Origin: an uncultured Oxalobacteraceae bacterium
GTDB lineage: Bacteria; Pseudomonadota; Gammaproteobacteria; Burkholderiales; Burkholderiaceae_D
Direction of reading: 5' to 3'
DNA: 64,000 nt
Assembly (NCBI GenBank): GCA_903893945.1
Contig: CAITOF010000095.1
Location: 43,449 to 107,448 of the forward strand
Of the stretch, positions 1-64,000 are shown one piece after another. The notes beneath the pieces were generated by a model. It made no database searches, was not told the DNA's origin, and worked only from the letters and a program-made list of their open reading frames with translations. The position numbers were made by a program, and so were the translations under genes. Numbering within the stretch: position 1 is the stretch's first letter; each line of letters opens with the position of its first letter.

Positions 1-579
1 CATGTGCGCGATGAATTCATTCACGAGCTCAAGCCCAATGGCCTGGTCAAGATGGTGCTGGCGGGAGAACAGAGTGAGGTCGGCATTGAATCAACCATCG
101 TCGATTTAAGCCGACTGGCGGCGCATGGTCCTGTCCTGCTCCGACCGGGTCACATCACCAGCGGTCAGTTGGCTGCGGTGCTGGGCAGGAAACTGACTGC
201 ACCGGCAACGGGTCACGAGACGCCACGCGCTTCGGGCACGCTGGAAGCGCACTACGCCCCCCACACGCCACTGGTGGTAATTCAACCGGCGCAGCTTGAT
301 CCGGTTTTAGGGCAACTGCAACGCGCCAACAGAACAACTGCGCTTCTGACCTACGCCACACCGCCCCGCAACGACTGTGTCAGCCAGATCGATCTCTCTG
401 AGCAGGCCACCGAATATGCCTATGAACTTTATGCCAGCCTGCGAAAACTGGACATGGCCGCCGCCGACGTGATCCTTGTCGTTGCGCCGCCCGACAACGC
501 CGACTGGCACGGCGTGCACGATCGCCTGAAACGCGCTGCCCATGATTCACTGGGTGTGCTGGCCCGGTTAATAAAGTAA
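1..579 (+). CDS. Sua5/YciO/YrdC-family threonylcarbamoyl-AMP synthase, C-terminal part (5' end outside window)
   Basis: Open from the window edge; residues GEQSEVGIESTIVDLS...LLRPGHIT and ASGTLEAHYAPHTPL are typical of Sua5/YwlC proteins. Confidence 0.85.
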   Translation, partial: HVRDEFIHELKPNGLVKMVLAGEQSEVGIESTIVDLSRLAAHGPVLLRPGHITSGQLAAVLGRKLTAPATGHETPRASGTLEAHYAPHTPLVVIQPAQLDPVLGQLQRANRTTALLTYATPPRNDCVSQIDLSEQATEYAYELYASLRKLDMAAADVILVVAPPDNADWHGVHDRLKRAAHDSLGVLARLIK

Positions 580-791
580 CCGGCCACGCTGTCTGCCCGG
601 CGCCTATCGGGCAACATTTAGGCAACATTTCCCGCCACAGTCAGAATTTCCCGGGTCCTGGCAAAGGGCGGCGCATGCATGTAGATGGCGCCATTAATTT
701 TATGCAGAACGGTTGCGCAACCACCGGCAATGACTGCCACACGTTCAGGTACTTTTTCTGGCTCGATATGGTGTGTCGGGTGATCATAAAA

Positions 792-2057
792 CTAGTTCTC
801 CGGCACCATAAAGGTTAGCAGGGCACCGAGGGTCATTGATGCGGCCATCATCACCATGCCGGTATCCGTGCTGTGGGTCAATTGTTTTAGCCACCCGACC
901 GAATACGGACTGACAAATCCGGCCAGATTGCCCAAGGAATTGATCAGCGCAATGCCACCAGCCGCGGCACGGCCACGCAAAATCGCCGTCGGCAAACTCC
1001 AGAACAGGGGGAATGTCGTCAACACGCCCATTGTCGCCAGCGTAAGCGAGATCATCGCCCATGTCGTATTATGCGCAAAAGCGGTACACAGTAACAGACC
1101 TGTACACCCTGCCATGGCTGGCAGGATGATGTGCCAGCGGCGCTCCTGGTGTTTATCGGCACTATGGCCGATTAAAACCATCGTCACCGCAGCGGCCAGG
1201 TACGGCACGGCAGTCAGCAGACCAATATTCAGGGTATTGCTCACGCCCGTGGATTTGATGATGGTCGGGAGCCAGAAACTGACTCCGTACAGGCCCATCA
1301 CAAAGCAGAAATAAATTAATGCCATGTGCCAGACCACCCTGGACCTTACGACATCCCTGAATCCGGATTCGGGTTTATGCAGGTTATCTTCTCGAACCAG
1401 ATCAGTCAGCAGCTGCTTCCCGGTTGGACATAACCAGTCTGCATCACTTATGCCATTATCGAGAAACAAAAAGACCACCCCGCCCAGAATGAGCGAAGGA
1501 ATGGCTTCAATCAGAAACATCCATTGCCATCCGGCCAACCCGGCCACACCGGGCATCGTGTTCATGATCCATCCGGATAAAGGACCACCGACGATGCCTG
1601 ATACCGCCACAGCGGTCATGAACATCGCAGTAATTTTTCCGCGACGTCGCGCCGGATACCAGTAAGTAAGATACAGGATCACACCCGGGAAAAAACCTGC
1701 TTCGGCAACGCCCAACAAGAACCGCATTGCATAAAATGAGGCGGGAGTATTTACAAAAATCATGGCCGCCGAAATGATTCCCCAACTGACCATGATACGG
1801 GCAATCCAGAGCCGCGCGCCAACCCGGTGTAAAATGATATTGCTCGGCACTTCAAACAGAAAATATCCAATAAAGAAGATCCCCGCTCCGAGCCCGTAGA
1901 CCGTCTCACTGAAACCCAGATCTGCCAGCATCTGAAGTTTGGCAAAGCCGACATTCACCCGATCCAGATACGAAGCGACAAAGCACAGGAACAGGATCGG
2001 CAGAAGGCGTCTTGTCACTTTTCTATAGGTAATTTTTTCAAACTCGGTATCGGTCAT
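792..2057 (-). CDS. MFS transporter, anion:cation symporter (ACS)-like family
   Basis: 421 aa, many hydrophobic segments; 'SYLDRVNVGFAKLQM' and 'GYFLFEVPSNIILHRVGARLWIARIMVSWG' are hallmarks of ACS-type MFS permeases. Confidence 0.88.
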   Translation of the reverse strand: MTDTEFEKITYRKVTRRLLPILFLCFVASYLDRVNVGFAKLQMLADLGFSETVYGLGAGIFFIGYFLFEVPSNIILHRVGARLWIARIMVSWGIISAAMIFVNTPASFYAMRFLLGVAEAGFFPGVILYLTYWYPARRRGKITAMFMTAVAVSGIVGGPLSGWIMNTMPGVAGLAGWQWMFLIEAIPSLILGGVVFLFLDNGISDADWLCPTGKQLLTDLVREDNLHKPESGFRDVVRSRVVWHMALIYFCFVMGLYGVSFWLPTIIKSTGVSNTLNIGLLTAVPYLAAAVTMVLIGHSADKHQERRWHIILPAMAGCTGLLLCTAFAHNTTWAMISLTLATMGVLTTFPLFWSLPTAILRGRAAAGGIALINSLGNLAGFVSPYSVGWLKQLTHSTDTGMVMMAASMTLGALLTFMVPEN

Positions 2058-2176
2058 GATTTATTTGGAATTGTTTAAAAATTAAGTTCAACAGAAATCA
2101 GCGAACCGGTCACAGGCCCTGATAGTGCGTTACAAATCTGATGTCAACCAGAGCGGCCATTTGCCGTTAGAATCTT

Positions 2177-2713
2177 ATGCACTTTTTGGATCAGGAACTG
2201 AACATGAAACACGTCTTTTTATTGGCACTCATCGCTACCCTGCCTTTGGTCGGGCTGGCACAGGAACAGGTGCCGCTGCAGGATGGGCCTGTGCAGGCGC
2301 CCATGGCCGCACCTGCCGCCAATGTCCCTGTGGGTGACCAGGGTTATTATGGTCAGGTGGATCTTGCAAATAATGCGCCACCGCCCGTTATTTATTCAAC
2401 ACCGGTGGTGGTCCAGCCAGCGCCGCAGGGTGCCTACTATCCCCCGGTCTATCTGCGCGTGCCACCCGGTTATTATCAGAACTGGCCTCAATACTGCGGC
2501 TTTTATAATGCCTGTTATTACCCGGTATTTTTCGTTCAGGATGTCTGGTATCTCAATGTTTACGCGCCCTGGTACCGCCGCTATTACCCCTACGGACGTC
2601 CGGGATTTGTCGCGTCAGTTTATTTCAATCCCCATTATGGCGGATACCGCGGCGGATATGGCTATACCCCGCGTGGTTACGGCCCCCGCCGTGAATTTGA
2701 GCAGCGTCGCTGA
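2177..2713 (+). CDS. Hypothetical secreted Pro/Tyr/Gly-rich protein
   Basis: Signal-peptide-like segment MKHVFLLALIATLPLVGLAQ (probable start 2204), then a YYPPVYLRVPPGYYQNWPQYCGFYNACYYPVFFV low-complexity region. Confidence 0.65.
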   Translation: MHFLDQELNMKHVFLLALIATLPLVGLAQEQVPLQDGPVQAPMAAPAANVPVGDQGYYGQVDLANNAPPPVIYSTPVVVQPAPQGAYYPPVYLRVPPGYYQNWPQYCGFYNACYYPVFFVQDVWYLNVYAPWYRRYYPYGRPGFVASVYFNPHYGGYRGGYGYTPRGYGPRREFEQRR

Positions 2714-2722
2714 GCAACAGAG

Positions 2723-2745
2723 ATGCCGGCCAAAATGGCTGGCAT
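2723..2745. other. Stem-loop between convergent genes
   Basis: atgccggcca-aaa-tggctggcat: 10-bp stem with one G.U-type mismatch; no T tract, so terminator function is uncertain. Confidence 0.4.
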
Positions 2746-2763
2746 GTTGGCTCAACGGGCAGA

Positions 2764-3255
2764 TTAATCACTGCCCAACAGTTGCCCACCATGGTAAAGG
2801 AGCGGCGCGCCTGGTGTAAATTCACATTTTTCCACTGCACCAACGAAAATGATATGGTCCCCTTCGGGATAACGGCGCCGGTTGCTGCATTCAAACCAGG
2901 CGATTGCACCGGCAATGACGGGATATCCGTTTGGTGACAGGCTGTATTCAATTCCCTGAAACCGGTCTTTGCCCGATGCTGAAAACTGGTCTGCAACGGA
3001 CTTCTGGTTCGCTGCCAGCACATTAACGACATAATGCGAATTAACGGTAAATAATGGCAGGGTCGATGAGACGTCAGACAGGCTCCAGAGAATTAACGGT
3101 GGATCCAGCGACACGGAATTGAATGAACTGGCCGTAATACCCCAAAAATTACCGTTGGGCATTCTGGTGGTAATAACCGTGACCCCCGTGGCAAATTGCG
3201 ACAACGCGCCTTTGAAATGCGATGGGTCAATGACATGCGGTGGTGATTTTTTCAT
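2764..3255 (-). CDS. Flavin reductase family protein (FMN-binding split barrel)
   Basis: 'FKGALSQFATGVTVITTRMPNGNFWGITASSFNSVSLDPPLILWSL' is a classic flavin reductase-like N-terminus. Confidence 0.9.
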   Translation of the reverse strand: MKKSPPHVIDPSHFKGALSQFATGVTVITTRMPNGNFWGITASSFNSVSLDPPLILWSLSDVSSTLPLFTVNSHYVVNVLAANQKSVADQFSASGKDRFQGIEYSLSPNGYPVIAGAIAWFECSNRRRYPEGDHIIFVGAVEKCEFTPGAPLLYHGGQLLGSD

Positions 3256-3260
3256 TTGGT

Positions 3261-6095
3261 TTATACCGTCGAATTTTTATCGGCACGGCGTTGCAGGACA
3301 AAAATCGGTTGAGCCCATTCCGCCTCTTTTTTCTTTTTGCTGGTAATTAAGGTTAATTCTGACGGATCATACACATCCGTATTATGCGTCAATGGTGTGG
3401 TCATCAGATATTGTGCATCAGTGTTTTTCAGGAATTCACCCACTAGCTGAATATTACGAATGTCCAGATGGGCAAACGGCTCATCGATAAACACAAAGCC
3501 ACCACTACCGTCTTCGGACTTCAGCAGGCCTATCAATAATATCAGCGATTTCATGACCTGTTGACCACCGGATGCCTCTCCATCGTTCATGCCTATGATA
3601 CCTTTGCCATCAAATTTGAAGCGCACATGCAATCCGGCCTGGGCAAGCTGTATGTCGTCGTTCTCCAGTCGGACCGGATCGGCATGGACCTCAATGCCTG
3701 CCAGTTCGCCAAGCTGTTTGATATTTTTGGCGTATATTTTTATGGTATACCGAAGTCGCTCAATATAAGCGCCGCGCGCGTTCGAGGTCGCTTCCTTGGC
3801 GCGATTATTCTGGTAACGACGCTCCTCGGTTTCAGCCTGTTGGCCCGTCAGTTGATGATGCAGGCGATGGTGCTGATCCACCACAGTCGCATCCGTTTCC
3901 CACTCTTCGCCGGAAATATCCTGATCGATACTCTTTATACGCAATTCAACCTGGCGTGAATTTTCATATCGCTCCACCAGACCATCCAGATAACTTTCCT
4001 TGCGCCACCCGGCGGGCAATTTGCTCCAGCCATGACGGCTGTCTTTCAGCACCTGCGCCTGAGTGCTGCGTTCCTGCGCCAGGCGCTGCTCATTGTCACG
4101 GTTTTGCTGCTCCGACATCGACAGATGCTTCTGCGCTTCCTGCCACGCTATTTCAGAGCGCGTCTTGCTTACCGTGGCCTGTTTTAGAAGATCACCCAAT
4201 TCACCCAGTCGACCGCCGACTTCAGTGCGCAATTTTCTGAGCGGCTCAACATTGCGGCTCGCCTCCGCAAATTCATCGCGTCGTGCATGCAATTCCTTGG
4301 CTGCATCGACACCGGCCAGGCGGGTTTTCAGGTCACTGACACTGCCAGCCAGTTTGCTGATATCCAGCGTCAGTTGGTCTTCCTGCTGTTCCAGCCTGGG
4401 CAAGCTGGCCTGCAGCGCTTCCAGACGCTGCGTGCGCCCGGCCTGACCGAATCGGTAGCGCGCCACCTCGACGAACAGCGAACGACCGCCACGACGTTCA
4501 GAATGGAATGCTTCAGGAGTAATCCATTCTTCGGATCCGGATAATTTCATTCCCTCCGCGATGCTGTCAACGCGCTGTATCCGTTTTAACTGGTCGATCA
4601 ACCACGATGGGACGGGTGCGCTGAACCTGACCACCGCAAACAGACTGGCATCCTGTTTCGCGTTCACTTTCGGCGCACTGATGCGCTCCGGAACAATGAA
4701 GTGCGGATAGCGCAGCCGCTCGGCAACCCTGAAAGCGGCTGAGGCGTCCTGCGATTTTTCCAGCAGCATTACGTAGGAAAAGCCTTTCAGCACACCTTCA
4801 ACAGCGCCCTGCCAGCGCGGATCAATGACATCCACCACATCGGCCAGCATCACATGGTGGATGTTATCCTCGGTCAACGCGCGGCGCATACTGCGCACAT
4901 GTTCAGGATCAGGTACGCCCGTCTTATTTTGCAGCGCGTCAATAGTCGCCTGCTGTTCGGCAATTTTTTCGCTGAGCTCGGTGCGTCGCTGTTTTTGCTG
5001 TGCCAGCAGGGCCTCCTGCTGCTCCAGTTGCCGGGTGGTTTCAGCGATATCGGCGCCCGATTCGGCAGCCAGCTTTTCCAGACGCTGCTTCTGTTCCAGG
5101 AGATTTTCCTGCGGTTTTAATTGCACATTAATGTCGGACAAGCGCTTCTGCAGCTCTTTTTCTTCCAGTTCCAGGGTACCTTCGTGTTTCAGGTTATCCG
5201 TAAATTGTCGCGCCTTTTCGGCAAGTTCGGTCCGCTGTCCGCTCAACTGCTGGTCCTGCAGCTGAAGATTTCTTTTCGCCGCGCGCAGACTTTGACTCAC
5301 TGCCAGAAACTGCTTGCGGGTCTCCAGATACTGCAGGCTGGGCAGAATCTGCTCGAGCAGATCACGCCGCTCACGCGTCTTGTTTTCCCATTGGTGATAA
5401 TTGGCGACCCGCAGACGCAAGCCCTCCAGATTGGTCTTGGCTATTTCCAGTTCGGCTTCAAATTGCTGAAGCTCGATTTCAGTATCGTTCTGATGGCGTT
5501 TGGCCTCATCGTAGGCATCCAGCACTTCCTTGTCGCCAAAAACCTGAAACACCAGATCAAGCAGTTGCCGTGGCGCGTATTCGCACAGCTTGTCGGTTTC
5601 ACCCTGTTCCAGGGCCAGTACTTTCGCCATGGCAGGCGACAACCCTGCATTGGCCAGACGTTTGCGATAGGTTTCAACCCCCAGCCAATCGGTTGCGTCT
5701 ATCACTTCTTCCACTTCGACACTACCGGGTCGCATCAGATACTGGCGCTTCCAGTCACCACCATTTTTCTGGATCTGGCATATCAGCGTCACTTCATCTT
5801 CACTGAAAAATCCTGAAGACCGGAACGGACGGTTGGATAGTTGCCGACCCACTGGCTTATTGTCCACCACTGCGCGTAGCCATGCGATGGGCTGACCGGA
5901 ATGGCGTGCATAATGTTTGTAGGTCCGTCCCATCGAACAATCCAGCCCAAACAGGGTACGCAGTGCATCAAGCAGGGTTGTTTTACCCGATCCGTTTTGT
6001 CCCGATATGGTGATGATTTTTGCGTCCAGCGGAATATTTTTGATACGTTGCCAATAGTCCCAATGCACGAGTTCCAGCGATTTTATATGAAACAT
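3261..6095 (-). CDS. mksB: MksB-like condensin SMC ATPase
   Basis: 944 aa; Walker A GQNGSGKTTLLDAL, long coiled coil with hinge-like centre, signature ASGGQQVMKSLILLIG, Walker B GGFVFIDEPFAHLD; follows MksE- and MksF-like genes. Confidence 0.85.
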   Translation of the reverse strand: MFHIKSLELVHWDYWQRIKNIPLDAKIITISGQNGSGKTTLLDALRTLFGLDCSMGRTYKHYARHSGQPIAWLRAVVDNKPVGRQLSNRPFRSSGFFSEDEVTLICQIQKNGGDWKRQYLMRPGSVEVEEVIDATDWLGVETYRKRLANAGLSPAMAKVLALEQGETDKLCEYAPRQLLDLVFQVFGDKEVLDAYDEAKRHQNDTEIELQQFEAELEIAKTNLEGLRLRVANYHQWENKTRERRDLLEQILPSLQYLETRKQFLAVSQSLRAAKRNLQLQDQQLSGQRTELAEKARQFTDNLKHEGTLELEEKELQKRLSDINVQLKPQENLLEQKQRLEKLAAESGADIAETTRQLEQQEALLAQQKQRRTELSEKIAEQQATIDALQNKTGVPDPEHVRSMRRALTEDNIHHVMLADVVDVIDPRWQGAVEGVLKGFSYVMLLEKSQDASAAFRVAERLRYPHFIVPERISAPKVNAKQDASLFAVVRFSAPVPSWLIDQLKRIQRVDSIAEGMKLSGSEEWITPEAFHSERRGGRSLFVEVARYRFGQAGRTQRLEALQASLPRLEQQEDQLTLDISKLAGSVSDLKTRLAGVDAAKELHARRDEFAEASRNVEPLRKLRTEVGGRLGELGDLLKQATVSKTRSEIAWQEAQKHLSMSEQQNRDNEQRLAQERSTQAQVLKDSRHGWSKLPAGWRKESYLDGLVERYENSRQVELRIKSIDQDISGEEWETDATVVDQHHRLHHQLTGQQAETEERRYQNNRAKEATSNARGAYIERLRYTIKIYAKNIKQLGELAGIEVHADPVRLENDDIQLAQAGLHVRFKFDGKGIIGMNDGEASGGQQVMKSLILLIGLLKSEDGSGGFVFIDEPFAHLDIRNIQLVGEFLKNTDAQYLMTTPLTHNTDVYDPSELTLITSKKKKEAEWAQPIFVLQRRADKNSTV

Positions 6096-6099
6096 GATT

Positions 6100-6741
6100 T
6101 TATTCTTGGTTTGTTATTGGATTCAGTTTAAATATGTCCGCCAGAGCGCCGTTGATGATACGTTCCTTCAGCGCGTCGGTATCCATCATCAGGTCAAGCA
6201 GCGGACCTTCGCAGATCAGATCGCCGCGTCGCTCGATAAATCCCAATCGATTCAGACTGCCCAGGTTCATATCCATTTTGGTTTTCTTCCCAAGCTTGTC
6301 GCCAAAGTCACTTAACAGCGCCTTATAGGAAATTCCCATCGAGGCTTCGGCGGCGCGCGGCATCGGCTTTTCCTTGCCAAACATTTCGCTCTGATCCTGT
6401 TCACCCAGCAGATGCAGTGATTGCCGTTCCCGTTTGGGCAGGATAATCAGCGCCCACAAAACAACCAGCAGGGCAACCCCGTCGCGTGCCAGGCCAAAAT
6501 TATTGTTCTGCCAGGTATCACGCGCGCCAAATACTTTGGATTCCACGTCGCGTATCAACGCCAGCGTGACATGATCCGCATAGACGTTATCAACGAACTT
6601 CATGCCGCAGGCAAGCAGTCGTGCATCGACATCCGCGCGAAACAGTTCATCGGTCAGTGCACGCTTGACCAGCTTGTCTTCACGTTTTAACGTCTGGTGC
6701 GTAATCAGTCGTGCGATCAGTTGTTGGGATTCTTGGTTCAT
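6100..6741 (-). CDS. mksE: MksE-like condensin subunit (KITE-type)
   Basis: 213 aa between the MksF-like and SMC ORFs with 2-5 bp spacing; size and position match MksE. Confidence 0.78.
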   Translation of the reverse strand: MNQESQQLIARLITHQTLKREDKLVKRALTDELFRADVDARLLACGMKFVDNVYADHVTLALIRDVESKVFGARDTWQNNNFGLARDGVALLVVLWALIILPKRERQSLHLLGEQDQSEMFGKEKPMPRAAEASMGISYKALLSDFGDKLGKKTKMDMNLGSLNRLGFIERRGDLICEGPLLDLMMDTDALKERIINGALADIFKLNPITNQE

Positions 6742-6743
6742 TG

Positions 6744-8078
6744 TCAGTTATTATTAAAATTGGTCAATTTTGCGTCCGACAGGGCGGCCACGGTGCTGTC
6801 GTCGACCTGTTTCAGGTTATCCGTCAGGGTGAATTGCAAGGGCAACCCGGACAAACGTGCTGTCGCACCCTGCAGGCTGGATTGGTCCTGGTCGCCGATT
6901 AACGGCAGCAGGGAAGCCCGATACGAAGCGATCGCGAAACTGTTCGGCAACAAGACCCTGGCAATGTCGACACCGTCCGGCAGACCAGGTGCTGCCGAAA
7001 CAGTCTGCGCCGTGTCAAGTAACGATACCAGCCAGGTATCCAGTTGTGTGTACAGCACCGCGTCATCCTGTAGCTGAAACTCGGTATCGCTACCGGTCGG
7101 CAGCTGGAAATTCTGGTTCTGACGCTCTGCAAACAGTTCGGCTTCGGCGACATCAATCATTTCAGCCGGTGTGGCGAATAACGGGGTGACCGGTATATCG
7201 ATGGCATCATCAGCCAGCGACGCGATATCGGGATGGGCCATCAGCCAGCTCTTGATATCGGTGGTTGATAAACCCGACTGGCCCAAATGCACGCGCTGCC
7301 GTTCGACCTGATTCAATGCGCGCGAAAACATGCCCTGCATATTCAGCAAGGCACTTTGTGCCCGACCTATGGCCTGGGCGGTGCGTTGTGTCAACGGGTC
7401 GGCGTTGCCATCTCGGGTAATCGAGTAAATGATCCGGGTACCTTTTTCAACCCAGTCGCAGGCATTATTCCATTTGCTCTGCGAAGCACGTAACCGGTAC
7501 TCCGAGCCTGACGCAATTGCATCTCGAAATTCGTCAGTCAGTTCAATTAACCGGCCCAGCAAATGCTGCAGCTGCTCAACTGTCACGCCGCCCAGCGCCT
7601 GTGCACCGGCCACCTGGGTCAGCAGAAAGCCCATGTCCGCCTGATCGGTATCCGTATCGGTCACGAATAAACCATCTAGTGCCGACAGGACGTTGCGTGC
7701 CAGAGGAGCGACCCGGTAGAGCGAGGTGCTGGTTTCCCAGATCAGCAACTGATGCTGGCGCAAGCGTGCCAGCACCGTTTCCAGACTGTCTGGCTGGAGA
7801 TAGGCCAGTTTGGCGTTGATGTCCGCCCGGCTGAAACTGGACGATTCGGTGTCACCGGCCAGCTCGCGCAATACCAGCAAACGTATCAGTACACTGTCAA
7901 ATCCGCCGTGGAACAGCGCAGTGAATGCCTGGATGACAGGTTGAGATCGTTTTAATTGGTAAACCTGTTCGATATCATCGAATGCAACGTCAGGCTTGAA
8001 GTAGGCTTGAAGCGAACTGCTTTGATCGTCGGGTTCCTGGTTTTCGTGGGAAATGGGTCCATTTTGCATGGACAGCAT
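6744..8078 (-). CDS. mksF: MksF-like condensin subunit (kleisin)
   Basis: 444 aa, first gene of a tightly packed mksFEB-type operon; helical winged-helix-like N-terminus. Confidence 0.78.
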   Translation of the reverse strand: MLSMQNGPISHENQEPDDQSSSLQAYFKPDVAFDDIEQVYQLKRSQPVIQAFTALFHGGFDSVLIRLLVLRELAGDTESSSFSRADINAKLAYLQPDSLETVLARLRQHQLLIWETSTSLYRVAPLARNVLSALDGLFVTDTDTDQADMGFLLTQVAGAQALGGVTVEQLQHLLGRLIELTDEFRDAIASGSEYRLRASQSKWNNACDWVEKGTRIIYSITRDGNADPLTQRTAQAIGRAQSALLNMQGMFSRALNQVERQRVHLGQSGLSTTDIKSWLMAHPDIASLADDAIDIPVTPLFATPAEMIDVAEAELFAERQNQNFQLPTGSDTEFQLQDDAVLYTQLDTWLVSLLDTAQTVSAAPGLPDGVDIARVLLPNSFAIASYRASLLPLIGDQDQSSLQGATARLSGLPLQFTLTDNLKQVDDSTVAALSDAKLTNFNNN

Positions 8079-8206
8079 TTTAACCCAGAAACAGCCCTAC
8101 AGCAGCAGCCAGCACCGTTTCGCGATGAGCCGCCCCGCTGTGCTTTTCGCCATGACTGGCGTGTACCTCAGAGAATTGCAATATTATTCACATAACCGGT
8201 TGGACA

Positions 8207-9232
8207 TCAGAACATGTCGACGTCACTATTCATCGTCGTTGCCTGCAATTTGCCGGAAGCGATCAACTCTTCATAAAACACGGTCTGGTTACGACCGTTT
8301 TCTTTTGCGTAGTACAACGCCTTGTCGGCCCTGTCCATGATAGTGACCGACAAATCGGATGGACTGATGAACGTGGCGCCAATGCTGACGGTCACGTTGC
8401 CGACTTGCGGGAAGTGGTGCGCCTCAACGACACGACGGAAACGCTCCATGATTGTCTTAGCCAGTTCTTCATTCACATTTTTCAGGACCGCGACGAACTC
8501 TTCACCCCCGACCCGGAACAGCAGGTCATATTCCCGGAAGGTTTCGGTCATGCATTGCGAAAAATGCAATAAAACTTCATCGCCCACCAGATGCCCGTAG
8601 GTATCATTGACACTTTTAAACCGGTCTATGTCAAACAGGGCGAGGCAATATTTAACTTTTTCGCCATCGCGCTTGTTCACTTCACCGAGTGAAATGATAA
8701 TTTGCATCATCTTGTCATCAAATGACTTACGGTTCAGCAGACCGGATAGATGATCCCGCTGATTATCATTCAGCAGCGCCAGATAATTCTTGTAAAACCC
8801 GATAAAAATCGACACAAGTTCCTGATTTTGCTGGCTTAATTCCCGGCTTTCGACAGTCAGAAAACCATTCACGCCTTTGGCACCGGACACGGGAAACACA
8901 GCCCGAAAAGTCGGTTCGGGCCCGTGACTGATTTGTTTGATAACGAGGTCATTGCTGTCGCGTGCTTCCAGGTATTCCGGATACTCGTCGAGCAGCATGG
9001 GCTCAGGCAATTCATCCTCGAGCCGCTCTTCATACCCGACCCGCACCAGAAACACCTGCGGATGTTTGGTCGCCAGTTGTTTAAGGGTGCGAACTTCGTA
9101 CAGATTGATGGAATCTGCCACGATGATATTACTTAAGGTCTGGATGATCGAAATCTGAAATGCTTTAATCTCCGGCTTTTCAATTAACTTGGCCAGAGAC
9201 AGCAAAAGTTTGGATACATCCGAATTTGCCAT
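8207..9232 (-). CDS. Diguanylate cyclase (GGDEF domain)
   Basis: GGEEF active site in 'REYDLLFRVGGEEFVAVLKN', intact RxxD I-site (REYD) five residues upstream; start set at MANSDVSKLL within the longer ORF. Confidence 0.92.
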   Translation of the reverse strand: MANSDVSKLLLSLAKLIEKPEIKAFQISIIQTLSNIIVADSINLYEVRTLKQLATKHPQVFLVRVGYEERLEDELPEPMLLDEYPEYLEARDSNDLVIKQISHGPEPTFRAVFPVSGAKGVNGFLTVESRELSQQNQELVSIFIGFYKNYLALLNDNQRDHLSGLLNRKSFDDKMMQIIISLGEVNKRDGEKVKYCLALFDIDRFKSVNDTYGHLVGDEVLLHFSQCMTETFREYDLLFRVGGEEFVAVLKNVNEELAKTIMERFRRVVEAHHFPQVGNVTVSIGATFISPSDLSVTIMDRADKALYYAKENGRNQTVFYEELIASGKLQATTMNSDVDMF

Positions 9233-9366
9233 AACAATAATTAATTTACACTCTATTAACAAATAACCAGCCGGAAATTGCAAAAAAATTAAACCAATTC
9301 TTTTCGCATCCCTGAAAAATGCCTGCTTATGTGGAATGATAGAGCATACGCACCACTTTTTTAAGC

Positions 9367-9978
9367 TTAATTTGCTAAAGCTTTTTCAATATCCCCCACC
9401 AGAGTGCCGCTTTCAGGCGTGGTCACGCTGGTATAGCTGTCGACAATATTTCCTTTGCGATCAATAAGGTATTTATAAAAATTCCATTTGGGCGTCGTGC
9501 CGGTCGCTTTTATAAGTGCCACGTAGAGAGGATTTGCCTCATCGCCATGAACTGAAGATTTGGCAAACATGGGAAATTTCACGCCATAGGTGTTATAACA
9601 AAAATCGGCAATTTCCTTAGATGTACCGGGTTCCTGCTTTCCAAAATCATTGGAAGGGAATCCGAGAACGACCAACCCTTTGTCGCCGTACTTCGCGTAT
9701 AACGCTTCCAATCCCTCATACTGCTTGGTAAATCCGCAAAAACTGGCGGTATTCACAATCAAGACCACCTTGCCTGCATATTGGCACAAGTCCTGCTTGG
9801 CATTGTCCTGAAGGCGATCAAAGGTGTAATGCAGAATCGCCGGACAGGACGGTGCAGGGCCCGACGCTGCAACAGAGGGTACAGGTACTGGTGCCGGGGC
9901 GGCTGTTTGCGCCAGTGCACTGAAACTTGCCCCAACCAGAACACAGAACAGAACGGAATACAGGTTTTTCGGTAACAT
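9367..9978 (-). CDS. Glutathione peroxidase family protein, exported
   Basis: Signal-like N-terminus; 'GKVVLIVNTASFCGFTKQYEGLEALYAKYGDKGLVVLGFPSNDFGKQEPG' and 'WNFYKYLIDRKGNIVDSY'. Confidence 0.93.
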   Translation of the reverse strand: MLPKNLYSVLFCVLVGASFSALAQTAAPAPVPVPSVAASGPAPSCPAILHYTFDRLQDNAKQDLCQYAGKVVLIVNTASFCGFTKQYEGLEALYAKYGDKGLVVLGFPSNDFGKQEPGTSKEIADFCYNTYGVKFPMFAKSSVHGDEANPLYVALIKATGTTPKWNFYKYLIDRKGNIVDSYTSVTTPESGTLVGDIEKALAN

Positions 9979-10185
9979 GATGATATTCCTTCAGAAATGA
10001 ATAACGTAATGTCACAGCTTACCACCTCTGCATTGTTTGCGCAGAATACCCGATGCGTCCCTGCTTCCGGTTCAGTATAGCCAACAGACTGTTTCCGTGG
10101 CCGAACTTTCCTGACACGGCCGACCTGCTATATGATGTCACCATCGCTCCAGCAATTTTGCACACAATGACCCCAGCGCCGACTG

Positions 10186-11046
10186 ATGAACCCACTTATC
10201 CACCCCATATTCGACGAAGTAACTGCCACAATAACTTACATCGTCTATGATGAAACCGGCGGTCATGCCGCTCTGATCGATCCGGTACTCGACTATTTTC
10301 CCAATTCATCCAGAACCGCCACGAAGTCCGCCGATCAGGTGCTGGAATTTATTGCAAAAGAAAAGCTGACGGTGGAATGGATACTGGAAACGCACGCCCA
10401 TGCCGACCATGTTTCGGCTGCACACTATCTGCAGGAAAAAACCGGCGGTAAAATTTCTATCGGTGAGCACATCTGCCAGGTTCAGCGCGTGTTTAAATCC
10501 ATCTTCAATTTGGGTGCCGATTTCAGGGTTGATGGTTCACAATTCGATCATTTATTTGCCGACAACGACGTTTTCAGTATCGGCCGGTTGACCGCCAAAG
10601 CCCTGTTTGTCCCGGGACACACCCCTGCCGACATGGCTTATCAGATCGGCGACGTCATCTTTGTCGGCGACACCCTGTTCATGCCCGATGTCGGTACGGC
10701 GCGCTGCGATTTTCCGGGAGGCGATGCACATATGCTGTACCGGTCGATCCGGCGACTGCTCGCATTTCCGCCAGAAACACGCTTGTTCATGTGTCACGAT
10801 TACCCGACATCCGGGCGGGAGATTCAATGGATGTCGACGGTGCAGCAACAACGAGAACAGAATATCCATGTCAACGACAGCGTTCCGGAAGACGAGTTCG
10901 TCAAACGCAGAACCTCGCGCGATGCCACACTCTCGATGCCGAATCTGATTCTGCCGTCGATCCAGATCAATATACGGGCAGGTCAACTGCCCGAGCCCGA
11001 AAATAATGGTACCGTTTACCTGAAGATTCCCCTGAATGCAGTCTGA
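10186..11046 (+). CDS. MBL-fold metallo-hydrolase (persulfide dioxygenase / Blh-like)
   Basis: 'ETHAHADHVSAAHYL', 'VPGHTPADMAYQIGDVIFVGDTLFMPDVGTARCDFPGGDAHMLYRSIRRLL', 'MCHDY'. Confidence 0.9.
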   Translation: MNPLIHPIFDEVTATITYIVYDETGGHAALIDPVLDYFPNSSRTATKSADQVLEFIAKEKLTVEWILETHAHADHVSAAHYLQEKTGGKISIGEHICQVQRVFKSIFNLGADFRVDGSQFDHLFADNDVFSIGRLTAKALFVPGHTPADMAYQIGDVIFVGDTLFMPDVGTARCDFPGGDAHMLYRSIRRLLAFPPETRLFMCHDYPTSGREIQWMSTVQQQREQNIHVNDSVPEDEFVKRRTSRDATLSMPNLILPSIQINIRAGQLPEPENNGTVYLKIPLNAV

Positions 11047-11257
11047 GGAACCCGTTGCAAATTTACAATAAATAACCGTGCCAAATTATACGTGGCATTT
11101 TTCCCCATTTCAAAACTTCCTTCCCCCATAGACGTTGATTTCAATATTTACTTCAGAGAAACAGAATTTTATTGACATCCCACACCATATTCTCTAATTT
11201 CGTCGCTGGACACTGTTTTCCGTCTTGTTTCCCCTTCACATTCTTTAAAATACTCCA

Positions 11258-13443
11258 ATGAAAAAATCACTCCTGACCCTTTTTATCGCCGGCCTGTTAG
11301 GCAGCTCCGCGTGGGCCGACGAAGGCATGTGGATGCCTCAACAGCTTCCGCAAGTGGCAAAACAACTTAAAGCAGACGGCTTGCAACTCGATCCGGCCAC
11401 ACTGACCCGGCTAACCGACTTTCCTATGGGCGCCATTGTCAGTCTGGGCGGGTGCTCGGCCTCGTTCGTGTCACCCAAGGGATTGATCATCACCAATCAT
11501 CATTGCGCCTACAGCAGCATTTCCCATAACTCAACGCCGGAACATAATTATCTGGCGAATGGATTTCTGGCGCCGACGCTGGACGATGAATTACCGGCGT
11601 CGCCCGGATTCAGGGTTTATGTCACGACCGATGTCAGCAATGTCAGCACGAAAGTCATCTCTAGCGCAGTGGCCACGCTGAGCGGAAAAAACCGCATTGA
11701 TGCGATTGAAAAAAATCAGAAGGATTTGGTCGCGGCATGTGAAAAGGAAGCCGGTACACACTGCAATGTCGCCAGTTATTACGGTGGCCTGGAATTCTAT
11801 CTGATCAAACAACTGGAAATACGCGATGTGCGCCTGGTCCATGCCCCGGCCGAAGGTGTCGGTAAATTTGGCGGCGACACCGACAACTGGATGTGGCCAC
11901 GCCACACCGGTGACTACAGCTTTTTCCGGGCCTATGTCAGCAAAGACGGCAAAGCAGCCGACTTCAGCAAGGATAACGTCCCTTATGTCCCGAAACATTA
12001 TCTGAAGCTGGCATCGCAACCGCTCAAGGAAGGTGATTTTGTCATGGTAACGGGCTATCCCGGACGCACCAATCGCCACCGGCTGCCGGAAGAAATTGCA
12101 GCCACGTTTGACTGGAGCTACCCGGCCTTCGTCAAGGCTTCGGGTGACCAGTTGAGCATCATTGCCCGGGAAACCAGCGGCAATGAAGATCTCAAACTGA
12201 AATATGCAAGTCAGGTAGCAGCCATCAATAACTACTACAAAAACCGCCAGGGCATGCTGGACAGTTATGCCGGCAGTGACATCCTGCCCCGCAAAACCAG
12301 ACAGTTACATGATTTGCTGGCCTGGGTGAATGCCGACCCGAAACGCAAACACGAGTATGCACACGACATCGAGATGGTGCAGAAAGACATGACCGAACGT
12401 GATACGCAGGCCAAAAAAGATTTTATGGTGATTTATTCCACGCCACGCCTGCTTGGCCTGGCTGCCAGAATGCTGCGCTTCTCACATGAATCAGAAAAAG
12501 CCGATATCGATCGCAAAATCGGCTATCAGGAACACGACCGGGGACGCTTTAACGCGTTGGTGGAAGGACTGGACCGCAGCTACGATGAAAAAGTCGATAA
12601 GGCACTGGCACTGCACTTTCTGAGCAACTACGTCGCCACGCCCACCACAATGCATAATGCAAATTTCGATGCAGCATTAAATCTGCATGAAGGCATGAGC
12701 GAGGCCGAGCTGAAATCAACACTGGACGCGCTGTATGCCGGCAGTCAATTGGGCAGCAAAGAGGCACGCACCGCCTGGCTGGGCAAGAAGCCGTCCGACT
12801 TCAATGCCAGCGACGACAGCTTCATCAAGGCCGCTGTGGCAATGTATGATGAAAACATGAAGCGGGAAGATCGTGATAACGAGCTGAACGGGAAAATACA
12901 GCAGGCCTATGCGAGCTACATGAAAGCCAAAATCGCCTACATGAACAGTCTGGGACAGGCAATTTACCCCGACGCCAACAGTACCCTGCGAGTCACATTC
13001 GGTAAAGTGGCCGGCCGCGAAAAGGCGCCGATGGTACAAGCTGGACGGCATTTACAACCTTGCGCGGCATCGTAGCGAAGAATACCGGCAGCGGTGAATT
13101 CAATGCGCCGGCGGACCAGCTCGCGGCAATCAAGGCGTACGATCAGGCTGCAGCCAAGAGCGGTAACTACGGCGAGTACGGTGACGCAAAATTGAAATCG
13201 GTCCCGGTCAATTTCCTGGCTACCCTGGATATTACCGGCGGCAATTCGGGCTCGGCAGCATTAAATGGCAAAGGTGAACTGGTCGGACTGGCATTTGATG
13301 GCACACTGGATTCAATCATTTCGGACTGGGACTATAACCTCATCAATTCCAGGTCGATTCAGGTTGACGTGCGCTACATTTTGTGGGAAATGACCAACGT
13401 CGATCACGCTGATAATTTGTTGAAAGAGCTGAAAGTAAAATAA
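11258..13443 (+). pseudogene. S46 family (dipeptidyl-peptidase 7/11-like) serine peptidase, disrupted by a -1 frameshift near 13025-13035
   Basis: Frame-2 ORF 11258..13075 carries the signal peptide and N-terminal motif 'GGCSASFVSPKGLIITNHHC'; frame-1 ORF 13060..13443 continues the same protein with 'FTTLRGIVAKNTGSGEFNAP' and the catalytic-Ser region 'TGGNSGSAALNGKGELVGLAFDG'. Confidence 0.87.
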
Positions 13444-13492
13444 GCCTGTATCCGGTCCAGAACCACCCTCCTGGACTGGCCATTAGTACATC

Positions 13493-13529
13493 GCGGCGCC
13501 AACCGTCATTGATTGGCGCCGCTTTTTTC
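13493..13529 (+). terminator. Rho-independent terminator
   Basis: gcggcgccaa / ttggcgccgc 10-bp perfect stem followed by tttttt. Confidence 0.85.
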
Positions 13530-13573
13530 AAAAAAATATCAAATCGTGGCGAACCCTTCAGTAATCAGAGATA

Positions 13574-14887
13574 ATGCCGCATTACTGGAAACTGTCCTGG
13601 CTCATGCGTATTTTTTACACTTTCTTCTGGATCTGCGCATTACCGCTGGTTTTGGCCCGATTAGTCTGGCGCGGTCGCAAAGAACCGGGGTATCGCCAAC
13701 ACATCGCCGAACGGTTCGGTCTGTATCCGGCTGACCGGATCGATGACAAACCGGGGGCAGCACTTATCTGGCTGCACGCAGTTTCCGTCGGCGAAACCCG
13801 GGCTGCCGAACCGCTGATCCGCCAATTAATGCAGAATTACCCGGCACATGGTATTTTGCTCAGTCATATGACGCCTACAGGCCGCGCAACGGGGTCGGCG
13901 CTTTTTCAAACGGAAATCAATGCCAACAGGCTGCGGCAAATCTATCTGCCCTACGATATCCCGGCACTGATGCGCCGATTGCTGAACCATTTTAATCCCG
14001 ACATCTGCATTTTGATGGAGACCGAAGTCTGGCCCAACCTGATACATAGCTGCCACCAGAAAAATGTTCCTGTAGCCCTGGTCAACGCCCGACTTTCACC
14101 AAGATCGCTGCACAAGGCCGAGCGACTCGCCCGATTGATACGACCTGCCGTTCAATTGATCACCTGCGTCGCAGCGCAAACAGCTGCCGATGCAGACCGC
14201 ATCACGTCACTTGGGGCAGCCCACGTCCGGGTTAGCGGCAACACCAAATTTGATGTCACCATTCCCGCCGAAAAAATGGCAACAGGCCACTGGATGCGCC
14301 AGCAATGGGGTAACCGGCCGGTATTGTTGTGTGCGTCAACACGGGATGGTGAGGAAGAACTGCTGCTCGATGCGTTTATTGAAGCGGCGATTCCGGATTT
14401 GCTGCTGATCATTGTGCCGCGTCATCCGCAGCGTTTTGACCAGGTTGAACAGTCCATTCAGCAACGTGGTCTGACGATGCAGCGGCGCACCGGGATAAAT
14501 CTGCATCCACTGGAAAAAAATGTCCGTGTGGTGCTGGGCGATTCCATGGGGGAACTGGTCAGTTATTACGTGAGCTGCGACATCGCTTATATTGGCGGAA
14601 GTTTGCTGCCGTTAGGCGGACAAAATCTGATCGAAGCCTGCGCCGTTGCAAAGCCGGTCCTGATTGGCCCGCATACATTCAATTTCGAAGCTGTCAGCGC
14701 CGACGCCATTGCCGCTGGCGCAGCAAATCGTATTAAGGACGCCCCCGACCTGTTCCGGGCAACGGCAGCACTGTTAATGGATCAGGAACTCAGAATCGCC
14801 ATGGGGCACTCCGGGTCGGCCTTTGCGCAGCAACACGGCGGGGCTACGGAACGGACTGTGGAGATCCTGAAACCGTTAATGCAATAA
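13574..14887 (+). CDS. waaA: 3-deoxy-D-manno-octulosonic acid (Kdo) transferase
   Basis: 'WLHAVSVGETRAAEPLI', 'LMETEVWPNLI', 'NARLSPRS', 'GGSLLPLGGQNLIEACAVAKPVLIGPHTFNF'; an alternative start is at 13604. Confidence 0.95.
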   Translation: MPHYWKLSWLMRIFYTFFWICALPLVLARLVWRGRKEPGYRQHIAERFGLYPADRIDDKPGAALIWLHAVSVGETRAAEPLIRQLMQNYPAHGILLSHMTPTGRATGSALFQTEINANRLRQIYLPYDIPALMRRLLNHFNPDICILMETEVWPNLIHSCHQKNVPVALVNARLSPRSLHKAERLARLIRPAVQLITCVAAQTAADADRITSLGAAHVRVSGNTKFDVTIPAEKMATGHWMRQQWGNRPVLLCASTRDGEEELLLDAFIEAAIPDLLLIIVPRHPQRFDQVEQSIQQRGLTMQRRTGINLHPLEKNVRVVLGDSMGELVSYYVSCDIAYIGGSLLPLGGQNLIEACAVAKPVLIGPHTFNFEAVSADAIAAGAANRIKDAPDLFRATAALLMDQELRIAMGHSGSAFAQQHGGATERTVEILKPLMQ

Positions 14888-16246
14888 CGTGTTCACCTGG
14901 ACCAGATCCTCTTCTTTCAATGACGCCGACGCCGATTTCAGACGCAGACCATTCATGATGGTGTCATAGCGCGCTTTTGCCAGATTCTGCTGTGTCGTAT
15001 ACAGCTGTTGCTGCGCGTTCAAAACGTCAATATTAATCCGGATTCCGACCTCATAACCCAGCATGTTGGACTGCAGTGCAGACTGACTCGAGATTTCCGC
15101 GGCCTCATACGCCCGGACCTGCGCCAGCCCGTTGTTCACACCCAAAAATGCCTGTCTGGCCGCAAGTGCAGCGCTGCGCCTTGTGGCCTCAAGGTCGTTG
15201 CCGGCCTTGTCTTCCAGCGCGATGGCCTCACGAACCTTGCTGGTCACGGCAAATCCCGAAAATAAGGGCACATTCAACTGGATGCCGATATTTCTGGAAT
15301 TCTGAATGAAGGCAGGTTGCTGTTCTACAGGAATAGCCGAATTACTGGATCGATTGATGTTGGCGGCGAAATCCAGTGTGGGCATATGACCGGCCCGATT
15401 GAATGATATGGCCCGTTTAGCGATTTCCTGGGCAATCTGCGCCCCCACCACAGTGTAATTATCATGTTCTGCCGCACTGACCCAGTCATTAATATTAATC
15501 GGTTCCGGAGCGGACAATTGCACGCCTTTACGCAACGGGGCAAGCGAGTCGGTCGGGTGTCCGACGATTTGCTGGAGGGTGCTGCGCTTGATTTCCAGAT
15601 CATTGACAGCCGCATATTCCTGTGCCACTGCCAGATCGTAACGCGCCTGGGCTTCGTGCTGGTCGGTAATGGTTGTCGTGCCAACTTCAAAATTGCGCTT
15701 GGCAAATGCCAGCTGCTCGGTAATGGCTGTTTTATTGGCTTGTACAGATTCCAATGTATCCTGCGCAGACAGGACATCAAAATAGGCCTGCGCGACCCGC
15801 ACCATCAGATCAAGTCCGGCCTGATTGAATTGCGTCTCACTGGCCAGCGTCAATAACTTCCCTTGTTCATATTGCTGCCAGTTTTCCCAGTGGAACAGGG
15901 GCTGGGTTAATTGTAACGTGTAATTATTGCTGGAGCTTCGTATGCCGGTGAGATCACCCTGTGATTCGACCGAATAATCGGTAATCGAACGTATGTTCGA
16001 GCCAGTCAGGTTTACGTTGGGTAAAAGCCCTGCCCGCCCCTGTATAACCTTTTCCTGTCCGGCATTCAGTGCGGCCCGCGCACTGGCATAGGTCGGATCG
16101 TTTTGCAGCGCCTCCTGATAGGTTTGCAGAAGATCGGCAGCGCTGACCGAACCGGCACCCAGGCTAGTCATTACGCAGGTCACAACCAGTATTAACCCCT
16201 TGCCAGCACGGTATTTTTTTGAATTGAATTTGGACAGACTGGGCAT
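14876..16246 (-). CDS. tolC: TolC family outer membrane efflux protein
   Basis: Signal peptide, 'ADLLQTYQEALQNDPTYASARAALNAGQEKVIQGRAGLLPNVNLTG' and 'LSAQDTLESVQANKTAITEQLAFAKRNFEVGTTTITD'. Confidence 0.93.
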   Translation of the reverse strand: MPSLSKFNSKKYRAGKGLILVVTCVMTSLGAGSVSAADLLQTYQEALQNDPTYASARAALNAGQEKVIQGRAGLLPNVNLTGSNIRSITDYSVESQGDLTGIRSSSNNYTLQLTQPLFHWENWQQYEQGKLLTLASETQFNQAGLDLMVRVAQAYFDVLSAQDTLESVQANKTAITEQLAFAKRNFEVGTTTITDQHEAQARYDLAVAQEYAAVNDLEIKRSTLQQIVGHPTDSLAPLRKGVQLSAPEPININDWVSAAEHDNYTVVGAQIAQEIAKRAISFNRAGHMPTLDFAANINRSSNSAIPVEQQPAFIQNSRNIGIQLNVPLFSGFAVTSKVREAIALEDKAGNDLEATRRSAALAARQAFLGVNNGLAQVRAYEAAEISSQSALQSNMLGYEVGIRINIDVLNAQQQLYTTQQNLAKARYDTIMNGLRLKSASASLKEEDLVQVNTLLH

Positions 16247-16437
16247 GGCAAAAACTCCGAATTAATTATTAACCAATATAAGGCTGGGCCGGGCCAGAAA
16301 AAGCACCGGAACGCCGACTTGCGCTGGATGCACTATAGGTGAGGGGCGGAGCGGTCGCCACTTAAATGCGACCAACTGCATTTTTTGAGTGGTGAGATGC
16401 AGAAAATAAAGGCTAAACAACGCTCAGGACACCGTGC

Positions 16438-16764
16438 TTAATAGGTGGCCATCGTTGAATCAATCTGCGTTGCCCAGGCATGGATGCCACCGGCCAGATT
16501 GATAACATGATTAAAACCGTGCTGTTGCAGAAAATTCGCAACCTGCATGCTTCTGCCACCATGATGGCATATACATACTATCGGTGTGTCGGGATCCAGT
16601 TCGCTCATTCGAACCGGCACGGTTTGCATCGCCATATGACGACTTTGCGGAATCTGGCAGCGCTGTACCTCTGACGCTTCACGAACGTCCAGCAGTACCG
16701 GCGCCGGTCGGGTTTTATCCCCCAGCCATTCTGCCAAATCCTGAACTGTCATTTGTTGTGGCAT
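16438..16764 (-). CDS. Rhodanese-like domain protein
   Basis: 108 aa; 'PVLLDVREASEVQRCQIPQSRHMAM' and active-site loop 'VCICHHGGRSMQVANFL'. Confidence 0.92.
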   Translation of the reverse strand: MPQQMTVQDLAEWLGDKTRPAPVLLDVREASEVQRCQIPQSRHMAMQTVPVRMSELDPDTPIVCICHHGGRSMQVANFLQQHGFNHVINLAGGIHAWATQIDSTMATY

Positions 16765-16776
16765 CGAATTACTGAC

Positions 16777-17433
16777 CTACTGGAAAGAAAATCGGGAAAC
16801 ATGTTCAGCCGTTGAAATCGGGGCAACGCTGGTATCGAACAGTGATTTTGACGTAAATTCGGTTTCACTCAGACGGGTATAGAGATACGCTGTCATTACG
16901 GGCGGCGTCCCCAGAATGACAAACAAGCGCCCGCCGACCTTCAGCTGGTTCTTCAATTCTTCATGCAGCACAGGCAATGAACCTGTCACGACGATGGCAT
17001 CGTACGGTGCCAGGGAAGACCATCCCCGGCACGCGTCGCCTTTGAGGATACTGACATTGGTGATGCCTTCGCGATGCAGGGTCTGCTCAGCATAGCTGAA
17101 CACGGCAGGCGAACTTTCTACACAGGTAATATGCCTGGCATGAAATGCCAGCAAGGCAGGCAGATAACCTGTTCCAGACCCGGCCACCAGCACAGTTTCA
17201 TGCTTCTTGACGGCCACTTCCTGAACGATGCGGGCTTCTATTTTGGGGCTTAACATCAGACTGCCGTCTGCCAGCGGCAACTCGGTATCCATGAATGCCA
17301 GTGACTGTTGATTCGCTGGCAGAAATTTTTCGCGCTTCACAATGGAGAGCAATTCCAATACGTCTTTGTCCAGGACATTCCAGGGTCGAATCTGCTGTTC
17401 GACCATATTGAAGCGGGCTTGTTCAGTATTCAT
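16777..17433 (-). CDS. pcm: Protein-L-isoaspartate O-methyltransferase family protein
   Basis: 'NMVEQQIRPWNVLDKDVLELL', SAM motif 'ETVLVAGSGTGYLPALLAFHA', 'YDAIVVTGSLP'. Confidence 0.9.
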   Translation of the reverse strand: MNTEQARFNMVEQQIRPWNVLDKDVLELLSIVKREKFLPANQQSLAFMDTELPLADGSLMLSPKIEARIVQEVAVKKHETVLVAGSGTGYLPALLAFHARHITCVESSPAVFSYAEQTLHREGITNVSILKGDACRGWSSLAPYDAIVVTGSLPVLHEELKNQLKVGGRLFVILGTPPVMTAYLYTRLSETEFTSKSLFDTSVAPISTAEHVSRFSFQ

Positions 17434-17514
17434 TGTAAAGTCTCACCGTTAGACAAAAACGCTATTTTACATGGCATTAGAGTGAATGGGTTAGACATGC
17501 AAATTAGTTAATAT

Positions 17515-18252
17515 TTACCGGGTGGTCAGCCCGACCGCCAGCAATTCGAGATGCCGTTGGTCAAGATAACACCATTCACCCTCCGCCAGACCGAGTTCGT
17601 CCAGCGTCAGCCCGCCTATGGCTGTGCGCTGCAGAAACGAACAATGGTTACCCGCTGCGGCCAGCATGCGCTTGACTTGATGGTATTTGCCCTGCTCCAG
17701 CACAATTTCACATTGATAGTCGCCGACCTTCCTGCAGACCAATGCACGCAGCGGCGCAGGTTCGTCATGTAACTGAACTCCAGCGAGCAATTCGCTGATC
17801 AGGGCCTGTGTGACCGGTTCCTGGGTGGTGGCCAGATAAATTTTGGGGACATGCCGCCTGGGCGAGGTTTGTGCATGAATAAAAGCGCCGTCATCCGACA
17901 TCAGCAATAAGCCGGTTGTATCGTGATCGAGGCGACCGACAGGCTGAACATCGCGCCAGGCACATTGTTCCGACAATAAAGTCAAGACACCCGGATGATG
18001 ACTGGGTTTTCTGGAGCACTCGAAATTGGCCGGCTTGTTCAGAGCGATATACACGTGTTCCCGATAGGGCCAGACCTCACCAAAGAGTTCAAACGACAGT
18101 CCGGCAGGATCAACACTGGCGCGGTAGTCGGTGACGACCTCGCCATTGACCTTGACTTCACCATCCGCAATCAGACTGCGACACCATTTGCGTGTGCCGA
18201 ATCCCTGCGATTGCAACAGGCGATCCAGCGTTAATTTGGGGGAAGATTTTGT
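17515..18252 (-). CDS. rsuA: 16S rRNA pseudouridine synthase, RsuA family
   Basis: S4 domain 'LDRLLQSQGFGTRKWCRSLIADGEVKVNG', catalytic 'PVGRLDHDTTGLLLMSDDG', 'LEQGKYHQVKRMLAAAGNH'; start set at MTKSSPKL. Confidence 0.9.
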   Translation of the reverse strand, partial: TKSSPKLTLDRLLQSQGFGTRKWCRSLIADGEVKVNGEVVTDYRASVDPAGLSFELFGEVWPYREHVYIALNKPANFECSRKPSHHPGVLTLLSEQCAWRDVQPVGRLDHDTTGLLLMSDDGAFIHAQTSPRRHVPKIYLATTQEPVTQALISELLAGVQLHDEPAPLRALVCRKVGDYQCEIVLEQGKYHQVKRMLAAAGNHCSFLQRTAIGGLTLDELGLAEGEWCYLDQRHLELLAVGLTTR

Positions 18253-18324
18253 CATGGAACGAACAACACCCGAATACCGGGACGGGATGATGACCACCCA
18301 GTGCCCGACGGTCCGGGTGACATG

Positions 18325-19536
18325 TTATGCGACAGCGACCTCTGCCGCGTCCTGGGTATGGTAAACCGCAACAGGAGTGGGTTTGCTACCGATCACCTTG
18401 TTACGACCGCTTTTCTTGGCCTGGTAGAGTGCCTGATCAGCCATTTCAATAAGCTCTTCAAAACTTTGCTGTACCCCACGGCGTTCTGCCACACCGATGC
18501 TGACCGTAAACCGGTGTCCGCCGGGCAGCACGGGCAAGGCAATCTGACTGATGGCCACCCGGATCCGGTCGGCCACTTCACAGGCATGCTTCAGGCTCGT
18601 GTCAGGCAGCATCACAAGGAATTCTTCACCACCAAAACGCGCCAGGATATCTTCGGTGCGGAGGCCGGCCTGAATTTTTCGGGCGATGGCAACCAGAACC
18701 GCATCGCCGACAGCGTGACCGAACCGGTCATTAATCTTTTTAAAATGATCCGCATCAATCATCAGGACGCTGATCAATGTGCCGCGCCGGTTGCTGCGCG
18801 CAATATCCCGCTCGGCCAGCGTGCTTAAGGCGCGCCGGTTAAATACGTTGGTCAGCGGATCGTGAGTGGCCTGCTGGTGCAGGTCCATCTGCAAGCGATG
18901 GCTGGTGATGACAATCAGCATAATCGTCTGGGCAAAACCAAGCACGATATTGACTATCAGGGCACTGCTTTGCCAGAGCGTGTTCTGCGCCGGGTGATTG
19001 ACATTCGCAAGGTAAAAGCCGAACAGGTGTATGCACAGGCTGACAATATAGGCCGCACTTAACATGGCAACAATGAGCAGACTGCCACGCAATTCGTCAC
19101 GATTGGCCGTGTAGCAGCAATAAATGGAGTAACCGAAAAACAGACTGGAAGCCAGTGTAAACAGGACAATGCCGCCAATGCCGTGTATGTCAACCGAGTA
19201 CGCCAAAGCACAGGCCACGATAAAAATAACGCATATGGCGCGACACAGGCTCCACTGGGGACGTTTTCCGGACACCAGCGCCACACCGAACGCGATGTGC
19301 ATGCTGCCCCAGATGATCAGCATATATGACAACATGGAAAGAAACGCCGGAGAAATAACTTCACTCAGCACAACCAGGCATAAACCCAGGGCAATCAATC
19401 CGTTGCCACGCGCCCATTCAGCCACATAAGTCGAGTTGTAATGTACCTGCCGCACATAAAACATAAGCAATGCTTGTGTGATACTCAATACGGCCAGCAC
19501 CAGATAAATGCTGTGCACATCAATATTTGCAAACAT
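18325..19536 (-). CDS. Membrane-anchored diguanylate cyclase (GGDEF)
   Basis: Several N-terminal TM segments; 'DHFKKINDRFGHAVGDAVL', I-site RTED, active site 'ARFGGEEFLVMLPDTS'. Confidence 0.93.
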   Translation of the reverse strand: MFANIDVHSIYLVLAVLSITQALLMFYVRQVHYNSTYVAEWARGNGLIALGLCLVVLSEVISPAFLSMLSYMLIIWGSMHIAFGVALVSGKRPQWSLCRAICVIFIVACALAYSVDIHGIGGIVLFTLASSLFFGYSIYCCYTANRDELRGSLLIVAMLSAAYIVSLCIHLFGFYLANVNHPAQNTLWQSSALIVNIVLGFAQTIMLIVITSHRLQMDLHQQATHDPLTNVFNRRALSTLAERDIARSNRRGTLISVLMIDADHFKKINDRFGHAVGDAVLVAIARKIQAGLRTEDILARFGGEEFLVMLPDTSLKHACEVADRIRVAISQIALPVLPGGHRFTVSIGVAERRGVQQSFEELIEMADQALYQAKKSGRNKVIGSKPTPVAVYHTQDAAEVAVA

Positions 19537-20056
19537 CCGCTTCCCCTTTCCATCATCCGCCAGCTTTTAATAATTTGTAATAACTATGCGGCATGCATAT
19601 CGTACAACCAATGTCATTTTGAAAATTCATAACATCTACATATTAACGCCACATATTACTTGATTTGGTTTTCAAAAAAGTAACTTCTAATAAAAAAACA
19701 ACATTTTTTGAAAAATTTATAAAAAATCCAGTGTCTTGATAAAAATTAAATAAATTCACCGCGCAAAAAATTTCTTATTTGCAATTTATTTTAGGTTCTT
19801 TGTACCAGCCTGCATTGATTTCCGGATTTGATTTTATGCTGATCGCTCTTGACAATATGTGACTTGCTTCACAAAACCGCCAAACATTAAAAGCGGTCGG
19901 TTTCAGAGCGCCAGTCAGAGCTGTCCTTGAAAATATTAATAACCGGATCAAGTTTGATAGTTAAAACTAATTAAGTTAATTCAATTAATCAATTTTACTA
20001 ATTTGGCGCATTGCCCTACCATGCAAGCTCCTCAACCAATTTACAAGGAAACCACC

Positions 20057-20620
20057 ATGTCATTAATCAATACTGAAATTAAACCTTTTAACGCGACTGC
20101 TTTTCACAACGGAAAATTCGTCCCGGTAAGCAATGAAACCATCAAGGGAAAATGGTCTGTGTTTGTTTTCTATCCGGCTGACTTCACGTTTGTCTGTCCG
20201 ACTGAATTGGGCGATCTGGCCGAACAGTACGGTGAATTCCAGAAATTGGGCGTTGAGATCTACAGTGTCTCGACTGACACGCACTTTGCCCACAAAGCAT
20301 GGCATGACACCTCGGACACGATAGGCAAGATCAAATACCCGATGCTGGCTGACCCCACCTTGGCACTGTCACGTAACTTTGAGGTATTGATCGAAGAAGA
20401 AGGTCTGGCGCTGCGCGGCACGTTTGTCGTGAACCCGGAAGGCCGCATCAAAATCATTGAAGTGCACGATAACGGTATTGGTCGCGATGCAAAAGAACTG
20501 CTGCGCAAGGTTCAGGCGGCACAATACGTGGCCAGTCACCCGAATGAAGTGTGTCCCGCCAAATGGACGCCGGGCGCGCATACCCTGACGCCTTCATTAG
20601 ACCTGATCGGCAAGATTTAA
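20057..20620 (+). CDS. ahpC: Alkyl hydroperoxide reductase subunit C (2-Cys peroxiredoxin)
   Basis: '[22 protein letters not shown]', '[21 protein letters not shown]', '[11 protein letters not shown]'. Confidence 0.97.
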
Positions 20621-20643
20621 CCAGTAAGTTTCATGTTGAAAAA

Positions 20644-20724
20644 GGGCGTGCTGTCGCCAGACGACAACCAGACCCGCACTGCCGTCGCGGATGTTTTTCT
20701 GGTCGGACCCGTGACAGCATGCCC
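20644..20724 (+). other. Long-stem inverted repeat in the ahpC-ahpF intergenic region
   Basis: gggcgtgctgtc (20644-20655) pairs with gacagcatgccc (20713-20724), 12 bp including one G.U; inner accag/ctggt pairing also possible. Confidence 0.55.
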
Positions 20725-20749
20725 TGACGTTTAAATAAAGGTGAGTATC

Positions 20750-22315
20750 ATGTTAGACAGCAATTTGAAAACACAGCTCCAGGCCTATCTGGAAAAGGTG
20801 GTGCACCCCCTCGAACTGGTGGCGACGCTGGACGACAGCGATGCCTCGCGCGACATGCGCTCTCTGCTGGACGACATTGTGGGTCTGTCGAACAAAATTA
20901 CTCTCAGAGTCAGCAGCGACGTCGATCCGCACACGCCCTCATTCACCATCAATCGTGCAGACAGCACCAGGGACAGCGTGGCAATCCGGTTTGCCGGGAT
21001 TCCGATGGGGCACGAATTTACCTCGTTGGTATTGGCATTGCTGCAGACCGGCGGCCATCCGCCCAAAGTCGACGCGGCCGTTATTGAACAGATACAGCAG
21101 CTTAAAGGCGAATATCACTTCGAAACCTATATTTCCCTGACCTGCCAGAACTGCCCCGAAGTCGTGCAGTCCCTGAATTTAATGGCCGTGTTAAACCCGC
21201 GCGTTTCCTCGGTGGTGATCGACGGCGCATTGTATCAACAGGAAGTTGAGCAGCGCAAAATCATGGCTGTGCCCACCATCTTCCTGAACGGCAAGGAATT
21301 TGATCAGGGTCGCCTGAGCATCGAAGAAATTCTGGCGAAGTTGGACACCGGCCTTGAAAAACGCACTGCAGAAACCTTAAACGCCAAAGAGGCGTTTGAC
21401 ATGCTGATCGTTGGCGGCGGACCCGCTGGCGCGGCCGCAGCCATATATTCTGCACGCAAGGGAATACGCACCGGCGTGGTTGCCGACCGCTTTGGTGGCC
21501 AGGTGCTGGATACGATGTCGATCGAGAATTTCATATCGGTTACAGAGACTGAGGGCCCGCGCTTTGCCGCGGCACTTGAGCAGCATGTCAAAACCTACGA
21601 CGTTGACATTATCAATCTGCAACGTGCTGAAAAACTGGTCCCGGCGACTGGCAGTCAGCCATTTAACGAAATAAAATTGGCCAGTGGAGCGACCCTGAAA
21701 GCCAGAACCGTTGTCATTGCTACCGGCGCACGCTGGCGTGAAATCAATGTCCCGGGCGAACAGGAATATCGCAACCACGGTGTGGCCTACTGTCCCCATT
21801 GTGACGGACCACTCTTTAAAGGCAAACATGTGGCGGTCATCGGCGGCGGTAATTCCGGCGTTGAAGCGGCAATTGATCTGGCCGGTATCGTCAATCATGT
21901 GACTTTGCTTGAATTTGCGCCAGAACTTCGCGCCGATGCGGTGCTGCAGCGCAAATTGAAAAGTCTGACCAATGTCACGATACACACCAGTGTACAGACC
22001 ACCGAAGTCAAAGGTGATGGCAGCAAGGTGACCGGCATTGATTACAAGGATCTCAAGTCAGGCGATGCAAAACACCTTGCGCTGGATGGTATTTTTGTGC
22101 AGATCGGACTGGTACCGAACACGGAATGGTTAAGGGGAACACTGGAATTGTCCCGCCACGGCGAAATTATCGTTGATGCCCGCGGACAAACCTCGATACC
22201 CGGCGTGTTTGCAGCGGGCGATGTGACCACAGTCCCGTTCAAGCAGATTGTCATTGCGGTAGGTGAAGGTGCAAAGTCGGCTCTGGCTGCTTTTGACTTT
22301 TTGATCCGTTCCTGA
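20750..22315 (+). CDS. ahpF: Alkyl hydroperoxide reductase subunit F
   Basis: '[23 protein letters not shown]', '[12 protein letters not shown]', FAD motif '[18 protein letters not shown]', redox '[28 protein letters not shown]'; ATG at 20750 preferred over GTG at 20741. Confidence 0.97.
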
Positions 22316-22368
22316 TCAGGCACACCGGCAGCCCGGACCCGGTCCAATGCAACCCGGTCCGGTTGCGC

Positions 22369-23787
22369 CTAAATCGTTTTTGAATAGCGCAACGGCTCCT
22401 GCTTCTGCCCGAGATACGCATCAAACACCATGCAGATATTGCGGATCAGTAATCGCCCTTTCAGACTCACCTTGATTGAGCCAGCCGTCAGGCTCAGCAA
22501 TCCGTGCTCGGAAAGCGCGCCCAGACTTGATAATTCTTTCTGAAAGTAGTACGCGAAATCGATCCCGTAGGCCTTGTTCAACTGGCCAAAATCCAGCTCG
22601 AAATGGCACATCAGCTGGCCAATGATGTCGCGCCGCAGTACATCATCCTGGTTCAGACCAATGCCGCGCGCAACCGGCAGCTGCCCTTCATCGAGCCGTT
22701 CATAATAGGCCTCGAGGGTTTTTTCATTCTGCGTATAACAGGCGCCGATGGCGCTGATGGCAGAAACCCCGCAGGACAGCATCTCTGTCTGTGCATGGGT
22801 TGAATAGCCCTGAAAATTTCGCTGCAATCGCCCCTGTTGCTGAGACAGGAACAGGTCATCGGTTGGTTTGGCAAAGTGATCCATGCCTATGTAGGCGTAC
22901 CCGGCGTCGGTCAATTTTTTTATGCACAGGAACAGCATCTGCAGCTTTGATTCAGGATCGGGCAGTTCATCAACCTCAATTCGTCGTTGCGGTTTAAATA
23001 AATGCGGCAAATGCGCGTAATTATAGATGGCAATGCGATCAGGATCGGCGCTGATTATTTTATCCAGTGTCGTGGTCATGCTGGCCAATGTCTGCTTTGG
23101 CAGTCCGTAAATCAGGTCAACGCTGATCGATCTGAAACCGGCATCACGCGCCGCGCGCATGACGGCCAGCGTATCTTCTTCAGGCTGAATCCGATTCACC
23201 GCTTTCTGAACCACCGGATCAAAATCCTGTATGCCCAGGCTGAGCCGGTTAAAACCCTGGCCGCGCAGACGCTGTATGCGTTCGGGTGTCACGGTCCGCG
23301 GATCGACTTCAATCGAATATTCACCGATGTCATCGGGGGCAAAGTCAAAATGACTGCGCAGTTCGGCGAGCAGATCAGCCATCTGATCGTCGTTGATATA
23401 GGTCGGAGTTCCCCCGCCAAAATGCAGCTGTTCCACCCGGTTCATGCCGGTAAAGAGCGCCGCCTGCATCGCGATTTCGCGTTTCAGGTATGACAGATAC
23501 ACCTCGGCTTTACTGCGGTCTTTGGTAATCACCTTGTTGCAGGCACAGTAATAACAGATCGAGGCACAGAACGGGATATGGATATACAGCGACAGAGGCA
23601 ACTGCCGGGGCGACACACGCAGAGCGTCAATTGTTTTTTTATAATCATCAACCTGAAACGTGTCGGAAAAGCGGTCCGCGGTCGGATAGGACGTATAGCG
23701 TGGTCCGAGCTGATTCATTTTACGAATTAACTCGACATCAAAAACGGGCGTGGTCTTTACAATGGCATTATGCAGGTCAGTTAACAT
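22369..23787 (-). CDS. hemN: Oxygen-independent coproporphyrinogen III oxidase
   Basis: 'GPRYTSYPTADRF', radical SAM 'YIHIPFCASICYYCACNKVIT', 'HFGGGTPTYI'. Confidence 0.97.
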   Translation of the reverse strand: MLTDLHNAIVKTTPVFDVELIRKMNQLGPRYTSYPTADRFSDTFQVDDYKKTIDALRVSPRQLPLSLYIHIPFCASICYYCACNKVITKDRSKAEVYLSYLKREIAMQAALFTGMNRVEQLHFGGGTPTYINDDQMADLLAELRSHFDFAPDDIGEYSIEVDPRTVTPERIQRLRGQGFNRLSLGIQDFDPVVQKAVNRIQPEEDTLAVMRAARDAGFRSISVDLIYGLPKQTLASMTTTLDKIISADPDRIAIYNYAHLPHLFKPQRRIEVDELPDPESKLQMLFLCIKKLTDAGYAYIGMDHFAKPTDDLFLSQQQGRLQRNFQGYSTHAQTEMLSCGVSAISAIGACYTQNEKTLEAYYERLDEGQLPVARGIGLNQDDVLRRDIIGQLMCHFELDFGQLNKAYGIDFAYYFQKELSSLGALSEHGLLSLTAGSIKVSLKGRLLIRNICMVFDAYLGQKQEPLRYSKTI

Positions 23788-24052
23788 GGACTGGACTTCC
23801 CGGGTCGTTTTTTTCTCACAATGAGATTACAATTATACGGTCAGATTTTACGAGAAAATCAGGACAGAGTCTTGATATACCACAAGCTACCCGAACAATG
23901 GCAGGTACCCCCGAACAACAAAATGACGGCCGGCCGGAGTAATTCAGCCAGAAATCGTGCCAGATCTGCCCTTTGCGGCCTTGATCCGGTGTTAATCAGG
24001 TAATTTTATCGACAGGACTGTCGGGTCTGACTGTTATCCACCCACAACGAAA

Positions 24053-25267
24053 GTGAACAAGCCCATGCGCGTTGCCATCATAGGAGCCGGTTTTGCCGGT
24101 CTGGCTGCAGCCGATCAGTTGCACAGAAATGGTATTGAGGTGAGCGTTTTTGAAGCGCGTGACCGGGTTGGTGGGCGGGTCTGGTCACAGTCTTTCCTTG
24201 GGTACACGATAGAACGCGGCGCGGAATTTATCATGCCAGACCACCACGTCCTGTTAAATCTGGCCAAACGCTTCAATCTGAATGCTGCCGACAAAAAAAT
24301 GCAATTCGGTTATCGTGAATCACGCGGCGGCGCTGGCTATACGGCACTTGAATATAACGAAGGACTGGCGTCATTAAATCTTGCTTTGCAAAAGCGCGAT
24401 CGGTCATGCCGGCAATCCGTTGCCCAATTTCTGGCATCGGTTCCCATGGCAGGCGGAGTGCGTGACACCTTGCTGGTTCGAATCGCCGCGACCAATGGTT
24501 ACCGGGCTGATCAGGTTGATGCCAGCGCGCTCGGCGATGACACCTCTGAATTTCTCGCCTATCCCACGTACACGATTGCCGGCGGTAATCAGCTTGTTGC
24601 TCACCATCTTGCGCAGTCACTGCCCAAGGTTCAACTGAATTGCCCGATCGAATACGTGGTTCGGCAGGCCCAGGGGTATCGCATAGGCAACCGCACAATC
24701 CAGTGGGACGCCGATGCCGTCATCGTTGCCACGCCGGCCAGTGTCTTGCAGCGGATCCGGTTTGAACCTGAATTACCCCGCCATAAAATAGCCGCTCTGG
24801 AAAATACCACGTATGGTCAGGCAGCAAAGCTTTTTGTCGGATTAAAAGAACCGGCCGCACCCAGCGCCGTGATCAGTGTGAAGGACGGGTTCTGGTCATT
24901 TACCGGCTGTGGGGCGGAGGGTCAGGTGTTACCGCTGGTCGGATGCTTTGGCGGTCCTATGGAAAGCCTGACTGCGTTGCATATCGACCGAAGCCCTGAT
25001 GAGTGGGTGGATGCACTGGCACGCTGCCGACCCGAATTACGGTTGGACCGGTCTCAGGTAGTCCTGTCGACCTGGCACAACGATGAATGGGTCCGCGGCG
25101 TCTACACAGTCAGGACTCCACTAACGCCTGCCGATAATACAGAAATTCTGGCCAAGGCAGTGGATGGCATTCACTTCTGTGGTGAACATACCTCCGTCAG
25201 TTATTACGGGTATATGGAAGGTGCACTGCAGTCCGGCCTCCGCGCAGCCGATGAAATTCTAACCTGA
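24053..25267 (+). CDS. FAD-dependent amine oxidase-like oxidoreductase
   Basis: '[42 protein letters not shown]' and C-terminal '[31 protein letters not shown]'; likely start 24065. Confidence 0.9.
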
Positions 25268-25310
25268 TTGATAAAGGTGTCTCCGTGGCACCCCGCGACC
25301 GGATCGCTCG

Positions 25311-25346
25311 AACTACAGCTCCAACTACAGCTCCAACTACAGCTCC
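25311..25346. repeat. Three perfect tandem copies of a 12-bp unit (aactacagctcc)
   Basis: Direct reading; overlaps the tatD stop codon. Confidence 0.95.
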
Positions 25347-26128
25347 GACGGCAGGCTGACTTTGAACAATGTCTGAAAATTCTCGGTTGTCTGCCGTTCA
25401 ACCTGTGTCACGGGGATCTGCCTTAAATCGGCGATAAATTCGGCGACGTGCCTGACCCAGCCCGGCTCATTCATTTTCCCGCGATGCGGCACTGGCGCAA
25501 GGTAAGGCGAATCTGTTTCAATCAGGATACGTTCCAGTGGCAGTGTCCTGGCCACCTCCTGAATTTGCCGTGCACTTTTAAAGGTAACAATACCCGAGAA
25601 CGAAATATAAAATCCCAGATCAATAGCAGCCAGCGCGACATCCGAGGTTTCAGTGAAGCAGTGCATGACGCCCCCTGCACCCCCTTGTGCAACGCCGGCA
25701 CCGGATTCACGCATTATTGTCAGCGTATCCTCCGCAGCGGCGCGTGTATGAATAATCAGCGGTTTTCCGGTGGCGCGGGAGGCTTCAATATGGGTGCGAA
25801 AACGCTTGCGCTGCCATTCCAGATCGCCTGTTAAACGAAAATAGTCCAGACCCGTTTCGCCTATGGCAATGACTTTAGGATGGTTTGCCAATGTCACGAG
25901 TTGCTGAACAGACGGTTCCGGCGTATCAGCATAATCCGGATGCACTCCAACCGACGCGTACAGATGAGGGTAGCCCTCGGCCAGTTTGAGCACACGCGGA
26001 AAATCAGGCAAATCGACCGACACACACAAGGCAGCGCCGACACGATTGGCTTTCATTGTGGATAAAATTTCCGGCAAGCGGGCCGACAATTCAGGAAAAT
26101 CGAGGTGACAGTGGGAATCAATGTACAT
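25337..26128 (-). CDS. TatD family metal-dependent hydrolase
   Basis: 'MYIDSHCHLDFPEL', 'AIGETGLDYFR', 'IHTRAAAEDTL', 'GVMHCFTETSDVA', 'ILIETDSPYLAPVPHRGKMNEP'. Confidence 0.96.
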   Translation of the reverse strand: MYIDSHCHLDFPELSARLPEILSTMKANRVGAALCVSVDLPDFPRVLKLAEGYPHLYASVGVHPDYADTPEPSVQQLVTLANHPKVIAIGETGLDYFRLTGDLEWQRKRFRTHIEASRATGKPLIIHTRAAAEDTLTIMRESGAGVAQGGAGGVMHCFTETSDVALAAIDLGFYISFSGIVTFKSARQIQEVARTLPLERILIETDSPYLAPVPHRGKMNEPGWVRHVAEFIADLRQIPVTQVERQTTENFQTLFKVSLPSEL

Positions 26129-26198
26129 AGCAGTTACCGGTGAATTTCGGGTCGCTTGGGTGCTGCGCCCGACTGATTTGAGTTTATGGACAGTTCAT

Positions 26199-27341
26199 TT
26201 ACCTGTTGATTACGCGGAGTATGGCCTCCGCACTTTCCCTGGCACTGTCACGCAACAAACTGTGGTGCATTTCCAGGAAACGCTGCTTTAAGCGGGCCAC
26301 CAGTTTATCGTCATGCAACTGCTTCCACAATGCATCGGCCAGTGCCGTGGGTGTTGCCGCATTCTGTAAAAATTCGGGCACCAAAAATTCACCTGCCAGA
26401 ATATTGGGTAAGCCGACCCAGGGCTGATACGCCATACGACGCATGATCTGCCAGGTGGCCCACATCTGCTTGTACGCGATCACCATGGGCTTTTTTAACA
26501 GGGCCACTTCAAGTGTTGCCGTCCCGGAGGCAACCAGCACGCAATTGGCGGCGGTAATTGCGGTATGGGACCGTCCATCAATCAACAGAACGGGCACATC
26601 CATTAATCTGGCTTCTATCACACGCTGAATATATGCATTCCGCTGCCGGCTACCCACCATAGGCACGATAAAACGCAACGATGGATCGCGTCTGGCGAGA
26701 ATTTTTGCCGCGCCGATAAATGCTTCCGTATGATGGTTAATCTCGGACAACCGGCTTCCCGGCATCATCGTGATGACGGTTGCATCAAGTGGCAATCCCA
26801 GTTCCTGGCGCGCTCTCAGCATATCGGGTTCTAGCGGCAACACTTCAGCCAGCGGATGACCGACATAGGTAACAGGAATATGGGCTGCCTGGTAGATTTC
26901 CGTTTCGAACGGGAAAATGACCAGCATATGGTTCACGGACTCGATAATTTTTTTTATGCGTCCGCCACGCCATGCCCAAATGGACGGGCCTATAAAATGC
27001 ACCGTGGGTATGCCCGCCTCTTTTAATCGCCTTTCAACCGTAAAATTGAAATCAGGCGCATCCACACCAATAAATACCTCTGGCCTCTCGAGCAGTAATT
27101 GCCGGATTAGCCGGGTCTGAACCGACTTGATTTCGGCATAATGCAACAGCACTTCAAACAACCCGCGCACAGAAAGTGTTTCCATCGGGTAGTCAGAAAC
27201 AAATCCGTGTTCGGCCATCCGGGTCCCGCCAATGCCGTGCATGTTTGCATCCGGTAGCTGTGGACGCAGTCCGGACAGCAGCCGGCTGGCCAGTAAATCG
27301 CCGGAGCTTTCACCCGCAACAACGGCTATGTGTCGGGTCAT
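26199..27341 (-). CDS. lpxB: Lipid-A-disaccharide synthase
   Basis: 'VAGESSGDLLASRLL', 'GIGGTRMAEHGF', 'VGHPLAEVLPL', 'MMPGSRLSEINHH'. Confidence 0.97.
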   Translation of the reverse strand: MTRHIAVVAGESSGDLLASRLLSGLRPQLPDANMHGIGGTRMAEHGFVSDYPMETLSVRGLFEVLLHYAEIKSVQTRLIRQLLLERPEVFIGVDAPDFNFTVERRLKEAGIPTVHFIGPSIWAWRGGRIKKIIESVNHMLVIFPFETEIYQAAHIPVTYVGHPLAEVLPLEPDMLRARQELGLPLDATVITMMPGSRLSEINHHTEAFIGAAKILARRDPSLRFIVPMVGSRQRNAYIQRVIEARLMDVPVLLIDGRSHTAITAANCVLVASGTATLEVALLKKPMVIAYKQMWATWQIMRRMAYQPWVGLPNILAGEFLVPEFLQNAATPTALADALWKQLHDDKLVARLKQRFLEMHHSLLRDSARESAEAILRVINR

Positions 27342-28129
27342 CAGCGCACAATGCCACGTGTGGAACTGCCCAGGAAATCATGCATTTGCTGAATATGGGA
27401 GGTTGCTTCCGGATGTTCTTTCTGCGCTTCCAGCAAGGCGGCCCTGGCCTCATCCAGCGTCAGGCCCGATTTGTAGAGTAATTTGTACGCTTTACGGATT
27501 CCGTTGATCTGTTCACGCGTGAACCCGCGCCGCTTCAGTCCTTCAATGTTCAAACCGTGCGCAGAGGCAGGATTTCCCGACAGGATCAGATAGGGTGGAA
27601 CATCCTGGGTCAGACTGGTATTCATGCCAAGCATGGCGTGCGCACCAATTTTGCAGAATTGATGAACGCCGGCAAATCCGCCCAGAATCACCCAGTCACC
27701 GACCTCAACATGGCCTGCCAACGAGGCATTGTTGGCAAATATGGTGTTATTACCGACCTGACAGTCATGGGCAATATGCACGTAGGCCATTATCCAGTTG
27801 TCACTGCCGATACGGGTCACACCGCCATCCTGTATCGTGCCCAGATTAAAGGTGCAGAATTCGCGTACGGTATTGCGATCCCCTATTTCCAGCAACGTCG
27901 GTTCACCGCTGTATTTCTTATCCTGGGGTGCCGCACCTATTGATGAAAACTGAAAAAATGTATTGTCAGATCCGATCGTTGTGTGGCCGTCGATCACGAC
28001 ATGCGGGCCGATTTTCGTGCCAGAACCAATGCGGACATGGGGGCCAATGATACTGTAGGCCCCCACTTCTACAGAACTATCCAGACACGCTTCGTTGGAA
28101 ATGATCGCGCTTGAATGAATATGACTCAT
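27341..28129 (-). CDS. lpxA: UDP-N-acetylglucosamine acyltransferase
   Basis: Left-handed beta-helix hexapeptides; '[31 protein letters not shown]', '[30 protein letters not shown]'. Confidence 0.97.
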
Positions 28130-28605
28130 TGCTGGTCATCCCCTTTCGGTTTTGCCGCATCATCAATAGTGCGCAAGGTACACATCAGGTCCGCTTCGAC
28201 CGCCAGCTGGCCGTCGACCGATGCGCTGGCCTTGTATTTCCAGATACCGCGCGCCACTTTGACGATGTCCACTTTCAGCAGCAACTGGTCGCCCGGCTCG
28301 ACGGGTCGCTTGAACCGCGCATTGTCGATGCCCAAAAAATACACCAGCGTCTTATCGTCAGGCTTTTGACCCATGGTTAAAAATGACAGCAGGGCGGCTG
28401 CCTGCGCCATGGCTTCGATCATCAGCACGCCAGGCATGACCGGCTTATTTGGAAAGTGACCGTTAAAAAATTCTTCATTGGCAGTGACGTTCTTAATTGC
28501 GGTAATCTGCTTGCCGGATTCCCAGTCAAGCACCCGATCGACCAGAAGCATCGGGTAGCGATGCGGCAAAAATTCTTTAATTTGGTTGATATCTAATGTG
28601 GTCAT
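28126..28605 (-). CDS. fabZ: 3-hydroxyacyl-ACP dehydratase
   Basis: '[16 protein letters not shown]', '[31 protein letters not shown]'. Confidence 0.97.
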
Positions 28606-28732
28606 GATTTCTTTCCTGTTGTGTTTCCATTTGTTCTATTTATAGATTTTATCGGGTCAAGCAAGCGCGCATGGCAGGCTTCGGATCGTCGCTTCACACG
28701 CGGTGCGATTACATTCAAAAAGTCCTGGCGGC

Positions 28733-29800
28733 TTATGGCTCCGTATCAGTCAGCTTTTGCACAATTTTTTCCAGCGCGCGGACTTTGTCGCGCAGGCCAT
28801 CCAGATTTCGGACGATCGCCGCGGATCTTTCCCAGTCAGCATTTTTTGCCAGCGGGTAAAAACCGGTATATTGACCGGCGTCGGAAATGGACCGTGACAC
28901 CATACTCCCGGACGAAATGTGCACATGGTCAGCGATCGTCAAATGCCCGAGCACCATCGCGGCACCACCGAACGTGCAATGTTTTCCGATCACGGCGCTG
29001 CCGGCTACCCCAACGCAACCGGCCATGGCAGTATGAGCCCCGATATGGCAATTGTGGCCAATCTGAATCTGGTTATCCAATTTGACGCCATCTTCAATAA
29101 TGGTATCTGTTAATGCGCCCCGGTCCACGCAGGTGTTGGCGCCGATTTCCACATCGTCGCCTATACGTACTCCGCCGGTTTGCGGGATCTTGATCCAGCG
29201 TCCGTTTTCATTGGCAAACCCGAATCCGTCACTTCCGATGATCGCACCGGAATAAAATATCGCACGCCGGCCAATCCGACAGCCGTGATGGACTGTCACA
29301 TTCGGCTTCAGGTGACTTCCCGCACCTATCGTGGTTTCACGTCCGATGAAACATCCCGCATCGATCTGAACATCGTCTTCAATCACCACGTCGGCCTCAA
29401 TGCACACCAGCGGACCAATGATGGCGCTGGCTGCCACCTGGGCACGGGCATCGACGACAGCGGTAGGATGTATGCCAGGTGACCGGGGTTGCTGATTCAG
29501 CGTGTCGAACCGCTGTGCCGCTCTGGCAAAGTAGGCATAGGGATTATCTACAACAATTAACGCGCCCTGATACGGCGATTGTTGCATAAATTCGGCATCA
29601 CCGGTCTTGATGATGATGGCTGCAGCCAGGGTTTCGCCTGCTTTTTTACGTAATTTTGGATTGGAAAGAAAGGTAATACTGTTTGCATCGGCATGTTCCA
29701 ATGGCGCGATGCCATATACGACGTGGTCTGCATTGCCGATTAATTGACCGCCCAAATGGTCGACCAGATCACTCAGTCGAATACCATTCAGGCTTAACAT
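28733..29800 (-). CDS. lpxD: UDP-3-O-(3-hydroxyacyl)glucosamine N-acyltransferase
   Basis: Hexapeptide repeats; 'GSDGFGFANENGRWIKIPQTGGVRIGDDVEIGANTCVDRGAL'. Confidence 0.97.
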   Translation of the reverse strand: MLSLNGIRLSDLVDHLGGQLIGNADHVVYGIAPLEHADANSITFLSNPKLRKKAGETLAAAIIIKTGDAEFMQQSPYQGALIVVDNPYAYFARAAQRFDTLNQQPRSPGIHPTAVVDARAQVAASAIIGPLVCIEADVVIEDDVQIDAGCFIGRETTIGAGSHLKPNVTVHHGCRIGRRAIFYSGAIIGSDGFGFANENGRWIKIPQTGGVRIGDDVEIGANTCVDRGALTDTIIEDGVKLDNQIQIGHNCHIGAHTAMAGCVGVAGSAVIGKHCTFGGAAMVLGHLTIADHVHISSGSMVSRSISDAGQYTGFYPLAKNADWERSAAIVRNLDGLRDKVRALEKIVQKLTDTEP

Positions 29801-30375
29801 TACTTATTCAACGCTTTCATTACTTTATCTGTGATATCGATACGGGGACTGAAATAAACGCCATCCTGCAATATGACATCGTATTTTTCTGACTCGGCAA
29901 TCTGTTTGATGATTTTATTCGCGCGTTCACTGACCTTGGTGGTTTCCTCGTTCATGCGCTGACTGACATCTTCACGATAAGCGCGCTGCTTGCGCTGGAA
30001 GTCCTGATCCATGTCCGCGAGTTCGCGTTGACGTTTTACCCGGTCTGATTCAGCCAGCACAGGGGAATCCTTGTCCAGTTTTTCTGCTGTCACCTTGATT
30101 CTTGCTGCAAAATCCTGCAGGTCTTTGCGGCGTTGCGAAAATTCAGCTTCCATACGCGCTTCAGCCGCTTTGGCAGGCTCCGATTCGCGCAGTATTTTTT
30201 CCGTGCTCACATAGCCAATTTTAGTTTCATCAGCACTTGCCTTGCCCACGGTCAGCATTAAACCCGAAACGGCCACTATCTGTAAAAACGTTAAAATTGC
30301 ATTGTGTTTCAAGATAATTCTCCGAAGAAATAAATTTTCTTTCAAAACTACAACATGATAGCCATTTACGGTCAA
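29800..30375 (-). CDS. skp: OmpH/Skp periplasmic chaperone
   Basis: 'KIGYVSTEKILRESEPAKAAEARMEAEFSQRRKDLQDF', helical; immediately downstream of bamA. Real start probably internal. Confidence 0.92.
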   Translation of the reverse strand: MTVNGYHVVVLKENLFLRRIILKHNAILTFLQIVAVSGLMLTVGKASADETKIGYVSTEKILRESEPAKAAEARMEAEFSQRRKDLQDFAARIKVTAEKLDKDSPVLAESDRVKRQRELADMDQDFQRKQRAYREDVSQRMNEETTKVSERANKIIKQIAESEKYDVILQDGVYFSPRIDITDKVMKALNK

Positions 30376-30405
30376 CTGTTCAACCTGCCGCCATACGGTC
30401 GGTGC

Positions 30406-32838
30406 CTAGAATCCACCGCCAATCTGGAAATCGAACGGCTTCTTGATGTCATATTCGGTCGCATTGATGGCATGTGCCAGACTTAATTTCAGGGGTCCCA
30501 TTGGCGACAGCCAGGAAATACCCAAGCCATACGATGATTTTACCCCGCCCCGGAAGGCTGCGCCTTCATCATAGACATTGCCGGCGTCCGTAAACACGAA
30601 CCACCGCAGCGATCGGTCGTTTCCGCCGCCAGGGAAAGGAAATTGCAATTCTGCATTCAATACCAGCCGAGACGCACCACCGGTCGACTGACCCGTCACC
30701 GGATCTTTACTTCCCAACGTGGCCGCTTCGTAGCCCCGAACCGAACCTATACCGCCGGCATACCAGTTTTTGAAGATCGGGTAAGGATTGCCATTCAGGC
30801 CGCGTCCATAGTCAATTTCACCATTGAGCGCTAATGTTGCAAAATTACCAATTAAAGGCAAATAGTATTGTCGATTATAAACAGAACGCAGGTATTTCAA
30901 GTCACCCAACACGGACAACTCGAAGTTGATACGTTGATAAGAACCAACGCTGGGCGTAATCGGACTGTCCCGGCTATCGCGCTGCCACGCCGCCGTAAAC
31001 GGGAAGGCGTTGGTTTTTGCAGTACCAGGCAATTCGTCGATGTAGGCGGGTGTGCCGGTAACCGGGTTTTCCGGCACGTAGAAAATTTTTCCATCACCGT
31101 AATCAGTTACGTATTTTTGATAACGGTAGGGGCTGCCATCCTGGGTTTCAACCACGGTGTGTTCAACACCAGCGCCAAAAAAGACTGTATCCAGTTCAGT
31201 AAACGGCACACCAAAGCGCATGTCCGTGCCCAGCGAACGCACGTTATAGTTGCCGACGCTACCCAGCGGTGCCGTGTTGGTTCGCAGATAGATTTCTTCG
31301 CTGCGGCTGATACCCACATCCGTTATGTAGGGTTCAACCCTTGACAGGGCGACGCTTCGGGCAATGGGGCTCGTGTTCACGTTGATCCCGATAGTATCGC
31401 CGCTACCGAATGCATTGCTTTTGGAAAGTCCGCCGGAAATCGTGAAATGCTGCGCCTGTGAATAGCCGGCACCCAGCGTGAAGTTACCGGTCGGATTTTC
31501 GGTCACATTCAGATTGACATCAATCTGATCGGTGCTGCCAGCGACTTCCGGCGTTTCAATGGTCACGTCCTTGAAAAATCCGAGTCGTTCCACGCGGTCG
31601 CGTGACAACTTGATTTTTTGCCCGTCATACCACGACCCTTCAAACTGGCGGAATTCACGGCGGATAACTTCATCACGTGTGGTCGTATTGCCGGCGAATC
31701 CGATTTTGCGGACATAGACCCGTTTTCCCGGGTCCAGATAAATCGTAAACGCGACTTCCTTCTTTTCCCTGTCCACGTCCGGATTCGCATTCACATTGGC
31801 AAACGCATAGCCGAAATTACCCATTCTCTCAGTAATGCGCTTGGTACTTTCAGTTAATTTGGAGGCCGAGTAAGTCTCGCCCGATTTTAACGAGATCAGC
31901 GCTTCAAATTCGGCGTCGCGACCGAACGTTTCGCCTGCCAATTTGATGTCGGTGACGGTGTACTTTTCACCTTCGGTCAGATTGATCGTGATATAGATAT
32001 CTTTTTTATCCGGCGTAATCGACACCTGAGTCGATTCGACATTCATTTCGATATAACCACGATTCTGATAGAATGATTTCAGTGTTTCCAGATCCCCGGA
32101 AAGTTTCTGTTTGGAATACTGATCCGCCTTGCTATACCAGGTAAACCAGCCGGGTGTCGTTAATTTGATCTGATCCTGCAGATCGCCATCAGAAAAAGCC
32201 TTGTTACCGATAAACGTGATTTTCTTGATACGTGCCACTTCGCCTTCATCGACGATAAAATTAATGTTAACCCGGTTGCGCTCGACAGGCGTGACGGTCG
32301 TACTGACCTGTACACCGTACAAGCCACGCGATAAATACTGGCGCTTTAATTCCTGCTCGGCCCGATCAACCGATGCCTTATCAAAAATCCGGCCTTCACC
32401 CACATTGATCTCTTTTAGGGCTTTTATCAGCACGTCCTTTTCAAATTCTTTCATCCCGGTAAATTCAACCAGAGCGACCGAGGGTCGTTCTTCCAGAACA
32501 ACCACAAGAATGTTTCCCTGCACCTCAATCTGAACGTCTTTAAAAAAACCGGTTGCGTACAATGACTTGATTGCGGCAATACTTTTCTCGTCATTAAATG
32601 TGTCGCCGACACGCACAGGCAGATAACTGAATATGGTTCCTGCTTCAGTTCTCTGAGCACCTTCAACACGGATATCTTTGACCACAAAGGGTTGAATGGC
32701 CAATGCAGATCCGCTACCCAGTAATAAACAGGCAGCAACAGCTATCAGGCGACGCGGAAATTGTGGGAAAGGAAAATACGCAGATTGTAATTTCATTGGC
32801 AAGTGTTCTTTAACAATATTCTTATTAAGTAAAGGCAA
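30406..32838 (-). CDS. bamA: Outer membrane protein assembly factor BamA
   Basis: POTRA 'FVVKDIRVEGAQRTEAGTIFSYLPVRVGDTF', barrel 'YAGGIGSVRGYEAATLG', C-terminal 'FDFQIGGGF'. Confidence 0.98.
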   Translation of the reverse strand: MPLLNKNIVKEHLPMKLQSAYFPFPQFPRRLIAVAACLLLGSGSALAIQPFVVKDIRVEGAQRTEAGTIFSYLPVRVGDTFNDEKSIAAIKSLYATGFFKDVQIEVQGNILVVVLEERPSVALVEFTGMKEFEKDVLIKALKEINVGEGRIFDKASVDRAEQELKRQYLSRGLYGVQVSTTVTPVERNRVNINFIVDEGEVARIKKITFIGNKAFSDGDLQDQIKLTTPGWFTWYSKADQYSKQKLSGDLETLKSFYQNRGYIEMNVESTQVSITPDKKDIYITINLTEGEKYTVTDIKLAGETFGRDAEFEALISLKSGETYSASKLTESTKRITERMGNFGYAFANVNANPDVDREKKEVAFTIYLDPGKRVYVRKIGFAGNTTTRDEVIRREFRQFEGSWYDGQKIKLSRDRVERLGFFKDVTIETPEVAGSTDQIDVNLNVTENPTGNFTLGAGYSQAQHFTISGGLSKSNAFGSGDTIGINVNTSPIARSVALSRVEPYITDVGISRSEEIYLRTNTAPLGSVGNYNVRSLGTDMRFGVPFTELDTVFFGAGVEHTVVETQDGSPYRYQKYVTDYGDGKIFYVPENPVTGTPAYIDELPGTAKTNAFPFTAAWQRDSRDSPITPSVGSYQRINFELSVLGDLKYLRSVYNRQYYLPLIGNFATLALNGEIDYGRGLNGNPYPIFKNWYAGGIGSVRGYEAATLGSKDPVTGQSTGGASRLVLNAELQFPFPGGGNDRSLRWFVFTDAGNVYDEGAAFRGGVKSSYGLGISWLSPMGPLKLSLAHAINATEYDIKKPFDFQIGGGF

Positions 32839-32853
32839 GGCAGAGGCGATATT

Positions 32854-34209
32854 TTAAGTTGGCAATAACCGCGCAATATCGTTAAAAAAGGCGACCACCA
32901 TCAAAAACATCAAAATTGCCAATCCGGCGCGTTGTGACAATTCCCATACACGGATCGAAACAGGTCGCCCAGTTAAAACTTCCAGCGAATAATACAACAA
33001 ATGTCCGCCATCTAATATAGGTATGGGCAGTAAATTCATCACTCCAAGGCTAATACTTATAAAAGCAAGAAAGCTGATATAGCTGATCAGGCCTGTTTTG
33101 GCGGTTTGCCCTGCATAATCTGCAATTGTCAATGGGCCAGTGATATTTTTTAATGAAACTTCACCGGTCAGCATTTTTGCCATCATTTTCAGGGTCAGCG
33201 CGCTCGTCGTCCAGGTGCGCTGCACGGCCTTGGGGATAGCACCCAGCAAACTGTCCTGATGCTTTGCAGTCTCGGGAAACGAGCTGACTTCCACCTTTAA
33301 TTTACCGACGACACCCTTGTCGGTCACTTCGGTGTCGGGTGTTACCAAAAGTTCAAGTATATCACCCGACCGGTTGACCTTAACATGCAATAACCGGCCC
33401 GAGGATGCTTTTACAATCGCAATCAGGTCCAAACTGTCCAGAACCGGCTTCCCATCAATTCCGGTGACAATATCACCTTTTTGAAAACCGGCACGAAAAG
33501 CGGGACTATCAGGCAGGAAATTACCGAGTCGCGCTTCGGAAAGCGCCAGCGCCAACCCAAGCCTGCTTAAAAAATCGCTTTCAATGTCGTCTGGCGATAT
33601 CTGATTCAGCTGCATGACCACTTGATACGGCAAATGCGTTGACGATGAAGTGAGCGTCACGACAGGGTCTTTTTTTTCTATGGCATTTTTTAATAACTCC
33701 CACCGTAACTCAGACCAGAACTGAACGGGCCTGCCATCGATCGCCGTTACAACATCATTGGCACGCAGACCCAGTCGATAGGCCTGCGACTGCACGTCAG
33801 GCTGCCGCAGTTTTGCAATGGGTTCGTCGACCCCGACCATGAAGAGTATCGAAAACAGGATGATGGCAAGAATAAAATTGGCAATCGGACCCGCGCTGAC
33901 AATCGCAATCCGCTTCCAGACCGACTGCCGGGTAAACTCCCGGTTGAGATCCTCTGAGGCAATCTGCTCACCGTCCTGCTCGCGCAAATCCAGCATTTTG
34001 ACGTAGCCACCCAGAGGCAGTGCCGCTAGGGCCCACTCCGTTTTATCTTTTCCAAGCCGGCGGGAAAATAGCACTTTTCCCATGCCAATTGAAAATCGCA
34101 ATACCTTCACGTTGCACCAACGCGCAACCCAGTAATGGCCCAATTCATGGAACACGATCAACACACCCAGCGCGAACAGGAATGCAACCAGAGTCTGAAT
34201 AAAATTCAT
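32854..34209 (-). CDS. rseP: RIP metalloprotease RseP
   Basis: '[26 protein letters not shown]', PDZ regions, '[19 protein letters not shown]'. Confidence 0.97.
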
Positions 34210-35378
34210 CTTGATTCAATAAAACGTTGGGCTGCCTCACGCGCTAACGCGTCCTGCTCCATGATACCGTCCAGATCGCTGACCGGCCGGTTCGGCACTG
34301 TATCCATGACCCGACTGATGACGTCGGGAATCATCAGAAATCCAATCTTCCGGTCCAAAAATGCCTGTACTGCCACTTCATTGGCTGCATTCATGACAGT
34401 GGGCGCGGTATCGCCGGCGCGCAGCGCGTCATAGGCGACCGCCAGACAGGGGAACCGTGTCAAATCCGGCTTACGAAAATCCAGCTGCGCTATTTTCGTC
34501 AGGTCCAGCTGATGAACCCCGGAATCAATACGCTGCGGATAAGCCAATCCGTAGGCAATAGGTATGCGCATATCCGGATTACCCATTTGGGCCAGTATCG
34601 AACCATCGATATACGACACCATCGAATGAATCACACTTTGCGGGTGAATGACAACCTCGATCTGGTCGACATGGGTTCCGAACAACCAGTGCGCTTCGAT
34701 GACTTCCAGTCCCTTGTTCATCATGGTCGCTGAATCGATCGATATTTTCTTACCCATCACCCAGTTCGGATGCGCGATTGCCTGTTCCGGCGTGACATCT
34801 TGCAGCGTACCCATTTCGCGGTTTAAAAACGGTCCGCCCGACGCGGTCAACAATATCCTGGCGATACCGTGCTGCTGCGCCTGACGATTGAAGCCGCGCG
34901 GCAAACACTGAAAAATGGCATTGTGTTCGCTGTCGATCGGCAACAGCGTGGCGCCATTTTCAATGACCGCATCCATGAACAGTTGGCCCGACATGACCAG
35001 CGCTTCCTTATTGGCCAGCAGTACTTTCTTTCCTGCCCGGGCGGCGGCCAGTGTGGGCGCCAGACCCGCCGCGCCGACTATCGCTGCCATGACCACATCA
35101 CAAACACCGACAACCTCACACAGCGCCTTTTCACCGGCAAGCACGATCGTTTTCAGATCGTGTGCTGCCAGTCGGGATCGGAGCGCCTGAGCGGCTTGTT
35201 CGGTTCCCACCACGGCAAATTGCGGTTGATAACGGATGCATTGCAAGGCAAGCTCGTTGACGCGGGTGTGCGCTGTCAGGGCCACAATGTCATAGTGGTC
35301 GCCATGTCGGGCAATCACATCCAGGGTCGAAACGCCAATTGAACCGGTCGAACCCAAAATGGTAATTTTTTGCTTCAT
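34206..35378 (-). CDS. dxr: 1-deoxy-D-xylulose-5-phosphate reductoisomerase
   Basis: '[19 protein letters not shown]', '[12 protein letters not shown]', '[14 protein letters not shown]'; start set at MKQKITIL. Confidence 0.97.
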
Positions 35379-36205
35379 CTTGCGACTTCCATAAACGAAT
35401 GAATCAGCATTGCCATGGGTAAAACAGGAATCAGTGCGTCTATGCGGTCCAGTACGCCACCATGGCCCGGCAATAACTGACTGCTGTCCTTGACCTGTGC
35501 ACGTCGTTTCAACTGCGACTCGACCAGATCGCCCAGAACACTTGCTGCCGTTAATAACGTCAGTACCAGAACCAGACCAGCCCAACCCCATTGGCGTTGC
35601 AGCGCCGCTGAAAAACTGTCTGACAGAAATGGAATCCGGGTCGTCAGTCCCGCCAGAACCAGCACGCAGAACCATCCACCGATGGCACCTTCCCAGGACT
35701 TCCCGGGTGAAATGGTCGGTGCCAATTTATGTTTGCCAAATGCCTTGCCTGAAAAATAGGCGCCAACATCGGCGATCCAGACGATCGCCATGACCGACAG
35801 CAGATAGAGGGCAGAACGGCGCTGGAATACCTCTATGGCCAGAAAGCAGCCAAGCACAGAGATGAGGTACAGCACACTATAGATTCGATTGGCAGCGGAT
35901 CGGGGCGCCGGCAGGCCAAATTTCAGCGACGGTGTGAACCGGATCACCCAGGCAAACACACCCAACACCCAAATCAGCAGTAGCTGTGTCGAGTTTCCTG
36001 TGTATACCAGCCAGACAAACAGACCGGACCACACCACGCTGGCCGGAATGATAATGTGATGACCGAACAGTCGCAGGCTTTCCCAGCTTGCTGCAAAAAA
36101 GAACAGCGCACACAACACGGTCACCGCCAGCGGGGAGCCTAGGAATAAGACCGGCAATAACACTGCCAACAGCACAATCGCCGTGATAATGCGGGTTTTT
36201 AACAT
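35375..36205 (-). CDS. cdsA: Phosphatidate cytidylyltransferase
   Basis: '[38 protein letters not shown]'. Confidence 0.96.
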
Positions 36206-36963
36206 TAAGGCGCCTTTTTGGAATCGAGCAGCTGCTCACTGGTTCGACCAAATCGTCGCTCGCGTTTTTGATAGGACAGAATGGCCGCTCTGAGTTCAGC
36301 ACGACCGAAATCGGGCCAAAAGGTTTCGGTAAAATAAAGCTCGGTATAGGCAAGCTGCCATAACAGAAAATTCGATATGCGCTGTTCACCGCCGGTGCGG
36401 ATGAACAGGTCCGGTTCCGGCGCATACGCCATCGACAGATAAGGTGTCAAATGCTGTTCCTCAATCTCGGTCAGCTGCGGCTGCGCGGCACGCAATCGGT
36501 TCATGGCCTGGATAATGTCCCAGCGGCCGCCATAATTGGCACAAATCGTGACGACCAGCCGGTTATTGCTGGCGGTTTTCTGTTCCGCTTCGCGGATCTT
36601 TTCCTGCAATGGCGCACTGAAACGGGATAAATCTCCCACGACTTTCAGGCAGATGTCATTGGCATGCAAACGGTTGACTTCCCGTTCCAGCGCCGTCATA
36701 AAAAGTCGCATCAAAATCGACACTTCTTCCTCGGGTCTGCGCCAGTTCTCGGAACTGAAGGCAAACAGCGTCAGATATCGAACGCCCTGCTCTATGCAGG
36801 CTTCAACCATGGTACGCACCGCTTCAACACCTTTTGAGTGGCCGGCAACACGTGGCATGTAACGCTGAGTCGCCCAGCGACCATTGCCATCCATGATGAT
36901 CGCAATATGTCTGGGAATTGCATCAACGGCAGGTATGGCAATGGTGGAACTTGAATCAATCAT
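36205..36963 (-). CDS. uppS: Polyprenyl diphosphate synthase (UppS)
   Basis: '[35 protein letters not shown]', '[14 protein letters not shown]', '[28 protein letters not shown]'. Confidence 0.97.
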
Positions 36964-37045
36964 GTTCGAGCGTCTGTCCTTTAAACTGGCTGATGCGAAT
37001 TCCATACACCCGATATAACGGAAACAGGTGCCGGGAATACGGGGA

Positions 37046-37606
37046 TCAGACTGTCAGCAATTCTTTTTCTTTTTCCGAGATTAACTTATCCACTTCACTG
37101 ACAAACCTGTCGGTGAGCTTTTGTACGTCATCCTGCGCGCGGCGTTCGTCATCTTCCGAACATGTTTTGTCTTTCAGCATTTTTTTATATGCTTCGTTGG
37201 CATCGCGACGAATATTGCGAATCGCAATTTTTGCATCTTCACCTTCGGTCTTGACCAGCTTCACAAATTCTTTGCGCCGTTCTTCGGTCAGTGGTGGTGT
37301 CGGTACGCGAATCAGATCGCCCTGCGTCGCCGGATTCAGTCCAAGATCGGAATCCCGGATCGCTTTTTCAATAACAGCCACCATTTTCTTTTCCCACGGC
37401 TGCACACCGATTGTTCGTGCATCGATCAAGGTTACATTGGCAACCTGAGACAACTGGGTCGGATTTCCGTAGTAATCCACCTGAACGTGATCGAGTATGC
37501 CAACGTGAGCCCGACCGGTGCGAACTTTTGCCAGATCGGCCTTGAGCGCCTCGATGGATTTCTGCATCCGCTGTTCCGTATTTTTTTTCACTTCTGTCAA
37601 AGTCAT
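37046..37606 (-). CDS. frr: Ribosome recycling factor
   Basis: '[45 protein letters not shown]'. Confidence 0.98.
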
Positions 37607-37653
37607 TTGTCTCTCCTGCCTGAATAGATGTCTGCCTGATGAAAAATTACTGC

Positions 37654-38403
37654 TTAAACATGCACCAGGGTACCTTCGTCTTCACCCAGGATAACACTGC
37701 GCAGTGCACCCGGTTTGATGATGGAAAATACCTTGATGGGTAAATTGCGATCACGACATAGAGCAAATGCGGTGGCATCCATGACTTGCAACTGGCGTGA
37801 AATGGCTTCATCAAAGCTGATGGTTGTATAACGTACTGCCGTTTTATCTTTATTCGGATCGGCGGAATAAACACCATCCACCTTGGTTGCTTTCAAAACG
37901 ATCTCTGCACCAATCTCTGCGCCACGCAATGCTGCAGCCGTGTCCGTTGTGAAAAACGGGTTACCGGTTCCGGCGGCAAACACCACAACCTTGCCTTCTT
38001 CCAGATATTGCAGTGCTTTGGGTCGGACATAAGGCTCGACCACCTGCTCAATGGCAATCGCCGACATGACGCGGGCTGTAATGCCGACCTGCCTCATCGC
38101 ATCGGCAAGTGCCAGCGAATTCATGACCGTCGCCAGCATCCCCATATAATCCGCCGTCGCCCTGTCCATGCCCTGTGCACCTGGAGCCACGCCACGAAAA
38201 ATGTTTCCGCCACCAATCACAATCGCTATCTCTACACCGAGTTCCTTGATTTCTGCCACATCAGCGACCATGCGTTCAATGGTTGCACGATTAATGCCGT
38301 AGGCATCATCGCCCATTAATGCTTCCCCGGATAATTTCAGTAGTACGCGTTTGTAAGCTGATTTTTTCAAGATTTTCACTCCGCTGTGATTGACTGGTTT
38401 CAT
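37654..38403 (-). CDS. pyrH: UMP kinase
   Basis: '[21 protein letters not shown]', '[10 protein letters not shown]', '[24 protein letters not shown]'; start set near MKPVNHSG. Confidence 0.97.
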
Positions 38404-38492
38404 TTGCATGAATTTACTGTTTTTATGTCTGGCAAATACGCATTGTACGAAAAAATTCAACAAGTCACATTTTACAGTCTGATTAAAAAAAA

Positions 38493-38508
38493 CGGGCCAT
38501 CTGGCCCG
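38493..38508 (-). terminator. Rho-independent terminator downstream of tsf
   Basis: cgggcc-atct-ggcccg hairpin; adjacent A-run is a U-tract on the minus strand. Confidence 0.8.
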
Positions 38509-38645
38509 CTGTTTTAACGACAATCAAGAATAACCAACCCGAATGGCATGCCAGCCTGAGCACGTTTTTTGCATCTGGAATCTGACAAGTTCATACGCTT
38601 TTTCCGGTTTTATTCTCAAATTTGCCGATCAGGGTAACAAAGACA

Positions 38646-39527
38646 TTACGCTTTCTGTGCAGCTGCAACCTGCGCAGCCACTTCGGCGGCAAAGTCATCC
38701 TGTTTTTTCTCAATGCCTTCACCCACGATGAACATCTTGAACGCTGAGACGGCAGATGATTCTGCTTTCAGCATCTGCTCAACAGTCTGCTTGTCATTTT
38801 TTACAAAGGGCTGGTTAAGCAGGGAGACTTCTTTCAGATACTTCTGTACAGAACCCTCAATCATTTTTGCAGCAATTTCAGCCGGCTTGCCAGATTCAGC
38901 AGCTTTCAACGTGGCCACCGAACGTTCTTTTTCAATCAGCTCGGCAGGAACTTGATCAATTGACAATGAAACTGGTTTCATTGCCGCGATATGCATCGCA
39001 ACGTCTTTGCCGACCTGATCGTTTGCACCCGAAAAATCCACAATAACGCCGATCCGTGTCCCATGCAGATAGGTACTTAATTTGGCGGCCGATTCGAAAC
39101 GCACAAAACGGCGAATCGACATATTTTCACCGATGCGGCCAATCAGGGTTGCACGCAAGCCTTCAACGGTGGTGTCACCCAGTGGCAAGGCGGACAGGGC
39201 AGCGACATCAGCCGGGTTTTTTTCTGCGACCAGTTTTGCGCAGGCATTTGCCAGAGCCAAAAATTCATCGTTTTTGGTTACAAAATCGGTTTCACAGTTA
39301 ATTTCAACTAACGCACCCACATTGCCCGCCACATGGGCGGCAATCACGCCTTCCGCCGTAATGCGGGAAGCCGCCTTGGAAGCCTTGCCGCCCAGCTTGA
39401 CACGCAAGATCTCTTCGGCACGTTCCATATTTCCTTCAGCCTCTGTCAATGCCTTTTTGCACTCCATCATCGGTGCGTCTGTCTTTGCGCGCAATTCACC
39501 TACCATCGCTGCTGTAATCGCTGCCAT
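38646..39527 (-). CDS. tsf: Elongation factor Ts
   Basis: '[38 protein letters not shown]', '[16 protein letters not shown]'. Confidence 0.98.
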
Positions 39528-39564
39528 TTCTACTCTCCTAATACCATTAATAGTAATCGTCTTA

Positions 39565-39592
39565 AAAAAAAGGGGCTCGCTGCCCCTTTTTG
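39565..39592 (-). terminator. Terminator/attenuator between rpsB and tsf
   Basis: aaaaaaaaggggc-tcgct-gcccctttttg hairpin with A/T runs on both sides. Confidence 0.75.
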
Positions 39593-39627
39593 CAAAGTCG
39601 TTTTATCAACAACTTCTATAGTCAAAC

Positions 39628-40377
39628 TCAAGCCTGTTCAGAAACTTCAACGAAGTCATCGCTGCCTGCCTTGACCGCTTCAATCACTTCGTTAAGCGCA
39701 TTGGCACGGCCTTCCAGAATCGCATCGGCCACGCCACGTGCATATAAGGCAATCGCTTTTGAAGAATCATCATTGCCAGGTATGATGAATTGAACGCCGT
39801 CAGGTGAATGGTTGGTATCCACCACACCGATCACAGGGATACCCAGTTTTGCGGCTTCAGTGATGGCGCCTTTATGGTAACCGACGTCGACGACGAATAT
39901 GGCATCCGGTACGCCGCCCATGTCTTTAATCCCGCCAATTGCTTTCTGCAATTTCACCATTTCGCGATCGAACATCAACGCTTCTTTTTTGCTCAATTTT
40001 TCAACAGCGCCTTCCTGTACCTGCGCTTCCATGTCTTTCAGACGCTTGATCGAGGTTTTAACGGTTTTAAAATTCGTCAACATGCCGCCCAGCCAACGCT
40101 GATCAACATAAGGCATGCCTGCGCGTTGCGCTTCAGCGGCGATCAGGTCGCGTGCCTGACGCTTGGTGCCGACCAGTAAAATCGTGCCACGGTTAGCGGC
40201 GGTCTGGCGGATGAATTTCATTGCTTCCTGGTATAAACCTATGGTTTTTTCCAGGTTAATGATGTGAATTTTGTTACGATGTCCGAAGATGTACGGTGCC
40301 ATCTTGGGATTCCAGAATCGGGTTTGGTGGCCAAAATGGACACCGGCTTCGAGCATATCACGCATAGTTACTGACAT
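39628..40377 (-). CDS. rpsB: 30S ribosomal protein S2
   Basis: '[44 protein letters not shown]'. Confidence 0.98.
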
Positions 40378-40792
40378 ATTTTTCTCCAGGGTTGAGTCTA
40401 GAATCCAGTCAGTGACCCAATGTTGTCTATTGAGCACCCTTTTCAGACCGGATTCGCGATTTAATAAATAATTACACTAAAAACTCATTTGCACTTCATG
40501 AGCCAGCGCGAGATTCTACACTAAAAAGTACCCCAAACTCAAGCCAAACCTGACCCCTGAGGGCTTCGACGGCCCGTTTTACCGGCCAAAATCCGAATTA
40601 CCCGACCATTTCGCCCGGAAACGCCATGCACGGGACCGCCATTGTTAAACAAAAATCAATATTTGGCGTGGTAACCCTGGAGTCGTGGCGCGCCGATTCA
40701 GGTTCGCTGACGTTGCAAATAGACTATAATTTCGCTCTGCATCCGGTTCGGCACCCCCCATATTAACTCCACCTTGTTTAAAATATAACCAC

Positions 40793-41608
40793 ATGAGCTC
40801 TATTACCATTAAAACAGACGATGACATCAAAGGCATGCGCATCGCAGGCCGTTTGGGCTCCGAGGTACTTGATTACATCACCCCCTTTGTGACTGCCGGC
40901 ATCACCACCGGCGAACTTGATCGCCTGTGTCACGAGTACATGATCAACATCCAGGGCACCATACCTGCCCCGCTGAATTATTGCCCGCCCGGCTACACAC
41001 CCTTTCCCAAAGCGATCTGCACGTCCGTCAACGATGTGGTCTGTCATGGCATTCCCGGCGACAAAATGCTGAAAAACGGCGACGTGGTCAACCTCGATAT
41101 TACGGTCATCAAAGACGGCTACCACGGTGATACCAGTCGCATGTTTTTTATCGGTGAGCCCTCCATCATGGCGCGGCGACTTTCAACCATCACGTTTGAA
41201 TGCATGTGGTTAGGCATTTCCAAAGTGAGGCCCGGCGGTTATCTGGGCGATATCGGCCACGTCATACAGCAATATGCTGAAAAAGCCGGCTATAGCGTGG
41301 TTCGTGAATTCTGCGGACATGGCATCGGAAAGATCTTTCACGAAGAGCCGCAAATTCTTCATTATGGCCGGCAAGGGACACTGGCTGAAATGAAACCCGG
41401 CATGATTTTTACCATCGAGCCGATGATCAACGCAGGACGCAAAGAAATCCGTGAAATGCCGGATGGATGGACCATCAAAACCCGCGACCGGAGCCTGTCT
41501 GCGCAATGGGAACATACCGTGCTGGTCACCGACACGGGCTATGAAGTACTGACCATGTCCGCCGGCGCACCACCACCACCGGAGCTCATCAAGGCCAACG
41601 CAGCGTAA
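40793..41608 (+). CDS. map: Type I methionine aminopeptidase
   Basis: 'IKGMRIAGRLGSEVLDYI', 'NDVVCHGIPGDKMLKNGDVVNLDITVIKDGYHGDTSRMF', 'GHGIGKIFHEEPQILHYG'. Confidence 0.97.
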   Translation: MSSITIKTDDDIKGMRIAGRLGSEVLDYITPFVTAGITTGELDRLCHEYMINIQGTIPAPLNYCPPGYTPFPKAICTSVNDVVCHGIPGDKMLKNGDVVNLDITVIKDGYHGDTSRMFFIGEPSIMARRLSTITFECMWLGISKVRPGGYLGDIGHVIQQYAEKAGYSVVREFCGHGIGKIFHEEPQILHYGRQGTLAEMKPGMIFTIEPMINAGRKEIREMPDGWTIKTRDRSLSAQWEHTVLVTDTGYEVLTMSAGAPPPPELIKANAA

Positions 41609-41652
41609 ATGCCTGCCGCACGACAGAAATTCACTTTTAAAGTCAATCGCGT

Positions 41653-44208
41653 ATGCAACCTCTGGCACAAAGGCTGAAGGAACAGTTAAAAGGGCGGCAC
41701 CAGCTCCTCACGTCGGCTTTTTCACAAAACAATAAAAAGCCGGAAGCGCTGCTGCATGATCTGTGTCACAGTGTTGATGTGGCGCTGATTGAACTGTGGC
41801 ATGAAATCAAAATCCCCAAAGAAGCCAGCCTGGTCGGCGTTGGCGGTTATGGCCGTGGTGAACTGTTTCCTTATTCTGATGTCGATGTACTTATCCTTTT
41901 GCCCCGCCCGGCCGACAGCGAATTAAAGAAAAGGCTTGAGTCACTGGTACAGCAATTGTGGGATCTCGGTCTGGAAATAGGCCACAGCATCCGGACCATC
42001 GATGAATGTCTGCAGGAATCGGCCGCAGACATTACTGTCCAGACCAGCCTGCTCGAAGCCCGGCTCATTGCAGGCAGCCGGAAATTGTTTCGTTCACTGA
42101 ACGAACAGACCCGTGCCGCGATGAATCCGCAGGCCTTCTTTCAGGCCAAGACGCTCGAATTGCGCCAACGGCATGTCAAGTATGAGGACACACCCTACAG
42201 TCTCGAGCCCAACTGCAAGGAAAGCCCGGGTGGACTGCGCGACCTGCAGGTCATACTCTGGATCTCCAGAGCGGCAGGATTGGGAAACTCGTGGTCGGAA
42301 CTGGCTGCCCGCGGCTTAATTACCAGTCGTGAAGCGCGCCAGCTACGCCGCAATGAAAATGCATTCAAGGATATACGGATCCGCCTCCACATATACTCAA
42401 AACGGCGCGAAGACCGCCTGGTGTTTGATGTGCAGACGCCCATTGCAGAAACCTTCGGATTTCCGTCAACACCCACGCGCCGCTCCAGTGAATACCTCAT
42501 GCAACGCTATTATTGGGCCGCCAAGACAGTGACGCAACTGAACACGATATTACTGCAGAACATAGAAGCAAAACTGTTCACAACCAACTCGGAACCGCAC
42601 CCGGTCAACGCCGATTTCAGCGAAATCAATGGCTTCATAGAACCGCGCGACCTGAAATTGTTTGAGCAGCGTCCATCTGCCATTCTGGAAGTGTTCCTGC
42701 TGCTTGAGCTCCATTCCGAACTCAAAGGCATGTCTGCTCCAACCCTGCGCGCACTGTGGCATGCCCGCTTCAGAATCGATAACCGGTTCATACGTAATCC
42801 GGTAAACCAGAATTTATTTCTGCAGATACTTCAGGCGCCACAGGGCGTCACCCATGCCTTTCGGGGCATGAACCAAATGAGCATACTGGGACGATACCTG
42901 CCAAACTTTCGACGCATCATCGGCCAGATGCAGCACGACCTGTTTCATGTTTACACGGTCGATCAGCACATCCTGATGGTGCTTCGCAATTTACGCCGCT
43001 TTACCATGCCAGAGCACGCGCATGAATATCCCTTCTGCAGCCAGCTTATTGCCAACTTCCCCCAGCACTGGATCCTGTATGTCGCCGCACTTTTTCATGA
43101 CATTGCCAAAGGTCGCAACGGAGACCATTCACAACTGGGTGGCCAGGATGCAAAACAGTTTTGCCGCCAGCATCGACTGCCAAAGGAACAGACTGAATTA
43201 ATTGTGTTTCTGGTTGAACATCACCTGTTAATGTCACAGGTCGCCCAGAAACAGGATCTGTCAGATCCGGACGTTATCCAGCATTTCGCCGGCGTTGTCA
43301 AAGATGAGCGACACCTTACCGCGTTGTACCTGCTCACTGTCGCAGACATTCGCGGCACCAGCCCCAAGGTATGGAATGCCTGGAAAGGCAAATTGCTCGA
43401 AGATTTATATCGCCTGACATTGCGTACGTTAGGTGGGGAAATTCCTTCACCGGACCGCGAACTCAAGAACCGCCAGGAAGAGGCCTTGAAAAACCTGCGT
43501 TTGTTTGGCTTACCCGAAGATGCCCACCTCGAATTCTGGAAGCAGCTGGATCTGGTCTATTTTTTGCGGAACGACGCCAACGATATCGTGTGGCAAACCC
43601 GCGCCTTCTGCAGTGTCGTCAACAGCACGAGACCGGTTGTCAAATGCCGCACGGCACCGATAGGGGAAGGGCTACAGGTCGCTGTCTACATCAAGGATCA
43701 ACCCGACCTGTTTGCGCGCATCTGCAGTTATTTTGATGCCAAGGGGTTCAGCATTCTGGATGCAAAAATTCACACCACGCAGCATCATTACGCCCTCGAC
43801 ACTTTTTTGATTTCCGCCTCTGAATTTTCAAAAAACTATCGGGATATCATCAGCCTGGTCGAACATGAATTAACGGAACTGCTTATTTTGCCATCGGAAC
43901 TGCCGTCACCGAAGAAAGGTCGATTGTCGCGCCTGTCACGTACCTTCCCCGTGAATCCAACGGTGGATTTATTACCCGACGAACGCGGTCAATATTACCT
44001 GCTTTCGCTGACTGCCAATGACCGCAATGGCCTGCTTTATTCGATTGCGAGAGTGCTGGCCAAATACAAAATTAATCTGCACACCGCAAAAATCATGACT
44101 CTGGGTGAACGCGTCGAAGACGTTTTTCTGATCGATGGCGCTGCACTGCAAAATGCACGGATGCAGATTCAGCTCGAGACCGACCTGCTGGACGCTTTGT
44201 CTGTTTAA
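41653..44208 (+). CDS. glnD: [Protein-PII] uridylyltransferase/uridylyl-removing enzyme
   Basis: NTase '[23 protein letters not shown]', HD '[22 protein letters not shown]', two C-terminal ACT domains. Confidence 0.97.
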
Positions 44209-44264
44209 CTTTTATTTAACCTGCACATCAAGTGCAACAGCCGCTTTTTTACAGTTTGCAAATT

Positions 44265-45023
44265 ATGACCAATCAAAATAACGAATCGCTGCGACTCTCA
44301 AAACGCATGTCCGAACTGGGACTGTGCTCGCGCCGGGAAGCCGACGAGTGGATCAGCAAAGGCTGGGTGCGCGTGGACGGTAAGGTGATCTCTGAACTGG
44401 GCACCAAGATTTTTCCGGATCAACGCATCACCATCGAGCGCCAGGCGGCTGCCGAACAGTCCAAGCGCGTGACGGTGCTAATCAACAAACCGGTCGGCTA
44501 CGTGAGCGGTCAGGCCGAAGATGGTTACGAACCTGCCATCTGTCTGGTGAAGCCGGAGAACCGGTGGGACGAGGATAAGCTGCCGGTCCATTTTCACCCG
44601 ACTCAGCTGCGCAGTCTGGTTGCGGCGGGCCGTCTGGATATCGATTCGACCGGCTTATTGGTGCTGACCCAGGACGGTCGCATTGCCAAGCACCTGATAG
44701 GCCAGGAAACCTCCGTTGAAAAGGAATATCTGGTACGGGTTTCGTACAGCCGGGGTGGTCGCTTGCCGGACACCGATTTAAAACGGCTGAACCATGGCCT
44801 GTCACTCGACGGCAAAGCCTTACTCCCTGCCAAGGTGCGCTGGCAGAACGACGACCAGCTCAATTTTATCCTGAAAGAAGGAAAAAAGCGCCAGATCCGC
44901 CGCATGTGTGAAGCGGTCGGATTAACCGTACTGGGGTTGAAGCGGGTGCGCATCGGGAAAGTCAAACTGGGTAATCTGCCGGAAGGGAAATGGCGCTATC
45001 TGGGTGAAACGGAATTATTCTGA
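44265..45023 (+). CDS. rRNA pseudouridine synthase (RluF/RsuA family)
   Basis: S4 '[31 protein letters not shown]', catalytic '[20 protein letters not shown]', '[16 protein letters not shown]'. Confidence 0.92.
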
Positions 45024-45160
45024 GACAGCCGGAACGTCAGTCCGGGGCGCGGCTTCCGGCATGGCTCAAAGGATAACATTGCGGCAGATCCGCTTCAGAT
45101 TTCCGTCAAAACAACAAATCACGGACAACGTCGTATTTACTTCTTGCAATTAAATAAATA

Positions 45161-45176
45161 CTGTATAAAATTACAG
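45161..45176. promoter_or_regulatory. LexA (SOS) box: CTGT-ATAAAATT-ACAG
   Basis: Perfect CTGT-N8-ACAG palindrome about 33 bp upstream of the lexA start. Confidence 0.88.
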
Positions 45177-45208
45177 ACTGAACATAAACCCAGTTTGGAT
45201 ATGACATC

Positions 45209-45847
45209 ATGCAAAAGCTGACAAATCGGCAAGAACAAATACTTAACTTGATCCGTGATGCAATACAGAACACCGGATTCCCACCCACTCGCGCCGAGAT
45301 TGCGACCGAACTGGGATTCAAGTCTGCCAATGCTGCAGAAGAGCATTTGCAGGCGCTGGCACGCAAAAAAGTGATCGAATTAACGCCGGGTACATCGCGT
45401 GGCATACGATTATGCGAACCGTCCCAACTTCCGGAGCAATACAGAAGCAGCGATGCGGCCAATTCACAACTGTATTTACCCCTGGTCGGACGGGTGGCTG
45501 CCGGGTCACCGATTCTTTCCCAGGAACACATTGAAACGAATTACCACGTTGATCCGGCTCTTTTTTCTGAGCGCCCCGATTATTTACTGAAAGTTCGCGG
45601 CATGTCGATGCGCGATGCCGGCATACTTGAGGGTGACCTGCTGGCAGTTAAAAAGACAAACCAGGCCACCAACGGTCAAATCGTCGTTGCTCGTATCGGC
45701 GATGATGTCACCGTAAAACGTTTCAAAAAAACCGGTTCACTGATAGAACTGTTTCCTGAAAATCCGGATTTCAGCGTGATTAAGGTGGATACAGACGATT
45801 TCGCGGTGGAAGGACTGGCGGTTGGATTATTGCGTAGCTGGCATTAA
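45209..45847 (+). CDS. lexA: LexA transcriptional repressor
   Basis: '[47 protein letters not shown]', cleavage site 'GRVAAGSP', catalytic Ser 'GMSMRDAGI' and Lys 'LLAVKKT'. Confidence 0.97.
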
Positions 45848-45907
45848 TTCAGAATTTCATTTCAAAAAACGGCAAATAAACAGAATCACCTTCTGATGCG
45901 ATGACAT

Positions 45908-45935
45908 AAAAAAACGCCCCGCAGGGCGTTTTTTG
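45908..45935. terminator. Bidirectional terminator between lexA and lon
   Basis: aaaaaacgccc-cgca-gggcgttttttg, A/T runs on both sides, between convergent genes. Confidence 0.88.
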
Positions 45936-45953
45936 TTGCTACCTGAATTGATC

Positions 45954-48371
45954 TCAGTGCTTTACCACCGGGTCCACCGGGTCAATAACCTCACCGGGCA
46001 CCGCCGGTTTGGCACTCACCTCTATGTCCTCTTCCGCCAGCGGTTCCGGCAGTCGTTCCATCGCTATTTCCAGCACGCGATCAATCCAGCGTACAGGAAT
46101 GATCTCCAGATGATTCTTCACGTTGTCAGGAATTTCCACGAGGTCCTTCGCGTTTTCCTCAGGGATAATCACCGTTTTAATTCCACCGCGGTGTGCCGCC
46201 AATAACTTTTCTTTCAAGCCACCGATGGGTAACACTTCGCCACGCAAGGTGATTTCTCCGGTCATCGCCACATTCGCCTTGACCGGGATTCCAGTGAAGA
46301 TGGATACCAGCGCTGTCGTCATCGCTATACCGGCTGAAGGACCGTCTTTCGGCGTCGCACCTTCGGGTACGTGAATATGCACATCGGTTTTATCAAACAC
46401 ATCGGCCTTTATGCCTAACCGTTTTGCCCGGCTACGGACAACGGTACGCGCCGCTTCAATCGATTCCTTCATCACGTCGCCCAACGTACCGGTGCGAATC
46501 ACATTGCCTTTTCCGGGCATGGACACAGCTTCGATCGTCAGCAAATCGCCACCCACTTCCGTCCAAGCAAGGCCGACCACCTGACCCACCTGGTTTTCTT
46601 TGACAGCCATACCGAAATCGTAGCGTCGCACGCCCAGATATTTGTCCAGATTTTTGCAGGTAATGGTCACTTTTTTATCCTGCTTTTTCAGCAGCAGCAT
46701 CTTGACGACCTTACGGCAAATTTTGGAAATTTCACGTTCCAGCGAACGCACACCCGCTTCACGCGTGTAATAACGAATGATGTCGCGAATTGCTGTTTCC
46801 GAAATATTGATTTCGTCTTCTTTGAGTCCGTTGTTCTTGATCTGCTTGGGCAATAAATAACGTTGCGCAATACTGCTTTTCTCATCCTCGGTATAGCCCG
46901 ACAAGCGGATAACTTCCATCCTGTCTAACAATGCCGCCGGGATGTTATAGGAATTTGATGTCGCAACAAACATGACGTCCGACAGGTCAAAATCCACTTC
47001 CAGATAGTGGTCAGAGAATGTGTGATTCTGTTCCGGATCCAGCACTTCGAGCAAGGCGGACGACGGGTCACCCCTGAAATCGGCACCCATTTTATCAACT
47101 TCATCCAGCAGAAATAATGGATTTCGCACGCCGATCTTTGACAGACTCTGCAAAATTTTTCCTGGCATAGAGCCAATATAAGTACGACGGTGACCGCGAA
47201 TTTCGGCCTCGTCACGCACACCACCCAACGCCATACGAATAAATTTACGATTCGTTGCCCGCGCAATGGACTGTCCCAACGATGTCTTGCCGACACCCGG
47301 CGGACCCACGAAGCACAATATCGGGGCTTTGAGTTTATCGACGCGCTGCTGCACGGCCAGATATTCCAATACCCGTTCTTTCACTTTTTCCAAACCGTAA
47401 TGATCCGCATCCAGCACTTTCTCGGCATTGGCCAGATCATTGGTGACTTTGGATTTTTTCTTCCAGGGCAAATTAATCAGCGTGTCAATGTAGTTGCGCA
47501 CCACCGTGGCCTCAGCGGACATCGCCGACATCATTTTGAGTTTCTTCAACTCGCCCATTGCTTTATCTTTGGCTTCTTTCGGCATTTTGGCGGCGATGAT
47601 TTTTTTATCGATCTCTTCTAAATCCGCCCCCTCTTCACCTTCACCCAATTCTTTCTGGATGGCTTTAACCTGTTCGTTCAAATAATATTCGCGCTGGGAT
47701 TTTTCCATTTGACGCTTTACCCGACCACGAATACGCTTCTCCACCTGAAGAATATCCAATTCTCCCTCAAGCTGCCCGAGCAGATGTTCAAGTCGTTTCG
47801 CAACACTGAATATTTCCAGTATTTCCTGCTTCTGGTCAAGTTTTAAAGGCAGATGTGCGGCGACCGTATCCGCCAACCGTCCTGCGTCATCAATACCGGA
47901 CAGAGATGCCAGAATTTCAGGAGGAATTTTCTTGTTCAGTTTTACATACTGGTCAAATTGCTGAACAATTGCCCTGCGCATGGCTTCAACCTCGGAATCG
48001 TCACTTTCTTCCGTCAACACCGGGATCAGATTGGCGACAAAATGGGTATCAAATTCCCGGATCTGGCTGATTCGTGCGCGCTGCACACCTTCCACCAGTA
48101 CTTTGACGGTGCCGTCCGGTAATTTGAGCATCTGCAGGATATTGGCAATACAGCCAATTTCATAAATATCGTCGGGAGACGGTTCGTCCTTGGCGGCGGT
48201 TTTCTGTGCGGCCAAAAGTATACTTTTACCTTGCTCCATCGCTGCTTCCAGCGCTTTTATGGACTTGGGACGACCTACGAAAAGCGGTATGACCATATGT
48301 GGAAATACAACCACATCCCGCAACGGCAACAAGGGCAACTGTGTCTGTTCAAGGGTAGGTGTCGATGTCAT
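45954..48371 (-). CDS. lon: ATP-dependent protease Lon
   Basis: 'LPLLPLRDVVVFPHMVIPLFVGR', Walker A 'GPPGVGKTSLGQSIA', catalytic 'PKDGPSAGIAMTTALVS'. Confidence 0.98.
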   Translation of the reverse strand: MTSTPTLEQTQLPLLPLRDVVVFPHMVIPLFVGRPKSIKALEAAMEQGKSILLAAQKTAAKDEPSPDDIYEIGCIANILQMLKLPDGTVKVLVEGVQRARISQIREFDTHFVANLIPVLTEESDDSEVEAMRRAIVQQFDQYVKLNKKIPPEILASLSGIDDAGRLADTVAAHLPLKLDQKQEILEIFSVAKRLEHLLGQLEGELDILQVEKRIRGRVKRQMEKSQREYYLNEQVKAIQKELGEGEEGADLEEIDKKIIAAKMPKEAKDKAMGELKKLKMMSAMSAEATVVRNYIDTLINLPWKKKSKVTNDLANAEKVLDADHYGLEKVKERVLEYLAVQQRVDKLKAPILCFVGPPGVGKTSLGQSIARATNRKFIRMALGGVRDEAEIRGHRRTYIGSMPGKILQSLSKIGVRNPLFLLDEVDKMGADFRGDPSSALLEVLDPEQNHTFSDHYLEVDFDLSDVMFVATSNSYNIPAALLDRMEVIRLSGYTEDEKSSIAQRYLLPKQIKNNGLKEDEINISETAIRDIIRYYTREAGVRSLEREISKICRKVVKMLLLKKQDKKVTITCKNLDKYLGVRRYDFGMAVKENQVGQVVGLAWTEVGGDLLTIEAVSMPGKGNVIRTGTLGDVMKESIEAARTVVRSRAKRLGIKADVFDKTDVHIHVPEGATPKDGPSAGIAMTTALVSIFTGIPVKANVAMTGEITLRGEVLPIGGLKEKLLAAHRGGIKTVIIPEENAKDLVEIPDNVKNHLEIIPVRWIDRVLEIAMERLPEPLAEEDIEVSAKPAVPGEVIDPVDPVVKH

Positions 48372-48475
48372 GAAATACCTTATTTAGTTAAATCTAAACA
48401 ACATGTTGGCATGGATACCCGAAACTCAAGTACGTCAAAAAAATTAAATATTAACACCTGGTACTCATAGGCCCT

Positions 48476-48516
48476 TTAAAAAAAAGCCACTCGCGAGGTC
48501 TACCCGGGGTGGCTTT
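48476..48516 (-). terminator. Terminator between clpX and lon
   Basis: aagccac...gtggctt 7-bp stem next to an A8-type run (U-tract on minus strand). Confidence 0.6.
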
Positions 48517-48572
48517 ATGACCTGAAACATCATTACGACTGAATTGTTCAATGCAACTGTTTCACTTTACAC

Positions 48573-49841
48573 TTAATTTGCACTTGATGCTTTGGGTTTG
48601 TCATGATAAATCAGCAATGGCTTAACGCCATGGGTTATCGTATTTTCATCGATGACCACTTTAGCGACGTTCGGTTCGCTGGGCAAATCATACATGACGT
48701 CCAACAATGCATTTTCCAGTATGGAACGCAAGCCGCGCGCGCCCGCTTTACGTGCAATCGCTTTCTTCGCGATGGCATGCAGCGCAGACGGACGAATATC
48801 CAGTTCAGCGCCTTCCATTTCGAGCAATTTGGCGTACTGCTTGATGAGTGCATTCTTGGGTTCGATCAGAATCTGGATCAGTGCATCTTCATCGAGCTCG
48901 TTGAGCGTTGCAACCACAGGCAGACGGCCGACCAGCTCCGGAATCAGGCCGAACTTGATCAGATCTTCGGGCTCGACTTCCTGCAGGTGCTGATTCGATG
49001 TCGATTCCAGCTTGCTCTTGACACTGGCAGAAAACCCGATGCCGCCTTTTTCCGACCGATTTGAAATCAGTTTCGCCAGGCCATCAAACGCCCCGCCACA
49101 GATAAACATGATGTTGGTGGTATCAATCTGGACGAAATCCTGATTGGGATGTTTTCGTCCGCCCTGCGGTGGTACCGACGCCATGGTGCCTTCTATCAGC
49201 TTTAACAGGGCCTGTTGCACACCTTCACCTGATACGTCACGAGTAATGGATGGATTATCTGACTTGCGCGAAATTTTATCGATCTCGTCGATATACACGA
49301 TACCTTTTTGTGCTTTTTCGACTTCGTAATTACAGTTTTGCAGTAATTTCTGGATAATGTTTTCCACGTCTTCGCCGACATAGCCCGCTTCGGTCAAGGT
49401 CGTTGCATCGGCGATGACGAAGGGAACGTTAAGCATCCGGGCCAATGTCTGGGCCAGTAATGTCTTGCCGGAACCGGTAGGCCCGACCAGCAAAATATTG
49501 CTCTTTGCCAGTTCAACGTCATCTTTTTTGCCCAGGTATTTCAGCCGCTTGTAATGGTTATACACAGCGACTGACAGTATGCGCTTGGCCGTGGTTTGGC
49601 CAATCACATATTGATTTAACAGGTCACATATTTCAGACGGTGTCGGTAGATCGGATTTGCTGTTTCCGATGGTCTCGATACTGGAAATTTCATCCCGGAT
49701 GATGTCGTTGCACAGGTCAATACATTCGTCACAGATGAACACAGACGGACCGGCTATCAGTTTTTTGACCTCATGCTGGCTCTTGCCACAAAATGAGCAA
49801 TAGAGCAATTTTTCACCACTGGTTGATTTTTTATCGGACAT
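48573..49841 (-). CDS. clpX: ATP-dependent protease ATP-binding subunit ClpX
   Basis: Zinc finger '[31 protein letters not shown]', Walker A '[15 protein letters not shown]'. Confidence 0.98.
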
Positions 49842-49962
49842 GGTACAAGTTTAAGGTAAAGAGTGGTTTGATATTACCTGTAAATAGAGAATTCGTCATC
49901 GTGAATAAAACGATTTTCAATTCCTGCAAACAGAATGAGGTTAAAAAGTCGTATTCAAAATA

Positions 49963-49988
49963 AAAAAACGCCCTTCAGGGCGTTTTTG
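49963..49988 (-). terminator. Terminator between clpP and clpX
   Basis: aaaaaaacgccc-ttca-gggcgtttttg hairpin with A/T runs. Confidence 0.8.
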
Positions 49989-49999
49989 TTGTAAATAAT

Positions 50000-50638
50000 T
50001 TAAGCCCGATGAACCATTACTTTATCTATTAATCCATACTCAACGGCATCCTCGGCGGACATGAAATTGTCGCGATCGGTGTCCTTGCCAATCTGCTCTG
50101 CGGTTTTGCCGGTGTGTTTGGCTAACATCAGGTTCAGCCGTTCACGCAAATAAAGAATTTCACGTGCCTGAATCTCGATGTCCGACGCCTGTCCCTGTGC
50201 ACCACCGAGCGGTTGATGAATCATGATGCGTGAGTTCGGCAACGAAAACCGTTTCCCTTTCGCACCGGCCGCTAACAGGAACGCCCCCATCGATGCAGCC
50301 ATACCGGTACACAAGGTCGAAACGTCCGGTTTAATGAACTGCATTGTGTCGTAGATTGCCAGACCTGCCGACACGGAGCCACCGGGTGAATTAATGTAAA
50401 ACGAAATATCCTTGTCGGGATTTTCGCTCTCCAGAAATAACAGTTGTGCAACCACCAGATTGGCCGTTTGATCATTGACAGGGCCAACCAGAAAAATGAC
50501 GCGCTCTTTTAACAACCGTGAATAGATGTCATACGAGCGTTCGCCACGTCCACTTTGCTCAATGACCATGGGAACCATGCCCAGCATGTCGGTATCTAAT
50601 GCAGAATTACGTAGTGGGTTGGTCACTGAGTTGGCCAT
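50000..50638 (-). CDS. clpP: ATP-dependent Clp protease proteolytic subunit
   Basis: '[32 protein letters not shown]', '[37 protein letters not shown]'. Confidence 0.98.
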
Positions 50639-50670
50639 GTATTTTCCTTGTTGGTTTGCTTTTTATCCAA

Positions 50671-52020
50671 TCAGGCTTGCGCTTGATTACCCATCAGTTC
50701 ATCAAAAGAAATCGTCTTGTCAGTTACTTTTGCTTTACCTAGCACGTAGTTAACGACGTTTTCTTCCAAAACAAGAGCCTCAACTTCGGCAAGCCGGTTT
50801 TTATCGTTGAAATAATAGCGCATGACCTGCTTGGGATCTTCATAGCTTTTTGCAAAATCGGCAACCTGGGCTTCGACCTGTTCGAAAGTCGCTTTCAATC
50901 CGTTTGCCTTGACTAATTCAGCCAGTATCAGGCCCAGGCGCACACGTCGCTCTGCCTGCGCATGGAACATCTCAAGCGGAAAAGGCACATCTTTGACATT
51001 CATTCCGCGTTGCGCCATATCCTGACGGGTCATTTCCGCCAGACGTTCCGCATCCTGGTTGATCAGGACTTTGGGCACATCAAACTCGCACACTTTTAAC
51101 AGCGCGTCCATGACACTGTTCTTGGTTTGCGCTTTAACCCGGCCACCCACTTCGCGCTCCAGATTTTCCTTGATGTCGGCCCGCATTTTGGTCAGGTCGC
51201 CATCGTCCACACCCAACAACCTGGCGAAATCGCCATCCACTTCAGGCAGATGTGCCCACTCAAGCTGGGTTAATTCGATCGTGAATTCGGCCGTTTTACC
51301 TGCCACATCCTTGCCGTGGTAGTCATCGGGAAAGGACAGGGGAAATTTTTTGGATTCGCCAACTTTCAAACCGATCGTTGCGGTTTCAAATTCAGGCAAC
51401 ATGCGGCCTTCGCCCAGAACGAATACAAATCCTTCTGATTTGCCACCCTGGAATTCGACGCCGTCGATCGTGCCGGTGAAATTGACTGTTGCCCGGTCAC
51501 CTTTTTGCGCTGAAACATCGGCACCACCATCGCCATGTTCGCCGGACTGACCTTTAACATGATAATGCACACGCTGCTTGCGCAGGATTTCGATCGTCTT
51601 GTCGATTTCGGCATCGCTCACGGTGGTCTTGACCTGTTCCACTTCAGCCGCGGTCAGGTCGCCGATGGTCAGTTCCGGATAAACTTCGAACGTCGCGTCA
51701 AAAGCAACCATGCCGTCCTGCGCCGGATCACCCGATTTTGGTGCGATGCTGGGCAGACCGGCAACACGCAATTTGTGTTCCGTCGCGGCTTCACTGAATG
51801 CACGACCGACTTTATCGTTCAGCACGTCGTTTTCAACCTGATAGCCGTATTGTGCAGCGACCATTTTCATCGGCACTTTACCTGGACGGAATCCCGGTGC
51901 TTTCGCTGTTTTCGCGCGCGCTTTCAATCGTTTTTCAACTTCCACACGCACGTCAGCCAGAGGCACGGAGATGGTAAGACGGCGTTCTAATTTACTTAAT
52001 GTTTCGACAGCAGTTGCCAT
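50671..52020 (-). CDS. tig: Trigger factor
   Basis: '[44 protein letters not shown]', FKBP '[19 protein letters not shown]'-like region. Confidence 0.96.
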
Positions 52021-52046
52021 TTAATCGTCCAAATAAAAATTGTCTG

Positions 52047-52133
52047 TGGTGCGAGAAGGGGGACTCGAACCCCCACACCATTTCTGGCGTCAGGACCTAA
52101 ACCTGGTGCGTCTACCAATTTCGCCATCCTCGC
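52047..52133 (-). tRNA. tRNA-Leu (anticodon UAG), CCA encoded
   Basis: Reverse complement GCGAGGATGGCGAAATTGGTAGACGCACCAGGTTTAGGTCCTGACGCC...GGGGGTTCGAGTCCCCCTTCTCGCACCA; acceptor, anticodon and T arms pair. Confidence 0.95.
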
Positions 52134-52410
52134 GGTATTTTATGCGCAGCTGAACTGGGGTTGCTGCGCCGTTTGCAGAAAAAATAAAAGCGACTAAGTC
52201 GCCTGAATTCCCACACGCGTTTCGGCATGCGGCATTTTAACTCCAGCCGCATATTCTACAAGAAAACGTCAAAGAATGCTCTGAATTTAATGGCCAAACA
52301 GCATTATCCGGCGCATTACTCCTGCTATTTTGCCAACAGACACGGCATGCAATTTATCCGGCCCGCCCGGTGGCAATCATGTCAGAACCACAAAATTAAA
52401 TACCATTAAT

Positions 52411-54324
52411 TCAGTTTGGGGCGATTTTTACACCAGGTCCGGTTGCACCGTCAAAGCCCAGTTTTTTCAGTGCCGTCATTTCGTCCGGTACCGTCACACC
52501 TTCGGCAACCACCAGCATACCGAGATTATGCGCGATGCCGACCAAGCCTTTCAGAAACACCTGATTCCCTTCGTTATTGGCAATGTCATGAATAAAACTT
52601 GCATCCACTTTCAGGTAATCCAGTTTCAGCTCCTGCAACTGCCCGATCTGGCTGAACTGACGGCCAAAATGTTCAAGCCCGACCCGGCAGCCGGTCCCTT
52701 CCATCTGCTGGCGAAATTCCGCAAAAGCGGCGAAATGTGCATAAACGCCTGTTTCGGGAAACTCCAGCCACAGACGCCGGCTGGCTTTGGGATTGGCCAG
52801 CAGCATCGTGCGAATGTAGTCACAGAACGTGACATCAAGCAGTGAACGTGCCGAGATATTAATCGCCAGGCCGACCAGTTGCCGATTTACATTCAGCTCT
52901 TCAATTCCCAGTGTTACGGCCGCCGTGTCCAGCGTTGAGCTCATGCCCAGCCGTTCCGCTATGGGCAGAAACCGGCCGGCGGGCAGCCATTCATTGGCGT
53001 ATTTAAGCCGCAACGGACATTCATTATGAAGCAATTTCTGGTCCAGATCGGTCACCGGATAGGAGCCGAGTCGGGTTTCATGATTTTCGATTGCCTGATA
53101 AATCAGTTTCAGCCATTGCTCATTACTGCGCGGTACATCGTCATTGATCGAATTTTCGCTGTCCCTGATGCAATTTCGGTTCTGTGCTTCCGCCCCTGCC
53201 AGCGCCGCATCGACCCGGGCCATCAGATGACCGAGATTGAGTCCATAACTGAATTTTCCGGTGCCCATATAGGCAACCGGTCCGTTTTCAACAAATGCCG
53301 AGGTGGAAGCGATCATCGCGTCCAGCAAATGGTCAGACACGGGATGGGCCTCGGTCAGGGGTAACAGCACACCAAAATCAGCGCCATTTAACCGGGCAAT
53401 CAGTGCATTCGGGATGGCTTCGGTTGTTTTTTGCAAACTGGCAGACACCGCCAGCAGAAAATTATCCGTTTCATTGCGGCCCAATCGCTTATTGATGTCA
53501 GCCAGATTGGCAATCCGGATCAAAATCAGGGAACCTGAAAATGCGGTTTCCATTTCCAGTACAGCCTGCAGTTGCGCCATGAAATAATTGCGATTCGCCA
53601 GCTTGGTGAGCGGATCGGAATTGGCTTCCAGGCGCACCAGTTCGAGTCGCTTTGCTTCATCGGCAAACATTTTCTTGACCAGCAGCACCGTGGAATTCAT
53701 GGCAGACGTAAGCTGGCGCAGCTCAGGCACGTTGGATTCGGGCGTGGTTATGAAGTGGCGCTCGGTAATCGCCTGCGCCTGGGCGATGACGGCATTCAGC
53801 GGCTTTTTGATCCGGCGCAATACCAGCGTACCCAGCCAGCCACCGATCAGACTGGTAAAAAACAGGGCACCTATCAGCGCCAGCGTGGTTTCCCAGAGCG
53901 CCTTGTACGCAAACCGCGAACTGCTTATCAGCGTGATGGTACCCACCTGATTCCAGCCATTATTGATCTGCGCATGGCCCGGCTCCGAGATCAATGGCAG
54001 GCTATGCACGAACCACATGGGCGCCTCGTATATGGTTGTCGTTGCCTTTCTGGACACAATGTCCCGCCCGAGCGGGTCAACAACGCGAACCAGCTCGTAA
54101 TGACCATTGTCAAAAAGAGCGGAAACTGTCAGTTCGATTTCCATCGCATCCGCTTTGCGCTGACTCAGCGACAACGCCAGCGATGCCGCGTTATCTTCAT
54201 TCTTAATGCGTAATTGATCTTCAAGATAACTTCGGGCACTGAGCGTGGAGGCGAGCAGCCCACCGGCCAGACTCAGGACCGAGGTCAGTATGAGAGAGAG
54301 CCAGATCTGACGATACATTGACAT
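52411..54324 (-). CDS. lapD: LapD-like c-di-GMP receptor (LapD/MoxY N-terminal domain, HAMP, degenerate GGDEF and EAL)
   Basis: N-terminal TM + periplasmic domain 'MSMYRQIWLSLILTSVLSLAGGLLASTLSARSYLEDQL', HAMP-like 'RRIKKPLNAVIAQAQAI', 'RLNGADFGVLLP' in place of GGDEF, 'LLHNECPLRLKYANEWLPAGRFLPIAERLG' in the EAL region. Confidence 0.88.
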   Translation of the reverse strand: MSMYRQIWLSLILTSVLSLAGGLLASTLSARSYLEDQLRIKNEDNAASLALSLSQRKADAMEIELTVSALFDNGHYELVRVVDPLGRDIVSRKATTTIYEAPMWFVHSLPLISEPGHAQINNGWNQVGTITLISSSRFAYKALWETTLALIGALFFTSLIGGWLGTLVLRRIKKPLNAVIAQAQAITERHFITTPESNVPELRQLTSAMNSTVLLVKKMFADEAKRLELVRLEANSDPLTKLANRNYFMAQLQAVLEMETAFSGSLILIRIANLADINKRLGRNETDNFLLAVSASLQKTTEAIPNALIARLNGADFGVLLPLTEAHPVSDHLLDAMIASTSAFVENGPVAYMGTGKFSYGLNLGHLMARVDAALAGAEAQNRNCIRDSENSINDDVPRSNEQWLKLIYQAIENHETRLGSYPVTDLDQKLLHNECPLRLKYANEWLPAGRFLPIAERLGMSSTLDTAAVTLGIEELNVNRQLVGLAINISARSLLDVTFCDYIRTMLLANPKASRRLWLEFPETGVYAHFAAFAEFRQQMEGTGCRVGLEHFGRQFSQIGQLQELKLDYLKVDASFIHDIANNEGNQVFLKGLVGIAHNLGMLVVAEGVTVPDEMTALKKLGFDGATGPGVKIAPN

Positions 54325-54337
54325 TGTTTACCTCGCT

Positions 54338-55036
54338 TTAGAAACCTTCTGCATGCACACGCCGCAACAAATCGGCCCAATGAGACAACTGCCCTACCCC
54401 ACCCGGGCCGACCGCCGCCCCACCCGCGACACCCACGAATATGCCTTCACTGTTAAAACTGTATATGGGCAGCAGATCGGAACGTCTTGATGCGGTCCTG
54501 ATATCGGTGATCAGATTGTCCAGTATCAGCGGTTCCGCCTCAGGAGTCGGGTAATACGCCAGTATCATGTGCGCCTGCTGTATCGTACTTTCGGCACCAC
54601 CAATCTGCGCTTTTACATATATTAGTCGAAGTTGCTTTATAGGAACATTTAATTCCAGTAAAGTGAAATACTTGGCAACCACATAGCCTTTGCAATCACT
54701 GTGTGCTTTAAGCAACGATTCCAGTGGCGTCGCCCAATAGTCATCCTGGCCCCACACTTCCCTGTTTTCAGCAAAGGCCATGTGGCGATTAAAAAACTCG
54801 TTAACCCGTTTCAATTTCTCCGCAACCGGCAACTCCCTTGTCTGATGCAGCAGATTTTCCCATTCCGCCAGTACCTGTGCGTTTCCACCCATTTTTTTAA
54901 AAGTTGACTGGATTTGTGTCATATCCAGCGAAAACGCGACGTTAAATGTATGAAATAATAGGAACATTACCGTGGCGATGGCCAACAGTCGTTTCAGTCC
55001 CATTATGTCAAGTTGCCTTTTCATTAACCATTTCAC
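54338..55036 (-). CDS. lapG: LapG-like bacterial transglutaminase-like cysteine protease (BTLCP)
   Basis: 'WENLLHQTRELPVAEKLKRVNEFFNRHMAFAENREVWGQDDYWATPLESLLKAHSDCKGYVVAKYFTL' (Cys) and 'AHMILAYYPTPEAEPLILDNL' (His/Asp). Confidence 0.9.
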   Translation of the reverse strand: MKWLMKRQLDIMGLKRLLAIATVMFLLFHTFNVAFSLDMTQIQSTFKKMGGNAQVLAEWENLLHQTRELPVAEKLKRVNEFFNRHMAFAENREVWGQDDYWATPLESLLKAHSDCKGYVVAKYFTLLELNVPIKQLRLIYVKAQIGGAESTIQQAHMILAYYPTPEAEPLILDNLITDIRTASRRSDLLPIYSFNSEGIFVGVAGGAAVGPGGVGQLSHWADLLRRVHAEGF

Positions 55037-55218
55037 CTTCGTCCGATGACTCGACGTTAAGTTTAGTGAAGATTTATTTTATTTTTTAATTAATTTGCAC
55101 ACAGGCGGGTCACTTTGAAATTAATCTTGCGATAACTATAGTAAAGTGTGCGATTAATTCTAAGCAGACAACAGGTATCGTGTGCTTTTATAATTTAACA
55201 GAGGATTAGATTATCGTT

Positions 55219-57093
55219 ATGTGGGTCAAAAAATCATTTCTGCTTTATCTTCTCTTCCCGGTTGCTGCTTTCGCAGACATTCAGTCCATCAGGGATGCGG
55301 CGCAGGAGGCCGTGCTTTCCAATCCCGAAGTCCAGGTCAAATGGCACGCTTATCTTGCTGCCAATGACGAGCGCGACGTCGCCGCGGGCAATTACTACCC
55401 TCATCTGGATGTTCAGGCTGGTACCGGGTATGAAAAGCACAATGAACCTTTACTGGTTGACAACTATAACTCCCATTCACGCTCCGTGACATTATCGCAG
55501 ATGATTTATGACGGCTTTGCGACCAGGAATGAAGTGGGTCGTCTGGATCACAACCGTTTAGTCAAACTGTATGAACTTTACGACGTCACTGAGAACACCG
55601 TACTTGAAGTGGCCCATGCGCACCTGGATGTTTTGCGCTATCGGAAGCTGGTCGAACTGGCCGAAGAAAATTATGTTCAGCATCGAGCCCTTTATGAGCA
55701 ACTGCAGAGCAAAGCAAAAGCGGGGGTCGGCCGCCGGGTCGATCTGGAGCAGTCGGCCGGCCGTCTGGCTCTGGCAGAAGCAAATCTGTTAAGCGAAACC
55801 TCCAACCTGCATGATGTCAGCGCCCGCTACCAGCGACTGGTCGGTCAAAAGCCGGCGCAGTATCTGGACGAGCCTGCCGGCCTGGACAAGGATATCCCCC
55901 CCGAGCTTGTCAGTGCCCTGGAAATTTCGAATTCCGGTAATCCCGCCATTCTGGCCGCCATCGAGAATATTCGCGCCGCCGACAGCGATGCCTCCGGACA
56001 CCGCAGTGCGTTCCAGCCCCGTGTTGATGTTCGCCTGTCAGGGGTCAATGGAACCAATATCAACAGCGAAATTGGTGAGTCACGGGACAAGACTGCCCAG
56101 GTTGTGCTTACCTGGAATTTATTTAACGGCTTCAGTGATCGCGCCAAATTGCATCAGTTGGCCGACCAGATCAATGTATCGCGTGATTACCGTGACAAGG
56201 TATGTCGCGACCTGCGTCAAACGCTGGAAATTGCCTACAACGACAAATTTAAAATTACGGAATTACTCAAATACCTCGATCAACACCAGTTATCGACCGA
56301 AAAAGCGCGCGATGCCTACCGCCAGCAATTCGATATCGGTCAGCGTACATTGCTCGATCTGCTGGATACTGAAAACGAATTATTTGAAGCTAAACGGGCC
56401 TATATCGATGCTGAATACGATCAGCAACTGGCCTATGTGCGTGTACAGGCAGGCATGGGTAACCTGTTTCGCTCATTGGGATTATCACGACCCGATGCGG
56501 GATCACTGCCGAAGTCAAATGACGATGATCATGAAAACGCGGCAGCGAATTGCCCGGCCGACGCTCCCGACACGTACGTCGTCAATAAAGATGAGCTCAA
56601 CCAGCGTGCGCTGGCGCTGCTCAGAACCGCTGCTCCCATCACTGCACCCGGTACGACGCTCTCCAGTCCGGATTCCGGCGTGAAAAAAATGGACCAGGAA
56701 CCACAACAGACGGTGAAGCCGGCCGACAGCGACGCCAGCATGAAAGAATCGCGGAAAGCGATTGAGGCGGCACTGGAGGGCTGGCGTTCAGCGTGGGCCG
56801 CGCGCGACACCGACAAGTACCTGCAGTTTTATGCAGCTGACTTCAAGGCGTCGGTGGATGCAACGCATGAAAAATGGAACAGCCGCCGTCACCGCCTGAT
56901 CGGGGAGAAAAAACATATTGCGGTGGGCATCACCGATCTTCGGGTCACGTTCAGGGATGCGACCCATGCAACGACGATTTTTCACCAGAAATACAATAGC
57001 GACATATTTAACGACGTTGTGCTGAAAACGATGAATTGGGACTATAAAGACGGGCATTGGGTGATTGTTATGGAAATACCGGAAGCTTACTGA
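55219..57093 (+). CDS. LapE-like TolC family outer membrane protein with C-terminal NTF2-like (Cds6/SnoaL-like) domain
   Basis: TolC repeats 'MIYDGFATRNEVGRLDHN', 'WNLFNGFSDRAKLHQLADQIN', 'RQQFDIGQRTLLDLLDTENELFEAKRAYIDAEYDQQLAYVRVQAGMG'; C-terminal 'IEAALEGWRSAWAARDTDKYLQFYAADFKAS...HWVIVMEIPEAY'. Confidence 0.9.
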   Translation: MWVKKSFLLYLLFPVAAFADIQSIRDAAQEAVLSNPEVQVKWHAYLAANDERDVAAGNYYPHLDVQAGTGYEKHNEPLLVDNYNSHSRSVTLSQMIYDGFATRNEVGRLDHNRLVKLYELYDVTENTVLEVAHAHLDVLRYRKLVELAEENYVQHRALYEQLQSKAKAGVGRRVDLEQSAGRLALAEANLLSETSNLHDVSARYQRLVGQKPAQYLDEPAGLDKDIPPELVSALEISNSGNPAILAAIENIRAADSDASGHRSAFQPRVDVRLSGVNGTNINSEIGESRDKTAQVVLTWNLFNGFSDRAKLHQLADQINVSRDYRDKVCRDLRQTLEIAYNDKFKITELLKYLDQHQLSTEKARDAYRQQFDIGQRTLLDLLDTENELFEAKRAYIDAEYDQQLAYVRVQAGMGNLFRSLGLSRPDAGSLPKSNDDDHENAAANCPADAPDTYVVNKDELNQRALALLRTAAPITAPGTTLSSPDSGVKKMDQEPQQTVKPADSDASMKESRKAIEAALEGWRSAWAARDTDKYLQFYAADFKASVDATHEKWNSRRHRLIGEKKHIAVGITDLRVTFRDATHATTIFHQKYNSDIFNDVVLKTMNWDYKDGHWVIVMEIPEAY

Positions 57094-57150
57094 GCGCAAC
57101 CGGTCGCAACGTTGAACCCGTAATCTTCTTTTGGAGATGAAGTAAAAATA

Positions 57151-59382
57151 ATGACAATAAACGAGCCATCAACTCGCGGAGACGACAGCAAACCCGTGGC
57201 AGAGACGTTGAAGCAGGCCGATGTCGCCTCACCCGGGATCACCCTTGATTTATCGGAAGATCAATTGCATGTCGATCCATTACTGGATTGTCTGGTCGAA
57301 CTGACACGGATTTACGGCCGCCCGAGCACCCGTGCGGCATTGTCAGCAGGATTGCCGTTATCAAAACTGGGCCTGACACCATCACTGTTTGCGCGCGCGG
57401 CCTCTCATGCAGGATTTTCGGGGAAAGTGGTGCGACGCGGTCTGGAGCAGATCGACAATGCGCTGCTGCCGGCCATTTTGCTGTTAAAAGATAACCAGGC
57501 GTGCGTGTTGCTGAACATTGACCACACAAACGGCCAAGCAAAATTGCTGTTTCCCGAATCAGGTCAGGGGGAAGTTCCGTTGTCGATTGACGAATTGCGT
57601 GAGCGCTATATCGGCATTACGCTGTTTTCGCGCCCCCGTTTTCGGTTTGACAAGCGCACTCCGTCCGTTGTCAACTACGTTCAGAAACACTGGTTCTGGG
57701 CGGCCATTTTAGAACAGACGCCCCTTTTCAAGGATATTCTGTCCGCTGCATTTCTCATCAATATCTTTGGTGTGGCGATGCCCTTGTTTTCGATGAATGT
57801 CTACGATCGCGTCGTGCCCAACTACGCACTTGAAACGCTCTGGGTATTTGCTGCCGGCATGACGATCGTATTGGTGCTGGATTATGTCATTCGTTTATTG
57901 CGCGGCCACTTTGTGGATCTGGCCAGTGCGCGTGTCGACCTGAAACTGTCCAGCCTGATCATGGAGCGCGTACTGGGTATGCGTCTGGCGCAACGTCCAG
58001 CCTCGGTCGGCGCATTTGCTGCCAATCTGCGCTCCTTTGAAACCGTGCGGGATTTTATCGCTTCGGCCACTGTCACAACCATTATTGACCTGCCGTTTTC
58101 ACTGATTTTCCTGTTTGTCATTGCCTGGATTTCCTGGCCACTGATTTTTTTGCCGCTGGCCGGTAGCCTGCTGGTGATCATCTACGGTTACATTGTGCAG
58201 CATCGAATGCGCGAATTATCTGAAACCACGTTCCGCTCATCGGCATTACGCAATGCCACACTGGTGGAGAGCTTAACCGCCCTGGAAACCATAAAAGCCA
58301 ATGGTGCCGAAAGCCAGATGCAGGCCAAATGGGAACAGACCACCGCCTACCTGGCGCGCGTCAATGCCCAATTGCGATTGCTTTCTGCCACCACCATGAA
58401 TGGCGCGTCAGCTATTCAGCAGTTCATCAACATCGCCACCGTGGTTGCTGGCGTTTATCTGATTCACGAACGCATGCTGACCATGGGTGGATTAATCGCT
58501 GCCACCATGCTGGCAGGAAGAGCCATGGCACCGTTATCCCAGGTCGTGGGCTTGTTGCTGCAGTATGAAAATGCCAAAGTGGCGATGAAAGCGCTGGAAG
58601 GTATTATGAATACCCCCAATGAACGGACCGATGAAGCGTCGTTTGTACATCGGCCTGAAATCACCGGCAATATCGAATTCAAGGATGTGCAGTTCAATTA
58701 CCCTGACCGCGAGGAGCAGGCGTTACGCGGAATCAACCTGACAATTAAGCCCGGTGAACACGTCGCCATAATTGGTCGGGTTGGATCCGGAAAGTCGACG
58801 CTGCAGAAATTGATTCTGGGATTATATGCACCGACCAAAGGCGCGATTTTACTCGATGGCGTCGACTTGAGGCAGCTGGATCCTGCTGATCTGCGTCGCA
58901 GTGTGGGCTACGTGGCCCAGGATTCGACACTGTTTTATGGCTCACTGAGAGAAAATATTACCATTCGTGCGCCCTATGCCGATGATCGTGCCCTGGTCGC
59001 AGCAGCCGAACTGGCCGGACTGACCGAATTTGTGAACAGTCACCCGGAAGGTTTTGACATGATCGTCAGCGAACGAGGTGAATCCTTATCGGGAGGACAG
59101 CGACAGGGTATTGCCATAGCCCGCTCGGTATTGCTTGATCCGCCGATCATGTTGCTCGACGAACCGACCAGTTCCATGGATTTCATTTCCGAAACCCAGC
59201 TTAAGGATCGCATCGGACGTTTCGGACAACATAAAACCATGGTAATTGTCACCCATCGTTCCAGCCTGATGGATCTGGCCGAGCGCATCATCGTCCTGGA
59301 CAATGGTGTCATCGTCGCAGACGGCCCGAAAGAAAAAATTATTGCCGCGCTCCAGTCCGGGCAGATTGCGAGGGCATCGTGA
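57151..59382 (+). CDS. Type I secretion system permease/ATPase (LapB-like, C39-like N-domain)
   Basis: N-terminal C39-like domain, 6-TM region, Walker A 'GRVGSGKSTLQKLILGLY', signature 'LSGGQRQGIAIARSVL', Walker B 'IMLLDEPTSSMD'. Confidence 0.95.
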   Translation: MTINEPSTRGDDSKPVAETLKQADVASPGITLDLSEDQLHVDPLLDCLVELTRIYGRPSTRAALSAGLPLSKLGLTPSLFARAASHAGFSGKVVRRGLEQIDNALLPAILLLKDNQACVLLNIDHTNGQAKLLFPESGQGEVPLSIDELRERYIGITLFSRPRFRFDKRTPSVVNYVQKHWFWAAILEQTPLFKDILSAAFLINIFGVAMPLFSMNVYDRVVPNYALETLWVFAAGMTIVLVLDYVIRLLRGHFVDLASARVDLKLSSLIMERVLGMRLAQRPASVGAFAANLRSFETVRDFIASATVTTIIDLPFSLIFLFVIAWISWPLIFLPLAGSLLVIIYGYIVQHRMRELSETTFRSSALRNATLVESLTALETIKANGAESQMQAKWEQTTAYLARVNAQLRLLSATTMNGASAIQQFINIATVVAGVYLIHERMLTMGGLIAATMLAGRAMAPLSQVVGLLLQYENAKVAMKALEGIMNTPNERTDEASFVHRPEITGNIEFKDVQFNYPDREEQALRGINLTIKPGEHVAIIGRVGSGKSTLQKLILGLYAPTKGAILLDGVDLRQLDPADLRRSVGYVAQDSTLFYGSLRENITIRAPYADDRALVAAAELAGLTEFVNSHPEGFDMIVSERGESLSGGQRQGIAIARSVLLDPPIMLLDEPTSSMDFISETQLKDRIGRFGQHKTMVIVTHRSSLMDLAERIIVLDNGVIVADGPKEKIIAALQSGQIARAS

Positions 59383-60815
59383 ATGATTTAATCACCGGGT
59401 TAGTACGACGAGTGCGAAAATTCGCTGCCTGGTCAATTCGGCAGATGGAGAAAATACGCCTGCGGATTGACCCTTACCTGGCGCCGTTTCTGGATCGCTG
59501 GAATGAAAACGTCAGAAAGCCTGACAGGGATTTCATTGATGACGCGGACCGCACCATACTTGAGCAGGAACCGATACGTGCCCGTATTTTATTGCGCATG
59601 CTGCTGGCCAGCTTTATCATTTTCATTTTTTGGGCGGGTTTGGTTGATATCGATGAAATTACCCGAGGCGAAGGCAAGGTCATCCCTTCCCAGCAGTTGC
59701 AGGTATTGCAAAGTCTGGATGGCGGCATCGTGTCACAAATTCTGGTTAAAGAAGGCGACCCCGTCAATATCGGGCAGATCTTGTTGCAGGTCGACTCAAC
59801 CCGGTTTGAAGCGTCGGTGAAAGAAAACCGTTCGGAATATCTGTCCTTATCTGCCAAGGCAGCCCGTTTGCAGGCATTAAGTGAAGGCAAACCATTTAAT
59901 CCACCCGCAGACGTGGTGTCCGAAGACCCCACCACGGTGGCCCAGGAACGGCAGCTTTATCTGTCAGCCAATAACGAAATGCAAACGCAGATATCCATTG
60001 CGCGCCAGGAGTTAGAGCAGCGGCAACAGGAATTATCGGAAACGATCTCCAAGCAGAATCAGAGTGCCCAGGCCTATGAATCGTCCCTGAAAGAATTAAC
60101 CGTGACCAAACCACTGCTGAATTCGGGTGCGGTATCGGAAATGGAATTATTACGGTTGCAGCGCGACGTGGACAAATATCGGAGCGAACGTGACATCGCC
60201 AGTGCCCAGATTTCCCGGGTGCGTGCCGCTGTCAGCGAGGCCAACCATAAAATTCAGGAGGTCGAGCTAACCTTCCGAAATACAGCCAGCAAGGAATTTT
60301 CTGAAACCATGGCAAAGTTGAACTCGCTGACCCAGACCAGTGCCGGGCTCAGTGACAAGGTGAAACAGTCGACCATACGCTCGCCGGTACGTGGCACGGT
60401 TAAACGCTTATTGGTGAATACCGTCGGTGGTGTCGTTCAGCCAGGACGCGACATCGTCGAAATTGTGCCGCTGGAAGGAAAACTGATACTCGAGGCAAAA
60501 GTACTGCCGCGTGACATTGCCTTCTTAAGTCAGGGGCAAAAAGCCATGGTTAAGTTTACCGCGTACGATTTTTCGATCTATGGCGGGTTGGACGCGACGG
60601 TCGATTTGATCGGTGCCGATTCTGTCACCGATGAACGGGGAAATACGTTCTATACGGTGCGCGTCAGCACCACCAGAGCGAATTTTTCGAAGAATCTGCC
60701 TATTATTCCGGGGATGGTCGCCGAAGTCGATATAATTACCGGCCGTAAAAGCATACTTTCTTACCTGTTAAAACCGGTATTACGGGCAAAACAGGCAGCC
60801 ATGACCGAACGCTAG
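59379..60815 (+). CDS. HlyD family T1SS membrane fusion protein (LapC-like)
   Basis: Single N-terminal TM, 'GEGKVIPSQQLQVLQSLDGGIVSQILVKEGDPVNIGQILLQVDSTRFEASVKENRSEYL', 'IRSPVRGTVKRLLVNTVGGVVQPG'; overlaps the ATPase gene by 4 nt. Confidence 0.95.
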   Translation: MNDLITGLVRRVRKFAAWSIRQMEKIRLRIDPYLAPFLDRWNENVRKPDRDFIDDADRTILEQEPIRARILLRMLLASFIIFIFWAGLVDIDEITRGEGKVIPSQQLQVLQSLDGGIVSQILVKEGDPVNIGQILLQVDSTRFEASVKENRSEYLSLSAKAARLQALSEGKPFNPPADVVSEDPTTVAQERQLYLSANNEMQTQISIARQELEQRQQELSETISKQNQSAQAYESSLKELTVTKPLLNSGAVSEMELLRLQRDVDKYRSERDIASAQISRVRAAVSEANHKIQEVELTFRNTASKEFSETMAKLNSLTQTSAGLSDKVKQSTIRSPVRGTVKRLLVNTVGGVVQPGRDIVEIVPLEGKLILEAKVLPRDIAFLSQGQKAMVKFTAYDFSIYGGLDATVDLIGADSVTDERGNTFYTVRVSTTRANFSKNLPIIPGMVAEVDIITGRKSILSYLLKPVLRAKQAAMTER

Positions 60816-60862
60816 CACAGGTTCATCCAGGTAATTATTGTTTAAAGCAGATTCAGACTATC

Positions 60863-61474
60863 GTGGCGATAAAAAAACATTTATTCATTGCACCCACTGG
60901 CCAGTTGCTGCCTCGCTGGAAAGAAGCATTCCCCAAAGCCGTTGGCGCTTCGGTCAGTCAACTTCCCTCGTCGAATTCGTTTGATTTTATCTGGTTAAGG
61001 CTGCAACCCGGCGTGGCGGTGGAGCTGCAGATAAATCAGCTCCAGTCTTTTATCGGACGATCTGCACTACTGATCTTAAGTGACATCCCCGATGATAATG
61101 AAGGTTTGCTTGCCTTTTCGGCTGCTGCCAAAGGCTATGGAAACTCTCATGCAACAGCGGAACTATTAAGACAGATGGCCAGGGTCGTGGAACAGGGTGG
61201 CTTATGGATTGGTGAGTCACTCATGCAGCGATTATTGGTGGGTGTAAGCAATCTGCCCCAACCCGTCGCCAAAGTAACCGGCCAGGTCTACAAGCTGACC
61301 TCGAGAGAGCTTGAAGTGGCCAAGGCGGTCGCCGCCGGTGCCAGCAACAAGGACATTGCACGCCAGCTAACGATTACCGAGCGCACTGTCAAAGCGCATA
61401 TCAGTGGTTTATTTGGCAAGTTAGGCGTAAGTGATCGCTTGCAACTGGCGCTTAAAATGCGCGACATGTCCTGA
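60863..61474 (+). CDS. LuxR-type HTH transcriptional regulator with atypical receiver-like N-domain
   Basis: C-terminal 'LTSRELEVAKAVAAGASNKDIARQLTITERTVKAHISGLFGKLGVSDRLQLALKM'; GTG start. Confidence 0.88.
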   Translation: MAIKKHLFIAPTGQLLPRWKEAFPKAVGASVSQLPSSNSFDFIWLRLQPGVAVELQINQLQSFIGRSALLILSDIPDDNEGLLAFSAAAKGYGNSHATAELLRQMARVVEQGGLWIGESLMQRLLVGVSNLPQPVAKVTGQVYKLTSRELEVAKAVAAGASNKDIARQLTITERTVKAHISGLFGKLGVSDRLQLALKMRDMS

Positions 61475-61607
61475 CTGAATCTCCATAATTGTCTTTTTAC
61501 TTATATTTTATCGCCGTTGCCGCAACACTGTACTTCGGTACAATACCGCGACCCTGACGCTCCTGTTAAAGTGTTTCCATATATAAATATTTATTTAGGG
61601 AAATATC

Positions 61608-64000
61608 ATGGCAAATTCAGGCGCAATCATCGGGAAAGTCGCTGTTCTGCAGGGGCAGGCTTTTGCCCAGCATCCGGACGGAACACGGGTTGAGTTGAAA
61701 ATTGGCGATCCTGTCCGTGAAGGCGATGTCCTTATCACCGGCCCTGGCGCTGTCGTCGAACTTGGCTTCAACGACGGACATACCTATGTGTTGCATCAGA
61801 GTGAAACACTCACGGTCGATGGCTCATTTTTCAATACCACCCCGATTGACGCCCATACCGCTGCATTGAGCGCGCAAAGCGGGCAACTTGATGCACTCAA
61901 TTCTGTAATCGCTTCCGGGGGAAGTCTGGACCAGTTGTTTGAGTCCGCAGCAGCCGGTTTCAGCGGTGGCGGTGATGCCAACAGCGGGCATACATTCGTT
62001 GAATTATTGCGTATTGTTGAAACCGTTACACCTGGGTCGTTCTCCGTAGCGGGGGGTACAAATTTATCGCCTACCTTCACCCCATCAGGTACAGCCACTC
62101 CTGACAACGTGCCCGGACCTGTCGGCACTACAACTGGCCCTGATACGACCGGATCCGATACCACAGGTACCACGACGTCAGGCGGCAGCACGACCGGCGG
62201 AAATACCAACGGTGTTAATCCGCCAGCGATCACTCCCCCATCGATCACCATTGACCCTATACCACTTATTAATGGTGCAATCGGAAGCAACGCAACACCG
62301 GTCAGCATCACCGGAACTGTCAGCGCAAATGTTCCAGTCGGCGATACCGTGACACTGATTATAGATGGCCACTCCTACACCGGCACTGTCTCGCATGGCG
62401 GCACTTACGTTGTTGAGGTTCCTGGAAACATCCTCGCTTCAGCAAATACAGATGCGATTACTGCAACCGTGTCGATTCCAGGTTCGTCAGGCAGTCCGCT
62501 TTCCTCATCGACGGTTCAGTCCTACAATGTTGAACTTGCGGCACCCCCTATCAGCGTGTCGATCAATTCTATCGCCACCGTAAATGGCGCTGAAGCCGCG
62601 AGCAGTAACCCGATTGCCGTCACCGGTGCGGTGTCCAGTAACGTGCCGGTGGGCACACTCGTCACCTTGACGGTTGACGGTCACAACTATACAGGTACGG
62701 TGCAATCTGGCGGCACTTACTCGATTGGCATACCCGGAAATATTCTGGCCAGTGCATCGGCCGATTCGATACACGCAACGGTTTCCACTGTCGATGCAGC
62801 CGGCAATACCGCCAATGCATCGGCCGACCAGGTCTACACAGTGAATGTAAATGCGCCAGCCATCGCGATATCGATCGATGCGCTTCCAGCCGTGAATGGA
62901 GCAGAGGCGGCCAGTCCAAACCCTGTGAGCGTCAGCGGCACGGTCTCCAGCAATATTCCTGTTGGTGATTTGGTCACCATTACAGTCGACGGACACAGCT
63001 ACACCGGCGCTGTGCAGGCCGGTGGCACGTATTCCATCGGTGTTCCCGGCAATGTGCTTGCGACAGCAAGTACTGATTCGATTCATGCAACGGTGTCAAT
63101 GACCGATGCCGCGGGTAATACCGCTACAGCAACCGCGGACCAGCCCTATTCTGTCGAACTGACTGCCGCACCGATTACGGTGGGTATCAACGCCATTCCT
63201 ACCGTCAATGGTGCCGAAGCGGCCAGCAGCAATCCGATTACGGTATCCGGTACCGTATCGTCGAATGTACCGGTTGGTGACACCGTTACATTGAGTGTTG
63301 GTGGCAATACCTACGTGGCAACGGTACAAGCCGGTGGTACATATTCCGTCGGTGTTCCGGGCAATGTCCTGGCCAATGCACCCGTCGATTCGATTCATGC
63401 AACGGTGTCAATGACCGACGCCGCGGGTAATACCGCTACAGCAACCGCGGACCAGCCCTATTCTGTCGAACTGACTGCCGCACCGATTACGGTCGGCATC
63501 AACGCCATTCCTACCGTCAATGGCGCTGAAGCGGCCAGCAGCAATCCGATTACCGTATCCGGTACCGTATCGTCGAATGTACCGGTTGGTGATACCGTTA
63601 CTTTAACAGTTGGTGGTCATACCTATACCGCAACTGTTTTATCCGGTGGTACATATTCCGTCGGTGTTCCGGGCAATGTCCTGGCCAATGCACCGGTCGA
63701 TTCGATTCATGCAACCGTGTCGATGACCGATGCGGCGGGTAATACCGCTACAGCAACCGCTGACCAACCCTATTCTGTGGAACTGACTGCCGCACCGATT
63801 ACGGTGGGTATCAACGCTATTCCTACCGTCAATGGTGCTGAAGCGGCCAGCAGCAATCCGATTACCGTATCCGGTACCGTATCGTCGAATGTGCCAGTCG
63901 GTGACACCGTTACTTTAACAGTTGGTGGTCATACCTATACGGCGACTGTTTTATCCGGTGGTACTTACTCTGTCGGTGTTCCGGGCAATGTCCTGGCCAA
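61608..64000 (+). CDS. LapA-like giant repetitive adhesin with N-terminal retention module (3' end outside window; not in ORF track)
   Basis: Hand translation MANSGAIIGKVAVLQGQAFAQHPDGTRVELKIGDPVREGDVLITGPGAVVELGFNDGHTYVLHQSETLTVDG...SLDQLFESAAAGFSGGGDANSGHTFVELLRIVETVTP, then Ig-like repeats; no stop seen to 64000. Confidence 0.92.
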   Translation, partial: MANSGAIIGKVAVLQGQAFAQHPDGTRVELKIGDPVREGDVLITGPGAVVELGFNDGHTYVLHQSETLTVDGSFFNTTPIDAHTAALSAQSGQLDALNSVIASGGSLDQLFESAAAGFSGGGDANSGHTFVELLRIVETVTPGSFSVAGGTNLSPTFTPSGTATPDNVPGPVGTTTGPDTTGSDTTGTTTSGGSTTGGNTNGVNPPAITPPSITIDPIPLINGAIGSNATPVSITGTVSANVPVGDTVTLIIDGHSYTGTVSHGGTYVVEVPGNILASANTDAITATVSIPGSSGSPLSSSTVQSYNVELAAPPISVSINSIATVNGAEAASSNPIAVTGAVSSNVPVGTLVTLTVDGHNYTGTVQSGGTYSIGIPGNILASASADSIHATVSTVDAAGNTANASADQVYTVNVNAPAIAISIDALPAVNGAEAASPNPVSVSGTVSSNIPVGDLVTITVDGHSYTGAVQAGGTYSIGVPGNVLATASTDSIHATVSMTDAAGNTATATADQPYSVELTAAPITVGINAIPTVNGAEAASSNPITVSGTVSSNVPVGDTVTLSVGGNTYVATVQAGGTYSVGVPGNVLANAPVDSIHATVSMTDAAGNTATATADQPYSVELTAAPITVGINAIPTVNGAEAASSNPITVSGTVSSNVPVGDTVTLTVGGHTYTATVLSGGTYSVGVPGNVLANAPVDSIHATVSMTDAAGNTATATADQPYSVELTAAPITVGINAIPTVNGAEAASSNPITVSGTVSSNVPVGDTVTLTVGGHTYTATVLSGGTYSVGVPGNVLA
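62235..64000 (+). repeat. 312-bp (104-aa) tandem repeats, five full units plus a partial sixth
   Basis: Unit starts at 62235, 62547, 62859, 63171, 63483, 63795; unit consensus PITVGINAIPTVNGAEAASSNPITVSGTVSSNVPVGDTVTLTVGGHTYTATV..GGTYSVGVPGNVLANAPVDSIHATVSMTDAAGNTATATADQPYSVELTA. Confidence 0.95.

Follow-up and report, generated by a model that had tools for sequence, protein, structure and literature searches.

The last part of the window (the 64,000-nucleotide stretch of DNA from an uncultured Oxalobacteraceae bacterium that we analyzed) is occupied by genes of the Lap type:

52411..54324, minus strand: lapD, identified with Pfam and NCBIfam models, by sequence matches to the LapD entries 3pjw, 3pjv, and 4u64 in the PDB, and by a residue check
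54338..55036, minus strand: lapG, a periplasmic BTLCP (C93) cysteine protease, identified with Pfam and NCBIfam, by sequence matches to PDB 4u65 and 4fgo, and by a structural model
54686..54697, minus strand: LapG codons for D114-C115-K116-G117, which replace the calcium/catalytic motif D134-C135-E136-D137, from alignments (DNA GATTGCAAAGGC)
54764..54766, minus strand: codon for LapG Asn91, which aligns with P. fluorescens Asp111 (a ligand of the second calcium)
55037..55218: 182 intergenic bp separating the divergent lapG and TolC-like genes, with two sigma-70-like matches on the plus strand (consensus matches only)
55219..57093, plus strand: lapE-like outer-membrane protein of the TolC family (TIGR01844, 1.1e-74) with a C-terminal NTF2-like (Cds6_C) domain (PF24125, 1.7e-17)
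57151..59382, plus strand: lapB-like ABC transporter of a type I secretion system (T1SS), LssB type (TIGR03375, 1.5e-293)
59379..60815, plus strand: lapC-like HlyD periplasmic adaptor (TIGR01843, 3.7e-119)
60863..61474, plus strand: LuxR/GerE DNA-binding regulator (PF00196, 4.5e-18)
61608..64000, plus strand: giant adhesin, N-terminal 797 amino acids, cut by the contig end (NF033682, 1.4e-22; NF012196, 1.6e-88)
61947..61958, plus strand: candidate LapG cleavage site AAAG, adhesin residues 114-117, within ESAAAGFSGGG, from the sequence and comparison with related adhesins

A sequence-only reading of this DNA had named the LapD, LapG, TolC-like, ABC, HlyD, LuxR, and retention-module proteins, and each lies where that reading had placed it; the divergent region that it gave as roughly 180 bp measures 182 bp. 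Its domain assignments held up in HMM searches, which matched LapD to LapD_MoxY_N (5.5e-35), LapG to Peptidase_C93 (1.3e-10) and NF045674 (3e-63), and the adhesin to the retention_LapA model listed above. The N-terminal C39-like domain of the ABC transporter fell just under the Pfam cut-off (PF03412, 21.3 bits versus 22), and Pfam found no receiver domain in the LuxR/GerE regulator. The genome is a draft of 125 contigs, and the window ends where the contig does. Except at this contig break, all parts of a Lap switch are present.

The adhesin begins with the retention module, which is followed by Ig_like_ice repeats. It fits the [T/A/P]AAG rule for the cleavage site as well as having the N-terminal module, and a dedicated T1SS (TolC-like, ABC, and HlyD proteins) is encoded beside it. 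The C-terminus of the adhesin lies beyond the contig end, and the T1SS C-terminal model TIGR03661 had no match in the assembly; we also found no more Ig_like_ice repeats in the assembly outside the adhesin's contig. Retention adhesins were present in all 14 of the genomes that we searched for them, with an xAAG site in those that we read.

By homology, LapD is an inner-membrane c-di-GMP receptor. Its GGDEF domain (9.6e-18) is degenerate (NGADF), and so is its EAL domain (3.9e-43; ECP). Pfam found no HAMP domain in this protein. The GWxQ loop is kept as GWNQ, and its tryptophan is conserved in 95/95 LapDs. The equivalents of two c-di-GMP residues are also retained: R450, which we take to be a c-di-GMP-binding residue, and E617. 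The importance of E617 in LapD has been reported (PMC3032545).

LapG keeps the BTLCP fold and the catalytic Cys-His-Asp triad. Its model (pLDDT 92.7, and confident around the calcium site) has a TM score of 0.89 to LapG 4u65. The protein scores 213 bits against NF045674, below the equivalog cut-off of 320, which may just be centered on Pseudomonas. But the calcium site is not the canonical one. At the positions of D111, D134, E136, and D137 (we use P. fluorescens LapG numbering from here on), the window's protein has Asn, Asp, Lys, and Gly: the motif D-C-E-D reads D-C-K-G, and the third ligand, D111, is replaced by Asn. D134 and D119 are still present. D111 is a ligand of the di-calcium site of P. 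fluorescens LapG (PMC4359373), and D139 of Legionella pneumophila LapG, which corresponds to D137, is a calcium ligand as well (PMC4866520). The site has been termed strictly conserved (PMC13090378). We found no second lapG from which calcium-dependent activity might come: the window's genome, Andreprevotia chitinilytica, and three other genomes (G042, G037, and that of L104) each have a single C93 gene.

This loss of calcium ligands, which the sequence-only reading overlooked, is the one real departure at the locus. That reading had proposed a c-di-GMP switch that works as in Pseudomonas. The switch itself is supported by the LapD loop and c-di-GMP residues, by the triad and fold of LapG, and by the retention module and AAAG site of the adhesin. 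The calcium-dependent paradigm from P. fluorescens cannot simply be transferred, because the window's LapG has lost calcium ligands.

The same substitutions have arisen repeatedly, and the Lys136 homologs are maintained by selection. Most of 225 distinct LapGs carry D111 and DCED. Among 98 canonical LapGs, conservation is 100% at D119, D134, C135, E136, and D137 and 99% at D111. In the first five variants that we found, the only changes at 100%-conserved columns are at D119, E136, and D137; the Cys, His, Asp, and all other invariant columns are retained. The set of N111, K136, and Gly or Ser at 137 is also found in A. chitinilytica DSM 18519 (A. lacus, of the same genus, has DCED), in all 10 species of g118, and in two g103 species and two g336 species. 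These last three are genera from a different family within the same order. In a tree built without the calcium-site columns, K136 has at least four origins. N111 was never found without K136, and all three gains of N111 fall on branches where K136 was gained, which make up 1.3% of the tree length; the probability of this by chance is about 2e-6, as a rough estimate that was computed after the pattern was seen. Independent events on the tree are too few for formal pairwise sign tests to reach significance. Among five species with K136, dN/dS for lapG is 0.016-0.12, with the clean estimates coming from g118, as comparisons of the window's lapG to its neighbors are saturated at synonymous sites.

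Distant C93 relatives do not normally have DCKG: among 30 that we sampled elsewhere in the phylum, 28 have DCED, one has DCEE, and one (L238) could not be read by the motif scan. We set aside another match with K136 (G1209, with DCKD, from another gammaproteobacterial family), which is split into two frames and has no lapD in view.

The explanation that we favor, and that we consider somewhat probable, is that this is a Lap switch whose LapG, in contrast to those characterized so far, works without calcium, with a lysine replacing the metal. We predict a calcium-independent LapG because three residues that are ligands or required (D111, E136, and D137) are Asn, Lys, and Gly. As judged from homology, the type I system would secrete the adhesin, which would stay plugged in the TolC-like pore by its retention module, while LapD bound to c-di-GMP would sequester LapG. 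When c-di-GMP falls, LapG would be freed and would cut the adhesin at AAAG, releasing the cell. The amine of Lys136 might occupy the position of the cation, beside the remaining acids D134 and D119, and hold the loop with the catalytic Cys in its active shape. Release would then depend on c-di-GMP and no longer on periplasmic calcium.

Some observations weigh against calcium independence. DvhG of Desulfovibrio vulgaris is inactive with D316A/E318A (equivalent to D134/E136; PMC13090378), so the loss of ligands could mean the loss of function. Val or Gln is found at position 136 in other lineages, so lysine is not the sole outcome. Also, the equivalents of E617 and R450 are lost from LapD in g118 and in the g103 and g336 species that we checked, which may mean that in these lineages the switch is changing as a whole.

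The main rival is that LapG is a pseudoprotease, which, having lost its calcium site, no longer cuts but is kept for binding LapD or the adhesin; the adhesin would then remain at the cell surface or leave in another way. DvhG and the characterized LapGs need their calcium site (PMC13090378), and pseudo-LapGs do occur, as there are LapGs that lack the Cys beside lapD elsewhere in the order (with DSVD, DSED, DGAD, or DAED). But the variants keep the triad and every other invariant column, the K136 species show strong purifying selection, and the adhesins that we read retain xAAG sites. Nor would simple decay be expected to arrive repeatedly at the same N-K-G/S set. We consider a pseudoprotease unlikely.

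LapG might instead still use calcium or another metal, held by D134, D119, the backbone, or other side chains, with an altered affinity that tunes the calcium threshold. D134 and D119 do remain, and occupancy of the site already varies, with one calcium in L. pneumophila LapG and two in P. fluorescens LapG (PMC4359373). However, three documented ligands or required residues were lost together and a positive charge was added at the site, with lysine there in at least four lineages. A retained metal seems distinctly unlikely to us.

The sequence-only reading had instead seen the novelty in the arrangement, with its inserted LuxR regulator and modified outer-membrane component. Both features are real, but they are routine in related betaproteobacterial loci: 44/69 have an NTF2-like tail on the TolC protein, LuxR is encoded between hlyD and the adhesin gene in 9 of the 10 that could be scored, and of the 68 in which lapG adjoins tolC, 63 have the two genes divergent. 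That the arrangement is what is new is very improbable. Aside from the calcium site of LapG, the cluster is an ordinary betaproteobacterial Lap attach-and-release locus.

Finally, although the genome is a draft, it is scarcely credible that DCKG comes from an error in sequencing or assembly or marks a decaying pseudogene, and as a general explanation this is refuted: the lapG frame is intact, and the same motif occurs in the genome of an isolate (A. chitinilytica), as it does in 10 separate species of g118, some of them with single-contig genomes.

We are evenly divided on a broader claim: that a metal-free form of LapG has evolved several times, with calcium replaced by a lysine along with the changes of Asp111 to Asn and Asp137 to Gly or Ser, so that release ignores calcium, and that where LapD has also lost its c-di-GMP-binding residues, the inputs of the switch have been rewired while its output was kept. 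From Pseudomonas to Desulfovibrio, the calcium dependence of LapG has been treated as fixed and its site as strictly conserved. A search of the literature for calcium-independent LapG matched a review of two-partner secretion alone. Recurrent natural loss of the site, with the triad and the substrate site intact, would allow what calcium does to be told apart from catalysis. If the claim is true, these proteins would offer an EGTA-resistant LapG for biochemistry and would suggest that calcium sensing is an optional input to the Lap switch, which some lineages discard.

The window has the same set of components as the LapA-LapB-LapC-LapE-LapD-LapG system of P. fluorescens Pf0-1. LapG and LapD are orthologous by sequence, and LapG also by the fold of its model. 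The systems share a retention module with an AAG site and a LapD with the GWxQ loop and the E617 equivalent. They differ in that P. fluorescens LapG has D111, D134, E136, and D137 and is calcium dependent, whereas the window has N/D/K/G; in the NTF2-like tail of the window's TolC protein; and in the LuxR gene that precedes its adhesin. The BrtA-LapG-LapD system of Bordetella bronchiseptica is also betaproteobacterial, with lapG and lapD adjacent as in the window, but in its published layout brtA, lapG, and lapD are consecutive. Unlike the window's protein, B. bronchiseptica LapG retains the calcium residues, and it cuts BrtA only with calcium (PMC4933386). In D. vulgaris, the C93 protease DvhG similarly frees retention-module adhesins under the control of c-di-GMP. 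However, DvhG is anchored in the membrane, retains its calcium site, and depends on calcium, and DvhD is an HD-GYP receptor, not a LapD (PMC13090378). The LapGs with N111 and K136 from A. chitinilytica, g118, g103, and g336 have the same calcium-site substitutions as the window's protein and an intact triad, and their origins are independent.

The sequence-only reading had named a full set of Lap components, and open reading frames and family searches place every one of them at the coordinates it had given:

Minus strand: LapD and LapG genes
55037-55218: divergent gap, 182 bp (claimed as roughly 180 bp), parting the minus- and plus-strand genes
Plus strand: TolC-like protein
Plus strand: LssB-type ABC transporter
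Plus strand: HlyD
60863-61474, plus strand: LuxR/GerE regulator
Plus strand: retention-module adhesin, running to the window end

The GGDEF (NGADF) and EAL (ECP) motifs of this LapD are degenerate, while the GWxQ loop and the equivalents of the c-di-GMP-binding residues R450 and E617 are all kept. On these residues it looks to be a receptor for c-di-GMP rather than an enzyme. The window ends exactly where the contig does, so the adhesin is seen only as 797 residues, with its C-terminus, where a secretion signal would lie, out of view. The draft assembly had no match to TIGR03661, and no Ig_like_ice repeats beyond the adhesin's own contig.

Searching named bacterial genomes with a LapG alignment turned up 80 related loci, most of them betaproteobacterial; we dropped L042, which repeats a sequence already included, and counted layouts in 79. 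tolC adjoins lapG in 68 of the 79, divergently in 63 of these 68. The window's NTF2-like tail is shared by 44 of 69 tolC genes, and a LuxR gene lies between hlyD and the adhesin in 9 of the 10 loci that show both. Given these counts, the layout, the regulator and the TolC tail are the normal betaproteobacterial form, and the proposal that an inserted regulator and a modified outer-membrane component make the arrangement worth studying is not supported. GerE is the LuxR-type protein's sole Pfam domain, preceded by weak NarL-like similarity. Many Betaproteobacteria have this gene at the same place between hlyD and the adhesin; searching the literature turned up nothing on it.

We number LapG residues as in P. 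fluorescens, anchored on the catalytic cysteine, which we take to be Cys135. This numbering recovers D111 of P. fluorescens LapG, reported to be a ligand of its second calcium (PMC4359373). By alignment, the window's LapG has D-C-K-G where family members have D-C-E-D (134-137), and N111 where they have D. Among 98 canonical sequences, conservation is 100% at D119, D134, C135, E136 and D137, and 99% at D111. D137 aligns with D139 of L. pneumophila, a calcium ligand (PMC4866520); D134 and E136 align with D316 and E318 of D. vulgaris DvhG, whose calcium site was termed strictly conserved and whose D316A/E318A double mutant is inactive (PMC13090378).

In the first five variants found (the window, G042, G037, Andreprevotia chitinilytica and locus L104), departures among the 100%-conserved columns occur only at D119, E136 and D137. 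The catalytic residues and every other invariant position are retained; judged from these alignments, the change is limited to the calcium/catalytic-loop region and is not general decay.

Sampling of further genomes brought the set to 225 distinct LapGs, including a few fragments. N111 occurs in 16, each time with K136 and with G137 or S137. These 16 are the LapGs of the window, of A. chitinilytica DSM 18519, and of all ten g118 species, two g103 species and two g336 species (three genera of one family). A. lacus LapG is DCED, though it is a congener of A. chitinilytica. E136 is otherwise lost to V (G042, G037, L104), to Q (genome G850) or to K with D111 kept (genome G832). Of 30 more remote C93 proteins, sampled elsewhere in the phylum, DCED is the motif in 28 and DCEE in one; the motif scan did not resolve the last. 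On a LapG tree built without the motif columns, well-supported branches force at least four origins of K136. K136-gain branches account for 1.3% of the tree, and all three N111 gains fall on them; by branch length this coincidence has a chance of about 2 in a million, a rough figure from few events. A formal pair test had four pairs, too few to reach significance.

The catalytic cysteine is lost in four LapGs, two of which also lack E136; their motifs read DSVD, DSED, DGAD and DAED, and they come from L198/L230, L202/L231 and L194/L232 (all three genus g105) and L205/L233 (genome G490). Each has lapD directly adjacent, and the three g105 LapDs have GWxP instead of GWxQ. The g105 and G490 loci are possible pseudoprotease Lap systems. 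In genome G1209, a LapG with DCKD and D111 is split between two frames (L307:8426-8979), and lapD is absent from the 18 kb read; this LapG is probably a pseudogene.

The LapDs encoded beside N111/K136 LapGs in g118 (L222-L226), G828 (g103; L308) and G848 (g336; L309) carry E617 to K and R450 to F or Y; GWxQ is kept in g118. LapDs of the sister genus g70 (LapG DCED) have both R450 and E617. In P. fluorescens, LapD E617A severely reduced c-di-GMP binding and abolished LapG inhibition (PMC3032545). These residues suggest that the switch is uncoupled from c-di-GMP in g118, G828 and G848, and in their family the calcium and c-di-GMP inputs may both be gone. The LapDs of the window and A. chitinilytica keep both residues, so calcium-site loss does not require loss of c-di-GMP binding. 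Elsewhere, LapD has R450 to E in L063, L069, L108 and L118 (L069 also has E617 to G), and E617 to V in L068, L087, L096, L115 and L121.

What is at stake is whether the variant LapG is calcium independent. We propose, as the best explanation of the substitutions, their co-occurrence and their independent origins, a Lap switch whose protease would act without calcium, the lysine amine presumably taking the metal's place beside D134 and D119. One rival is that the calcium site has been retuned via other ligands. The other is that the variant is a pseudoprotease, and here the evidence on function has to be weighed. The catalytic triad is intact. The structure model of the window's LapG has a mean pLDDT of 92.7 (~97 around the active site), and its fold agrees with that of P. 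fluorescens LapG (4u65), the TM score being 0.89 when normalised to the target. Variant genomes that we checked have a single C93 gene. Between the window's lapG and its neighbours, synonymous sites are near saturation; among five g118 species, ten pairs gave dN/dS of 0.016-0.12, and from these low values the K136 LapG is maintained by purifying selection in g118. The substrate is retained as well: all 14 variant and control genomes searched have a retention-module adhesin, and its site is xAAG wherever readable (those of G848 and G850 were not recovered).

Candidate LapG cleavage sites in adhesins
Window: ESAAAGF (AAAG at residues 114-117)
A. chitinilytica: ESAAAGL
g118: DSAAAGL or DPAAAGL
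G828: QSAAAGL
G037: APAAGL
L104: APAAGA
G042: GVAAGF

This is thus a known Lap system with an ordinary layout, and its novelty is the variant LapG.
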